Source: Rodentibacter trehalosifermentans (GTDB taxonomy: Bacteria; Pseudomonadota; Gammaproteobacteria; Enterobacterales; Pasteurellaceae). From it: a stretch of 46,088 bases of DNA. Below, one piece after another: positions 1-46,088 of the stretch (the first letter of the stretch is position 1; each line of letters opens with the position of its first letter). The notes below the pieces were generated by a model that did not search any database, was not told where the DNA came from, and saw nothing but the letters and a program-made list of their open reading frames with translations. The translations under genes and the position numbers were made by a program. The stretch spans positions 1 to 46,088 of the forward strand of contig NZ_MLHL01000002.1 in the NCBI RefSeq assembly GCF_002000545.1, given 5' to 3'.

Positions 1-55
1 GATGTTTGGGTTGTACAAAATCTCATTTATTTTGAACCGCTCTTTATTTAGCGCA

Positions 56-1186
56 TTATCTCAACGTCAACACCCTTGCCACATTCTGTGCGGCGGAAAT
101 TAAGTTTTGTTCGCCTTGTTTGAGAATATCTTCTATTGCCCCTAATTGACGAATAATCGGGAATACGGCATCAATACCATGGGCGAAGACCACCTCATAG
201 TCTTCACGTAAACAGCCAACAATCGCAATAACAGGCTTGTTAAATTGTTTTGCGGTACGAGCCACACCAATTGGGGTTTTGCCCATAATACTTTGAGCGT
301 CCATTCGCCCTTCACCGGTAATCACATAATCCGCATCTTGCACATAGTGAGCGAGATTGAGTGTGTCTAACACAATTTGGACACCTGCTTTGAGTTGTAC
401 ATTTGGCAATAATAGCAAACCGCCCCCCATTCCGCCGGCAGCCCCTGCACCTGCTTGTTCAGCAATATCCTTATCGCAATCCCGTTTGGCAATCTTTGCA
501 AAATGAGCTAAGGCATGATCAAGCTGTTGAACCATCTCAGGGGTTGCACCTTTTTGTGGGCCAAAAATTGCAGAAGCCCCCCGCTCCCCACAAAGAGGAT
601 TGTTCACATCACAAGCGACGTCGATATACACATTTTGCAAACGTGGATCTAGCCCTTTTGTATCAATTTTAGCAAGATTGGCTAGTTGTGCCCCTCCAGA
701 ACCAATTTGCTTGCCTTGTGCATCTAAAAACTGCATACCCAAGGCTTGCAACATTCCTACACCTCCATCATTGGTGGCACTGCCGCCAATACCAAGAATA
801 AATTTTTCTACGCCGAGATCGAGGGCATGTTTAATCAGTTCTCCTGTACCGTAACTGGTGGTAATTAACGGGTTACGCTTTTCCGGCGGCACTAAATGCA
901 ACCCGGAAGCCGCCGCCATTTCAATAATGGCGGTTTTACCATCACCGGATAAACCAAAAAAACTTTTAATTTTTTCCCCTAATGGGGCGGTGACTTCCAC
1001 TTCGATCATTTTGCCTTTAGTGGCATCTACTAAAGATTGGACGGTTCCCTCTCCCCCATCTGCCATAGGCAATTTCACATATTCCGCATCAGGAAAAACC
1101 CGTTTAAAGCCGGTTTCAATGGCAGTTGCCACTTCAAGTGCAGTTAAACTTTCTTTAAAAGAATCGGGGGCAATCACAATTTTCAT
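56..1186 (-). CDS. glxK: glycerate 2-kinase (GlxK/GarK family)
   Basis: The 376-residue protein fits the usual length of the bacterial GarK/GlxK glycerate kinase family. It opens with MKIVIAPDSFKESLTA, the typical family N-terminus, and has the conserved GGSATNDGGVGML segment near residues 133-145 and ITGEGRMDAQS near residue 290. The enzyme phosphorylates D-glycerate with ATP in the cytoplasm, giving 2-phosphoglycerate for lower glycolysis. The start has a good AAGGAG ribosome site. It is the last gene of a two-gene operon, 14 bases after the GntP-family permease, with the CdaR-type regulator upstream on the same strand. This order matches the H. influenzae glycerate locus as I know it. The downstream 55 bases hold no clear terminator. 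Confidence 0.95.
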   Translation of the reverse strand: MKIVIAPDSFKESLTALEVATAIETGFKRVFPDAEYVKLPMADGGEGTVQSLVDATKGKMIEVEVTAPLGEKIKSFFGLSGDGKTAIIEMAAASGLHLVPPEKRNPLITTSYGTGELIKHALDLGVEKFILGIGGSATNDGGVGMLQALGMQFLDAQGKQIGSGGAQLANLAKIDTKGLDPRLQNVYIDVACDVNNPLCGERGASAIFGPQKGATPEMVQQLDHALAHFAKIAKRDCDKDIAEQAGAGAAGGMGGGLLLLPNVQLKAGVQIVLDTLNLAHYVQDADYVITGEGRMDAQSIMGKTPIGVARTAKQFNKPVIAIVGCLREDYEVVFAHGIDAVFPIIRQLGAIEDILKQGEQNLISAAQNVARVLTLR

Positions 1187-1200
1187 TTTGAACTCCTTGA

Positions 1201-2463
1201 TTAGAATAAGTTAAAGACACCGAAAATTAAGGTTGAAACGATAGTCATAATTAAACCTACCTCACTTTCGTAAGGAATGAGTTTTAAACGCTCTTTCATT
1301 TCCATATTCACACTTCCGCCTGTGGCGTGGAAGAAAGAACCGTGAGGCATGTGATCAAACACCGTTGCCCCAGCATGAATCATCGCTGCACCGGCAAGGC
1401 TGCTCACACCCAATTCCAACAAAGTACTGCTGAAGACATTAGAGGCAACCGCTGTGCCTGCGGTGGTGGAAGCCGTGGCAAGCGACATTAACGCCCCTGA
1501 AATCGGTGCAAGAATGTAAGAAGGCAGGCCGGAATGTTCTAAGCCTTGAATCAACACGTCTTTTAAACCGGAATTGGCGATAATACCTGCCAATGCCCCT
1601 GTGCCCAGTAACATAATGGCAACCGGTGCCATTTTGCCCAAGCCGCTGATAGCATAACTGTTCGCTTGACGTAATTTTCCCATACAAAGCGCACCGATTA
1701 AGCCGCCTAATGGTAAAGCAATCAGCGGATCGACTTTAATATCAAACAAAGGTCGAAGCGCAAGCAATAAAATCGCCACAAGCGGTGCCACAAGTGCAGT
1801 GGAAAATGAAGGAAGATGCTGACTTTCAACGCTCACCACTTCTTTATCTGTCACTTTCGAGCCTTTATTAATCAGCCGTTTTGCTAAGAAATAAGTGAGA
1901 ATCAAACCAAAAATTGCGGGAATAATGCCTGCCATCATCACCGATGTCAGGGGTAAATGAAAGGTATCCGATGCGGCAATGGCATTGGGGTTTGGCGACA
2001 TAATATTGCCCGCTTTCCCTCCACCAATCATCGCTAATAAAATCGCGGCTTTGGATAAATCGGTACGACGAGCCAAAGCTAGGGCGATCGGTGATACGGT
2101 AATCACCGCTACATCCACAAATACCCCGACTACCGTCAAAATCATGGTGGCTAATGCCAACGCCAATAAGGCACGGGTTTCTCCGAGTTTATTGGTAATG
2201 CTCTCTGCAATGCTATTTGCCGCACCGGATTCAATCAACACACCGGCTAACACACCGGCAGCCAAAATACGCATCACCGCCGTAGTGATCCCTTGTGCGC
2301 CACCGATCATTAAGGTCACAGTTTGTGATAAATCCACACCACCAACCAAACCTCCCACCAATGCACCCACTAACATCCCATAAGCGGGGGAGACTTTTTT
2401 CAAAATCAGAAAAATGGCAACGACTAATGCCACCAATGCGCCAAAAGCGGATACTGTTGTCAT
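1201..2463 (-). CDS. GntP-family permease, probable glycerate/sugar-acid uptake
   Basis: A 420-residue hydrophobic protein with about a dozen membrane segments. It belongs to the GntP family of proton-coupled gluconate-type permeases: the glycine-rich N-terminus with VSPAYGMLVGALVGGLVGG and the motif GGGKAGNIMSPNPNA near residue 147 are typical. It sits directly before glycerate kinase and after the CdaR-type regulator, so glycerate is the most likely substrate; that is inferred from context. The start follows a strong AGAGGAG site. Family members range from about 420 to 460 residues, so the protein looks complete. A second, clearly different GntP-family permease ends the tetronate operon at 40.5 kb. 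Confidence 0.88.
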   Translation of the reverse strand: MTTVSAFGALVALVVAIFLILKKVSPAYGMLVGALVGGLVGGVDLSQTVTLMIGGAQGITTAVMRILAAGVLAGVLIESGAANSIAESITNKLGETRALLALALATMILTVVGVFVDVAVITVSPIALALARRTDLSKAAILLAMIGGGKAGNIMSPNPNAIAASDTFHLPLTSVMMAGIIPAIFGLILTYFLAKRLINKGSKVTDKEVVSVESQHLPSFSTALVAPLVAILLLALRPLFDIKVDPLIALPLGGLIGALCMGKLRQANSYAISGLGKMAPVAIMLLGTGALAGIIANSGLKDVLIQGLEHSGLPSYILAPISGALMSLATASTTAGTAVASNVFSSTLLELGVSSLAGAAMIHAGATVFDHMPHGSFFHATGGSVNMEMKERLKLIPYESEVGLIMTIVSTLIFGVFNLF

Positions 2464-2492
2464 AATTTCTCTCCTCTAAATCCTAAGATCAG

Positions 2493-2505
2493 AGAAATTA
2501 TTTCT
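2493..2505. promoter_or_regulatory. 13-base palindrome upstream of the glycerate operon
   Basis: AGAAATTATTTCT is a perfect inverted repeat around one central base, about 30 bases before the start of the permease gene. It could be an operator, for example for the neighbouring CdaR-type activator. The region is A/T-rich, so a chance origin is possible. Confidence 0.25.
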
Positions 2506-2541
2506 TGTTTAACAAAAAATTGCTTTATTCATATCAACAAA

Positions 2542-2568
2542 AAAGTGCGGTCAAATCTGCCGCACTTT
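2542..2568 (-). terminator. paired-uptake-signal terminator after cdaR
   Basis: AAAGTGCGG and CCGCACTTT form a 9-bp stem with a 9-base loop. On the minus strand the stem is followed by a T run, as expected for a factor-independent terminator of the regulator gene. One arm is an exact DNA uptake signal and the other is one base short. Confidence 0.75.
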
Positions 2569-2583
2569 GTGATTTTAAACAAA

Positions 2584-3690
2584 TCAATGTTCCAACAATG
2601 TCCCTAAATAAAGACTCAACACATCATCTATCCTATTGAAAGATAACCCAGTGAGCTGTTCAAGTTTAGTAAGTCGATAACGTAGGGTGTTGGGGTGAAT
2701 AAACAATTTTTCGGCAGTGAGATGGAGATCACAATTTGCAAAAAAATATTGTTGCAACGTTTTATACAGCGTGACATTTTCCTTTGCAAATAAGGGAGCA
2801 AGTGGTTTTAGCAACTCTTTACCTTGCCAAGAAGAGGATAAATCGGTCAGCAATACCGGCAAACGATATTCCTCAAATTGATAAAGATTTTTCCTCGGAT
2901 GGTGTTTCATACCGTACGCCAACGTACTTTGCGCACTTTGAAAAGAAAGGGGTAGCTGTTCGGACAAAGGCATATTCAAACTTGCACCTACGGTAATTTT
3001 GTAGTCCTGCTTTGGGTAATCTTTGGGGAGTAGGGTTTTGATTTGTTGAGAAAGTGCGGTTGAAATTGACTGCGTTTTTAACACGACAACCTGATCAAGG
3101 GATAAAATCGCCACATCTTGTGCAAATTCAGGCTGTTCTAAATAATTGATCAAATTCTGTAATAAATCAGGATTTGAGTGCAGCAATTTGATCAAAATCA
3201 CCACGCGGGATTGGGTTAAATCAAAAGAAAAAAATTTGGCTTGTTGTTCAATTTCCTGCCAACTCAAATTGCCATGCAACAACTGTAAAATAAACTCTTC
3301 TTTATAGCGATGTCGCCATCTTTCTTGCTCCAATAATGCGTGCTGTTCCACAATCAATTCCGCTGTCATTTTTACCAATTCCGCATATTGTTTCACCTGC
3401 ATAGGCTCACCGGAAATCCCCACTACACCAATTGGTTTTCCCAAATAATGAATGGGCAGATTAATCCCTGGCTGGGCTTCAAAATTCCATTTTTGTGCCA
3501 AGATCTGATCCACTTCTACGACCCGATTTTCCCGCAATGCCAATACCGCACCGGTATGTCGTAGCGATAAACGTTCGGGATTGCCTGAGGCAATAATCAC
3601 GCCATCATCATTCATCACGTTCACGGAATAATGGATAATTTGCATCGCACGTTTGACGATTTTTTGGGCTATTGCTGTATCAAGTTGCAT
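2584..3690 (-). CDS. cdaR: CdaR/SdaR-type sugar diacid transcriptional regulator
   Basis: The 368-residue protein has the architecture of the CdaR family. An N-terminal sugar-diacid recognition domain (about residues 3-135, with VIASGNPERLSLRHTGA and GVVGISGEPMQV segments) is followed by a middle region and a C-terminal PucR-type helix-turn-helix (about 310-365, with LHLTAEKLFIHPNTLRYRLTKLE). In Escherichia coli CdaR activates glucarate, galactarate and glycerate genes. Here it lies upstream of the permease-glycerate kinase pair and probably activates it. A paired-uptake-signal terminator separates the two units, so the pair needs its own promoter. The ribosome site is weak (GAGAAAAC). Confidence 0.9.
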   Translation of the reverse strand: MQLDTAIAQKIVKRAMQIIHYSVNVMNDDGVIIASGNPERLSLRHTGAVLALRENRVVEVDQILAQKWNFEAQPGINLPIHYLGKPIGVVGISGEPMQVKQYAELVKMTAELIVEQHALLEQERWRHRYKEEFILQLLHGNLSWQEIEQQAKFFSFDLTQSRVVILIKLLHSNPDLLQNLINYLEQPEFAQDVAILSLDQVVVLKTQSISTALSQQIKTLLPKDYPKQDYKITVGASLNMPLSEQLPLSFQSAQSTLAYGMKHHPRKNLYQFEEYRLPVLLTDLSSSWQGKELLKPLAPLFAKENVTLYKTLQQYFFANCDLHLTAEKLFIHPNTLRYRLTKLEQLTGLSFNRIDDVLSLYLGTLLEH

Positions 3691-3897
3691 GTTGGTTTTC
3701 TCAATAGGATGGAAAAGGTTATACAGTATCGGGTAGAAGAGAATATCGTCAATAAAGTTTTAGTTGTATTCGTTTTAGTCTCACTTTTTTTATCAGAATT
3801 TTTGCACTTGATCACACTTTTGCATTTTACCCATTGCAAGTTAATAACATTCCGTTAACATTAAGACTCTCCACTAATTAAAAATGTAGAGGGTTTT

Positions 3898-5283
3898 ATG
3901 AACGCAACGTCTTCACTTAAAAATCACAAAAACGGGATGATATTTCTTGCCGATATTGTGCTTTTTTTTATTTTATTGAAATGCTTACCTTTTACTCCGA
4001 AAGAAAATGCAGGGCTTGCTCTATTAGGTTTTATTGCCGTGCTTTGGTTAAGCGAAGCATTACATGTGACGATCACCGCACTGCTTGTGCCACTGCTTGC
4101 CATTTCACTCGGTTTGGTCACGACAAAACAAGCCCTTGCCGCTTTTTCTGACCCGACAATATTCTTGTTCTTTGGTGGATTTGCATTGGCAACAGCATTA
4201 CATATGCAAAAACTGGATAGAATGATTGCCAATAAAATTATGGCGCTTGCGAAAGGAAATCTTTTTATTGCAGTGATTTACCTTTTTCTCATCACCGCCT
4301 TCCTTTCAATGTGGATGAGTAATACCGCAACTGCTGCGATGATGTTACCGCTTGCTATGGGGATTTTAAGTAATATGGATCGTGAAAAAGAACATAATAC
4401 TTATGTTTTCGTTTTATTAGGGATTGCCTATAGTGCGAGTATTGGTGGAATGGGAACCTTGGTAGGTAGCCCGCCAAATGCGATTGTCGCCAGTAATTTA
4501 CATCTCACTTTCTCAGATTGGCTTTGGTACGGCTTACCCATAGTGTTGATCTCACTACCTTTAATGATCGGCACGCTTTTCATTGTATTCAAACCGAAAC
4601 TTAACTACCGTTTTGAACAATCTTTTGAAAAAATTGAAATGAATTCACAGCGGATTTTAACCTTGGTAATTTTCGTATTTATCGCTTTATGTTGGGTATT
4701 TAGCGGTAAAATTAATCCACTCATTTCCGAATTATTAGGTCTGCCTAAAAAAATTGCCAGTTTTGACAGTGTTGTCGCTTTACTTGCTGCGATTGTTATC
4801 TGTGCAACCGGTGTGGCAAGTTGGAAACAAATTCAAGACAATACCGACTGGGGCGTATTAATGCTCTTTGGTGGTGGTTTAACATTAAGTGCCGTATTAA
4901 AAGATTCCGGTGCCAGTAAAATTCTCGCAGACGGTATTGTTTTCCTCGTTCAAGGGCAACATTACTATTTAATTGGTTTATTGGTCGCCACATTTATTAT
5001 TTTCTTAACAGAATTTACTTCCAATACCGCCAGTGCAGCCTTGCTTGTTCCGATCTTTATTTCTATCGCCCAATCCCTCGGTATACCTGAAATTGGTCTT
5101 GCATTAATTATCGGTTTAGGAGCTTCTTGTGCATTTATGTTGCCGGTGGCAACCCCACCTAATGCAATTGTATTTGGCAGCGGTCAAGTTAAACAAAGTG
5201 AGATGGTACGAGCCGGTGTCGTATTAAATGTCATCTGTGTCTTTGTGATTGCTACATTCGGCTATTTCTTCTGGCTGAACTAA
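3898..5283 (+). CDS. SLC13/DASS-family anion (carboxylate) transporter
   Basis: A 461-residue integral membrane protein of the divalent anion:sodium symporter family. Both hallmark repeats are visible: SNTATAAMMLPLA near residue 140 and NTASAALLVPIF near 378, each followed by a PPNAI motif (GSPPNAIVAS near 196 and VATPPNAIVFGSG near 418). The family imports di- and tricarboxylates such as succinate, malate or citrate with sodium; the exact substrate cannot be read from the sequence. It is divergent from cdaR across about 200 bases, has a GAGGG ribosome site, and ends at a bidirectional uptake-signal terminator. It is probably a single-gene unit. Confidence 0.87.
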   Translation: MNATSSLKNHKNGMIFLADIVLFFILLKCLPFTPKENAGLALLGFIAVLWLSEALHVTITALLVPLLAISLGLVTTKQALAAFSDPTIFLFFGGFALATALHMQKLDRMIANKIMALAKGNLFIAVIYLFLITAFLSMWMSNTATAAMMLPLAMGILSNMDREKEHNTYVFVLLGIAYSASIGGMGTLVGSPPNAIVASNLHLTFSDWLWYGLPIVLISLPLMIGTLFIVFKPKLNYRFEQSFEKIEMNSQRILTLVIFVFIALCWVFSGKINPLISELLGLPKKIASFDSVVALLAAIVICATGVASWKQIQDNTDWGVLMLFGGGLTLSAVLKDSGASKILADGIVFLVQGQHYYLIGLLVATFIIFLTEFTSNTASAALLVPIFISIAQSLGIPEIGLALIIGLGASCAFMLPVATPPNAIVFGSGQVKQSEMVRAGVVLNVICVFVIATFGYFFWLN

Positions 5284-5301
5284 CCAGAAAAAACACGATA
5301 A

Positions 5302-5339
5302 AAAAACGACCGCACTTTGCTCCAAGTGCGGTCGTTTTT
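5302..5339. terminator. bidirectional terminator made of two inverted uptake signals
   Basis: AAAAACGACCGCACTT and AAGTGCGGTCGTTTTT form a perfect 16-bp stem around the six-base loop TGCTCC. A runs and T runs lie on both sides, so it can end the convergent transporter (+) and ABC exporter (-) transcripts. Each arm contains one exact uptake signal. Confidence 0.92.
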
Positions 5340-5355
5340 CTTTTTGTTTTAGCCC

Positions 5356-7206
5356 TTAATCTAAATGTTCATGGCTACTTAAAAAGCCGCCACTTTGGTG
5401 TTTCCAAAGTTTGACATACAAGCCATTTTGTTCAAGCAATTCACTGTGTGTGCCTTGCTCTACAATTTGCCCTTTGTCTAACACAATGAGACGGTCCATT
5501 GCAGCAATGGTAGATAAACGATGGGCAATGGCAATCACCGTTTTATTTTCCATCATTTTATCGAGGCTTTCTTGGATTGCCACTTCTACTTCTGAATCCA
5601 ATGCACTGGTTGCCTCATCAAGCAATAAAATCGGCGCATCTTTTAACATCACACGGGCAATGGCAATACGCTGACGTTGACCACCGGAGAGTTTCACCCC
5701 CCGTTCCCCCACATGGGCATCATAGCCGGTTCTGCCTTGTGCATCAGTCAAAAACGGAATGAAATCCGCAGCTTCTGCCCGCTCTGCCGCCCATTTCATT
5801 TCTTCATCCGTTGCACTTGGGCGACCATAAATAATATTGTCACGCACAGAACGGTGGAGTAACGAAGTATCTTGTGTGACCAAACCAATTTGACTGCGCA
5901 AACTTTCTTGTTGAACATCCAGTATATTTTGTCCGTCAATGGTGATACTCCCTTGCTGAGCTTCGTAAAAACGCAGTAAGAGGTTCACAATAGTGGATTT
6001 TCCTGCACCGGAACGCCCAATTAGCCCCACTTTTTCCCCCGGTTTAATAGTGAGATTGAAATGGTTTAATAAAGGCTTTGTCGGATCATAAGCAAAGGTA
6101 ATATCATTAAATTTGATTTCCCCCTGTTTAACCTGCAGTGGCGGACAATTCGGTTTATCCACAATGGTGTGTGGTTTGGTTAAGGTTGCCATACCGTCAT
6201 TCACTGTCCCGATATTTTCAAATAAGCGAGCCGATTCCCACATAATCCAACGGGACAGACCATTTACCCGCAATGCCATGGCGGTGGCGGTGGCAATTGC
6301 GCCCACGCCCACCTGTCCCTGTTGCCATAAAATCACCCCTAATACGGCCGTAGTAAGGGTTAAGAAAATATTGCTGGCATAAGTTAAGGTATCAAGAGAA
6401 CTGGCAAGACGCATTTGCGCATGCACCGTCACCATAAACTCTTCCATAGAACGTTTGGCATAGGCGGCTTCGCGTGAACCATGAGAGAATAATTTTACCG
6501 TGGCAATGTTGGAATAGGCATCGGTGACACGTCCTGTCATCAAAGAGCGGGCATCCGCTTGACGCTCGGCGGTTTTTGCCAAACGGGGAATAAGCAATTT
6601 TAAGATAGTAACAAACAAGACAATCCAAATTGCAAAAGGCAATAAGAACCACATATCCAACGCCGCTAAAACCAGCCCTGAGGTGATAAAATAGACCGCC
6701 ACATAAACCAACATATCGGCAATGGTCATCACTGTATCACGCACCGCCAAGGCCGTTTGCATCACTTTTGCCGAAACACGTCCGGCAAACTCATCTTGAT
6801 AAAAACTCAAACTTTGCCCCAGCATGAGACGGTGGAAATTCCAACGCAAGCGCATTGGAAATACCCCTTGTAAGGTTTGCAATCGAACATTCACGCCAAT
6901 AAAAGACCACACAATGCTGAGTAAAAGCACTGCCGCCATTCCAATCAGTAAATGCCCTTTTTCTTGCCATAAAGTCGCAGGGGAATAAGCCCCAAGCCAA
7001 TCTACCAGCAAGCCCATAAATTGGAAGAGTAACGCCTCCATCACGCCGGTGCCCACCGTTAAAATCGCTAGCAAGAAAATCCAGCCTTTCATTCCGTCGA
7101 TACTCGACCAAATAAAGCGAAATAAACCTTTTTCCGGCGTGGTAGGATTGCTTTCCGGATAAGGATTTAAACGGTTTTCAAACCATGAAAAAATTTTATC
7201 AAACAT
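5356..7206 (-). CDS. ABC exporter half-transporter, fused membrane and ATPase domains
   Basis: A 616-residue type IV (MsbA/McjD-like) half-transporter. The six-helix membrane domain covers about residues 35-335. The nucleotide-binding domain has a Walker A motif GRSGAGKST near residue 395, the signature LSGGQRQR near 505, Walker B ILLLDEATSALD just after it, and the H-loop AHRLST near 560. It would work as a dimer in the inner membrane. The substrate is unknown; lipids, peptides or drugs are all seen in the family. A gene of this type sits near an AhpD-like gene in H. influenzae as well. It is divergent from the AhpD-like gene, with a terminator-like hairpin in its leader. Confidence 0.9.
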   Translation of the reverse strand: MFDKIFSWFENRLNPYPESNPTTPEKGLFRFIWSSIDGMKGWIFLLAILTVGTGVMEALLFQFMGLLVDWLGAYSPATLWQEKGHLLIGMAAVLLLSIVWSFIGVNVRLQTLQGVFPMRLRWNFHRLMLGQSLSFYQDEFAGRVSAKVMQTALAVRDTVMTIADMLVYVAVYFITSGLVLAALDMWFLLPFAIWIVLFVTILKLLIPRLAKTAERQADARSLMTGRVTDAYSNIATVKLFSHGSREAAYAKRSMEEFMVTVHAQMRLASSLDTLTYASNIFLTLTTAVLGVILWQQGQVGVGAIATATAMALRVNGLSRWIMWESARLFENIGTVNDGMATLTKPHTIVDKPNCPPLQVKQGEIKFNDITFAYDPTKPLLNHFNLTIKPGEKVGLIGRSGAGKSTIVNLLLRFYEAQQGSITIDGQNILDVQQESLRSQIGLVTQDTSLLHRSVRDNIIYGRPSATDEEMKWAAERAEAADFIPFLTDAQGRTGYDAHVGERGVKLSGGQRQRIAIARVMLKDAPILLLDEATSALDSEVEVAIQESLDKMMENKTVIAIAHRLSTIAAMDRLIVLDKGQIVEQGTHSELLEQNGLYVKLWKHQSGGFLSSHEHLD

Positions 7207-7225
7207 AAGATTTCCTTAAAAACAA

Positions 7226-7245
7226 AAGGCAACATAGGTTGCCTT
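7226..7245 (-). promoter_or_regulatory. terminator-like hairpin in the leader of the ABC exporter gene
   Basis: On the minus strand an 8-bp stem (AAGGCAAC/GTTGCCTT) with a four-base loop is followed by TTGTTTTT and then by the AAGGA ribosome site and the ATG. No minus-strand gene lies just upstream, so the hairpin is not ending another gene. It could be an attenuator or a 5' stabilising structure. Confidence 0.55.
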
Positions 7246-7257
7246 CAAAACCCGCGT

Positions 7258-7263
7258 ATTATA
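7258..7263 (-). promoter_or_regulatory. -10 element of the ABC exporter promoter
   Basis: A perfect TATAAT occurs on the minus strand about 52 bases before the start codon. The matching -35 (TGTAAA at 17-base spacing) is poor. Transcription from here would begin only a few bases before the leader hairpin. Confidence 0.5.
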
Positions 7264-7326
7264 GCGTAAAAAAACGGCAATTTACATTGCATAATTTTGT
7301 TAAATCATCCCTATTATTGTAGCGGG

Positions 7327-7346
7327 ACAAATGACACCTCATTTGT
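7327..7346. promoter_or_regulatory. 20-base inverted repeat upstream of the AhpD-like gene
   Basis: ACAAATGA CACC TCATTTGT is a perfect 8-bp inverted repeat, centred about 43 bases before the start codon. It is a plausible operator for the AhpD-like gene or for both divergent genes. No T run follows it on the plus strand, so it is not a terminator. Confidence 0.4.
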
Positions 7347-7379
7347 ATCAAAAATATTTAGGACTTTAGGGGAAAAACA

Positions 7380-7724
7380 ATGTTTACAGACTGGAAAGAA
7401 CACACTTCACACGTTAAAAAATCATTTGGTGAGCTTGGCAAAAAACACCCGAAAATGTTGCAAGCCTATCAAGCCTTGGGGGCAGCGGCTGCGGAAGGCA
7501 ATGTGCTTGATGCCAAAACCCGTGAATTAATCGCCCTTGCCGTGGCAGTGACAACCCGCTGCGAAAGTTGTATTAGCGTTCATGCCGAAGAAGCGGTAAA
7601 AGCCGGAGCAACGGAAGAAGAAGTCTCTGCGGCCTTAGCAATGTCGATTGCACTTAATACCGGTGCCGCCTATACCTATTCTTTACGGGCATTAGAAGCC
7701 TTTAATGTGCAAAAAGGGGAATAA
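7380..7724 (+). CDS. AhpD-like carboxymuconolactone decarboxylase family protein
   Basis: A 114-residue, all-helical protein of the carboxymuconolactone decarboxylase/AhpD family. The redox motif C61-E-S-C64 with H68 sits in the conserved segment ELIALAVAVTTRCESCISVH. That CxxC-His arrangement is the alkylhydroperoxidase-type active site, so a thiol peroxidase or disulfide role is likelier than decarboxylation. No peroxiredoxin partner is nearby. The start has an AGGGG ribosome site. It is a single-gene unit, ending at a strong terminator overlapping the end of the convergent opsX gene, and is divergent from the ABC exporter. Confidence 0.88.
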   Translation: MFTDWKEHTSHVKKSFGELGKKHPKMLQAYQALGAAAAEGNVLDAKTRELIALAVAVTTRCESCISVHAEEAVKAGATEEEVSAALAMSIALNTGAAYTYSLRALEAFNVQKGE

Positions 7725-7742
7725 TTTTTCTCAATCCCTATT

Positions 7743-7766
7743 GGCGTTCAATGAACGCCTTTTTTA
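7743..7766 (+). terminator. terminator of the AhpD-like gene
   Basis: GGCGTTC AAT GAACGCC is a 7-bp stem followed by seven T and further T-rich sequence. It overlaps the stop codon of the convergent opsX gene. Confidence 0.9.
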
Positions 7767-8810
7767 TTTCCACAAATTCAATTTTTCCATCTGCGCCACC
7801 ACCTCTTGCACTTGAATTTCCGCCATCAAATTCTTCCCTTTCAATTTGGTTGCCCAAGGCAATTGGGAAGAAGGTTTACCAAATTCTTTTTGTACATTTT
7901 CTTCATAAACCGATACGACATTTTCCCTATTATTATAAGGAGCGGTACGCAATGGATTGTGGTAGGCATACAACCCTATCACCGGTGTGCCTTGTGTAGT
8001 GGCTATATGGGCGGGGCCGGAATCCGGTGAAAGAACAAGATCCACTTTTGCAATTAAGGCAGTGAGTTGTTTTAGGCTCGTTTTCCCTGCAACGTTGGTC
8101 GGCGTAAAATCGCAAAGTGCGGTTATTTTTTCCACCATTTCCAACTCTCTTTTCGCTGGAGAGCTGCAAAAAATCACATTCACATTATGTTGATTGGCAA
8201 TATTGGCCACTTCCGCATAACGTTCAACTAACCAATCTTTTTCTGCTTTACTGGAACAAGGGGAAATTAATAAATTTTTACGATTTGGATCGATAAATTG
8301 TTCGGCAACCTGTTGATCCTGTTCTGAAATCGGAAGATACCAAGCAGGCTTTCCATTCGGCACACCAAGGTATTCGGCAAATGCCATAAAGCCATCTAAA
8401 ACATGGGGAGAGCGCGGATCATTAACACGACGATTCACAAAAAACCGTTGCCCCTCACGAGAGCGTTTTTGACCAAAGCCAATTTTATAGGTAGCTTTAA
8501 TCCCTAAAGAAAGGATAGAGGCGCGCAATGCGGTTTGCATATTCAAAAGGGCATCAAAATGCGTATCTTTAAGTTGTTGCCATAAGGAAAAAATACCCCG
8601 CCAACCGCTTTTCTTATCATAAGGAAGTAACCTAACATTGGGTATTCCTTCTAATAAAGCGGCTTCGGTTTTTCCCACAATCCAAGTGATTTTTGTCTGC
8701 GGGTAATACGCCTGAATATGTTGTACCACCGCAAGGGCATGGCACACATCCCCCACTGCTGAAAGGCGAAGAATACAAAGATGGGTTGGCGCATTGATAA
8801 AAAGCGGCAT
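7764..8810 (-). CDS. opsX: LPS heptosyltransferase I-type (OpsX)
   Basis: A 348-residue glycosyltransferase of family 9 (RfaC/RfaF/OpsX). The N-terminus CILRLSAVGDVCHALAVVQ matches the family pattern, and the C-terminal SPDSGPAHIATTQGTPVIGLY holds the sugar-nucleotide binding motif. It adds the first heptose to Kdo in the lipooligosaccharide inner core, on the cytoplasmic face. The ATG at 8810 is chosen because AAAGGA lies 6 bases upstream; a start 27 bases earlier has no ribosome site. It is divergent from kdkA, the same pairing known in H. influenzae, where a single phosphorylated Kdo carries the heptose. Confidence 0.92.
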   Translation of the reverse strand: MPLFINAPTHLCILRLSAVGDVCHALAVVQHIQAYYPQTKITWIVGKTEAALLEGIPNVRLLPYDKKSGWRGIFSLWQQLKDTHFDALLNMQTALRASILSLGIKATYKIGFGQKRSREGQRFFVNRRVNDPRSPHVLDGFMAFAEYLGVPNGKPAWYLPISEQDQQVAEQFIDPNRKNLLISPCSSKAEKDWLVERYAEVANIANQHNVNVIFCSSPAKRELEMVEKITALCDFTPTNVAGKTSLKQLTALIAKVDLVLSPDSGPAHIATTQGTPVIGLYAYHNPLRTAPYNNRENVVSVYEENVQKEFGKPSSQLPWATKLKGKNLMAEIQVQEVVAQMEKLNLWK

Positions 8811-8887
8811 AGCTATTCCTTTCTCATTTAAATTCACGTTATTTTAAAGTAGAATGAGGGCATTTTCTATCATTCAATCACCCTAAG

Positions 8888-9637
8888 ATGCTTGAGTTCC
8901 AACAAGATAACCAATTTTTCATCTTCAATTTTGACCGCACTTTTGAACAACAATCTCAATTCTTTAACCCACAATTTTGGCAAATCCAACAACGGATTTT
9001 GGGTTCGGCAAAAGGTCGGGGAACCACCTATTTTTTAGCAACCCAAGATTGGTTTGGCGTAAATTGTGCACTTCGTCATTATTATCGGGGCGGCTTATTG
9101 GGCAAATTCAATAAAGATCGTTACGCTTTTTCAAGCCTTTCCCAAACACGCAGTTTTGCGGAGTTTCATTTATTACAACAGTTGTATGAAGCAGGGCTCC
9201 CCGTTCCCAAGCCCATTGGTGCAAGGGTGCAAAAAGGCAGATTAGGTATTTGCTATCAAGCCGATATTCTCACGGAAAAAATTGAACACGCACAGGATTT
9301 GACCGCACTTTTACAACAGCGACCTCTTGCCGATGAAAGCTGGCAACAAATCGGTGGGCTCATTCGCAGACTACACGATTTGCAAATCTGCCATACGGAT
9401 CTCAATGCTCACAATATTCTTGTTCGAAATTTAGGAGAAGAACAAAAATGTTGGTTATTGGATTTTGATAAGTGCGGTGAAAAATCCGGGGATTTTTGGA
9501 AAACGGAAAATTTAAACCGTTTACATCGTTCTTTTATGAAAGAAAAGGAAAAAATGAATATCCTCTTCACAGAACAAAACTGGGCGGAACTCATCTTAGG
9601 TTATCATCAAAACGTCAATAATAAGGATAAAGCATAA
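8888..9637 (+). CDS. kdkA: 3-deoxy-D-manno-octulosonic acid (Kdo) kinase
   Basis: The 249-residue protein belongs to the KdkA/WaaP-like small lipopolysaccharide kinases. The protein-kinase-like catalytic loop [12 protein letters not shown] (D171) and the metal-binding LDFDKC segment (D192/D194) are present. It phosphorylates Kdo at O-4 on the Kdo-lipid A precursor, a hallmark of Haemophilus-type lipooligosaccharide with one Kdo. The gene carries three exact uptake signals inside its reading frame, one encoding the FDRTF segment near the N-terminus and one encoding DLTALL. Its stop overlaps the start of rdgB by one base (TAATG), so the two are translationally coupled. Confidence 0.93.
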
Positions 9638-10227
9638 TGCAAAAAATTGTACTTGCCACCGGCAACCAAGGCAAAGTAAAAGAAATGGCGGATGTATTGG
9701 CAACATTCGGATTTGAAGTGATCGCCCAAACGGATTTAGGCATTGAAAGCCCTGAGGAAACGGGATTAACCTTTGTGGAAAATGCCTTATTGAAGGCCCG
9801 TTATGCCGCAGAAAAATCGGGGTTACCTGCCATAGCAGACGATTCCGGTTTAGTCGTCAACGCTCTCAATGGTGCGCCGGGGCTTTATTCTGCCCGCTAT
9901 GCCGGCGAGGAGGGAAACGATGTGAAAAACCGCCAAAAATTGCTAGCCGAACTTGCCGAGATACCGAAGGAAAAACGCCAAGCAAAATTTGTCAGTTGCA
10001 TTGTGTTATTAAACCACCCTACCGATCCTTCCCCAATCATTGCAGAAGGTGAATGCCACGGCTATATCGGTTTTGAGGAAAAAGGAGAAAACGGATTTGG
10101 TTATGACAGCCTCTTCTTCAGTCCGGAACAAAACTGCACGTTTGCACAACTGGACACGGCAGAAAAGAAAAAGATCTCTCACCGAGCCCGTGCCTTGCAG
10201 GAATTAAAAGCAAAATTAAGCCTTTAG
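9637..10227 (+). CDS. rdgB: XTP/dITP pyrophosphatase (RdgB/HAM1 family)
   Basis: A 196-residue house-cleaning nucleotide pyrophosphatase. It has the N-terminal [11 protein letters not shown] motif (residues 7-17), the ADDSGLVV catalytic segment near residue 69, GFGYDSLF near 153 and SHRARAL near the C-terminus, all typical of the family at its normal length. It hydrolyses non-canonical purine triphosphates (dITP, XTP) to monophosphates and keeps them out of DNA. It is coupled to kdkA by a one-base overlap. The same kdkA-rdgB order is known in H. influenzae. No function link to lipopolysaccharide is implied. Confidence 0.95.
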
Positions 10228-10229
10228 TA

Positions 10230-10328
10230 AAACACTGACATACAGAAACAGGCATTTCAACGAAAGTAGGATACATACACCCTGTCCCTACATTTTTCCT
10301 TTTCTACATTGGCTACATAATATCGAAA
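10230..10328 (-). repeat. intergenic TIR element, copy 1 (reverse orientation)
   Basis: Read on the minus strand, this stretch aligns over most of its length with the element at 26326-26428. Shared landmarks are a CGATATTATGTAGC end, a central TGTAGGGA segment and TTTCGTTGAAATG. The internal palindrome is degenerate. It lies directly beside the uptake-signal terminator at 10333. Confidence 0.6.
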
Positions 10329-10332
10329 AAAA

Positions 10333-10358
10333 CGACCGCACTTTTAAAAGTGCGGTCG
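10333..10358. terminator. bidirectional terminator made of two inverted uptake signals
   Basis: CGACCGCACTTTT and AAAAGTGCGGTCG form a perfect 26-base palindrome with A-rich and T-rich flanks. It lies between the convergent rdgB (+) and Kef antiporter (-) genes. Confidence 0.85.
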
Positions 10359-10373
10359 ATTTCGTTAATGTTT

Positions 10374-12191
10374 TTAGCTTTCTTCAGCGTCGCTTTCTTT
10401 GGTTCGAATTAAAATTTCTTGAATATCCGCCGCCATTTTTTGATCACACTCTCGTGCAATATCCTGCAATGCTGGATTTTTAAAGAACTCTGTATTTGGC
10501 TCATAAACCTGCGACATCAATCTCACTTCGTGACGATCACCATGGAAATAATAGTCCGCAATTTCTTTTGCCACTTCCGGTTCCATACCTAAATTTTCTA
10601 GGGCGGTGCGACCGGTACGTACAGCGGAATCGAAGGTTTCACGAATCACTTCATTCGCACCCGCATCGTATAGCTCAAAGGTATGGAAGCGATCATAGGC
10701 ACGCACAATAATTTTTATATTTGGGTTCACTTCACGGGCAAAATGCACGATGGCGGATGTTTGTTCTTTATTATCAATGGCAACCACCAACATTTCCGCA
10801 TGCTCTAAGCCTGCTGCAATTAAAAATTCACGGCGTGAGGCATCCCCAAAATAAGATTTAATGCCATATTCATTGAAACCTTTAATCATTTTTGGATTAA
10901 GGTCGATGATGGTGGTGGCATAACCGCTTAAACGGAGCAAATCATTCACAATTTGTCCAAAACGTCCCATTCCGACAATCAAAATCGGATGCTGCTCATC
11001 AATTTCGTCCGGTGAGATTTCTTCGGCAATTTCTTTTGCACCGTATTTTTCATAAATGACTAAAATAAGCGGTGTCAAAACCATGGAAAGCACCACAATT
11101 GCCGTCATATTAGCGTTTACCGTTTCATCAATGACGCCTTTTGAAAGGGCTGCTGAGAAAAGTACAAAGGCAAATTCCCCCCCTTGAGCCATTAAAAGTG
11201 CACGCTCTAAAGCGGTTTTATGATTGCTTCTCGCTAAACGTGCTACAAGGTAAATACAGCAGCCTTTGGTAAGCATAAACAACACGCCAAGCAAAATTAA
11301 TTGCCAATTTTCCGCGACCACTTTTAGATCTAATGCCATTCCCACACCAAGGAAGAAAAGTCCGAGTAATAATCCACGGAAAGGTTCGATATCTGCTTCT
11401 AATTGATGACGGAAGGCGGATTCGGAAAGCATGACGCCCGCAACAAAAGCCCCCATCGCCATGGATAAGCCTGCTTCTTCCATTAATAATGCCGAGCCCA
11501 ATACCACAAAAAGGGCGGCTGCGGTCATAACTTCACGAGCTTTGGCATTGGCTAAAAGACGGAAAACCGGATTTAAAATAAAACGCCCGATAACGACCAA
11601 CACAGCTAAGGCAAACATAGCAATGCCGGCAGATTGCCACCAAGGCATACTGTTTTGTGAACTTTCAAATGGTGAAAGGAATGTCACCACGGCAAGTAAC
11701 GGCACGATCAATAAATCTTCAAATAATAAAATTGATACCATTTTTTGACCGCGCTTTGTGGAAAGTTCTTTGCGTTCGCCTAATACCTGCATCACAATTG
11801 CCGTGGAGGTCAGAACGAAACCGGCGGAAGAGACAAAGGCCACTTCCCACGAAACACCAAATTGTGTGCTGACAATGGTCATTAAAATAGCAGAAATAAT
11901 GACCTGCATACTGCCCAGACCAAAAATTTGGCGACGTAATCCCCAAAGATGTGAAGGTTTCATTTCAAGCCCAATTACAAACAAGAACATCACCACGCCA
12001 AATTCGGCAAGGTGAATAATTGCATGGGGATCACCAATGACTTTCAAACCATAAGGGCCAATCGCCAAGCCTGCGGCAAGGTAGCCGAGTACCGAGCCTA
12101 AGCCAATACGTTTAAATAAGGGCACAGCCACCACTGCGGCGCCCAGCAATGCCACGACTCGAACTAAATCACCTGCACTTTCCGCTGCCAT
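10374..12191 (-). CDS. kefC: Kef-type K+/H+ antiporter with RCK/TrkA-N domain
   Basis: A 605-residue monovalent cation:proton antiporter-2 protein. About twelve membrane helices (residues 8-380, with the conserved GLEMKPSHLW segment near 75) precede a cytosolic TrkA-N nucleotide-binding domain starting at ILIVGMGRFGQI (near 400). In E. coli the KefB/KefC proteins release potassium when electrophiles form glutathione adducts. Whether this copy is KefB- or KefC-like, or needs a KefF/KefG partner, cannot be settled here; no ancillary partner gene is adjacent, though an FMN reductase lies upstream. The ATG at 12191 has AGGAG five bases away; a GTG six bases earlier is less likely. Confidence 0.85.
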   Translation of the reverse strand: MAAESAGDLVRVVALLGAAVVAVPLFKRIGLGSVLGYLAAGLAIGPYGLKVIGDPHAIIHLAEFGVVMFLFVIGLEMKPSHLWGLRRQIFGLGSMQVIISAILMTIVSTQFGVSWEVAFVSSAGFVLTSTAIVMQVLGERKELSTKRGQKMVSILLFEDLLIVPLLAVVTFLSPFESSQNSMPWWQSAGIAMFALAVLVVIGRFILNPVFRLLANAKAREVMTAAALFVVLGSALLMEEAGLSMAMGAFVAGVMLSESAFRHQLEADIEPFRGLLLGLFFLGVGMALDLKVVAENWQLILLGVLFMLTKGCCIYLVARLARSNHKTALERALLMAQGGEFAFVLFSAALSKGVIDETVNANMTAIVVLSMVLTPLILVIYEKYGAKEIAEEISPDEIDEQHPILIVGMGRFGQIVNDLLRLSGYATTIIDLNPKMIKGFNEYGIKSYFGDASRREFLIAAGLEHAEMLVVAIDNKEQTSAIVHFAREVNPNIKIIVRAYDRFHTFELYDAGANEVIRETFDSAVRTGRTALENLGMEPEVAKEIADYYFHGDRHEVRLMSQVYEPNTEFFKNPALQDIARECDQKMAADIQEILIRTKESDAEES

Positions 12192-12290
12192 AGTCACTCC
12201 TAACTAAAAAGATAAAAACAATAAAAAAATCGGGCTATTCTACTTGGTTTTAATATAAATTTATAGCGATTAAAACGAACACAATAAATT

Positions 12291-12341
12291 CAACGTTGCA
12301 CTTATATCATCAACCAATATAAGCACAACGTTGTTGATGAT
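12291..12341 (-). promoter_or_regulatory. overlapping alternative hairpins between the pirin and kef genes
   Basis: Bases 12291-12307 pair with 12317-12333 (15 of 17 positions, around an AACGTTG end). Bases 12306-12314 (ATCATCAAC) pair perfectly with 12333-12341 (GTTGATGAT). The two stems overlap and exclude each other. They lie after the pirin stop and about 100 bases before the kef start on the minus strand, so they may be a terminator or a leader switch. Confidence 0.5.
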
Positions 12342-12351
12342 AAATAAAAGA

Positions 12352-13254
12352 TTAACGCAATCCATCCGGAACTGCCGGTGCCGGTAAACGTTTTAATACT
12401 GTCCCTTCAAGGTTAATGTCACCAAAACGAGGGTGTCCGTTATTCCAATCTTCAACGGCTTGTTCCAATGCTTCTTTGCTGTTTGCCACAAAGTTCCACC
12501 AAATCACCGTTGGATGTGGCAAGGGTTCTCCGCCTAGCAGCATAATATGGGAACCGGCTTCCGCCCAAAGTGACAATTCCCCCTCAGCCTTTTCACAATC
12601 AAATAAAACCGCAAGCTCATCGGCTTCATAGCTGACACCATTGACTTTCACTTCACCTTTTAAAACCAAAATACCGTATTCAAAAGTAGGAATACGATCA
12701 ATGTCAAAGGCTTGCGCCTGTTTAAATTGCATATCCACACCGACCAATGGACTAAATTGAGTGGTTGGGGCAGTGCGACCTAAATAACTTCCCGTCGTCA
12801 GCACATAATCAATGCCGTTTTCGTGCCATTCCGGTAATGTAGGATAATGCTCAAAATTCGGTTTGATTTCTTGGTTCATCGGTAAAGCAATCCAAAGTTG
12901 CACCGCATGTAAATCATGTACACCTTCGGGCGTTTGTTCCGTATGGCTAATCCCGTAATTTGCGCCTGTTCCTGCCGTCATTAAATTCACTTGTTTTGGA
13001 CGAATGAGCTGGCGATTACCAAGGCTATCTTGATGCCACACTTCCCCTTGTAACATCCAAGTAAAGGTTTGTAGATTGGTATGAGGGTGTAATCCTACCT
13101 GTAAACCGAGTGAATCTTCTTCAAATTCAGCAGGCCCTGCATGATCTAAAAAACACCAAGCCCCCACGGTTTTACGTTGTGCCTGTGGAAGTAGGCGGGC
13201 AACAGGAATACCGCCTACATCTTTGGTTTTTGCTAAAATTTTATCTACACTCAT
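12352..13254 (-). CDS. pirin family bicupin protein
   Basis: A 300-residue pirin, the normal length for the family. The N-terminal cupin shows the metal-binding pattern HPHTNLQTFTWMLQGEVWHQDS (two histidines, about residues 57 and 59) and GISHTE (histidine and glutamate near 101-104). The C-terminal cupin is also complete. Some pirins act as quercetinases or redox-sensing transcription cofactors; the role of bacterial copies is mostly unsettled. It follows the FMN reductase gene by ten bases, so they are cotranscribed, within a cluster that also contains a YcaC hydrolase and a LysR regulator. Such sets are common in proteobacteria and often respond to quinone or electrophile stress, which is inference here. 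Confidence 0.9.
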   Translation of the reverse strand: MSVDKILAKTKDVGGIPVARLLPQAQRKTVGAWCFLDHAGPAEFEEDSLGLQVGLHPHTNLQTFTWMLQGEVWHQDSLGNRQLIRPKQVNLMTAGTGANYGISHTEQTPEGVHDLHAVQLWIALPMNQEIKPNFEHYPTLPEWHENGIDYVLTTGSYLGRTAPTTQFSPLVGVDMQFKQAQAFDIDRIPTFEYGILVLKGEVKVNGVSYEADELAVLFDCEKAEGELSLWAEAGSHIMLLGGEPLPHPTVIWWNFVANSKEALEQAVEDWNNGHPRFGDINLEGTVLKRLPAPAVPDGLR

Positions 13255-13264
13255 CGTTTATTCC

Positions 13265-13780
13265 TTATTCTGCCCATTGAAAAAATGCGTTTGCAAACTT
13301 CGCTAAGAAACCGGCAGTACGCTCATCAATCTCTGAACCTGCACGGCTTAAGTAAACCTCAGGTTGATTTAATACATTTGCGCCGACCGCATGCATAATT
13401 TTACGCAAATCCACACCGGCATTGATCCCACCATAAGCCCCCGGTGAGGCCGTGACAATCGCTACTTTTTTGTTGCTCCAAACATTTTGGCCAAAAGGAC
13501 GTGTCGCAATATCAATGAGATTTTTCAGTGCTGCCGGTACACTGCGATTATGCTCCGGGGAAACAATCAATACCGCATCTGCCGCTTGAATTTGTTGGCG
13601 AACACGCTCATAAGCCTCAATAGATTGACTATCCAAATCTTGTGTATAAAGAGGTAAATCATCAATCCGAATTTCTTCAATTTCAACACCTTGTGGCGCA
13701 TTTTTCAAAATTTCATTCGCCACATTTCGGTTAATGGACTGTTGGCTTAAACTGCCAACAACAAAAGCAATTTTAGTCAT
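13265..13780 (-). CDS. NADPH-dependent FMN reductase family protein
   Basis: A 171-residue flavodoxin-like reductase. FVVGSLSQQSINRNVA at the N-terminus binds the FMN phosphate. SPEHNRSVPAALKNLIDIATRP near residue 75 matches the family signature (SPEYNxSxPxxLKNxIDW in relatives), and SPGAYGGINA near 112 is the second flavin loop. Relatives reduce quinones, chromate or azo dyes with NAD(P)H. It lies between a small unknown gene and the pirin gene in a probable operon. A quinone-detoxifying role is inferred from family and context. The ribosome site AGGAAAAC precedes the ATG. Confidence 0.9.
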   Translation of the reverse strand: MTKIAFVVGSLSQQSINRNVANEILKNAPQGVEIEEIRIDDLPLYTQDLDSQSIEAYERVRQQIQAADAVLIVSPEHNRSVPAALKNLIDIATRPFGQNVWSNKKVAIVTASPGAYGGINAGVDLRKIMHAVGANVLNQPEVYLSRAGSEIDERTAGFLAKFANAFFQWAE

Positions 13781-13827
13781 AAGTTTTCCTCTGTTTCATT
13801 TTTATTCAAATTCTTAGGCCCGCTATT

Positions 13828-14193
13828 TTATGATAAATCAATGATGTGTGTAACCGTTTCTTTTAACGGGCTAAAGGCTAAACGATTGAACTGCACTAAT
13901 GCGTTATCGGGTAGGTGTTTTGTCATCAAAAACAACCGGGTAAATTGATGGGTAAATGATGTGATACATTGACAATACTCATCAGGAATATTGTGATTTT
14001 GCTTAAGGCTTTCCTGAAAAAGACGCAAGTTGGTGGAAGCCCTTGTCAGCATTTTGATAAATTTTCGATGCTGGTATTGATAAAGCTCGCTTTCCATATC
14101 AAGTGTTAAAAGTAAGCGGATTTTTTGCTCAATATTCTCCAATGAGATAGCGAAATTTTCAAAATAGCTTATCGCTTTTTGTCGATTTGCCAT
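13828..14193 (-). CDS. hypothetical helical protein, 121 residues
   Basis: I do not recognise this family. The ATG at 14193 is chosen because GAGGAA stands seven bases upstream. The protein is predicted almost entirely helical, rich in leucine, glutamine and phenylalanine, with a leucine-rich stretch near residues 26-33 and a DEYCQC motif near 72. No signal peptide or membrane helix is evident. It lies between the ycaC-like gene (a terminator-like hairpin intervenes) and the FMN reductase gene, 47 bases from the latter, so it may belong to the same stress cluster. It could be a four-helix-bundle regulator or partner protein, but this is only a guess. Confidence 0.7.
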   Translation of the reverse strand: MANRQKAISYFENFAISLENIEQKIRLLLTLDMESELYQYQHRKFIKMLTRASTNLRLFQESLKQNHNIPDEYCQCITSFTHQFTRLFLMTKHLPDNALVQFNRLAFSPLKETVTHIIDLS

Positions 14194-14211
14194 GATATTC
14201 CTCAAACAGAA

Positions 14212-14235
14212 AAAGGACGCATTACTGCGTCCTTT
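14212..14235 (-). terminator. terminator-like hairpin after ycaC
   Basis: AAAGGACGC and GCGTCCTTT form a nine-bp stem with a six-base loop, with a short T run on the minus strand. It lies 13 bases after the ycaC stop and may reduce read-through into the small downstream gene. Confidence 0.7.
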
Positions 14236-14248
14236 AAATCAGAATCCA

Positions 14249-14872
14249 TTATTTTTGTGTCAATGTATTAAAGCTGGTGATTAAATTACGGTAATCAGGA
14301 ATATGATTAGAGAACAATGTCCCCAACCCTTCAATATCATTACGCCAGTCACGGTGTAATTCACAAGCTGCACCAAACCAAGTCATCAGTTGAACACCGG
14401 CTGCTTCCATACGACGCCATGCGGCATCACGGGTCATTTCGTTAAATGTACCTGAGGCATCGGTGATGACGAAAACATCAAAGCCTTCTTCAATGGCAGA
14501 AAGTGCAGGGAAAGCCACACAAACTTCAGTGACCACACCGGCGATGATAAGTTGTTTTTTACCCGCTGCTTTCACTGCTTTCACGAAATCTTCATTATCC
14601 CACGCATTGATATTACCCGGGCGGGCAATATAAGGGGCATCCGGGAACATTTCTTTTAATTCAGGCACTAACGGACCATTCGGGCCGGTTTCAAAAGAGG
14701 TGGTTAAAATAGTTGGGAGATTAAAGTATTTCGCTAAATCAGCAGTCGCCAAAACATTATTTTTGAATTTATCCGGATCAATATCACGCACTAAAGAAAG
14801 TAAGCCGGTTTGGTGATCCACTAAAAGCATTGCTGCATTGTTTTTGTCTAAACGAACATAAGGTTTAGTCAT
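14249..14872 (-). CDS. ycaC: isochorismatase-family hydrolase, YcaC-like
   Basis: A 207-residue cysteine hydrolase of the isochorismatase superfamily, very close in length and motifs to E. coli YcaC. D19 (LLVDHQTGLLSLVRD) and C118 (GVVTEVCVAFPALSAIEEGF) are the catalytic pair. Position 84, usually lysine in the superfamily, is arginine in YIARPGNINAW. YcaC forms octameric rings; its physiological substrate is not firmly known. It is the first gene of the minus-strand stress cluster (then a small unknown gene, FMN reductase, pirin) and is divergent from a LysR-type regulator that probably controls it. The ribosome site is AGAAAG. Confidence 0.92.
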   Translation of the reverse strand: MTKPYVRLDKNNAAMLLVDHQTGLLSLVRDIDPDKFKNNVLATADLAKYFNLPTILTTSFETGPNGPLVPELKEMFPDAPYIARPGNINAWDNEDFVKAVKAAGKKQLIIAGVVTEVCVAFPALSAIEEGFDVFVITDASGTFNEMTRDAAWRRMEAAGVQLMTWFGAACELHRDWRNDIEGLGTLFSNHIPDYRNLITSFNTLTQK

Positions 14873-14924
14873 TTTCTTTCTCCGAAAAAGTATTTCAAAA
14901 CAAACCGCACTTTTGCGGTCGGTT

Positions 14925-14958
14925 GACGTACATCTCGGTTAAGTCTAAGATGTACGTC
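14925..14958. promoter_or_regulatory. 11-bp inverted repeat between ycaC and lysR
   Basis: GACGTACATCT and AGATGTACGTC are perfect inverted repeats separated by 12 bases, about 55 bases before the ycaC start. The layout suits a LysR-type or dimeric regulator operator in this divergent promoter region. A poor uptake-signal pair (CCGCACTTTTGCGG) lies beside it. Confidence 0.45.
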
Positions 14959-15038
14959 GTTTATTGCTTAAAACAACTCTCACATTGTTTCAAGTTGCCA
15001 CGTTGTGGCCCGCATAATATAGAAGGAATATTACTCGG

Positions 15039-15054
15039 TTTGTAGATCTACAAA
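15039..15054. promoter_or_regulatory. 16-base palindrome upstream of lysR
   Basis: TTTGTAGATCTACAAA is a perfect palindrome ending 33 bases before the LysR start codon. It is a candidate autoregulatory operator. Confidence 0.5.
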
Positions 15055-15087
15055 TGAGCTTCCCTGTTGCATATTTGGAACAATAAC

Positions 15088-15993
15088 ATGAAACACAATT
15101 TAGACTTAAATGATCTCTATTTATTTGTACAGGTGGTGGATGCAGGAAGTTTTAGTGAAGCCAGTCGTCGCTTGTGCATTCCTAAAACAACCATTAGCCG
15201 TCGTATTACAAAATTAGAAAAAACACTTGGTGTTGCACTCATTCAGCGAAATACCCATCAATTTGAAGTGACACATTTAGGTGAGCAATATTACCAATAT
15301 TGCCTCAGTTTGGTTGAGCAAGTGAAACAGGCGCAACGTTTTATTGAGCAGCAATCCGAATCCAAAGGGCAAATTAGGTTAAGTTGTCCTAAAGAATTAT
15401 TGGATTTGTATGTCAATGATATGCTTGCTGAATTTATGGCGACCTACCCGGATATTGAACTGTTCGTCGACAGTACAAATAGAAAAGTCGATTTAATCAA
15501 AGAACGATTGGATTTTGCCTTAAGAGTACGTCCCTATCCTTTTGAAGACAGTGAAGTGGTCACAAAAACATTTTGTTTATCCCAACATTATTTAGTCGCA
15601 AGCCCTAAACTTATCAACGCCCCTTTTAAAACCTTGAAACAAATTCATCACTATCCGGTTTTAACTTGGGTAAAACAAGAGCATTTTTGGCCTTTTGAAC
15701 ATCAACAAGAGGGGATACAGCGTATTACTTATACGCCTAAATTAGTCAGCGAGAACATTTATCTTATTTATAAAACGGTACTTAAAGGCGTTGGGATAGC
15801 CGTATTACCGGAAGTATTAGTAAGAAAAGATTTGAATCAAGAAAGGTTACAAATTATTTCACCGGAAGGCTGGCATATACCCAAATGGATGGTTCACGTT
15901 GCCTATAGCTCAAGAAACAGTTTACCCCCTTCTGCAAGGTTATTAATTGATTTCCTATCTGTCAAATTTGCAGAATCAGATATTGTGATATAA
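15088..15993 (+). CDS. LysR-family transcriptional regulator
   Basis: The 301-residue protein has the LysR winged helix-turn-helix at the N-terminus (LNDLYLFVQVVDAGSFSEASRRL, then IPKTTISRRITKLEKTLGVALIQR) and a periplasmic-binding-like sensor domain from about residue 90. The pattern is that of the CrgA/AaeR-type branch, which often responds to aromatic or quinone compounds. ATG at 15088 is preferred; a TTG 21 bases earlier would add seven residues without a ribosome site. It is divergent from the ycaC-FMN reductase-pirin cluster, and two perfect inverted repeats lie between them. It probably regulates that cluster and itself. Confidence 0.9.
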   Translation: MKHNLDLNDLYLFVQVVDAGSFSEASRRLCIPKTTISRRITKLEKTLGVALIQRNTHQFEVTHLGEQYYQYCLSLVEQVKQAQRFIEQQSESKGQIRLSCPKELLDLYVNDMLAEFMATYPDIELFVDSTNRKVDLIKERLDFALRVRPYPFEDSEVVTKTFCLSQHYLVASPKLINAPFKTLKQIHHYPVLTWVKQEHFWPFEHQQEGIQRITYTPKLVSENIYLIYKTVLKGVGIAVLPEVLVRKDLNQERLQIISPEGWHIPKWMVHVAYSSRNSLPPSARLLIDFLSVKFAESDIVI

Positions 15994-15995
15994 AA

Positions 15996-16020
15996 ATCCC
16001 CTTAATGATATTAAGGGGAT
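15996..16020 (-). terminator. terminator between lysR and the acetyltransferase genes
   Basis: ATCCCCTTAA TGATA TTAAGGGGAT is a perfect 10-bp stem. The T run lies on the minus strand, so it mainly ends the acetyltransferase transcript; the convergent lysR may use it too. Confidence 0.8.
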
Positions 16021-16042
16021 CGTTGAATGGTTAATAGCCATT

Positions 16043-16327
16043 TTATTCAACAACATATTGTTGATATTCAGGGTGTTTTTCAATATAGCCTTTCACCACC
16101 GGGCAAACAGGCTTAATTTTTAAACCCTTGGCAATGGCATCGTCTAAGACATATTTCACCAAGAAACTCGCGATTCCTCTTCCGCCTAGTGCTTCAGGAA
16201 CAAAGGTACTGACATAAGCAATCCCTCCTTCAAATCGCTCGTATTTTTCGTAAGCAATATGCCCTTCTTCGTGAATTTCAAAACGGTTTAAAGCCGAATT
16301 ATCAATAACATTATAGTGCTTTGTCAT
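16043..16327 (-). CDS. small GNAT-type N-acetyltransferase, second of tandem pair
   Basis: A 94-residue single-domain acetyltransferase of the short YjdJ/GTN1 type. The acetyl-CoA loop is VPEALGGRGIASFLVKYVLDDA (pattern GGRGIA) near residues 44-65, followed by KIKPVCPVVKGYIEKHPEY, typical of the family. Substrates are unknown; members may acetylate small molecules or protein amines in the cytoplasm. It follows a second copy of the same family by nine bases, so both are in one operon. The two proteins share the fold and motif but little other sequence, so they are old paralogues rather than a recent duplication. Confidence 0.87.
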   Translation of the reverse strand: MTKHYNVIDNSALNRFEIHEEGHIAYEKYERFEGGIAYVSTFVPEALGGRGIASFLVKYVLDDAIAKGLKIKPVCPVVKGYIEKHPEYQQYVVE

Positions 16328-16336
16328 AGGTTATCC

Positions 16337-16624
16337 TTAGCTGTGTAATACATCACGGATTGATTCATCTTTGACAAAAACAGATTTCGCATAAGGGCAT
16401 AATGGAAGGATTTTCACCTGTTTTTCACGGGCAAATTTAACGGCTTGATCTAACATTGTCCGTCCAACACCTCTGCCATTAAAACCTTCTTCTACACCGG
16501 TGTGATCGATAATAAACATTGTCGATCCCGCCCAAGTGTAAGTCATCTCACCTGCTTGAACATTGCCTTCTTTGGCAATAAATGCACCATGTTTGCCATC
16601 ATCTTTTTGTTCAACTGTAAACAT
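16337..16624 (-). CDS. small GNAT-type N-acetyltransferase, first of tandem pair
   Basis: A 95-residue acetyltransferase of the short YjdJ/GTN1 type. The acetyl-CoA motif is VEEGFNGRGVGRTMLDQAV (near residues 43-61) and the C-terminal part is KILPLCPYAKSVFVKD, with the conserved cysteine-proline. The ribosome site is GAGGAGCA. It is the promoter-proximal gene of a two-gene unit. The upstream 160 bases hold a REPIN-like repeat and no other gene; secF lies beyond on the same strand. Confidence 0.87.
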   Translation of the reverse strand: MFTVEQKDDGKHGAFIAKEGNVQAGEMTYTWAGSTMFIIDHTGVEEGFNGRGVGRTMLDQAVKFAREKQVKILPLCPYAKSVFVKDESIRDVLHS

Positions 16625-16648
16625 AATTGCTCCTCATCTAAAATAGCG

Positions 16649-16720
16649 AGGGATGCACTGCGTGCATCCATAATAACATATTGAAATTACTTGATTTTTA
16701 TAGAGGACACAGTGTGTCCC
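16649..16720 (-). repeat. REPIN-like repeat, copy in the secF/GNAT gap
   Basis: Two small palindromes, GGATGCAC TGC GTGCATCC at the left and GGACACA G TGTGTCC at the right, flank a spacer of about 35 bases. The spacer, read on the minus strand, matches the one at 28209-28238. The outer terminal repeat seen in other copies is not recognisable here. Confidence 0.65.
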
Positions 16721-16782
16721 GTCCCTTCTTTTGTGGATTTATTCCATTGCGTGAGAAAACTCACCCATTTTCGACCGCACTT

Positions 16783-17757
16783 TTAAGGCAGTTCATCGAC
16801 TTCCTTATCCACTTTAGGAGGGATCATATGTTCACGTCTTAACCCCACATCATAAGCAACGGCAATGGCAACGAAAATTGAGGAATAAGTACCAAAACCA
16901 ATCCCAACCAATAAGGCTAGGGAAAAGTTATGAATAGAAGGCCCACCAAAGAAAAAAAGTGCCACGACAACAATTAATGTGGTCGCAGAGGTCATAATGG
17001 TTCTTGATAAGGTTTGTGTGAGAGAGATATCAATAATATCAAGGGTATCTAATCGTCTGATTTTACGGAAATTTTCACGCACACGGTCGAATACCACGAT
17101 ACTATCGTTAATGGAATACCCCACCACTGAAAGAATTGCGGCAACAAAGGTGAGATCCATTTCCACCTGTAATGCGGAGAACACCCCAAGGGTAATCACC
17201 ACATCGTGGGCAAGAGACACAATGCCTCCAAAACCCAAACGCCACTCAAAACGGGAGCCGATGTAAATGAGCATCATCGCAAGGGTGGCAAGGGTGGCAT
17301 ACACCGCACCTTGAGCCAGCTCTTCACCGACATTAGGCCCGACAAATTCAATACTTTTAATCTGAATTGCTGAATCCAATTCAACCAACATGGCTTTGAT
17401 ACGATCACCGATACCGGCATCATTATCTGTTGCCGGTAAACGGATCATCACATCTTGAACCGATCCGGTTGTTTGTACTATCGGGCTTTCAATGCCATTT
17501 TCTTTTAACTTACCGCGGATTTGTTCAAGGTTGGCAGGTTGTGAAAAATGCGTATCAAATACCACCCCGCCGGTAAAATCTAACCCCCAGTTAAACCCTT
17601 TTGTAACAATAAAAAACAGGGAAACGGCCATCAGCAAAGCGGAAACAAGATATCCCCATTTGCGAACTTTCATAAATTCCGTTAAGGGAAAAGGGAGTTT
17701 AATACCATTAATTTCTTTGATGAGATGTCCGTTTTTATCTCTTGCAAAAAGTGCCAT
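16783..17757 (-). CDS. secF: protein translocase subunit SecF
   Basis: A 324-residue inner-membrane protein with six membrane segments. It has the SecF hallmarks: GLDFTGGVVFDTHF near residue 50, the periplasmic P1-like domain, VGYSINDSIVVFDRVREN near 215 and TSATTLIVVVALFFFGG near 255. With SecD and YajC it uses the proton gradient to help pull secreted proteins through SecYEG. The ATG at 17757 follows GAGGTGACT; a GTG six bases earlier is less likely. It follows secD by 11 bases. Its stop codon runs into an exact uptake signal. Confidence 0.96.
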   Translation of the reverse strand: MALFARDKNGHLIKEINGIKLPFPLTEFMKVRKWGYLVSALLMAVSLFFIVTKGFNWGLDFTGGVVFDTHFSQPANLEQIRGKLKENGIESPIVQTTGSVQDVMIRLPATDNDAGIGDRIKAMLVELDSAIQIKSIEFVGPNVGEELAQGAVYATLATLAMMLIYIGSRFEWRLGFGGIVSLAHDVVITLGVFSALQVEMDLTFVAAILSVVGYSINDSIVVFDRVRENFRKIRRLDTLDIIDISLTQTLSRTIMTSATTLIVVVALFFFGGPSIHNFSLALLVGIGFGTYSSIFVAIAVAYDVGLRREHMIPPKVDKEVDELP

Positions 17758-17768
17758 AGTCACCTCAA

Positions 17769-19619
17769 TTAAATTGAAAGTTTTTCAACACGTTTACCGC
17801 CATAAATGAGATTTACAAGCGCACGCGTTCCGGTAATTGCGGTAAACATTGAAATTGCTACCCCTAAAGAAAGGGTGATAGCAAAGCCTTGAATTGGCCC
17901 CGTTCCCACCGCATAAAGAATGATTGCCGTTAGAATGGTGGTTAAATTCGCATCAAAAATCGAGGTAAACGCACCGTTATAACCTTCGTTAATCGCCTGC
18001 TGAACCGGACGACCATTACGGATTTCTTCTTTAATACGCTCAAAAATGAGTACGTTAGCATCCACAGACATCCCTAATGTGAGAACGATACCGGCAATCC
18101 CCGGCATAGATAAAGTTGCCCCCGGAAGAATAGACATTAATCCGACCAACAATACAATGTTAATCACCATTGCAAGGCTTGCGATAACACCAAACAATTT
18201 ATAATAAAACAGCATAAATACGATGACGGCAATCAGCCCCCAGAAGCTGGCATTTAGCCCTTGTTCCACATTTTGCGCCCCTAATGATGGGCCGATTGTA
18301 CGCTCTTCCACAATTTGTATTGGTGCAATTAACGCCCCGGCTTTTAATAACGTGGAAAGATTATTGGCCTCCGCCATGCTATCCACCCCGGTAATTTGGA
18401 AATTTGCACCAAAGCGTCCTTGAATAGTTGCGACATTAATCACTTCTTCACTTTTTTCAAGAATGGTTTTCCCGTTTTCGTCTTTTTTACCGTTGTCTTT
18501 GTATTCAACATAAAGGGTTGCCATCGGTTTTTTATAGTATTTTTTGGTGAGTTGCAACATCTGTTCCCCACCTTCACTATCTAATGTTACGCTCACTTGT
18601 GGTGTGCCCGATTGCTGATCCAATGCGGCACTGGAATTAATAATGTGTTCGCCGCCTAAAGAAGGGCGTTTTAATAACACCACCGGCTGACCATGACGGT
18701 TATATTTCACCTCGGAATCTGCTGGCAAAATCCCCCGTGTAGCGGCTTCCGCATTCACATTTTGATTTACCATACGGAACTCAAGGGTTGCCGTGGCACC
18801 AAGAATTTCTTTCGCACGAGCGGTATCTTGCACACCCGGTAATTCAATCACGATACGTTCAGCCCCTTGGCGTTGAATTACCGCTTCAGCGACCCCTAAT
18901 TCCGAAACACGTTTACGCAAAATTGTTAAGTTCTGTTCAATGGCTAAATCGCGAGCTTCATTAAGTGCGGTCGTTGAAAGAGATAAATTTAATGTATCGT
19001 TAGCCGAATCTGTCACATCTAAAGTCGGATGAGATTGGCGGATAATGCGTGCGGCTTTTGAAAGCTGATCCGGATTTGCAAGGGTAACTGTCGTACCAAA
19101 ATTCTCGGCATTTTTAATCCCTGTATATTGGATTTTTTCCTTGCGAAGTTCATTGCGTAAGGTGTCTTGTAGTTGCTCTTGACGTTTTGCCAGTGCGGAA
19201 TTCATATCCACTTCCATTAAAAAACGCACGCCGCCACGTAAATCCAAGCCCCATTTCATCGGGTTTGCGCCAATACTGCTTAACCAAGCCGGTGTTGCCG
19301 GCGCCAAATTTAATGCAGTGGTATAGTTATTACCGAGTTTTTCAGCAATTTTATCTTTCGCAAGCAACTGATCATCCGTATTATTGAAACGGGCTAAAAT
19401 AGAACCCTGCTCAAGAATGATGGATTTAGTTGGAAGATTATTGGTTTTTAAAACCTCTTGAACTTGCCCTAATGTTGCGGTGGTAGCTTGTTGTCCGCGC
19501 GTGCCTGAAATTTGCACCGCAGGATCTTCGCCATAAATATTTGGAAGAGAGTATAAAACACCAATGGCGACCACGAGGATCACCATTAGATTCTTCCATA
19601 ACGGGTAACGATTTAGCAT
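17769..19619 (-). CDS. secD: protein translocase subunit SecD
   Basis: The 616-residue protein is full length for SecD. It has an N-terminal membrane anchor, the GLDLRGGVRFLMEVD motif near residue 123, a large periplasmic region with RIVIELPGVQD near 249, and five C-terminal membrane helices with GMSVDANVLIFERIKEE near 517. SecD and SecF form a complex that drives late protein translocation. Ribosome site AAAGGGACAG precedes the ATG. It lies between yajC and secF, the normal order, although the tgt gene often found upstream is replaced here by yeiH. Confidence 0.97.
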   Translation of the reverse strand: MLNRYPLWKNLMVILVVAIGVLYSLPNIYGEDPAVQISGTRGQQATTATLGQVQEVLKTNNLPTKSIILEQGSILARFNNTDDQLLAKDKIAEKLGNNYTTALNLAPATPAWLSSIGANPMKWGLDLRGGVRFLMEVDMNSALAKRQEQLQDTLRNELRKEKIQYTGIKNAENFGTTVTLANPDQLSKAARIIRQSHPTLDVTDSANDTLNLSLSTTALNEARDLAIEQNLTILRKRVSELGVAEAVIQRQGAERIVIELPGVQDTARAKEILGATATLEFRMVNQNVNAEAATRGILPADSEVKYNRHGQPVVLLKRPSLGGEHIINSSAALDQQSGTPQVSVTLDSEGGEQMLQLTKKYYKKPMATLYVEYKDNGKKDENGKTILEKSEEVINVATIQGRFGANFQITGVDSMAEANNLSTLLKAGALIAPIQIVEERTIGPSLGAQNVEQGLNASFWGLIAVIVFMLFYYKLFGVIASLAMVINIVLLVGLMSILPGATLSMPGIAGIVLTLGMSVDANVLIFERIKEEIRNGRPVQQAINEGYNGAFTSIFDANLTTILTAIILYAVGTGPIQGFAITLSLGVAISMFTAITGTRALVNLIYGGKRVEKLSI

Positions 19620-19643
19620 AGCTGTCCCTTTAGGAATAAAAAA

Positions 19644-19937
19644 TTAAAGCGTTTTTACCGAACCTTTTGGAAGGATTGTAACAATATAGTTGCGGTTGAT
19701 TGTGATCTCTGTCGTTTCATTTAATGCGATCACTACACTGTTATTGTCTTCAACCACTTTAGTGATTTTTCCCATTAAACCACCGGCGGTTAATACCTCA
19801 CTGCCTTTGGCTAATTCAGACATTAATTTTTTGTGTTCTTTATTACGTTTCGCTTGCGGGCGATAAATCATAAAGTAAAAAATTAAACCAAAAATCACGA
19901 AAATCATTAACGTTGACATTGGACTTTGAGCTTCCAT
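19644..19937 (-). CDS. yajC: Sec translocase accessory subunit YajC
   Basis: A 97-residue protein with one membrane helix (about residues 7-24, MSTLMIFVIFGLIFYFMIYRPQ) and a basic cytosolic domain with the conserved RPQAKRNKEHKKLMSELAKG and GGLMGKITKV segments. YajC associates with SecDF-YidC at the inner membrane. The start has an AAGGAAAA ribosome site. It is the first gene of yajC-secD-secF, with 24 bases to secD. About 160 bases upstream separate it from yeiH on the same strand; I see no clear terminator in that gap. Confidence 0.95.
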   Translation of the reverse strand: MEAQSPMSTLMIFVIFGLIFYFMIYRPQAKRNKEHKKLMSELAKGSEVLTAGGLMGKITKVVEDNNSVVIALNETTEITINRNYIVTILPKGSVKTL

Positions 19938-20101
19938 TTGATGTTTTCCTTATAAAATTTAAGTTGAAAATTGGGCGATAAAATACCATAAATCGCACAA
20001 AATGTGAAAAGCATATTAAGTTAATTACATAATTTACGGTAATCCCTCTTCTCAATCGCCTTATTCTTGTTATTTCAAATCCTATCGCTTTTGCTACCGT
20101 A

Positions 20102-21109
20102 TCAACCTAATAAATGATAAAGCAGTAAATTCACACCAAATCCACCGACAACCAGCCATATAAAGACGAACGCACCTAATAAAAGTGGTTTAAATCCAGC
20201 CTGTTTTACCGTACTTATATTCGTTGTCAGTCCTAGTCCTGCCATGGCAGCCATTAACAAAAAGGTATCAATTTGAACCAATATACTCACCCATTCGGTA
20301 GGTAATAAGTTAAACGAATTAAACACGGCAACAAGGATAAACATCAGTGCAAAATAAGGAATTGAAATAGCGTGCTTTTGTCTTTCATCTTTGTGTAGAA
20401 AATAAGATAAGGCAAGCAAAAAAGGGGCAAGCATCATCACCCGTATCATTTTTGACACCACTGCAATATCTGCGACGACCGGGTTGATATTGCTCCCTGC
20501 CGCATAGACTTGGGCGACTTCATGCACGGAAGAACCAATGTAAATACCAAATTGATGCGGATTAATAAAATCAATCAAAATCGGGTAAAGAACAGGATAT
20601 AAAAACATAGAAATCGTGCCGAAAATAACAATTAACGCCACGGCGACAGAAACCTTATAAGAAGGGGCTTTTACTACCGGTTCGCTCGCAATAATCGCAG
20701 CCGCACCACAAATACTGCATCCTGCACCGGTAAGCAAAACGATTTGTTTATCAATTTTCAAGATCTTAATACCAATCCAGCAGGTGATAAAAAACGTCAA
20801 TATCAACATTACGGCATCCGCTAATACGGCATTTACGCCGACTTGTCCGATATCTTGTAGGGTAATTCTAAAACCATACAAAATGATACCAAGGCGGAGC
20901 AATTTTCCTTTTGCGAAGGTCACGCCAAGATGTGTAAAATTTTCGATTTTATGATAGAACGTATTGCCACACAAAATCCCAATGACAATCGCTAAGGTTA
21001 ATGCACTGATATTTAGTGTCATTAGCCATTCACTATGGCTTATTAAAAAGGCAATGGCAGTAATCACGAATACCAAAACCAATCCCAAAATTAAGTTTAA
21101 ATTTTTCAT
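20102..21109 (-). CDS. yeiH: YeiH-family (UPF0324) putative anion exporter
   Basis: A 335-residue membrane protein with about ten helices. GAGCSICGAAAIIASEPVVKA near residue 128 and GSSVHEVAQVYAAG near 193 are the signature segments of the YeiH/UPF0324 family. The family is often annotated as sulfate exporter, but its transport activity is poorly tested. The ATG is followed by KNLNLILGLVLVF with no other good start. No LysR partner (YeiE in enterics) lies nearby. The upstream gap of about 300 bases is A/T-rich and should hold its promoter. Confidence 0.85.
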   Translation of the reverse strand: MKNLNLILGLVLVFVITAIAFLISHSEWLMTLNISALTLAIVIGILCGNTFYHKIENFTHLGVTFAKGKLLRLGIILYGFRITLQDIGQVGVNAVLADAVMLILTFFITCWIGIKILKIDKQIVLLTGAGCSICGAAAIIASEPVVKAPSYKVSVAVALIVIFGTISMFLYPVLYPILIDFINPHQFGIYIGSSVHEVAQVYAAGSNINPVVADIAVVSKMIRVMMLAPFLLALSYFLHKDERQKHAISIPYFALMFILVAVFNSFNLLPTEWVSILVQIDTFLLMAAMAGLGLTTNISTVKQAGFKPLLLGAFVFIWLVVGGFGVNLLLYHLLG

Positions 21110-21416
21110 TACACTTCATCTCTTTAGGTTAAAACCACACTACAATAACGAATTTAATTGATAAGTAAAATTCATTATAGTTATTTTAATTGCCGGATGT
21201 TATCCAATTAAGAGGGATTGAAGGAAATAAATCAATGCGTTGAATATGGAAACCCTTTAGGTTGCCTAGCAATTATGGATTAGAGTTTTTTGGTATATAA
21301 AATTATATGATGGAAAAGTAGAGCTGTACCTAATCAGCTGAAGATTCTCATTCAACCTTTAGAATATAGCTCAAAAGAATATAGCTCAAAGTGCGGTCAT
21401 TTTTAGGTGTGTTTTT
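21110..21416. other. intergenic gap of about 300 bases
   Basis: No gene is visible here. The gap is A/T-rich and holds the presumed yeiH promoter, a 15-base tandem duplication at 21361-21390 and one exact uptake signal at 21389-21397. No terminator hairpin stands out. Confidence 0.7.
21361..21390. repeat. two perfect tandem copies of a 15-base unit
   Basis: AGAATATAGCTCAAA occurs twice without interruption. The second copy runs directly into an uptake signal (AAAGTGCGGTC). Confidence 0.9.
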
Positions 21417-21786
21417 TTAATTTTTATCCAAATCTAAATCCGCTTTATATTCAATACGTCCATTTCCTTTTTGTTCAATAGATACATCCAATTCGTGATC
21501 ACCGCGTTTAAATTTTAAATCGGCATCATCACGTTCAATTTCAGATTCGACAAGATGGAAACCTCGGTTTTTTGCGTGTTGAATCACACGTTTTGCCAAT
21601 GGGCGAACATCATTACCCTGTAAGCGATACTCGACCTCATACTCACCATTTCCTTGTTTATCCATTTTGATTAATTTAGCATTACTTGGTTGATAAATAT
21701 CACGAGGTGCAGAAGCTGCAAATACTGAGGTAGAAGTCAAACCGATAACTGTTGCTAAAAAAGTGGCGGTCAATGTTTTTTTTCAT
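21417..21786 (-). CDS. small secreted protein with an apparent +1 frameshift in the signal peptide
   Basis: I do not recognise the family. The body is about 95 charged residues with strand-like repeats (GEYEVEYRLQ, ADLKFKRGDHELDVSIEQ, GRIEYKADLDLD). The ATG at 21786 has an ideal AGGA site six bases away but is followed by eight A; in that frame translation stops after 28 codons. Removing one A gives M-K-K-T-L-T-A-T-F-L-A-T-V-I-G-L-T-S-T-S-V-F-A, a textbook Sec signal peptide in frame with the rest. Alternatively, removing the extra C in TTGACCGCCACTTT restores both the frame and an uptake signal. The only in-frame start without a shift is a TTG at 21773 with no ribosome site. It may be a slippery gene, a fresh pseudogene or a sequencing error. 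Confidence 0.65.
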
Positions 21787-21797
21787 AAAAAATCCTA

Positions 21798-22025
21798 CTA
21801 CGGGCAAGCGTGCTTTGAACGCTTGCGAAGAATAAATGAACGATCCTCATTTTGTTGGCAAATACAGTTTAAGGTTTCACACAGCTGTTCGATTTCCTTC
21901 ACACTGCTTTCCGTTGAAATGAGTACCAATAACCTATCGTCTTCCTCGAGGGTTGCCAGCGCTTTTTTTATCATCAGCAACGGCAAAGGGCAGCGATAAT
22001 TTTGCGTATCAAGTTGATAATCCAT
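21798..22025 (-). CDS. TusA/SirA-like sulfur carrier family protein
   Basis: A 75-residue protein with the TusA-family CPxP motif: C12 in NYRCPLPLLMIKKALATLEEDD. The family shuttles sulfur on this cysteine or acts as a related redox partner. It is not the canonical TusA in length or ending: its tail RKRSKHACP carries an extra C-terminal cysteine. The start lies only three bases after the hemerythrin gene stop, so they are one translationally coupled unit. TusA-like domains paired with hemerythrins are known from nitric-oxide and iron-sulfur stress contexts, which suggests but does not prove such a role. Confidence 0.82.
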   Translation of the reverse strand: MDYQLDTQNYRCPLPLLMIKKALATLEEDDRLLVLISTESSVKEIEQLCETLNCICQQNEDRSFILRKRSKHACP

Positions 22026-22028
22026 CAC

Positions 22029-22541
22029 TCAAGGATGACGCCGATTTGACATAACTTGACCAATAGAGTTCAATTCCGCTTCGGTCAAATGCTGTTTACC
22101 TAATTCAAAAAGCGGTTCTTCAATCAGAATGTGTTTGTCGTAACCCAACACGAAACGTTGGATTAACGCAGGATCGACAGAAATACTTTCTTGTGTAATT
22201 AAGGCTTCCAATTGTGCTGAAAGCAAACGCCAGTTTTCGTGTAAATCAATATGCTGACGTTCTAATTCCTCCACCTGTGATTGAATTTCAGGTAGTTTTC
22301 GAATTAAAGCCGGAAAGAAATCCTTTTCTTCATCATCGTGATGAAGTGGTGCGGCTTGATTAAAATATTGCAAAATGATTTTTACATCATTCAGTACGGC
22401 TTGGGTTACACCATTTTTCTCTAAATAGCCCGGTAAAATGCTAAGTTGATGGCAAAATCGTTTGACTTTGCTATGGCAGGCATAAAGCATTTCAATAGGT
22501 TCATTCCAACTGGCGAATTGCTGAGGTTCAAGAATTTGCAT
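22029..22541 (-). CDS. hemerythrin HHE cation-binding domain protein
   Basis: A 170-residue four-helix protein. Likely di-iron ligands follow the HHE pattern: H23 in YACHSKVKRFCHQL, H67/H68 with E71/E72 in PLHHDDEEKDFFPAL, H97 and H101 in ERQHIDLHENW, and H137 with E141/E142 in YDKHILIEEPLFEL. Proteins of this type bind oxygen, nitric oxide or iron, and some (YtfE/RIC) repair damaged iron centres. It has no N-terminal ScdA domain, so it is not a standard YtfE. It is directly upstream of the TusA-like gene. Ribosome site AAGGAAAAT precedes the ATG. Confidence 0.88.
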   Translation of the reverse strand: MQILEPQQFASWNEPIEMLYACHSKVKRFCHQLSILPGYLEKNGVTQAVLNDVKIILQYFNQAAPLHHDDEEKDFFPALIRKLPEIQSQVEELERQHIDLHENWRLLSAQLEALITQESISVDPALIQRFVLGYDKHILIEEPLFELGKQHLTEAELNSIGQVMSNRRHP

Positions 22542-22561
22542 AATTTTCCTTGTTTCGAGTG

Positions 22562-22590
22562 AAAAGTGCGGTCAAATTCACCGCACTTTT
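22562..22590 (-). terminator. paired-uptake-signal terminator after rnhA
   Basis: AAAAGTGCGGT and ACCGCACTTTT form a perfect 11-bp stem with a seven-base loop, starting four bases after the rnhA stop on the minus strand. Both arms are exact uptake signals. Confidence 0.85.
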
Positions 22591-22593
22591 ATT

Positions 22594-23058
22594 CTATTCC
22601 GGTTGGTAGCCTTCATCGTTAAGCGTTGGATTGGTGGCACCTTCTTTTGCCAAGGCATCGCAAAGTTCATTTTCACGATGCCCTCTATGCCCTTTCACCC
22701 ATTTCCAGTCTAATTTATGCCGTTGAATGGCATCATCCAGTGCTAACCACAAATCTTGATTTTTTACCGGTTTACCGTTGCTGGTTTTCCAATTATTTTT
22801 TTTCCAATTGGCAATCCATTGAGTGATGCCGTTTTTCATATATTGGCTGTCGCTATAGAGCGTGATTTGGCAAGGCTCTTTCAATGTGTTAAGCGCTTCG
22901 ATGACGGCACGTAATTCCATGCGGTTATTGGTGGTGTTGAAATAGCCTTTGGACAAGGTTTTTTCGTGATTTTTATAACGTAGTAAAATACCGATTCCGC
23001 CCGCACCGGGGTTGCCGAGGCAGGATCCGTCGGTAAAAATTTCAATCTGTTTTTGCAT
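22594..23058 (-). CDS. rnhA: ribonuclease HI
   Basis: A 154-residue RNase HI, the usual length. The catalytic acidic residues D10 ([13 protein letters not shown]), E48 ([11 protein letters not shown]), D70 (LYSDSQYM) and D134 (ELCDALAKE) and the loop H124 (VKGHRGH) are all in place. It cuts RNA in RNA-DNA hybrids, removing R-loops and primers. A longer reading frame reaches 20 codons upstream, but those residues are not typical and would overlap the dnaQ start; ATG at 23058 is preferred. It is divergent from dnaQ across 59 bases, as in H. influenzae and E. coli. Confidence 0.96.
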
Positions 23059-23117
23059 AACAAAATCTTTGTTGTGTAAAATGGCGGACATTTTAATGGA
23101 AAGGAATAGGTTGAACA

Positions 23118-23885
23118 ATGATTAATCCAAATCGTCAAATTGTGCTGGACACGGAAACCACGGGGATGAACCAACTTGGTGCGCATTACGAAGGACACGG
23201 TATTATTGAAATTGGCGCGGTGGAATTGATAAACCGCCGTTATACCGGCAATAATTTTCACATTTATATTAATCCTAACCGTCCGGTGGATCCGGAGGCG
23301 ATTAAGGTTCACGGCATTACCGATGAAATGTTGGCGGATAAACCGGAATTTAAAGCTATTGCGCAGGAATTTTTAGATTATATAAAAGGTGCGGAGCTTT
23401 TGATTCACAACGCCCCCTTCGATGTGGGCTTTATGGACTATGAATTTCGTAAGCTTGGGCTTTCGGTGAAAACCGAGGATATTTGTGTGGTGACGGATAC
23501 CTTGCAAATGGCGCGTCAAATGTATCCGGGCAAACGGAACAGTTTAGATGCCTTGTGTGATCGGTTAGGGATTGATAACAGTAAACGAACCTTGCACGGG
23601 GCGTTGTTGGATGCGGAAATTTTAGCGGATGTTTATCTTTCCATGACAGGCGGGCAAACCAGTCTGTTTGATGAAGGGGAGGAAGATATTCCCATTATTG
23701 CCACACCGGAAGGCAATGTGGCGGAATCAATAGAAAGTGCGGTGATTTTTTCTAATAATTTAAAACGCTTACAACCAAATGATGAAGAATTGCAAGCCCA
23801 TTTGGAATTGTTGAAAATGATTAATAAAAAAAGTGATGGAAAATGTTTGTGGGATTTGCGTGTCGGTGATAAATCAGTGCATTAA
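23118..23885 (+). CDS. dnaQ: DNA polymerase III epsilon subunit (proofreading exonuclease)
   Basis: A 255-residue DnaQ. Exo I motif D11-T-E13-TTG, Exo [16 protein letters not shown] near residue 96 and Exo [17 protein letters not shown] (about 160-173) are complete, so the 3'-5' exonuclease should be active. The C-terminal part binds the alpha subunit. It is divergent from rnhA and followed by the tRNA-Asp pair. It carries an exact uptake signal near its end. The GGAATAGG stretch upstream serves as a modest ribosome site. Confidence 0.96.
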
Positions 23886-23918
23886 ATGAACAGCCAAACG
23901 TAAAATGCAAAAAAAAGA

Positions 23919-23947
23919 TTGACGAGATAACAGTGGATCATTATGAT
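23919..23947 (+). promoter_or_regulatory. sigma-70 promoter of the tRNA-Asp genes
   Basis: TTGACG, a 17-base spacer, then TATGAT; the first tRNA begins 15 bases after the -10 element. This is close to the ideal sigma-70 promoter. Confidence 0.85.
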
Positions 23948-23961
23948 ACGCACCACTTAGC

Positions 23962-24038
23962 GGAGTGGTAGTTCAGCTGGTTAGAATACCTGCCTGTCAC
24001 GCAGGGGGTCGCGGGTTCGAGTCCCGTCCATTCCGCCA
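23962..24038 (+). tRNA. tRNA-Asp (GTC), copy 1
   Basis: A 77-base tRNA with encoded CCA. The acceptor GGAGTGG pairs with CCATTCC (one G-T pair), the anticodon loop CTGTCAC carries GTC at 23996-23998, and the T loop is GGGTTCGAGTCCC. It closely resembles the E. coli tRNA-Asp. It is the first of two identical copies 61 bases apart, behind a strong promoter. Confidence 0.98.
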
Positions 24039-24099
24039 ATTTTTCATTTATTCCTCGTTGATGTGTTTGTGAAGATAGATCAATACGAAATAAAACAGC

Positions 24100-24176
24100 G
24101 GAGTGGTAGTTCAGCTGGTTAGAATACCTGCCTGTCACGCAGGGGGTCGCGGGTTCGAGTCCCGTCCATTCCGCCA
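24100..24176 (+). tRNA. tRNA-Asp (GTC), copy 2
   Basis: Identical over its 77 bases to the first copy, anticodon GTC at 24134-24136. No separate promoter is visible, so both are probably made as one precursor, ending at the terminator just downstream. Confidence 0.98.
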
Positions 24177-24196
24177 ATTTTTTCGAAAATCAAAAT

Positions 24197-24219
24197 AGCA
24201 CCTTAAAGGTGCTTTTTTT
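24197..24219 (+). terminator. terminator of the tRNA-Asp unit
   Basis: AGCACCTT and AAGGTGCT form a stem with a one-base loop at most and a run of seven T directly after it, about 20 bases past the second tRNA. Confidence 0.9.
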
Positions 24220-24286
24220 ATGCCCGAGATTTTTATTATAGTCGGATTTTGTCTAATAAGCGGGTGATGAATTGAACTCATTTGTC

Positions 24287-25090
24287 CTACAAAAAAGCCA
24301 ACCCGAACATATAAGCCGCAATCAATAATAAAATACTTGCGAGTAATTTTCCGGTTAATGTGGGGTTGATTAATCCCCGTAATCGCATAGAAAAAAAACT
24401 CATCGCAAAAGATCCCAGGGTGACGGTTCCCACAATGTAGAAATTGACATAGCCGAATTGTCCGCTGAGATTGACTTGAAATAACACTTCTCGTGTAAGG
24501 TAGCCGTATAAATTTCCCATCCCGCCTATGATCATCATCGCATTCGCATAAACGGCGATTTGCGGTGCTTTTACGCTTTTTAATTGCCCAACCAAAGGGG
24601 CGAGAATTGAACCGCCGCCAATGCCTGTGATTCCTGCGATTAATCCGCCGATACAGCAGCTAAAACCGCCTTTAAAGCGTTCAAGTGTGGTGATTTTTTC
24701 ACTTGAATTTTCAATCCGACCGGAGGTAAACAAGGTTTTTAATGCAAGTGCGGTGAGGCTCAATGTAAAAATTAGGCTAATCATAAAATTGGAAAAATAG
24801 AAACTGAGTTCAAAACCAATTTGCACGCCAATAATCATTGCAACGGACCACAGCAATAGATTTGTGTAATCAATTTCAATATGCTGTCGGCGGAAAAAAA
24901 GTAAATTAATACCCGCCGTGCACATCACGATAGTTAATGAGGTGGCGGCAATGATTTGGAGTGGCAGATCGGGAAATAATGTGCGTAGAATCGGTACCAT
25001 TAAAACGCCGCCGCCAATGCCAAAAACGGCAGAGACCATATTCGTCAATACGCCACAAATGAGTAGAATGCCAATTTCGCTGAGTGTCAT
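24287..25090 (-). CDS. TauE/SafE-family sulfite exporter-like permease
   Basis: A 267-residue protein with about eight membrane helices. It has the two TauE/SafE repeat motifs: VFGIGGGVLMVPIL near residue 23 and GLIAGITGIGGGSILAPLV near 153. The family exports sulfite, sulfoacetate or other small anions; the substrate is not known here. It is divergent from a radical SAM gene across about 130 bases and downstream of the tRNAs on the opposite strand. A link with YeiH at 20 kb, another supposed sulfur-anion exporter, is possible but unsupported. Confidence 0.87.
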   Translation of the reverse strand: MTLSEIGILLICGVLTNMVSAVFGIGGGVLMVPILRTLFPDLPLQIIAATSLTIVMCTAGINLLFFRRQHIEIDYTNLLLWSVAMIIGVQIGFELSFYFSNFMISLIFTLSLTALALKTLFTSGRIENSSEKITTLERFKGGFSCCIGGLIAGITGIGGGSILAPLVGQLKSVKAPQIAVYANAMMIIGGMGNLYGYLTREVLFQVNLSGQFGYVNFYIVGTVTLGSFAMSFFSMRLRGLINPTLTGKLLASILLLIAAYMFGLAFL

Positions 25091-25218
25091 AGTGTTTTGC
25101 TCTAATCAAGGACTTGGCAGCATTTTGGTGTAATGTGGTTGTAAGGCTTATGATCTTTGTCATATACAAGGAAAAATTTTATTTATATGATGCGATTTGT
25201 ATTACACAGGGATAAGGT

Positions 25219-26295
25219 ATGAACCCATTTCAACTTATGGCAAAACCAACAGGTTCAATGTGCAATTTGGATTGCCAATATTGCTTTTACTTAGAAAAGC
25301 CGCATCAGAATCAACGAGCAATGAGTGATGAGGTGTTGGCCCGTTATATTCAGTCCTATCTTGAAAATGCTCCCCAACAGCGTGTGACCTTTCTTTGGCA
25401 AGGCGGAGAACCGACTATGGCCGGGTTGGATTTTTATCAAAGAGCGGTCGATTTTCAACGTCAATATGCGAACGGTAAGCAAGTGGAAAATGCCCTACAA
25501 ACCAACGGTGTTTTACTGGATGCGGATTGGTGTCGGTTCTTGTATGACAACCGTTTTCTTGTGGGATTGTCCGTTGATGGTCCGCAACATTTGCATGATA
25601 CTTACCGTTTAAGTAAAAGCGGTAAAGGTACTTTCCGGCAAGTTATGGATGCCCTTGATTTGCTCATTAATTATCGTGTGCAGTTTAATACATTGACGGT
25701 CGTGCATAATTTGAATGTTCGACAGGGTAAAGAGATTTATCGCTTTCTCAAACGGGTGGGTTCACCCTATATGCAATTCATTCCCTTGATGGGGGATGAA
25801 GTACACCAAGCTACAGCAAGTGATTACGGGCAATTTTTGGTTGATATTTTTGATGAATGGTATGCCAATGATGTGGGAAAAATCGGTGTTCAATTTATTG
25901 AACAATGGTTTATGGCGTATTTAGGATTACAACCCGATTTATGTATTTTTCGTGAAACCTGTGGCGATCAGCTCGTCATTGAACAAAACGGTGATATTTA
26001 TAGCTGCGATCACTACGTTTATCCTGAATATAAATTGGGAAATTTGATTGAAACGCCATTACGTACCATAGCGGAATCGCCAACGCAAATTCATTTTGGC
26101 TCTATGAAATCTTTTCTCTCCGAACGTTGCCAAAGGTGCAAATTTCATTTTGCCTGTCATGGCGGTTGTCCTAAACATCGAACCATTAACGGTTTTGGTG
26201 CACCCCACAATCAACTTTGTGAAGCTTATTACCGTGCGCTTTGCTATATGGATCCCTATCTGCATCAATTTGCGGCTGATTTTAAAAGGCGATAA
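25219..26295 (+). CDS. anaerobic sulfatase-maturase-like radical SAM/SPASM enzyme
   Basis: A 358-residue radical SAM protein. The cluster motif C15-N-L-D-C19-Q-Y-C22 binds the catalytic [4Fe-4S]; FLWQGGEPTMAGLDFY follows near residue 58. The C-terminal SPASM region has cysteines in RETCGD, YSCDHYVYPEYKLGN, ERCQRCKFHFACHGGCPKHR for two extra clusters, as in anSME (AslB, ChuR). These enzymes convert a Cys or Ser of a sulfatase to formylglycine. No sulfatase gene is in this window, so the target must be elsewhere or different. The start follows ATAAGG. A family length of 370-410 makes it slightly short but complete. Confidence 0.85.
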   Translation: MNPFQLMAKPTGSMCNLDCQYCFYLEKPHQNQRAMSDEVLARYIQSYLENAPQQRVTFLWQGGEPTMAGLDFYQRAVDFQRQYANGKQVENALQTNGVLLDADWCRFLYDNRFLVGLSVDGPQHLHDTYRLSKSGKGTFRQVMDALDLLINYRVQFNTLTVVHNLNVRQGKEIYRFLKRVGSPYMQFIPLMGDEVHQATASDYGQFLVDIFDEWYANDVGKIGVQFIEQWFMAYLGLQPDLCIFRETCGDQLVIEQNGDIYSCDHYVYPEYKLGNLIETPLRTIAESPTQIHFGSMKSFLSERCQRCKFHFACHGGCPKHRTINGFGAPHNQLCEAYYRALCYMDPYLHQFAADFKRR

Positions 26296-26325
26296 AAAAG
26301 TGCGGTCAAAACCCACAAGATTTTT

Positions 26326-26428
26326 CGGTATTACGTAGCATTTGCACAAATTTTATTTGGGGTTTATTTGTAGGGATACACTGCGTTTCGTTGAAATGAC
26401 AGTTTTTGTGCATTGCTGCATAATAGCG
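26326..26428 (+). repeat. intergenic TIR element, copy 2
   Basis: About 103 bases bounded by imperfect terminal inverted repeats: bases 26326-26350 (starting CGGTATTACGTAGCA) against 26405-26428 (ending TGCATAATAGCG). The interior has TTGTAGGGATACACTGCG and TTTCGTTGAAATGAC, shared with other copies, but lacks the second palindrome. Exact uptake signals flank it on both sides (near 26299 and 26438). Confidence 0.7.
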
Positions 26429-26463
26429 GGATTTTTGACCGCACTTTTATGACATGGAAGATA

Positions 26464-27030
26464 TTATTTCACACGGGAAACATATTCACCGGAGCGGGTA
26501 TCCACACGGATGACTTCACCGATTTGCACGAATAACGGCACTTTCACCACTGCACCGGTGCTAAGCGTTGCCGGTTTGCCGCCGGTTCCTGCTGTGTCGC
26601 CTTTTAAGCCCGGGTCGGTATCCACAATTTCTAATTCAACAAAGTTTGGCGGGGTCACAGTGATTGGCGCACCATTCCACAAGGTAACGATACAATCTGC
26701 TTGGTCTAATAACCATTTTTCCGCATCACCCACGGCTTTGGCATCGGCAGAATATTGCTCGAAAGTTTCCGGATGCATAAAATACCAAAACGCATCGTCT
26801 TTGTATGAATAGGTTAGGTTGAGATCCATCACATCAGCGGCTTCAACGGAAGTACCGGATTTAAAGTTCACATCCAACACTTTGCCGGAAATTAATTTGC
26901 GAATACGGGTGCGGGTAAACGCTTGACCTTTCCCCGGTTTAACGAACTCGTTTTCGATGATCACGCAAGGTTCGCCATCTTGCATAAATTTTAGACCCGG
27001 TTTGAAATCACTGGTAGTATATGTAGCCAT
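26464..27030 (-). CDS. efp: translation elongation factor P
   Basis: A 188-residue EF-P with the three beta-barrel domains. K34 in [10 protein letters not shown] is the residue that receives beta-lysine, and the C-terminus [18 protein letters not shown] is the family signature. EF-P relieves ribosomes stalled at polyproline stretches. It is divergent from epmB, whose product makes the beta-lysine, across only 34 bases. The epmA ligase is not in this window. The ribosome site is AGGATATTTAAT. Confidence 0.97.
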
Positions 27031-27064
27031 ATTAAATATCCTAAAAATAGAAATGGTTTGAAAG

Positions 27065-28081
27065 GTGCATATTTTAACTCAAGAACCCGCCATTAGAGAA
27101 GAGCAAAATTGGTGTCATATTTTAAAAAATTCGATTTCCGATTCCCGTGTATTACTCAATATCCTGAATTTGTCCGAGCAAGATTTTGCGGCTTCATTCA
27201 ATGCCCGTAAACTTTTTGCCCTCCGTGTGCCGCAACCTTTTGTGGATAAAATGGAAAAGGGCAATCCGAGAGATCCGCTTTTTTTACAAGTGATGTGTGC
27301 TGATTTGGAATTTGTGCAGGCAGAAGGATTTTCATCGGATCCTCTTGAAGAACAAGAGGCGAATGCCGTACCTAATATTTTGCATAAATATCAAAACCGC
27401 CTTTTGTTTATGGTAAAAGGCGGTTGTGCGGTGAATTGTCGTTATTGTTTCCGCCGTCATTTTCCCTATGATGAAAATCCGGGCAACAAAAAAAGTTGGC
27501 AACAGGCATTGGATTACATTGCCGAACATACTGAAATTGAAGAAGTGATTTTCTCCGGCGGCGATCCGTTGATGGCAAAAGATGATGAACTGGCGTGGCT
27601 GATAAAACGCCTTGAAAATCTACCGCACTTACAGCGTTTGCGCATTCATACCCGCTTGCCTGTGGTGATTCCGCAACGTATTACCAATGAATTTTGTGAG
27701 ATGTTGGCGGAAAGCCGTTTGCAAACGGTGATGGTTAGTCACATTAATCACCCCAACGAAATCGATGATCGGTTAGGCGAAGCAATGCAGAAGCTGCATC
27801 ATGCTGGGATTGTGCTGCTTAATCAATCGGTTTTATTGAAAGGCATTAATGATAATGCACACATTTTGAAAAGCCTAAGCGATAAATTATTTCACATCGG
27901 CATTTTGCCTTACTACCTTCATTTGTTGGACAAAGTGCAGGGAGCGAGCCATTTTCTCATTAGCGATGCAGAAGCCCACGCCATTTATAAAACTTTACAA
28001 TCGCTTACTTCGGGTTATCTTGTACCGAAATTGGCACGGGAAATTGCCGGTGAACCAAATAAGACTTTATACGCAGAATAA
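27065..28081 (+). CDS. epmB: EF-P beta-lysylation protein EpmB (lysine 2,3-aminomutase)
   Basis: A 338-residue radical SAM enzyme. C121-AVN-C125-RY-C128 binds the cluster; [11 protein letters not shown] near residue 184 and the C-terminal [19 protein letters not shown] are typical of EpmB/YjeK. It converts lysine to (R)-beta-lysine, which EpmA attaches to EF-P. The start codon is GTG, with AAAGG directly adjacent, so the ribosome site is poorly placed; no in-frame ATG lies near. The start is accepted because the N-terminus resembles that of H. influenzae EpmB. It is divergent from efp. Confidence 0.94.
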
Positions 28082-28105
28082 GATCCGATAAAATACGCAA
28101 GTTTT

Positions 28106-28131
28106 TTTCACCGCACTTTTTATCGGTGAAA
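28106..28131 (+). terminator. hairpin after epmB containing an uptake signal
   Basis: TTTCACCG and CGGTGAAA form an 8-bp stem around a ten-base loop; the loop carries the rest of an uptake signal. The following T content is low, so termination may be weak. Confidence 0.5.
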
Positions 28132-28144
28132 TCAAAAAATGATT

Positions 28145-28297
28145 CGGTATTATGCTGTGGCACAAACTTTATTTTGGATTTATTTGTAGGGATACACTGC
28201 GTGTGTCCATTATTAAATTATTTCAATATGTTATAAACGGACACACGCAGTGTGTCCCTACATTATTTCTTTGAAATGACGTTTGTTATGCTATACC
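28145..28297 (+). repeat. intergenic TIR element, copy 3, with nested palindrome pair
   Basis: The outer ends (CGGTATTATGCTG at the left, ATGCTATACC at the right) are imperfect inverted repeats related to the copy at 26326. Inside, 28185-28208 and 28239-28262 are inverted repeats matching at 23 of 24 positions, and each arm contains a small palindrome of the type GGACACAC GCA GTGTGTCC. The spacer is 30 bases. It lies between epmB and oapA. Confidence 0.75.
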
Positions 28298-28323
28298 AAA
28301 ATAATTATTAAACGAGGCAATCT

Positions 28324-29676
28324 GTGAATTCTATGAATAACAATCAACCGAACGATAACAAATCCCAAAACGAACTCGATCTTGGCTTAAACCAAGCCGA
28401 TTCAATCACACCAAGAAAACCGGTTCAATCAAACGAATCATTATTTGGCAAAGCAAAAGGCTTATTTGGACGTAAAACTCAATCAGAGACCCAATTTCAT
28501 ATACGCAAAGAGCCGACTTTCGGAGAAAGTTCTCCACAAGAAACGCCTCAACCCAACCAACCTACAACTTTTACCGCAGATCTCGAAACGCTGAAAAGCA
28601 CCGCTGAAAATGCAGAACAAGGCGTAGAAGCCCAAGTGGAATCAGTGGTTGAGCCGATCATCGAAACCGTTGAAAACAAAGTTGAAGAAACCCAAGAAAG
28701 CGTAGTTTCAACCGTAGAACAGGCGAAAGAAAACTTAGCTGCTGGTGCGAGTGCTGCGGCAACGGCGTTAAAACGCCCTGAAAAATGGAAAATCTTGCAA
28801 ATTTTACCGGAAAAACACCGCCGTCTTTTTATTGCGATTTTGGCTTTGGTGTTACTCTTAATTGTATTTTTCGCATTAAAACCGAGTTCCGATACGGTGG
28901 AGTCTTTTGAGCTACAAAACAGCAATGAGATTCCGGTGCAATTTCAGTCGTTAGATCAGTCTCAACCGATAGAAACCACGGTTTTGGATAGTATTCCTGC
29001 ACCACAAGAAACCTCCCCGGTTGCCGAGCCACAAATGCAGTCTGAATCCAATACACCGGTAGAGCCGGGCAAAATGGAATACTTAGGTGATACATCAAAA
29101 GAAGCGCCAAAACCGCAGGAAACCGTTGTTGCAACCCCTTCTGTACAGCCTGATCTCACCCCTGTTGCACCGGTTCGTCCACAACCGGCAAAACCTGTTG
29201 AGCCACGTCGTGAAACCGTTGCCCGTGAAGCAGTTAAATCTGTTGCTCAAGACCGTAAAACCGTAGAAAAAACAACGGTAAAACCGGTTCAAACCAAAAC
29301 TGAAACAGTAAGAAAAGCGTCGGTTCAAGAAACAAAAGCGGCACCGAAGAACGAGCGCAAAGTTCAAATTGTGGAAGCAAAACCTGCTACGACGAATACG
29401 TCAGCAACAAAAGCGGTATCAAGCGGTGCAAGCAAAACCTTAACCGTACCGAAAGGCGTGTCTTTAATGCAAGTCTTCCGTGATAACAATTTAAATATTT
29501 CCGATGTGAATGCAATGACCAAAGCGAATGGTGCAGGTAATGCGTTGAGCAGTTTTAAACCGGGCGATAAAGTTCAAGTTTCCCTGAATGGGCAAGGACG
29601 TGTCAGTGAGCTGCGCTTATCTAACGGTGCGAAATTTGTGCGTCAGGCTGATGGTTCGTATCAATTCAAAAAATAA
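28324..29676 (+). CDS. oapA: opacity-associated protein OapA
   Basis: A 450-residue protein. An N-terminal cytosolic part of about 165 residues leads to PEKHRRLFIAILALVLLLI, the OapA membrane anchor (about residues 162-185). A long Pro/Glu/Thr/Val-rich linker follows, and then a C-terminal OapA/LysM-like domain (about 370-450, LTVPKGVSLMQVFRDNNLNISDVNAM). In H. influenzae OapA affects colony opacity and colonisation; the C-terminal domain probably binds peptidoglycan or glycans. GTG at 28324 is chosen because GAGG stands six bases upstream; ATG nine bases later is the alternative. It is followed by its own terminator and then oapB. Confidence 0.93.
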   Translation: MNSMNNNQPNDNKSQNELDLGLNQADSITPRKPVQSNESLFGKAKGLFGRKTQSETQFHIRKEPTFGESSPQETPQPNQPTTFTADLETLKSTAENAEQGVEAQVESVVEPIIETVENKVEETQESVVSTVEQAKENLAAGASAAATALKRPEKWKILQILPEKHRRLFIAILALVLLLIVFFALKPSSDTVESFELQNSNEIPVQFQSLDQSQPIETTVLDSIPAPQETSPVAEPQMQSESNTPVEPGKMEYLGDTSKEAPKPQETVVATPSVQPDLTPVAPVRPQPAKPVEPRRETVAREAVKSVAQDRKTVEKTTVKPVQTKTETVRKASVQETKAAPKNERKVQIVEAKPATTNTSATKAVSSGASKTLTVPKGVSLMQVFRDNNLNISDVNAMTKANGAGNALSSFKPGDKVQVSLNGQGRVSELRLSNGAKFVRQADGSYQFKK

Positions 29677-29680
29677 TGTT

Positions 29681-29713
29681 AAGGGCGAATATTCGCCCTT
29701 TTTGTTTCTTTTT
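29681..29713 (+). terminator. terminator between oapA and oapB
   Basis: AAGGGCGAATATTCGCCCTT is a perfect 20-base palindrome followed by a T-rich tract. It lies four bases after the oapA stop, so oapB is either read through or has its own promoter. Confidence 0.88.
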
Positions 29714-29724
29714 GGTGAAGGCTT

Positions 29725-30123
29725 ATGCTAAAGAAAATATTGTTGATTTCGACCGCACTTTTGCTTGGCGGTTGTACCCAAAACAGCTTATTAAATGAGC
29801 CGCCTCCACAAAAGATGGTGGTGCAAAAAGTGGATAAAACCTCGCAAATCGGCTCGGCAAAATTGTATTTCTGTAAAGATGGCAAGGAAGTTCGTGTGGT
29901 GCATAGCACACAGAAACGAAATAAAAAAATGTTAAAACAAGTTTCCATCACCTTTAACCAAGTGACGGAAAAACTCACACTAATGATTTCCGAGCGGGGC
30001 AATAACTACGGAAATATCCGTTGGACGTGGCTGGAACGCAGTGATTTTAGTTCCCTGAAAACCAGTGTCGGCGAAATTTTGGCGGAGCAATGCGTTCTGA
30101 AATCTTCCCGCATCATTGAGTAA
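29725..30123 (+). CDS. oapB: OapB, small lipoprotein
   Basis: A 132-residue lipoprotein. The signal MLKKILLISTALLLGGC ends in a lipobox with C17 as the lipid-bearing residue. The mature part is basic and strand-rich (SAKLYFCKDGKEVRVVHS). In H. influenzae oapB lies after oapA and is needed for its expression or effect. An exact uptake signal lies within the signal-peptide codons, encoding S-T-A-L-L. Only seven bases separate its stop from recO. The ribosome site is a GGTGAAGG stretch. Confidence 0.92.
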   Translation: MLKKILLISTALLLGGCTQNSLLNEPPPQKMVVQKVDKTSQIGSAKLYFCKDGKEVRVVHSTQKRNKKMLKQVSITFNQVTEKLTLMISERGNNYGNIRWTWLERSDFSSLKTSVGEILAEQCVLKSSRIIE

Positions 30124-30130
30124 ATAATAC

Positions 30131-30841
30131 GTGCAAATTGAACTTCAGCGTGGTTTTGTATTACACCGCCGTCCTTATAGCGAAACCAGTTTATTGGTGG
30201 ATTTATTCACGGAAGAAAGCGGTCGTCTGATGGTGATCGCAAAAGGCGCACGGGCAAAACGTTCAACGTGGAAATCCGTTTTACAACCTTTTACCCCCTT
30301 ATTATTACGCTGGACGGGAAAAAGCGGCTTGAAAACCCTCACCAAAGCGGAGTCTGCCGCGATCACTTTACCTTTACAACAAACTGCACTTTATAGCGGT
30401 TTTTATGTGAATGAATTACTTAGCCGTGTGATGGAGCCTGAAACGGCGAATCCTCCATTATTTCAGCATTACTTAAAATGCTTAACAAGCTTGGCGACAG
30501 AGCCCAATGTGGAACCTTGCTTGCGGCTATTTGAATTTCACCTGCTTCAAATTCTTGGGTATGGCGTGGATTTTTTGCATTGTGCCGGTTCCGGTCAGCC
30601 TGTCGATCCCACAATGACTTATCGCTACCGAGAGGAAAAAGGTTTTATCGCCTCTTTGGTAAAAGATAATCTTACCTTTTACGGGCGGGATCTGATTGCT
30701 TTTGCCAATCTTGATTTTTCCGATGAAGCGGTACGTCAAGCGGCTAAGCGTTTTACACGTGTGGCACTCAAACCCTATCTCGGCGATAAACCCTTAAAAA
30801 GCCGGGAGTTATTCTCACAAAATAGTTTATTTTTAAAATAA
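30131..30841 (+). CDS. recO: DNA repair protein RecO
   Basis: A 236-residue RecO of normal length. It starts with an OB-fold ([41 protein letters not shown], residues 4-44), followed by the helical C-terminal domain with FYVNELLSR and [15 protein letters not shown]. The zinc-finger cysteines of some RecO proteins are not present, as in E. coli. It helps load RecA in the RecFOR pathway. The start is GTG with a weak ribosome site, close behind oapB, and its stop overlaps the rlmD start by one base (TAATG). Confidence 0.94.
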
Positions 30842-32157
30842 TGGCACTTCTTTATACTCCGCAGAAAAAAGTAAAAAAATTATCAACTCTCACCGCAGAG
30901 ATTATCGAGCTTGATTATCAAGGCTTAGGTGTGGCGAAAATTAACGGTAAAACCTGGTTTATCGAAAATGCACTGCCACAAGAAAAAGTGGAATGTCGCG
31001 TATTGGAAGAAAAACGCCAATATGGACGGGCGGTGGCTGGAAAATGGCTTGAGAAAAGCCCAAATCGGGTCTTGCCGCAATGCGCTTATTATGAACGCTG
31101 TGGAGGTTGCCAAGCACAGCATATCCCCATTGAAATGCAGCGTGAAGCCAAACAGGCTGCACTATTTAAACGCTTGGCAAAGCTTCAGCAAGAACCCATT
31201 GATTTTCAACCGATGATTTGTGGTGAACCTTGGCAATATCGTCGCCGGGTTCGGCTCGGTTTGTGGTTTAATGGAAAAAGCAAAAAAATTGAAATGGGTT
31301 TCCGCCAAAAAAATTCTCATGATTTGATCCCCGTGGAACATTGTGAAGTGATTGAGCCTACCATCAATGTTTTGTTACCAAAATTGACCGCACTTTTGGC
31401 GGAGTATTCCACGCCGAAACAATTAGGGCATATCGAATTGGTTGCCGCAGACAATGGCGTGGCAATGTTGTTACGTTATATGGGAAATCTTGCCAAAACC
31501 GACCGCTCTTTGTTGTTGAATTTTGCCGAGCAAGAAAATTTAATGCTTTTTTTACAAAGTGATGAAGGTATCGAACAGGTTTGTGGAGAGGCCCCTTACT
31601 ATCAATTTGCCGGGGGCATCAAACTTCATTTTGATATTCAAGATTTTATTCAGGTAAATCGTCAGTTAAATGAAACCATGGTGCAAACGGCACTGGATTG
31701 GCTTGATCTTCAGCCGACTGATCGGGTATTGGATTTGTTTTGCGGAATGGGAAATTTTACGCTTCCCCTTGCTACACGGGTAAAAAGTGCGGTAGGAATT
31801 GAGGGTGTTTTTGAAATGGCGGAAAAAGCCAAGCAAAATGCAGCGCGAAATCAGATTAATAATATTGAATTTTTTCAAGCGAATCTTGACCAATCTTTTA
31901 TTGATCAGCCTTGGGCAAACCGGTTTTTCAACAAAATTTTGCTTGATCCGCCACGTAGCGGTGCGGCGTTTGCATTGAATGCGTTGTGTGAGTTAAAGGC
32001 GGAGAAAATCCTTTATGTTTCGTGTAATCCGGCGACATTAGTTCGTGATGCGGAAATGTTGCGTGGATTTGGTTATAAGCTCGAAAAAAGTGCTGTTATT
32101 GATATGTTTCCGCATACCGGGCATTTAGAATCCATCACCTTATTTTCTACAAAATAA
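30841..32157 (+). CDS. rlmD: 23S rRNA m5U1939 methyltransferase RlmD
   Basis: A 438-residue RlmD (RumA). It has an N-terminal TRAM domain (about 15-70), iron-sulfur cysteines C81, C87 and C90 (CAYYERCGGCQAQH) plus one near 168, the SAM site VLDLFCGMGNFTLPLA near 297, and the catalytic cysteine in LYVSCNPATLVRD near 396. It methylates U1939 of 23S rRNA. It is coupled to recO and followed by relA; the rlmD-relA order is common in gammaproteobacteria. Two exact uptake signals lie inside the gene. Confidence 0.95.
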   Translation: MALLYTPQKKVKKLSTLTAEIIELDYQGLGVAKINGKTWFIENALPQEKVECRVLEEKRQYGRAVAGKWLEKSPNRVLPQCAYYERCGGCQAQHIPIEMQREAKQAALFKRLAKLQQEPIDFQPMICGEPWQYRRRVRLGLWFNGKSKKIEMGFRQKNSHDLIPVEHCEVIEPTINVLLPKLTALLAEYSTPKQLGHIELVAADNGVAMLLRYMGNLAKTDRSLLLNFAEQENLMLFLQSDEGIEQVCGEAPYYQFAGGIKLHFDIQDFIQVNRQLNETMVQTALDWLDLQPTDRVLDLFCGMGNFTLPLATRVKSAVGIEGVFEMAEKAKQNAARNQINNIEFFQANLDQSFIDQPWANRFFNKILLDPPRSGAAFALNALCELKAEKILYVSCNPATLVRDAEMLRGFGYKLEKSAVIDMFPHTGHLESITLFSTK

Positions 32158-32236
32158 GTCGGTTATTCTGTTACAATGGCAGAGCAAAAATGGAGTGACA
32201 GGAAGTTGCTCTTTTCTTCATCAACAAGGGGGGATT

Positions 32237-34468
32237 ATGGTTGCTGTTCGTGGATCACATTTGTTAAACCCGAAAGATTTTGTGATTGAACAATGGTGTG
32301 CTGCGTTAAAACTGACAGAGCAAACGGAAAAACGTCTGATTGCGGCGTGGTACTATGCCCGCAATTTGATGGAAGCTCACCCTGATGAAATGAAAAATGC
32401 CACATTGACACACCAATCCGGTGTAGAAATGGTAGAGATTTTGCATGAGCTGAATATGGATGCCGAAAGCCTGATTACAGCAATGCTTTTCCCCATTGTG
32501 GCAAACTGGCTGGTGGATTGGGAAGTTTTGAAGGAAGATTTTGGCACAGAAATCACCAAATTACTGCGGGGAGTGGAAGAGATGGATAATATCCGTCAAC
32601 TTAACGCAAGCCATTCTGCCAATGCCTTACAAGTAGATAATGTGCGCCGTATGCTCCTTGCCATGGTCGATGATTTCCGCTGTGTGATTATTAAACTTGC
32701 CGAACGCATTACCTTTCTGAGAGATGCTGAAAATCGCTGTTCCGAAGAAGAAAAAGTGCTCGCCGCCAAGGAATGTGCCAATATTTACGCCCCGTTGGCA
32801 AACCGTTTAGGCATTGGTCAATTAAAATGGGAACTGGAAGATTATTGTTTCCGTTATTTACACCCTGAGCAATATCGCACCATTGCTAAATTACTCCAAG
32901 AACGCCGCCTCGATCGTGAACAATATATCGCTGATTTTGTGCAAGAGTTAAGCGGTTATTTGCGTGAAAATATAGAACGGGTTGAGGTGTATGGCCGACC
33001 AAAACACATTTACAGCATTTGGCGTAAAATGCAGAAAAAACATTTGGAATTTAGTGGGCTCTATGATGTGAGGGCGGTGAGAATTATTGTTCAAAAATTA
33101 CAGGATTGCTATACCGCATTAGGTATTGTGCATACCCATTTCAAACATTTACCCAAAGAATTTGACGATTATGTCGCTAACCCAAAACCAAACGGCTATC
33201 AATCCATTCACACTGTGGTGTTGGGAAAAGGCGGCAAGCCTATTGAAGTGCAAATTCGCACTCAGCAAATGCACGATGATGCAGAACTCGGGGTGGCAGC
33301 CCATTGGAAATATAAAGAAGGTACCACCGGTAGTTTATCCGCCTATGAAGAAAAAATCGCTTGGTTGCGTAAATTATTAGCTTGGCAAGATGATATTACC
33401 GATTCCGGTGAGGTGATGGCGGAATTGCGTAGCCAAGTGTTTGATGACAGGGTCTATGTGTTTACCCCAAAAGGTGAGGTGGTCGATTTACCTGCAGGTT
33501 CAACACCGCTTGATTTTGCTTATGCCATTCACAGTGAAATCGGTCATCGTTGCATTGGGGCAAAAGTAGGCGGACGTATTGTGCCTTTCACTTATCAGCT
33601 GCAAATGGGTGATCAAATCGACATCATCACCCAGAAAAACCCGAACCCAAGTCGGGATTGGCTCAACCCAAATTTAGGTTTTACCCACACCGCAAAATCC
33701 CGCTCAAAAATTCAAGCTTGGTTTAAAAAACAAGATCGTGATAAAAATGTGCCGGCAGGAAAGGAATTGCTGGATAACGAACTTGCCCGTCTAAATCTGA
33801 ATATCAAGCAAGTCGAGCCTTATGCCCTGCCTCGTTATAATCTCAAAAGCCTCGAGGATCTCTATGCGGGAATTGGCAGTGGTGATATTCGTTTAAATCA
33901 TTTGGTAAACTTTTTACAAAGTAAACTGATTAAAGTAAGTGCCGAGCAGGCGGACCAAGAAATTCTTCGTCATGTAGCCAATAAAAGTGCGGTCAATTCT
34001 CAGCAAAAAAATGCAGAAAAAAACGGCAGTGTGATTGTAGAAGGCGTGGGCAATTTAATGCATCATATTGCCCGTTGCTGCCAGCCTATTCCCGGTGATG
34101 CCATTGTGGGATACATCACAATGGGACGAGGCATTTCTATTCATCGTAGTGATTGTGAACAATTTTTAGAATTGCAAGCTGCCCATCCGGAACGGGTGGT
34201 GGAATCCCTTTGGGGAGAAAACTACGCCCGAGGCTTCCATATTAATATTCGTATTATCGCCAGTGACAGAAACGGATTATTGCGAGATATCACTACTGTT
34301 CTGGCAAATGAAAAAATCAGCGTGTTAGGGGTAGCGAGCCGGGCGGATACCAAAAAACAACTAGCAACCATTGATATGGAAATTGAACTTCACAATGTAG
34401 AAAGTTTAAGCAAGATCTTAGCAAGACTTGCCAAATTAGATGATGTGATTGAAGCAAAACGTTTATAG
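32237..34468 (+). CDS. relA: GTP pyrophosphokinase RelA
   Basis: A 743-residue RelA. The N-terminal HD domain has lost its hydrolase residues (AMLFPIVANWLVDWE in place of the HD motif), which marks a synthetase-only enzyme. The synthetase domain (about 235-350, YGRPKHIYSIWRKM and VANPKPNGYQSIHTVV), TGS domain (about 405-465) and C-terminal ACT domain follow. On uncharged tRNA at the ribosome it makes (p)ppGpp. The ATG at 32237 is preceded by AAGGGGGG and gives the usual start MVAVRGSH; an upstream in-frame extension of 14 codons is unlikely. Confidence 0.96.
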   Translation: MVAVRGSHLLNPKDFVIEQWCAALKLTEQTEKRLIAAWYYARNLMEAHPDEMKNATLTHQSGVEMVEILHELNMDAESLITAMLFPIVANWLVDWEVLKEDFGTEITKLLRGVEEMDNIRQLNASHSANALQVDNVRRMLLAMVDDFRCVIIKLAERITFLRDAENRCSEEEKVLAAKECANIYAPLANRLGIGQLKWELEDYCFRYLHPEQYRTIAKLLQERRLDREQYIADFVQELSGYLRENIERVEVYGRPKHIYSIWRKMQKKHLEFSGLYDVRAVRIIVQKLQDCYTALGIVHTHFKHLPKEFDDYVANPKPNGYQSIHTVVLGKGGKPIEVQIRTQQMHDDAELGVAAHWKYKEGTTGSLSAYEEKIAWLRKLLAWQDDITDSGEVMAELRSQVFDDRVYVFTPKGEVVDLPAGSTPLDFAYAIHSEIGHRCIGAKVGGRIVPFTYQLQMGDQIDIITQKNPNPSRDWLNPNLGFTHTAKSRSKIQAWFKKQDRDKNVPAGKELLDNELARLNLNIKQVEPYALPRYNLKSLEDLYAGIGSGDIRLNHLVNFLQSKLIKVSAEQADQEILRHVANKSAVNSQQKNAEKNGSVIVEGVGNLMHHIARCCQPIPGDAIVGYITMGRGISIHRSDCEQFLELQAAHPERVVESLWGENYARGFHINIRIIASDRNGLLRDITTVLANEKISVLGVASRADTKKQLATIDMEIELHNVESLSKILARLAKLDDVIEAKRL

Positions 34469-34476
34469 GTAAATTT

Positions 34477-34833
34477 ATGTACAAAACAACGGGATTAACC
34501 CATTTAATCAATTCAACAAAATACTCCCTCCAAGGTTTGAAAAGCGCCTTTAAAAATGAAACAGCTTTTCGCCATGAGTGTTTTCTTGCGGCTATTTTAA
34601 TTCCGCTCGCTTTCTTCCTTGGGGAAACGAAACTTGAAATCGCCTTAATGATTTCATCGGTTTTACTGGTCATGGCAGTGGAATTATTAAACAGTGCTGT
34701 TGAAGCGGTGGTGGATCGCATCGGCACCGAACGCCACGAGCTCTCAGGCAGAGCCAAAGATCAAGGTTCCGCCGCTGTATTTATCGCACTTTGCATTGTT
34801 GGCGTAGTATGGGGAAGTATTCTCTTCTTCTAA
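34477..34833 (+). CDS. dgkA: diacylglycerol kinase
   Basis: A 118-residue integral membrane kinase of the DgkA family. E69 and E76 in VELLNSAVEAVVDR are the metal-binding catalytic glutamates, at the same positions as in E. coli, and three membrane helices are visible. It turns diacylglycerol into phosphatidic acid, recycling lipid from membrane-derived sugar transfer. It starts eight bases after relA, so it is likely cotranscribed, and ends at a strong terminator. Confidence 0.95.
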   Translation: MYKTTGLTHLINSTKYSLQGLKSAFKNETAFRHECFLAAILIPLAFFLGETKLEIALMISSVLLVMAVELLNSAVEAVVDRIGTERHELSGRAKDQGSAAVFIALCIVGVVWGSILFF

Positions 34834-34859
34834 AGTGCGGTCAATTTTTAAAAAGATTT

Positions 34860-34889
34860 CGGCTTATGTGTTGGCATAAGCCGTTTTTT
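34860..34889 (+). terminator. terminator after dgkA
   Basis: CGGCTTATG TGTTGG CATAAGCCG is a 9-bp stem followed by six T. An exact uptake signal lies just upstream, separate from the stem. Confidence 0.9.
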
Positions 34890-34901
34890 ATTGTGCCAAT
34901 G

Positions 34902-35660
34902 CTAGACAGTGATTAATTCAACATTGAGCTCTTTAATGGCGTGTTGTACCGATTCAACCAGATTTTTGTCACAAATAATGCAATCAAACCTTGTCAAAGG
35001 GCAAATATGGAAGGTTGCCACTTTGCCATATTTTGAGGAGTCCGAGACTAAAATTCTTTGATTGCTGGCATCAAGCAAGGCTTTTTTTACCGGTAATTTG
35101 TTTTCGTCAGGGGTGGTTAAGCCTTTCAATGTCCACGATGAAGTAGAAACAAAGGCAATATCAATAGAAAGCTGTCGGAGGAATTGACCGGCAAGTTCGC
35201 CAACGGAAGAATGATTCAATTTATTCACGCTCCCACCGATATGAATCAATTCGCATTGCCCATTCGTCATAAGAAAATGAGCAATAGAAAAATCGTTTGT
35301 CACCACTAAGAGATCATTACGCTCAATTAAACGGTAAGCAATTTCTAATGTGGTAGTGCCGGCATCAAGATAAATGGTGGTATTGGTTGGAATTTGTTGT
35401 GTGGCAAATTTGCCAATTTGTTCTTTTTGAGCACGAAAGAGAAGAGATTTATCTTGGTGAGTTGGCTCAAAAGATAAATGCTCTTGCATTTTTACTCCAC
35501 CCGATATGGAAACCACTTTTCCCATTTCTTCTAATTTTTGAATATCCCGGCGAATAGTCATATGGGAAACATTCAGCGATTCGGCAAGTTGTATAATGCT
35601 TACCATACCTTTTTGACTGATTAAATTGAGTAATAATTTTTGGCGTTCTGCAGGAATCAT
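34902..35660 (-). CDS. DeoR-family repressor of the tetronate operon
   Basis: A 252-residue DeoR-type regulator. The N-terminal helix-turn-helix (RQKLLLNLISQKGMVSIIQLAESLNVSHMTIRRDIQKLEEMG, residues 5-46) is followed by the sugar-phosphate-sensing domain, with LDAGTTTLEIAYRL near 90 and ILVSDSSKYGK near 197. ATG at 35660 has GAGGGG seven to eight bases away; a longer frame of nine codons is less likely. It is divergent from ltnD and is the natural local regulator of the operon, as in the similar H. influenzae region. Its inducer is unknown, presumably a phosphorylated intermediate. Confidence 0.9.
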   Translation of the reverse strand: MIPAERQKLLLNLISQKGMVSIIQLAESLNVSHMTIRRDIQKLEEMGKVVSISGGVKMQEHLSFEPTHQDKSLLFRAQKEQIGKFATQQIPTNTTIYLDAGTTTLEIAYRLIERNDLLVVTNDFSIAHFLMTNGQCELIHIGGSVNKLNHSSVGELAGQFLRQLSIDIAFVSTSSWTLKGLTTPDENKLPVKKALLDASNQRILVSDSSKYGKVATFHICPLTRFDCIICDKNLVESVQHAIKELNVELITV

Positions 35661-35722
35661 AAAAGTCCCCTCTAAAATTTTCTTCATTATATCGTTTTTC
35701 TCTCAACGTTTGTTTTCTTTAT

Positions 35723-35752
35723 TTTTAACAAAAAATAACACAAATGTTAAAA
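35723..35752. promoter_or_regulatory. inverted repeat, candidate DeoR-family operator
   Basis: TTTTAACA and TGTTAAAA are perfect 8-base inverted repeats, 22 bases centre to centre, or about two helical turns. They lie in the gap between the divergent repressor and ltnD, next to the CRP-like site. TAACA occurs again between them. Confidence 0.55.
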
Positions 35753-35754
35753 CC

Positions 35755-35770
35755 TGTGATCTTGTTCACG
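35755..35770 (+). promoter_or_regulatory. CRP-like binding site upstream of ltnD
   Basis: TGTGATCTTGTTCACG matches the CRP consensus TGTGA-N6-TCACA at nine of ten positions. It is centred about 72 bases before the ltnD start. Catabolite control would fit a sugar-acid operon. Confidence 0.7.
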
Positions 35771-35834
35771 TTTTTTTATTTTTAGCTGTGGCAGAATGCT
35801 CCACATAGATCAATTAACCTTACCTAGGAGAAAA

Positions 35835-36743
35835 ATGATGACAAACAAATCTTATTCAGTTACCGTAATCGGTTTAGGTGCAATGGGTATGGGGGCTGCG
35901 CAATCTTGCGTGAAAGCCGGCTTAACCACTTACGGTGTCGATCTTAATACGACATCACTTGAAAAATTAAAGGAAGCAGGCGCTTATGCCGTTAGTCAAA
36001 GCTCGGTCGATTTTGCCGATAAATTAGATGCTGTTGTATTACTTGTCGTGAATGCGGCACAAGTCAATGCAGTGTTATTTGGTGAAAATGGGTTAGCGGA
36101 AAAACTTAATAAAGGTACCGCCGTGATGGTTTCTTCAACCATATCTGCGCAGGATGCGAAAGAAATTTCACAAAAATTAACAAGTTTAGGATTGGTTATG
36201 TTAGATGCGCCTGTTTCCGGTGGTGCAGCAAAAGCCGCCGCAGGAGAAATGACCGTCATGGCATCTGGTTCAAAACAGGCGTTTGATAAATTACAGCCTG
36301 TACTCGATGCTGTGGCTGGTAAGGTGTACAACATCGGCGAAGAAATTGGTTTAGGGGCAACGGTGAAAATTATCCATCAATTACTCGCCGGCGTACACAT
36401 TGCCGCTGGGGCAGAAGCGATGGCGCTCGCCGCTAAAGCAGGTATTCCTCTTGATTTAATGTATGACGTGGTCACCAATGCGGCAGGGAATTCATGGATG
36501 TTTGAAAACCGAATGAAACACGTTGTGGAAGGGGATTATTCACCGCTTTCCATGGTAGATATCTTTGTGAAAGATTTAGGATTAGTGAACGATACGGCAA
36601 AATCCTTACGTTTCCCGCTTCACCTTGCCAGCACCGCTTATTCGATGTTCACAGAAGCCAGCAATGCAGGTTATGGAAAAGAAGATGACAGTGCAGTGAT
36701 TAAAATTTTTAGTGGTATTGAATTACCGAAAAAAGGAGTGTAA
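35835..36743 (+). CDS. ltnD: L-threonate dehydrogenase
   Basis: A 302-residue beta-hydroxyacid dehydrogenase. The NAD site GLGAMGMGAA starts at residue 13; DAPVSGGAAKAAAGEMTVMASG (near 118) and the catalytic-lysine segment GATVKIIHQLLAG (near 172) are typical. LtnD oxidises L-threonate at C2 to 2-oxo-tetronate. The gene order with OtnK, OtnC, OtnI and DenD identifies the tetronate branch. AGGAG stands four bases before this ATG and seven before a second ATG at 35838; either may be used. It is the first gene of the operon, behind the CRP-like site. Confidence 0.93.
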   Translation: MMTNKSYSVTVIGLGAMGMGAAQSCVKAGLTTYGVDLNTTSLEKLKEAGAYAVSQSSVDFADKLDAVVLLVVNAAQVNAVLFGENGLAEKLNKGTAVMVSSTISAQDAKEISQKLTSLGLVMLDAPVSGGAAKAAAGEMTVMASGSKQAFDKLQPVLDAVAGKVYNIGEEIGLGATVKIIHQLLAGVHIAAGAEAMALAAKAGIPLDLMYDVVTNAAGNSWMFENRMKHVVEGDYSPLSMVDIFVKDLGLVNDTAKSLRFPLHLASTAYSMFTEASNAGYGKEDDSAVIKIFSGIELPKKGV

Positions 36744-36745
36744 CG

Positions 36746-37990
36746 ATGCTAGGTATTATTGCAGATGATTTTACCGGTGCAAGTGATATCGCCAGTTTCC
36801 TTGTTGAAAATGGCTTGAATACGGTGCAAATGAATGGCGTACCCAATACCACATTAACAGAAAAAGTGGATGCCATTGTCATCAGTTTAAAATCTCGTTC
36901 AAATCCGGTGGAGGAAGCGATCGAACAATCATTACAGGCGCTTGATTGGCTACAAAAGAGCGGTTGTTCTCAGTTCTATTTTAAATATTGTTCGACATTT
37001 GACAGTACTGAAAAAGGTAATATCGGTCCGGTAACGGATGCCTTATTAGAGGCACTTAATGATGATTTTACGGTCATTACACCGGCATTACCGATTAATG
37101 GAAGAACGATTTTTAACGGTTATTTATTCGTCGGCAATGTGCTACTGAACGAATCCGGTATGCGTAATCACCCGATTACGCCGATGAAAGATGCCAATCT
37201 TATGCGTTTAATGGATGCGCAAGCCAAAGGAAAAACAGGCTTGGTGAGCTATGCTGATGTGATTCAAGGCGCCGAGCATGTGAAATCTTGTTTTGCCCAA
37301 TTAAAGCAAACGGGATTCCGTTATGCGGTGGTGGATGCGGCAGATAATAGCCAGCTTGCGGTACTTGCGGAAGCGGTGAGTGATTTGAAATTAGTGACCG
37401 GCGGTTCCGGACTCGGTGCTTATATGGCGGCGAGATTAAGTGGCGGTAAAAAAGCGGAAGAGGCGTTTGTACCGAAAAAAGCACGCAGTATCATTCTTTC
37501 CGGTTCTTGTTCCGAGATGACGAATAAACAAGTGAATGTTTATAAAGAAAAAGCCACCACGATTTATTTAGAGGTGGAAAAAGCGATAGCGGATGCCAAT
37601 TATGCCGACATCTTATTTGAACAAATTTTACCACATATTGATGAACCGCTTGCGCCAATGGTTTATGCCACAGTGCCACCCGATGAATTAAAACGGATTC
37701 AGGCACAATTTGGTGCGGAGCAGGCAAGCCAAGCTATTGAGCAAACTTTTGCGAAATTGGCACAACGATTAAAAGAAAAAGCCAATGTGGAAAACTTTAT
37801 CACCGCAGGCGGTGAAACGTCCAGCATTGTCGTGCAAAAACTCGGATTTAGCGGTTTTCAAATCGGTAAACAAATTGCACCGGGTGTGCCTTGGTTAAAA
37901 GCCTTGGGAGAATCGACCGCACTTGCTTTGAAATCCGGTAATTTCGGGAAAGAAACCTTTTTTATTGATGCGCAGGGAATGATGTTATGA
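36746..37990 (+). CDS. otnK: 3-oxo-tetronate kinase (DUF1537 family)
   Basis: A 414-residue four-carbon acid sugar kinase. The family motif IADDFTGASDIASFL (D7, D8) lies at the N-terminus; the nucleotide-binding half has ILSGSCSEMTNKQ near 250 and a glycine-rich AGGETSSIVVQKLG near 353. It phosphorylates 3-oxo-tetronate at O-4. DUF1537 proteins are established kinases in threonate and erythronate catabolism. The start, three bases after ltnD, has AAAGGAG. Its stop overlaps the otnC start (ATGA), so they are coupled. Confidence 0.94.
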   Translation: MLGIIADDFTGASDIASFLVENGLNTVQMNGVPNTTLTEKVDAIVISLKSRSNPVEEAIEQSLQALDWLQKSGCSQFYFKYCSTFDSTEKGNIGPVTDALLEALNDDFTVITPALPINGRTIFNGYLFVGNVLLNESGMRNHPITPMKDANLMRLMDAQAKGKTGLVSYADVIQGAEHVKSCFAQLKQTGFRYAVVDAADNSQLAVLAEAVSDLKLVTGGSGLGAYMAARLSGGKKAEEAFVPKKARSIILSGSCSEMTNKQVNVYKEKATTIYLEVEKAIADANYADILFEQILPHIDEPLAPMVYATVPPDELKRIQAQFGAEQASQAIEQTFAKLAQRLKEKANVENFITAGGETSSIVVQKLGFSGFQIGKQIAPGVPWLKALGESTALALKSGNFGKETFFIDAQGMML

Positions 37991-38619
37991 CTGATTCAGA
38001 ATTAAAAACACTTATGGTGCAACTTGGTCGTTCTTTCTATGAGCGGGGTTATACCGTTGGTGGAGCAGGGAATCTCTCCGTTCGGTTAGATGAAAATCGT
38101 ATTTTAGTGACCCCGACAGGCTCTTCCCTAGGGCGTTTGAAAGCGGAACGACTTTCCGTGCTGGATATGGATGGTCATGTACTTGAAGGTGATAAACCCT
38201 CAAAAGAATCCGTATTTCATTTGGCGATGTACCGTAAAAATCCTGAATGCCGGGCAATTGTACATCTTCATTCTACCTATTTGACGGCACTTTCCTGTTT
38301 GGAAAATCTTGATCCGCAAAATGCCATGAAAGCCTTTACACCTTATTACGTGATGCGGGTCGGAGGCTTGCCGGTCATTCCTTATTATCGTCCCGGCTCC
38401 CCTCGTATTGCCGAAGAGTTAGAAGCCCGGGCATTATCCGGAAAAGCCTTTTTGCTGGCGAATCATGGCGTGGTGGTAACAGGAGAAGATTTGTTAGATG
38501 CCGCTGATAATGCGGAAGAATTGGAGGAAACCGCCAAACTTTTCTTCCTTTTACAAGGAAAACCGATTCGTTATCTCACCGATGACGAAGTGAATGAATT
38601 AAAAAATAGGGGGAAATAG
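37987..38619 (+). CDS. otnC: 3-oxo-tetronate 4-phosphate decarboxylase
   Basis: A 210-residue class II aldolase-family enzyme. The metal ligands H93 and H95 ([12 protein letters not shown]) and H160 ([13 protein letters not shown]) and the glutamate E74 (PSKES) are present, with [10 protein letters not shown] at the N-terminus. In this pathway it decarboxylates 3-oxo-tetronate 4-phosphate to dihydroxyacetone phosphate and CO2. It overlaps otnK by four bases and is followed by otnI after two bases. The family resembles L-fuculose-phosphate aldolase, but the context decides the assignment. Confidence 0.93.
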
Positions 38620-38621
38620 CC

Positions 38622-39398
38622 ATGCCAAAATTTGCTGCGAATTTAACCATGATGTTCAACGAAGTTCCTTTTATTGAACGTTTTGCCGAGGCGGCAAAAG
38701 CGGGCTTTAAGTATGTTGAATTTCTTTGGCCTTATGATTACGACATTGAAACCATCAAGCAAGAACTGGATAAACATGGTTTACAAGTCGTGCTATTTAA
38801 CACACCCGCCGGTGATGTTTCCAAAGGTGAATGGGGTGTTTCAGCGATTCCGGGACGTGAAGCGGAAAGTCATGCGCATATTGATATGGCACTGGATTAT
38901 GCCTTAGGTCTAGGTTGCCCCAATGTGCATATCATGGCGGCGGTTGTCCCTGAAGGTGCGGATAAAGTGGAATATCAGCAAACGTTCATTAACAATATTC
39001 GTTATGCGTCAGAGAAATTTAAACCTCATGGTGTGAATATTTTACTTGAAGCCCTAAGTCCGGAAGTCAAACCGAATTATTTGTTAAAAAGCCAATACGA
39101 CACGCTGGCAATCGTGGAACGGGTTGAACGGGATAATGTCTTCGTTCAGTTGGATTATTACCATGCGCAAAATGTGGACGGTAATTTATCTCGTTTAACG
39201 GATAAATTAAACGGCAAATTCGCCCATGTACAGATGGCTTCCGTACCGGATCGTCATGAGCCGGATGAAGGTGAAATTAACTACGACTATATTTTCAATA
39301 AACTTGATGAAATCGGTTATCAAGGTTTTGTCGGTTGCGAATATAAACCGCGAGGGGAGACATTAAGCGGTTTGGGATGGTTTGAGAAGTATAAATAA
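38622..39398 (+). CDS. otnI: 2-oxo-tetronate isomerase
   Basis: A 258-residue protein of the hydroxypyruvate-isomerase TIM-barrel family. [35 protein letters not shown] at the start, [15 protein letters not shown] near 143, [10 protein letters not shown] near 176 and [16 protein letters not shown] near the end supply the metal and acid-base residues. In this operon the expected reaction is 2-oxo-tetronate to 3-oxo-tetronate, linking LtnD to OtnK. It lies two bases after otnC, with GGGGG as ribosome site. The residue pattern alone cannot exclude hydroxypyruvate isomerase. Confidence 0.92.
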
Positions 39399-39500
39399 GT
39401 CATAAAGTGCGGTTGTTTTTTGCCATGTTTTTTAAATATGAAAATAGCCGCTTTTTTATACCCTAAATTTGCCTTTTTAAAGGTTCAAGGAGCGTTTTTT

Positions 39501-40448
39501 ATGAAAATTGTGATTACCGGCGGACAAGGATTTCTCGGTCAACGCCTTGCAAAAACATTACTTAATCAAACAAAAATTGATATTGATGAGCTTACCTTAA
39601 TTGATGTGGTGAAGCCTGTCGCACCGAATAATGATCCACGCGTAAAATGTTTTGAAATGGATCTTCGCCATCCTAAAGGATTGGAAAAGATTATAACGGC
39701 TGAAACGGATGCCATTTTCCATCTTGCAGCGATTGTAAGTAGTCATGCGGAACAAGATCCTGATCTCGGTTATGAAATTAATTTCTTGGCAACCAAGAAC
39801 TTACTTGAAGTTTGTCGCCAAAATAACCCTAAAGTACGTTTCGTTTTTTCCAGTTCACTTGCCGTATTTGGCGGTGAATTACCGGCGGTCATTCAAAATG
39901 ATACCGCCGTTACCCCTCAATCTACCTATGGCACACAAAAAGCAATGAGTGAATTACTCATTAATGACTATACAAGAAAAGGTTTTGTTGATGGTTTTTG
40001 TGTTCGTTTACCGACCATTTGTATTCGCCCGGGCAAACCTAATAAAGCCGCTTCTTCTTTTGTGAGTAGTATTATTCGAGAACCATTACACGGCGAGCAA
40101 GCCATCTGCCCGGTATCGGAAGATTTGCGACTTTGGTTATCCAGCCCGAATACAATTATTGAGAACTTCATTCATACATTAACGTTACCGTCGTTACCAT
40201 TACGTAGTTGGCATGTTATTAATCTTCCTGGCTTTACCGTCAGTGTTAAACAGATGCTTTCCGATTTGGCGAGTATAAAAGGTGATCAGATTTTGGCAAA
40301 TGTCAAATTTGAATTTGATCAAAACATTAACAATATCGTGGCAAGTTGGCCGGCTGAAATTAATTGTTCACAAGCTTTAGAACTGGGATTTTCCGTTGAT
40401 CAGAATTTTAAAGATGTGATTCATCAATTCATCCAATTTGATATGTGA
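39501..40448 (+). CDS. denD: D-erythronate dehydrogenase
   Basis: A 315-residue extended short-chain dehydrogenase. GGQGFLGQRL (residues 7-16) binds NAD, and the active site is Y143-G-T-Q-K147 with S118/S119 before it. DenD oxidises D-erythronate to 3-oxo-tetronate, which enters at the OtnK step without the isomerase. The ATG at 39501 follows AAGGAGCG; an upstream in-frame extension lacks support. The 102-base gap after otnI contains an uptake signal, and no strong terminator is seen, so it stays in the operon. Its presence with ltnD suggests both acids are used. Confidence 0.92.
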   Translation: MKIVITGGQGFLGQRLAKTLLNQTKIDIDELTLIDVVKPVAPNNDPRVKCFEMDLRHPKGLEKIITAETDAIFHLAAIVSSHAEQDPDLGYEINFLATKNLLEVCRQNNPKVRFVFSSSLAVFGGELPAVIQNDTAVTPQSTYGTQKAMSELLINDYTRKGFVDGFCVRLPTICIRPGKPNKAASSFVSSIIREPLHGEQAICPVSEDLRLWLSSPNTIIENFIHTLTLPSLPLRSWHVINLPGFTVSVKQMLSDLASIKGDQILANVKFEFDQNINNIVASWPAEINCSQALELGFSVDQNFKDVIHQFIQFDM

Positions 40449-40471
40449 CCTATTAACGATAAGGAGTACTT

Positions 40472-41938
40472 ATGCTTGGACTACCTACGCCAATTATTGG
40501 CTTAATTATTGCTGTATTCGTTCTTGTTGTTTTGGTGTTAAGAACACGTGTTCACGCTTTTATTGCGATGTTAATTGCCTCATCTATTGCCGGTTTGATC
40601 GGGGGAATGAGCGTTAATGATACCCTTGGTGCGATAACTAAAGGTTTTGGTGGCACATTGGGGGGAATCGGGATTGTTATCGGTCTTGGTGTCATGATGG
40701 GAAGCGTTTTGGAAGTGTCTGGTGCGGCTGAAAAAATGGCATTTAGCTTCATCAAATTCTTAGGTAAAAAGAAAGAAGAATGGGCTCTCGCAATTACCGG
40801 TTATATTGTGAGTATTCCTATTTTTGTGGATTCAGCCTTTGTGATTTTATATCCCGTTGCTAAAGCGTTGGCGAAAAACGGAAAACGTTCATTACTAACC
40901 TTAGGCGTGGCACTTGCCGGTGGTCTAGTTGTGACTCACCATACTGTGCCGCCAACACCGGGTCCATTAGGCGTTGCAGGTCTATTCGGTGTGGATATTG
41001 GTGCAATGTTACTGGTTGGTATGTCATTTGCCGTATTGCCGGTGATTGGTATGGTTTTATATGCGAAATGGTTAGATAAAAAATATCCGACTTTCAACCA
41101 AGAATCTTTTTCTACGGAAGAATTAAAGCAAAAATACGATGATTATATTGAAAAACACGAGAAGAAAAATCTTCCAAGCTTAGGGTTATCGTTACTTCCA
41201 ATTGTACTGCCAATTTTGCTTATTTTTATCAAAGCGATTCTTGATTTAGCGATTAAGAGTAGCCCGGCAATTGCAGAGATGAAAATCTACCATTTCTTTG
41301 CTTTTATTGGTCATCCGATGATTGCATTAGCACTAAGTGTTTTAATTTCTGTTTATACCTTGTTGCCTAAAGTCGATAAAAATACGACCGCACTTCACCT
41401 TGAAGAAGGGGTAAAAACAGCCGGTATTATTTTATTGGTAACCGGTGCCGGTGGGGCATTAGGTGCGGTATTGCGCGATAGTGGCGCAGGCAAACAATTA
41501 GCGGAGCAAATTGCCAGCCTCCCAATTTCGCCTATTTTAATTCCTTTTATCGTCTCTACACTGGTCCGTTTTATTCAGGGCTCCGGCACGGTGGCGATGA
41601 TCACTGCCGCATCAATTTCTGCGCCTATTCTGGCTCAAATTCCGGGTGTCAATATGTTGCTCGCTGCTCAAGCTGCAACAATGGGATCACTTTTCTTTGG
41701 TTACTTTAACGATAGTTTATTCTGGGTGGTCAACCGAATGATGGGAATCAATGATGTGAAGAAACAAATGATCGTTTGGTCCGTCCCTACCACAATTGCA
41801 TGGGCAATTGGGGGAAGTTTGGTGATTATCGCCAATCTAATTTGGGGTAATGACGGTTCTATAACGGATTTGATTTTCCCATTAGGCATCCTCGCGTTAA
41901 TCATGGGGTATGTTCAGATTCAGAGTAAAAAGCTATAA
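40472..41938 (+). CDS. GntP-family permease, probable tetronate uptake
   Basis: A 488-residue GntP-type permease with about twelve to fourteen helices. GLGVMMGSVLEVSGAAEKMA near residue 70, SIPIFVDSAFVILYPVAKAL near 112 and HHTVPPTPGPLGVAGL near 156 are strong family motifs. It differs clearly from the shorter GntP relative at 1.2-2.5 kb. It ends the tetronate operon with a TAAGGAG ribosome site 23 bases after denD, so L-threonate and D-erythronate are the likely substrates; this is context. A terminator follows. Confidence 0.92.
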   Translation: MLGLPTPIIGLIIAVFVLVVLVLRTRVHAFIAMLIASSIAGLIGGMSVNDTLGAITKGFGGTLGGIGIVIGLGVMMGSVLEVSGAAEKMAFSFIKFLGKKKEEWALAITGYIVSIPIFVDSAFVILYPVAKALAKNGKRSLLTLGVALAGGLVVTHHTVPPTPGPLGVAGLFGVDIGAMLLVGMSFAVLPVIGMVLYAKWLDKKYPTFNQESFSTEELKQKYDDYIEKHEKKNLPSLGLSLLPIVLPILLIFIKAILDLAIKSSPAIAEMKIYHFFAFIGHPMIALALSVLISVYTLLPKVDKNTTALHLEEGVKTAGIILLVTGAGGALGAVLRDSGAGKQLAEQIASLPISPILIPFIVSTLVRFIQGSGTVAMITAASISAPILAQIPGVNMLLAAQAATMGSLFFGYFNDSLFWVVNRMMGINDVKKQMIVWSVPTTIAWAIGGSLVIIANLIWGNDGSITDLIFPLGILALIMGYVQIQSKKL

Positions 41939-41949
41939 CCGCTAATCTA

Positions 41950-41984
41950 TTGAGTGGGAGGGGGATTTCCTTCCTCCCACTCAA
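41950..41984 (+). terminator. terminator after the tetronate operon
   Basis: TTGAGTGGGAGG and CCTCCCACTCAA form a perfect 12-bp stem with an 11-base loop. The downstream tract is A/T-rich but not a pure T run. It marks a boundary between the tetronate operon and the hydrolase cluster. Confidence 0.7.
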
Positions 41985-42085
41985 GATTAAAAATTTTACC
42001 ATGACAAGAGAAGGGGCGTGATTCACCTGTAATTGTCATTATTGTGTAAAAAGTCGCTCGCTTTGTATAAAAAGGAGAGATTTAC

Positions 42086-43450
42086 ATGTTCAAAAAAATA
42101 CTCGTTGGTATCTTTTTATTTTTTACGCTATTTCATGTTTGGGCTCAAGAGGATAGACCTCAATCAGGAAAACCGATACAGGCTACATTACTGGCTGAAA
42201 TTACCCCATTAGGTCAAAGGATAACAGGCGTTGCATTGGAATACGAAGATAATGTTCTGGCAACCAGTGATTTGAGATATTCCTACCAAGTACTCACCCA
42301 ATTAGAAGAAAAAGAAAGGCTCCCCCGTTCTATTATTCGTGCTTATGTCAATGATTTGCCGAAAAAAGCAATACAAGCCAAATCAGGTAAGTTTGTCATC
42401 CTTGAACTAGATGATAGGGATGTGAATGCGGCTTTATATTCGTTGAAAGAGGATAATCAACAGCCTATGAAATTTCAATCAAAAGACAATTCAGGCAATA
42501 TTGTTGAGGTTGAGAAAGTTCAAGGAATAAAGATTCCGCAATATTATGGCGGGAAGTTAGTCTATCAAATTGACCAAACCGGTTATATCAAACTTTCCAA
42601 TGGGAAAACCATTGAACGAAATTCAGTGTCTTTGAGTGCCGAAAAAGATCACCTTAAAACTTTATTTATCGATGATTTTTCTGAACAAGTGGTCAGGCTT
42701 AATGAAAATAATTTCTTGAAATATCGTTTTTATCGTCCCGATTTAATGGCAAACAAAAAATATCCTCTCACGATTTTCTTACATGGCTCCGGTCAAGTCG
42801 GTACAGATAATTTAGCCCATATTGTTTCAAATAAAGGTGCAATTTCGACACTACAATATGAAGACGGATTTGTACTTGCTCCTCAATATAGTACGGTTTT
42901 TGATCCTTTTGATGATAAAGCGAAAGGGCAAAAGGGCGGTATTCATTGGCAAACTCAGAATCGAGCGAATTTAGTGTTAAAGATGATCGATGAGGTGGTG
43001 CAGCAAAATCCAGCTATCGATAAAGATCGTATTTATTTAGTGGGATTATCTCGTGGTGCCGAAGGGGCGTTAAATCTCTTACTAAATCGACCGCACTTTT
43101 TTGCCGGTGCATTATTAGCAAGTGGAAGGGAGGCTTATACAACGGAATGGATTGATGGTTATGCCAATAAAGAAAATTTAGCGCCAATTAAAAATGTGCC
43201 TATGTGGTTTTTCCATAGTAAGGAAGATCGAATCTCACCGGTTAAAGGATCTCGTATTAACTATGAGATTTTGCACAACCAACTTGATGCCCCTTACGTG
43301 AGATATACCGAGTTTACCACAGAAAAAGCGGGCGATAATGGCATCATTAATAATAATCCGCACAACACTTGGGATGTTATTTTTAACAGCCCGGAAGTCA
43401 TGCAGTGGTTATTACAACAACGCCGTGTAATGAGTAAAAATGAAAATTAA
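42086..43450 (+). CDS. secreted alpha/beta-hydrolase esterase
   Basis: A 454-residue exported hydrolase. A signal peptide (residues 1-20, VWA-QE cut) is followed by a strand-rich N-terminal part (about 30-200) like the Ig-like domain of EstA-type esterases. The catalytic domain has HGSG (233-236) for the oxyanion hole, nucleophile S322 in GLSRGAEG, D381 in HSKEDRISP, and H426 in NNNPHNTWD. It would cleave an ester or short ester-linked chain in the periplasm or outside. Its natural substrate is unknown. The start has a strong AAGGAGAG site. It is first of three closely spaced genes downstream of the tetronate operon and holds an exact uptake signal. Confidence 0.83.
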   Translation: MFKKILVGIFLFFTLFHVWAQEDRPQSGKPIQATLLAEITPLGQRITGVALEYEDNVLATSDLRYSYQVLTQLEEKERLPRSIIRAYVNDLPKKAIQAKSGKFVILELDDRDVNAALYSLKEDNQQPMKFQSKDNSGNIVEVEKVQGIKIPQYYGGKLVYQIDQTGYIKLSNGKTIERNSVSLSAEKDHLKTLFIDDFSEQVVRLNENNFLKYRFYRPDLMANKKYPLTIFLHGSGQVGTDNLAHIVSNKGAISTLQYEDGFVLAPQYSTVFDPFDDKAKGQKGGIHWQTQNRANLVLKMIDEVVQQNPAIDKDRIYLVGLSRGAEGALNLLLNRPHFFAGALLASGREAYTTEWIDGYANKENLAPIKNVPMWFFHSKEDRISPVKGSRINYEILHNQLDAPYVRYTEFTTEKAGDNGIINNNPHNTWDVIFNSPEVMQWLLQQRRVMSKNEN

Positions 43451-43462
43451 TAGGGGGCAATT

Positions 43463-44140
43463 ATGTATGTCTATTTATCATACCCACTTGATGTGAATGA
43501 TCCCGGGTTTCCGGGGGAACCGACATTAACACTAGAATGCTGTACCAACACGGATCATGGCGATGTGTATAACAGTTCGAAAATTCATTTATTTAACCAT
43601 TTTGGTACACATTTTGATGCGCCACGTCATTTTAATCCCAAGGGCGTGACGATTACGGAATTGCCCTTGAGCCAATTTATTTATGAATCTCCTTTGGTTC
43701 TTGATATTCCTAAGAAAAATGGAGAACTGATAGAACCTCAAGATTTTCAACCGCATTTGGCGAGTATTCAACGGGCGGATTGTTTGATTATTCGTACAGG
43801 ATTAGAAACCTCACGTAAAGAAAACCCGCAGGAATATGCTAAGAATGGCGGCGCATTTAGTATTCAAGCTGCACAGTATTTAATTGATCACGCTAAAAAT
43901 CTGAAAGCGGTAGGTTTTGATTTTATTTCTTTAGCTTCTCCAACCCATCCTGATCACGGCGTGAAAGCCCACCAAATTTTGTTGGGAATGTTCAGTGATG
44001 ATTTCATCTGTATTATTGAAGATATGACTCTCGCCCATTTGGATAAAACAAAAGTAAAACGCATTTTTGCTTTACCGCTCAGAGTGAAGGGCATTGATAG
44101 TGCGCAAGTCACGGTGTTAGCGGAATTGGAGGATGCCTGA
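43463..44140 (+). CDS. cyclase-family metal-dependent hydrolase
   Basis: A 225-residue protein of the cyclase/kynurenine-formamidase-like family. The metal motif H46-F-G-T-H50-F-D52-A-P-R-H56-F is clear (HxGTHxDxPxHF). The C-terminal segment HPDHGVKAHQILLG supplies further residues. Family members open lactams, formamides or lactones (for example isatin and N-formylkynurenine) with a divalent metal. No tryptophan-degradation genes are near. It has no signal peptide, so the substrate is cytoplasmic. It lies 12 bases after the esterase and overlaps the next gene by one base (TGATG), so all three are probably cotranscribed. Confidence 0.86.
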   Translation: MYVYLSYPLDVNDPGFPGEPTLTLECCTNTDHGDVYNSSKIHLFNHFGTHFDAPRHFNPKGVTITELPLSQFIYESPLVLDIPKKNGELIEPQDFQPHLASIQRADCLIIRTGLETSRKENPQEYAKNGGAFSIQAAQYLIDHAKNLKAVGFDFISLASPTHPDHGVKAHQILLGMFSDDFICIIEDMTLAHLDKTKVKRIFALPLRVKGIDSAQVTVLAELEDA

Positions 44141-45942
44141 TGAAGATTGAGAAAAAATCATTTCTATGGACTTTCTTTTTATTGATATTGAGTTTATGCA
44201 GCGCCTATTTTTCTTCTTTAATTGAAAGTGATTTTGGACGCATAGATGTGCGTACCGTTAGTTTTATCACGGAAGAAAACCAACCTATGGTGGCGAAACT
44301 ATATCATCCTCATTCTGCTACGGCAGAAACCCCCAAACCGGGATTGCTTGCATTGCACGGGTATCAAAGTGATAAAGAGGCAACAACAACTTTTGGTGCT
44401 TTAGAATTGGCAAAACGTGGTTTTGTGGTACTCGCAATTGATCATTTTGGACATGGCTATTCAACGAAATTACCAGCATCGAATAAAAATATGAGCGGTG
44501 CCAATAATGGCTATCAGTATTTGAAAAAATTGCCCTTTGTGGATTCTCAACGTTTGGGGATTTTTGGTCATTCTACCGGTGCATTAAATGCGATTCGGGT
44601 AGCAAAATTAAATCCGGATCACCGTGCGATTAATGGGCTAAGTTCTAATGGTGGGGATACTGATCTAAACAATTATTTGCTCACTCAAGGTCTGTATGAG
44701 GAAATTGGCGGATACCGAGAAAGAACCTTCCCTGTTAAATCCTTAGTACATAATGAAAATCGCTTAAAAGCCTTCTCGTTGGCATCGAGCGAGACGTTAA
44801 AATGGGATCACACTTATGGTAATTTTAACGATGGTTCGGCACGTAGAGCAGCATTAGTCAACGGAACACATCTTGGGGTGATGATTTCTTCTCACAGTAA
44901 TAAGGAAGCGATTCTGTGGTTTAATCAAACATTGCAAAATGCGGAGCAGGATTCTGATTGGATTGAACCGGAGGAACAAACTTATTGGTATAAAGAATTT
45001 GCCGGATTGTTTGCATTAATTTGTGCGATAGGATCTGCGTTATGTTTGGCAAACGGGTTATTAAAGTGCAATTATTTTTCATCAATTACGCAAACTATCA
45101 CCCCAAAAATGGCAGTAACGACATCTCGCTGGCGGATATTTTCCCTGATCAATATTGTTGCCACTATTGTGTTATATCCGATTTTTACACAATGGGGAGG
45201 AGCGAATGAACCTATTGCCGCAACCTTCTCGTTTATGCCATTAGAAATGGGCAACGGAATTGTAACTTGGTTAGTCGTGAGTGCGTTGATTAATTTAATC
45301 TTTTTCTTAGTATGGAAAAAATCAACACAAATTTCTCTAGCGGAGTTTGGGGTTTATAGCAATCATCAAAACATATCGACATTGACGTTAATTTTTCGCT
45401 CATTAGTTTTAGCCGCATTGCTGATTCTCTGGTTATATTCTATTGCAAATTTTGTACAGGTTTATTGGGGCGTTGAACTACGTTTCTTGTGGCCACTCTT
45501 AAAACCGTTAACGGCTGAACGTTTCGATTTATTCCCAATTTATTGGTTACCTATTTTATTCTTTTTCTTTATTTTCTACGGGTTAATTATTTCTGTGCAA
45601 ATGAAGCAAAAGGTTGAAACTTCATTCACTAAGACGTTGTTTGTGTGGACATTAAAGAGCAGTATTTTTGCCGCAGGTGGATTAATCATTCTATGGTGTT
45701 TTCACTTCATTCCGGCATTTATGCAAATTGGACCGATGTTTGATGTGCTTGGATTGCCACAATTTGGTGGTCGCTGGATGATGATGTTAGTTGTGATTAT
45801 TCCGCAGATCATTGCCTTTATTTTTATTAATTACTGGTGTTATTTAAAAACAGGTTATATTTATCTAGGCGTGTTTTTGACTTCAATATTGATGACATGG
45901 ATTATGGTCGGAGGGCAAGTTATCGGTCGTTTCCTTGCATAA
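44140..45942 (+). CDS. membrane-embedded alpha/beta hydrolase, N-terminal enzyme plus eight C-terminal helices
   Basis: A 600-residue protein that I cannot name. Residues 10-26 are a membrane anchor. Residues 40-270 form an alpha/beta hydrolase with HG (73-74), nucleophile S145 in FGHSTGALNA and a candidate histidine at 244 (NGTHLGVM); the acid is uncertain. From about residue 285 to the end there are some eight membrane helices with no known domain that I recognise. If the first helix exports the enzyme, the hydrolase would face the periplasm, near the secreted esterase product. It carries no exact uptake signal over 1.8 kb. The start is coupled to the cyclase-family gene. Confidence 0.8.
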   Translation: MKIEKKSFLWTFFLLILSLCSAYFSSLIESDFGRIDVRTVSFITEENQPMVAKLYHPHSATAETPKPGLLALHGYQSDKEATTTFGALELAKRGFVVLAIDHFGHGYSTKLPASNKNMSGANNGYQYLKKLPFVDSQRLGIFGHSTGALNAIRVAKLNPDHRAINGLSSNGGDTDLNNYLLTQGLYEEIGGYRERTFPVKSLVHNENRLKAFSLASSETLKWDHTYGNFNDGSARRAALVNGTHLGVMISSHSNKEAILWFNQTLQNAEQDSDWIEPEEQTYWYKEFAGLFALICAIGSALCLANGLLKCNYFSSITQTITPKMAVTTSRWRIFSLINIVATIVLYPIFTQWGGANEPIAATFSFMPLEMGNGIVTWLVVSALINLIFFLVWKKSTQISLAEFGVYSNHQNISTLTLIFRSLVLAALLILWLYSIANFVQVYWGVELRFLWPLLKPLTAERFDLFPIYWLPILFFFFIFYGLIISVQMKQKVETSFTKTLFVWTLKSSIFAAGGLIILWCFHFIPAFMQIGPMFDVLGLPQFGGRWMMMLVVIIPQIIAFIFINYWCYLKTGYIYLGVFLTSILMTWIMVGGQVIGRFLA

Positions 45943-46000
45943 ATCTCTTCCTTTGATTTAATCAAAAATAAAAGAGCGGTCAAAAAATTAAACAATTTTT

Positions 46001-46088
46001 CGGTGTCATGTCGCACTTGCACAAAACGATTGGATCTCTTCCCTCCCTCCGTTTACGGGAGGTGCCACAGGGGTACAACCTGATAACA
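46001..46088 (+). repeat. intergenic TIR element, copy 4 (left end, cut by window edge)
   Basis: CGGTGTCATGTCGCACTTGC and the next few bases match the left terminal repeat of the 26326 copy at about three quarters of positions. The interior then differs and contains CCTCC GTTTAC GGGAGG, a small inverted repeat. An uptake-signal-like GAGCGGTC lies 25 bases upstream. The right end is outside the window. Confidence 0.45.

Follow-up and report, generated by a model that had tools for sequence, protein, structure and literature searches.

A modular set of hydrolase genes at the tetronate locus of Pasteurellaceae, proposed as a front end of tetronate catabolism

Three hydrolase genes lie directly downstream of a tetronate operon in Rodentibacter trehalosifermentans, and their position raises the question of whether they serve this operon and what substrate they would act on. 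The window, i.e., the whole stretch of DNA that was analysed, comprised 46,088 nt (contig NZ_MLHL01000002.1, positions 1 to 46,088, forward strand). The unit preceding the three genes was evaluated via NCBIfam profiles. The L-threonate dehydrogenase LtnD (35796..36743, NF043037, 474 bits, cut-off 350), the 3-oxo-tetronate kinase OtnK (36746..37990, NF043035, 594 bits, cut-off 350), OtnC (37987..38619, NF043034, 308 bits, cut-off 250), the 2-oxo-tetronate isomerase OtnI (38622..39398, NF043033, 394 bits, cut-off 325) and the D-erythronate dehydrogenase DenD (39420..40448, NF043036, 483 bits, cut-off 325) were all encoded on the + strand and exceeded their equivalog cut-offs in one run. The first four of these enzymes above such cut-offs characterize a Pasteurellaceae-type tetronate operon. 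The LtnD start was possibly called too far upstream. A GntP-family permease of the tetronate/gluconate type followed on the same strand (40472..41938, PF02447, 482 bits), and exceeded a subfamily cut-off only (TIGR00791). The divergent YgbI-like DeoR repressor (34902..35687, - strand) scored 349.5 bits against NF040890, below its cut-off of 400. The preceding unit was thus the threonate/erythronate operon that had been named in the earlier note.

The three genes, EST, CYC and MHY, were intact ORFs on the + strand. EST and CYC were separated by 12 nt, and the CYC stop and MHY start had one base in common, in agreement with the tight, partly overlapping unit described before. EST (42086..43450, 454 aa) was assigned by Pfam and by profile and fold matches as an EstA-type esterase with an Ig-like N-domain and an alpha/beta hydrolase domain. 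EstA_Ig_like (PF18435) scored 79.8 bits, esterase domains were also detected, and a leader was seen by eye. S322 (in GLSRG), D381 and H426 were invariant among 38 sequences, and EST therefore has the Ig-like domain and the conserved Ser, Asp and His expected of this esterase type. The structure 3doh, which we take to be Thermotoga EstA, was matched across both domains by profile (E 2.1e-46) and by fold (TM 0.67/0.80). These features point to a secreted EstA-like esterase of putative activity. A PHA depolymerase type 1 (NF050058) was rejected as its identity at 57.7 bits, far below the curated cut-off of 150.

CYC (43463..44140, 225 aa) belonged to the cyclase-family metal hydrolases, with 81.2 bits against the PF04199 cut-off of 23.1. 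The metal-site residues were retained, i.e., H46, H50, D52, H56, H170 and E186 were invariant among 32 sequences, and no leader was seen. MHY (44140..45942, 600 aa) was assigned as a membrane alpha/beta hydrolase by Pfam and structure prediction, and Hydrolase_4 and an FrsA-like domain both exceeded their cut-offs. S145 (in GHSTG) and H244, two putative residues of the triad, were invariant among 24 sequences. The assignment of the conserved residues as catalytic or metal-binding was presumed from family knowledge in all three proteins; on this reading, the earlier statement that the catalytic residues are intact held for EST, CYC and MHY and their relatives. The FrsA esterase (NF003460) was rejected as the identity of MHY, with 33.2 bits over 127 residues only and a cut-off of 477.

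The MHY model had a mean pLDDT of 72.6 and a pTM of 0.76, and was weak near the active site. It predicted one N-terminal helix, an outward catalytic domain and eight further helices. Invariance reached 57-76% in the predicted outer loops, compared with 6-12% in three of the four inner loops. The best 50 of 907 fold matches of MHY were alpha/beta-hydrolase-type enzymes, with no match for its membrane domain. The earlier note had placed one hydrolysis step outside, one at the membrane and one in the cytoplasm. Since the catalytic domain of MHY is predicted to face outward, two enzymes (EST and MHY) would act outside and one (CYC) inside, and the chain of three compartments was replaced by this arrangement.

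The boundary between the two units was also inspected. A hairpin with a perfect 12-bp stem and an 11-nt loop was read by eye between GntP and EST (41950..41984, + strand). It had no clean T-tract, and was absent from the list of the terminator scanner because its loop exceeded the permitted 3-8 nt. A terminator-like hairpin hence exists where a terminator had been noted. In the other loci, the EST start was at most 75 nt from a GntP-type gene in 34 of 36, and a hairpin ended 16-27 nt 5' of EST in 20 of 36, a raw count taken without a shuffled control. The latter spacing leaves little space for a separate EST promoter.

The gene-neighbourhood survey proposed in the earlier note was carried out on 140 Pasteurellaceae genomes, with weak paralogue matches dropped from the counts. 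Neither outcome named as speaking against a link was seen, i.e., co-occurrence of the homologues was not rare, and they were not found mainly away from tetronate genes. The EST sequence was at the tetronate locus in 44 of the 46 genomes having it, and the same was true of the CYC orthologue (38 of 38) and the MHY orthologue (27 of 27). The presence of EST was associated with that of OtnK at p = 2.5e-19, a value uncorrected for kinship, and the association in Pasteurellaceae is partly due to vertical inheritance. Moreover, OtnI and DenD were separated by CYC and MHY in four loci and by CYC in four more, which places these genes within the operon; the nested CYC-MHY pair was found in Pasteurella. 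Other loci (L043, L048, L049 and L058) had differing arrangements, all kept at the tetronate locus. The fear that the link to the operon was accidental was not borne out by these counts and this nesting.

The set was modular rather than a fixed trio. EST occurred alone in 7 of 61 tetronate loci, which means that a fixed chain is not required, and 13 of the 61 had none of the three genes, so the module is dispensable. LtnD was present in all 61. Every locus with intact MHY also had intact CYC (26/26). In all nine loci with a MIP channel, CYC was of the CYCb subfamily (broken in some of them), and CYCa was found in none. Intact EST was retained in 9 of the 19 loci lacking DenD, which points to L-threonate as the product and disfavours D-erythronate as a special product.

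Outside Pasteurellaceae, EST, CYC and MHY were each absent from all 40 tetronate loci drawn from the rest of the phylum, and the full tetronate operon with CYC and MHY was found in Cardiobacterium and two Lautropia MAGs. In Cardiobacterium, the EST slot contained a leader-bearing, unrelated alpha/beta hydrolase. In Treponema, the gene order was dehydrogenase-MHY-CYC-DUF1537 kinase; the dehydrogenase belonged to the LtnD superfamily and scored as 2-hydroxy-3-oxopropionate reductase, not as LtnD. Two Actinomyces had the order kinase-dehydrogenase-SMP30-MHY, the kinase again being of the DUF1537 type and the dehydrogenase of the LtnD superfamily, and an SMP-30-family gene stood in place of CYC in three Actinomyces (Pfam was run on two of the three). 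When plasmids were searched with CYC, all relatives (65 records) were below 60% identity. Several of the bacteria that carry the module inhabit the mouth and airway of vertebrates. The functional tie of the trio to the tetronate operon is strongly supported by this position, conserved across the family and, in altered form, across phyla, together with the nesting and the replacements.

On this basis, EST-CYC-MHY probably acts as a modular front end to tetronate catabolism, freeing tetronates from esters or lactones; the catalytic activities and the substrate are what we infer from these data. The exported EST and MHY, the latter held by nine helices, would cleave tetronate esters outside the inner membrane, and the free tetronate would enter through GntP. 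A neutral lactone would enter otherwise, in some relatives probably through the MIP channel, and CYC, a proposed cytoplasmic tetronolactonase by virtue of the SMP-30 replacement in Actinomyces, would open its ring. The common product L-threonate would be converted to dihydroxyacetone phosphate via LtnD, OtnI, OtnK and OtnC. Esters or lactones had already been suggested as substrates, and the SMP-30 gene in the CYC slot, the MIP channel seen only with CYCb and the constant company of CYC with MHY are consistent with this suggestion, although such support is indirect. If this is correct, conjugated threonate, and possibly oxidised vitamin C, would be a nutrient of bacteria on vertebrate mucosa.

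The origin of the ester or lactone was then considered. A tentative possibility is that simple acyl or sugar esters of threonate or erythronate and free tetronolactones, dietary or from the host, are scavenged without relation to ascorbate. The EST relative 3doh was deposited as an esterase, SMP-30 in the CYC slot argues for a lactone, and a MIP channel fits a neutral solute. However, to our knowledge no such ester is an abundant mucosal nutrient.

It is doubtful, but conceivable, that the module serves the oxidative branch of vitamin C breakdown, converting cyclic oxalyl-threonolactone, cyclic oxalyl-threonate and oxalyl-threonate into L-threonate and oxalate, as a complement to ula for ascorbate and yia for diketogulonate. 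The documented oxidation of dehydroascorbate proceeds via a proposed cyclic oxalyl-threonolactone, cyclic oxalyl-threonate and oxalyl-threonate to oxalate and threonate, and esterases take part in vivo, according to the parts of PMC6225978 and PMC6099474 on this chemistry. The three hydrolases of the module equal in number the ester bonds of the proposed lactone; this lactone is described as short-lived and hypothetical. In 3 of 15 genera, ula genes were found no more than 15 kb from the tetronate locus (whole operons in two, the third without UlaE/UlaF in view), and a yia operon, with most gene names read by eye, was directly 5' of it in one further genus. In two separate genera, a partial EST adjoined ula (G099), and a fragment comprising the C-terminal half of EST stood roughly 3.5 kb away from a UlaF-like gene (G138). 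Against this, the proximity did not differ significantly from that of the NagB and GlpK controls: 4 of 18 genera had ascorbate or diketogulonate genes within 15 kb versus 2 of 23 for the controls (p = 0.22), and 5 of 18 versus 4 of 23 within 40 kb (p = 0.34). The p values for ula closeness under uniform placement (1e-4 for genomes, 9e-4 for genera) were disregarded in view of the empirical control, which gave 0.22. EST presence did not correlate with that of ula or yia (p = 1 and 0.41), 12 of 38 intact-EST loci were in genomes having neither, and only CYC versus ula reached p = 0.04, uncorrected, among nine presence tests. Support for the earlier idea of ascorbate products was suggestive only. 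With little confidence, we prefer oxidised ascorbate as the natural source, in the form of oxalyl-threonate, cyclic oxalyl-threonate and the lactone of these. It is less likely still that this branch has its first gene set here, with EST and MHY as esterases and CYC as lactonase cutting the three ester bonds to feed L-threonate, in several phyla and, in some genera, in one vitamin C island with the ascorbate and diketogulonate operons.

An improbable alternative is that MHY is lipase-like, with a polyol product that feeds its neighbours, and that the substrate degraded by the trio is a lipid or polymer, acylated and with a tetronate unit in it. Membrane embedding is predicted, and the genes around distant homologues included those for glycerol kinase and a glycerol-3-phosphate oxidase-like protein; glycerol kinase was adjacent or within 5 kb in 3 of 5 loci, so the natural ester of MHY may belong to another polyol. 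These homologues were just 34-37% identical, however, and we know of no tetronate lipid. That relatives of the MHY family adjoin different catabolic kinases makes the substrate assignment testable. Finally, merely accidental neighbours in a stable chromosomal place, serving an unrelated substrate, would agree with the hairpin between the units and the 13 loci without all three genes, but this was rejected as highly improbable given the locus counts, the nesting in Pasteurella, the varied arrangements that stay at the locus, and the same-family kinase and dehydrogenase neighbours in Treponema and Actinomyces.

Among the matches listed (titles and abstract openings) from open-licence literature on threonate/erythronate catabolism and its gene names, threonate in Haemophilus influenzae or together with ulaA, lactones, oxalyl-threonate, dehydroascorbate, threonic acid in saliva and EstA, the module was undescribed, and no open-licence paper joining Pasteurellaceae and threonate was found. 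Its parts were compared with known systems. EST shares the Ig-like and esterase domains of the Thermotoga EstA-type esterase (3doh), but is only 25% identical to it in the fold alignment, the two being compared by sequence and fold alone. CYC shares the metal-site motif and sequence family of kynurenine formamidase KynB and the PF04199 hydrolases; unlike KynB (TIGR03035), an identity rejected at 68.1 bits, far below the cut-off of 223, it has tetronate genes as neighbours. The SMP-30/gluconolactonase family (PF08450) takes the slot of CYC in the three Actinomyces and is compared with it in role only, and no sequence relation between them was found. All core enzymes of the known operon LtnD-OtnI-OtnK-OtnC-DenD are present and adjacent here. 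The L-threonate/D-erythronate pathway, as outlined in the part of PMC12540250 that deals with it, starts from free threonate and names neither hydrolase nor lactonase there, whereas hydrolases are added at this locus. The proposed reaction is like that of the plant oxalyl-threonate esterase (Green and Fry, cited in PMC6225978); the plant enzyme is an activity with no gene named in that part of the source. Candidate genes are thereby offered for a step known as chemistry and plant enzyme activity, and are tied to a defined bacterial catabolic pathway.

The three hydrolase genes were intact and lay downstream of the tetronate operon: the secreted EstA-like esterase (EST, 42086-43450), the cyclase-family metal hydrolase (CYC, 43463-44140) and the membrane alpha/beta hydrolase (MHY, 44140-45942). 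The operon consisted of a YgbI-like repressor, LtnD, OtnK, OtnC, OtnI, DenD and a GntP permease, and all five enzymes (LtnD, OtnK, OtnC, OtnI and DenD) reached their NCBIfam equivalog cut-offs. The cluster described in the earlier note is real; its neighbourhood with the operon, which that note had considered possibly accidental, proved meaningful, with a conserved locus in the Pasteurellaceae and related arrangements beyond the family. The source genome (2.59 Mb) also encoded a second PF04199 protein at a contig end (G000:C38:226-669, locus L002; 67.6 bits).

Linkage was evaluated in 140 Pasteurellaceae genomes, every one supplied for the family. EST matches below 100 bits, CYC matches below 34% identity and MHY matches of 31 bits or less were discarded; 9 of 55, 4 of 42 and 27 of 54 genomes, respectively, had nothing better. 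After filtering, EST was present in 46 genomes, 44 of which had OtnK, and it lay at the OtnK locus in all 44 (38 intact, 6 broken). CYC (38 genomes) and MHY (27 genomes) were always at the tetronate locus. Two genomes had EST without OtnK. In G131, an EST remnant abutted a repressor remnant (L221:8563-9395), which looks like the deletion scar of a whole lost tetronate operon; in G099, an incomplete EST at the end of a contig adjoined an ascorbate (ula) operon. Rearrangement had split one MHY (G043) and one EST (G138), each between two places.

Among the 61 tabulated Pasteurellaceae tetronate loci (L035-L094 plus the window), all three hydrolases were intact in 23, all were absent from 13, and EST stood alone in 7. 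Intact MHY was accompanied by intact CYC in 26 of 26 loci and by EST, intact or broken, in 25 of these. CYC fell into two subfamilies, with 66-96% and 38-41% identity to the window CYC; they occurred together in none of the 61 loci. A MIP channel gene was present in 9 loci, and each of these had a CYC of the second subfamily, either intact or broken. DenD together with GntP was found in 42 loci and a second GntP paralogue in 19. These two states were nearly exclusive, the exceptions being L043 and L049 with both and L064 and L081 with neither; the transporter type seems to track the use of D-erythronate. Downstream of L035, L036 and L043-L045, a CdaR-like regulator, a GntP paralogue and a glycerate-kinase-like gene (named by eye) recurred.

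CYC and MHY lay between OtnI and DenD in four Pasteurella-type loci, and this order was identical in P. oralis and P. canis. In L048, L050, L051 and L076, CYC lay between OtnI and DenD, accompanied in three of them by the MIP gene, and MHY followed EST. For the 36 loci in which intact EST adjoined a GntP-type gene, the gap was at most 75 nt in 34, and hairpins of -8 kcal/mol or lower occurred in 33. The hairpin ended 16-27 nt upstream of the EST start in 20 of the 36 and overlapped the called start in 9, where the start was probably called too early. Hence, scant space was left for a promoter of its own, and EST is probably transcribed by read-through from the tetronate operon. The gap was wider (about 145 nt) in the window and its closest kin, and the hairpin of the window had no clean T-tract.

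Elsewhere in the phylum, none of 40 sampled OtnK loci had an EST, CYC, MHY, MIP or SMP-30 (lactonase family) gene within about 8 kb. The MHY alignment scan used the best 80 of 85 relatives (79 loci). Among these, all 17 Pasteurellaceae loci carried OtnK, and the operon enzymes occurred with CYC and MHY in Cardiobacterium valvarum and two Lautropia MAGs, in one of which MHY was spread over two ORFs. The place of EST in Cardiobacterium was taken by a distinct alpha/beta hydrolase that has a leader. The order in one Treponema was dehydrogenase, MHY, CYC (41% identical) and DUF1537 kinase, and the dehydrogenase scored highest as 2-hydroxy-3-oxopropionate reductase, not LtnD. Two Actinomyces loci, L116 (assigned by Pfam and NCBIfam) and L125 (by eye and profile), carried GntR (by eye), a DUF1537 kinase, a dehydrogenase (in L116 best matching LtnD, below the cut-off), an SMP-30 family gene and MHY; only GntR, SMP-30 and MHY were within view in a third. 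In Actinomyces, this lactonase family thus takes the place of CYC. Glycerol kinase was adjacent or within 5 kb in three of five more distant MHY relatives (34-37% identity), which suggests a membrane hydrolase releasing glycerol; the MHY family may serve to release a polyol for the kinase next door. In these three loci (L122, L124 and L120), a glycerol-3-phosphate oxidase-like gene was also near in two.

In the simplest reading, EST and MHY would cleave an ester outside, the product would be taken up, and CYC would open a lactone inside for entry into the tetronate pathway; we infer an ester or lactone as the substrate class. L-threonate is the likeliest product because LtnD was present in 61 of 61 loci and intact EST was retained in 9 of 19 loci without DenD. 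In a published synthetic pathway, spontaneous opening of D-threonolactone was suspected by the authors to be too slow, and no product was obtained unless both a lactonase and an importer of threonate were supplied (PMC10079672); a lactonase would thus be of use.

Ascorbate, proposed earlier as the source of the substrate, is attractive but unproven. Dehydroascorbate is oxidised to oxalyl-threonate, cyclic oxalyl-threonate and a proposed oxalyl-threonolactone, with oxalate and threonate as end products (PMC6225978, PMC6099474). In 3 of 15 genera, ula genes and the tetronate locus were no more than 15 kb apart; two of these had the complete ula operon, and neither UlaE nor UlaF was in view in the third, Conservatibacter. 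There, an idonate/gluconate-type permease, two dehydrogenases and a gluconokinase-like gene (by eye) lay between the ula and tetronate operons (L226:10620-14555). G040, from a fourth genus, had a diketogulonate operon of the yia type directly upstream of the tetronate locus; genes other than YiaK were assigned by eye and from their resemblance to L232, in which YiaK reached its cut-off and YiaN fell short. The yia-type operon (L234:7769-17138; IclR, YiaK-YiaO, kinase and UlaE/F/D-like, mostly by eye) ended about 50 nt from the tetronate repressor. Half of the split EST of G138 and a UlaF-like gene were some 3.5 kb apart, and the partial EST of G099 adjoined ula. Two results spoke against the ascorbate reading: UlaG or YiaK lay within 15 kb in 4 of 18 genera versus 2 of 23 for the controls NagB or GlpK (p = 0.22), and EST presence was independent of ula and yia presence.

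The best named match of the window MHY was from Rodentibacter sp. Ppn85 (95% identity), which makes Rodentibacter the very probable host. The model of the window MHY comprised a single helix at the N-terminus, an alpha/beta-hydrolase domain and another eight helices, with moderate scores (pLDDT 72.6, pTM 0.76). With the N-terminus assumed inside, positive charge exceeded negative in the inner segments except loop 4-5, and outer loop 5-6 was likewise slightly positive. Invariance was 57-76% in the three long outer loops, 6-12% in three of the four inner loops and 57% in the fourth inner loop (7 residues). This pattern of charge and invariance places catalysis on the outer face, as a prediction only. 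CYC was a PF04199 protein whose putative metal-site residues were invariant across 32 relatives; its score against the arylformamidase model (68 bits) was far below the cut-off of 223. EST had EstA Ig-like and esterase domains in Pfam, and its model (pLDDT 86.8) resembled the solved esterase 3doh, which shared both domains (E 2.1e-46) and a similar fold (TM 0.67/0.80).
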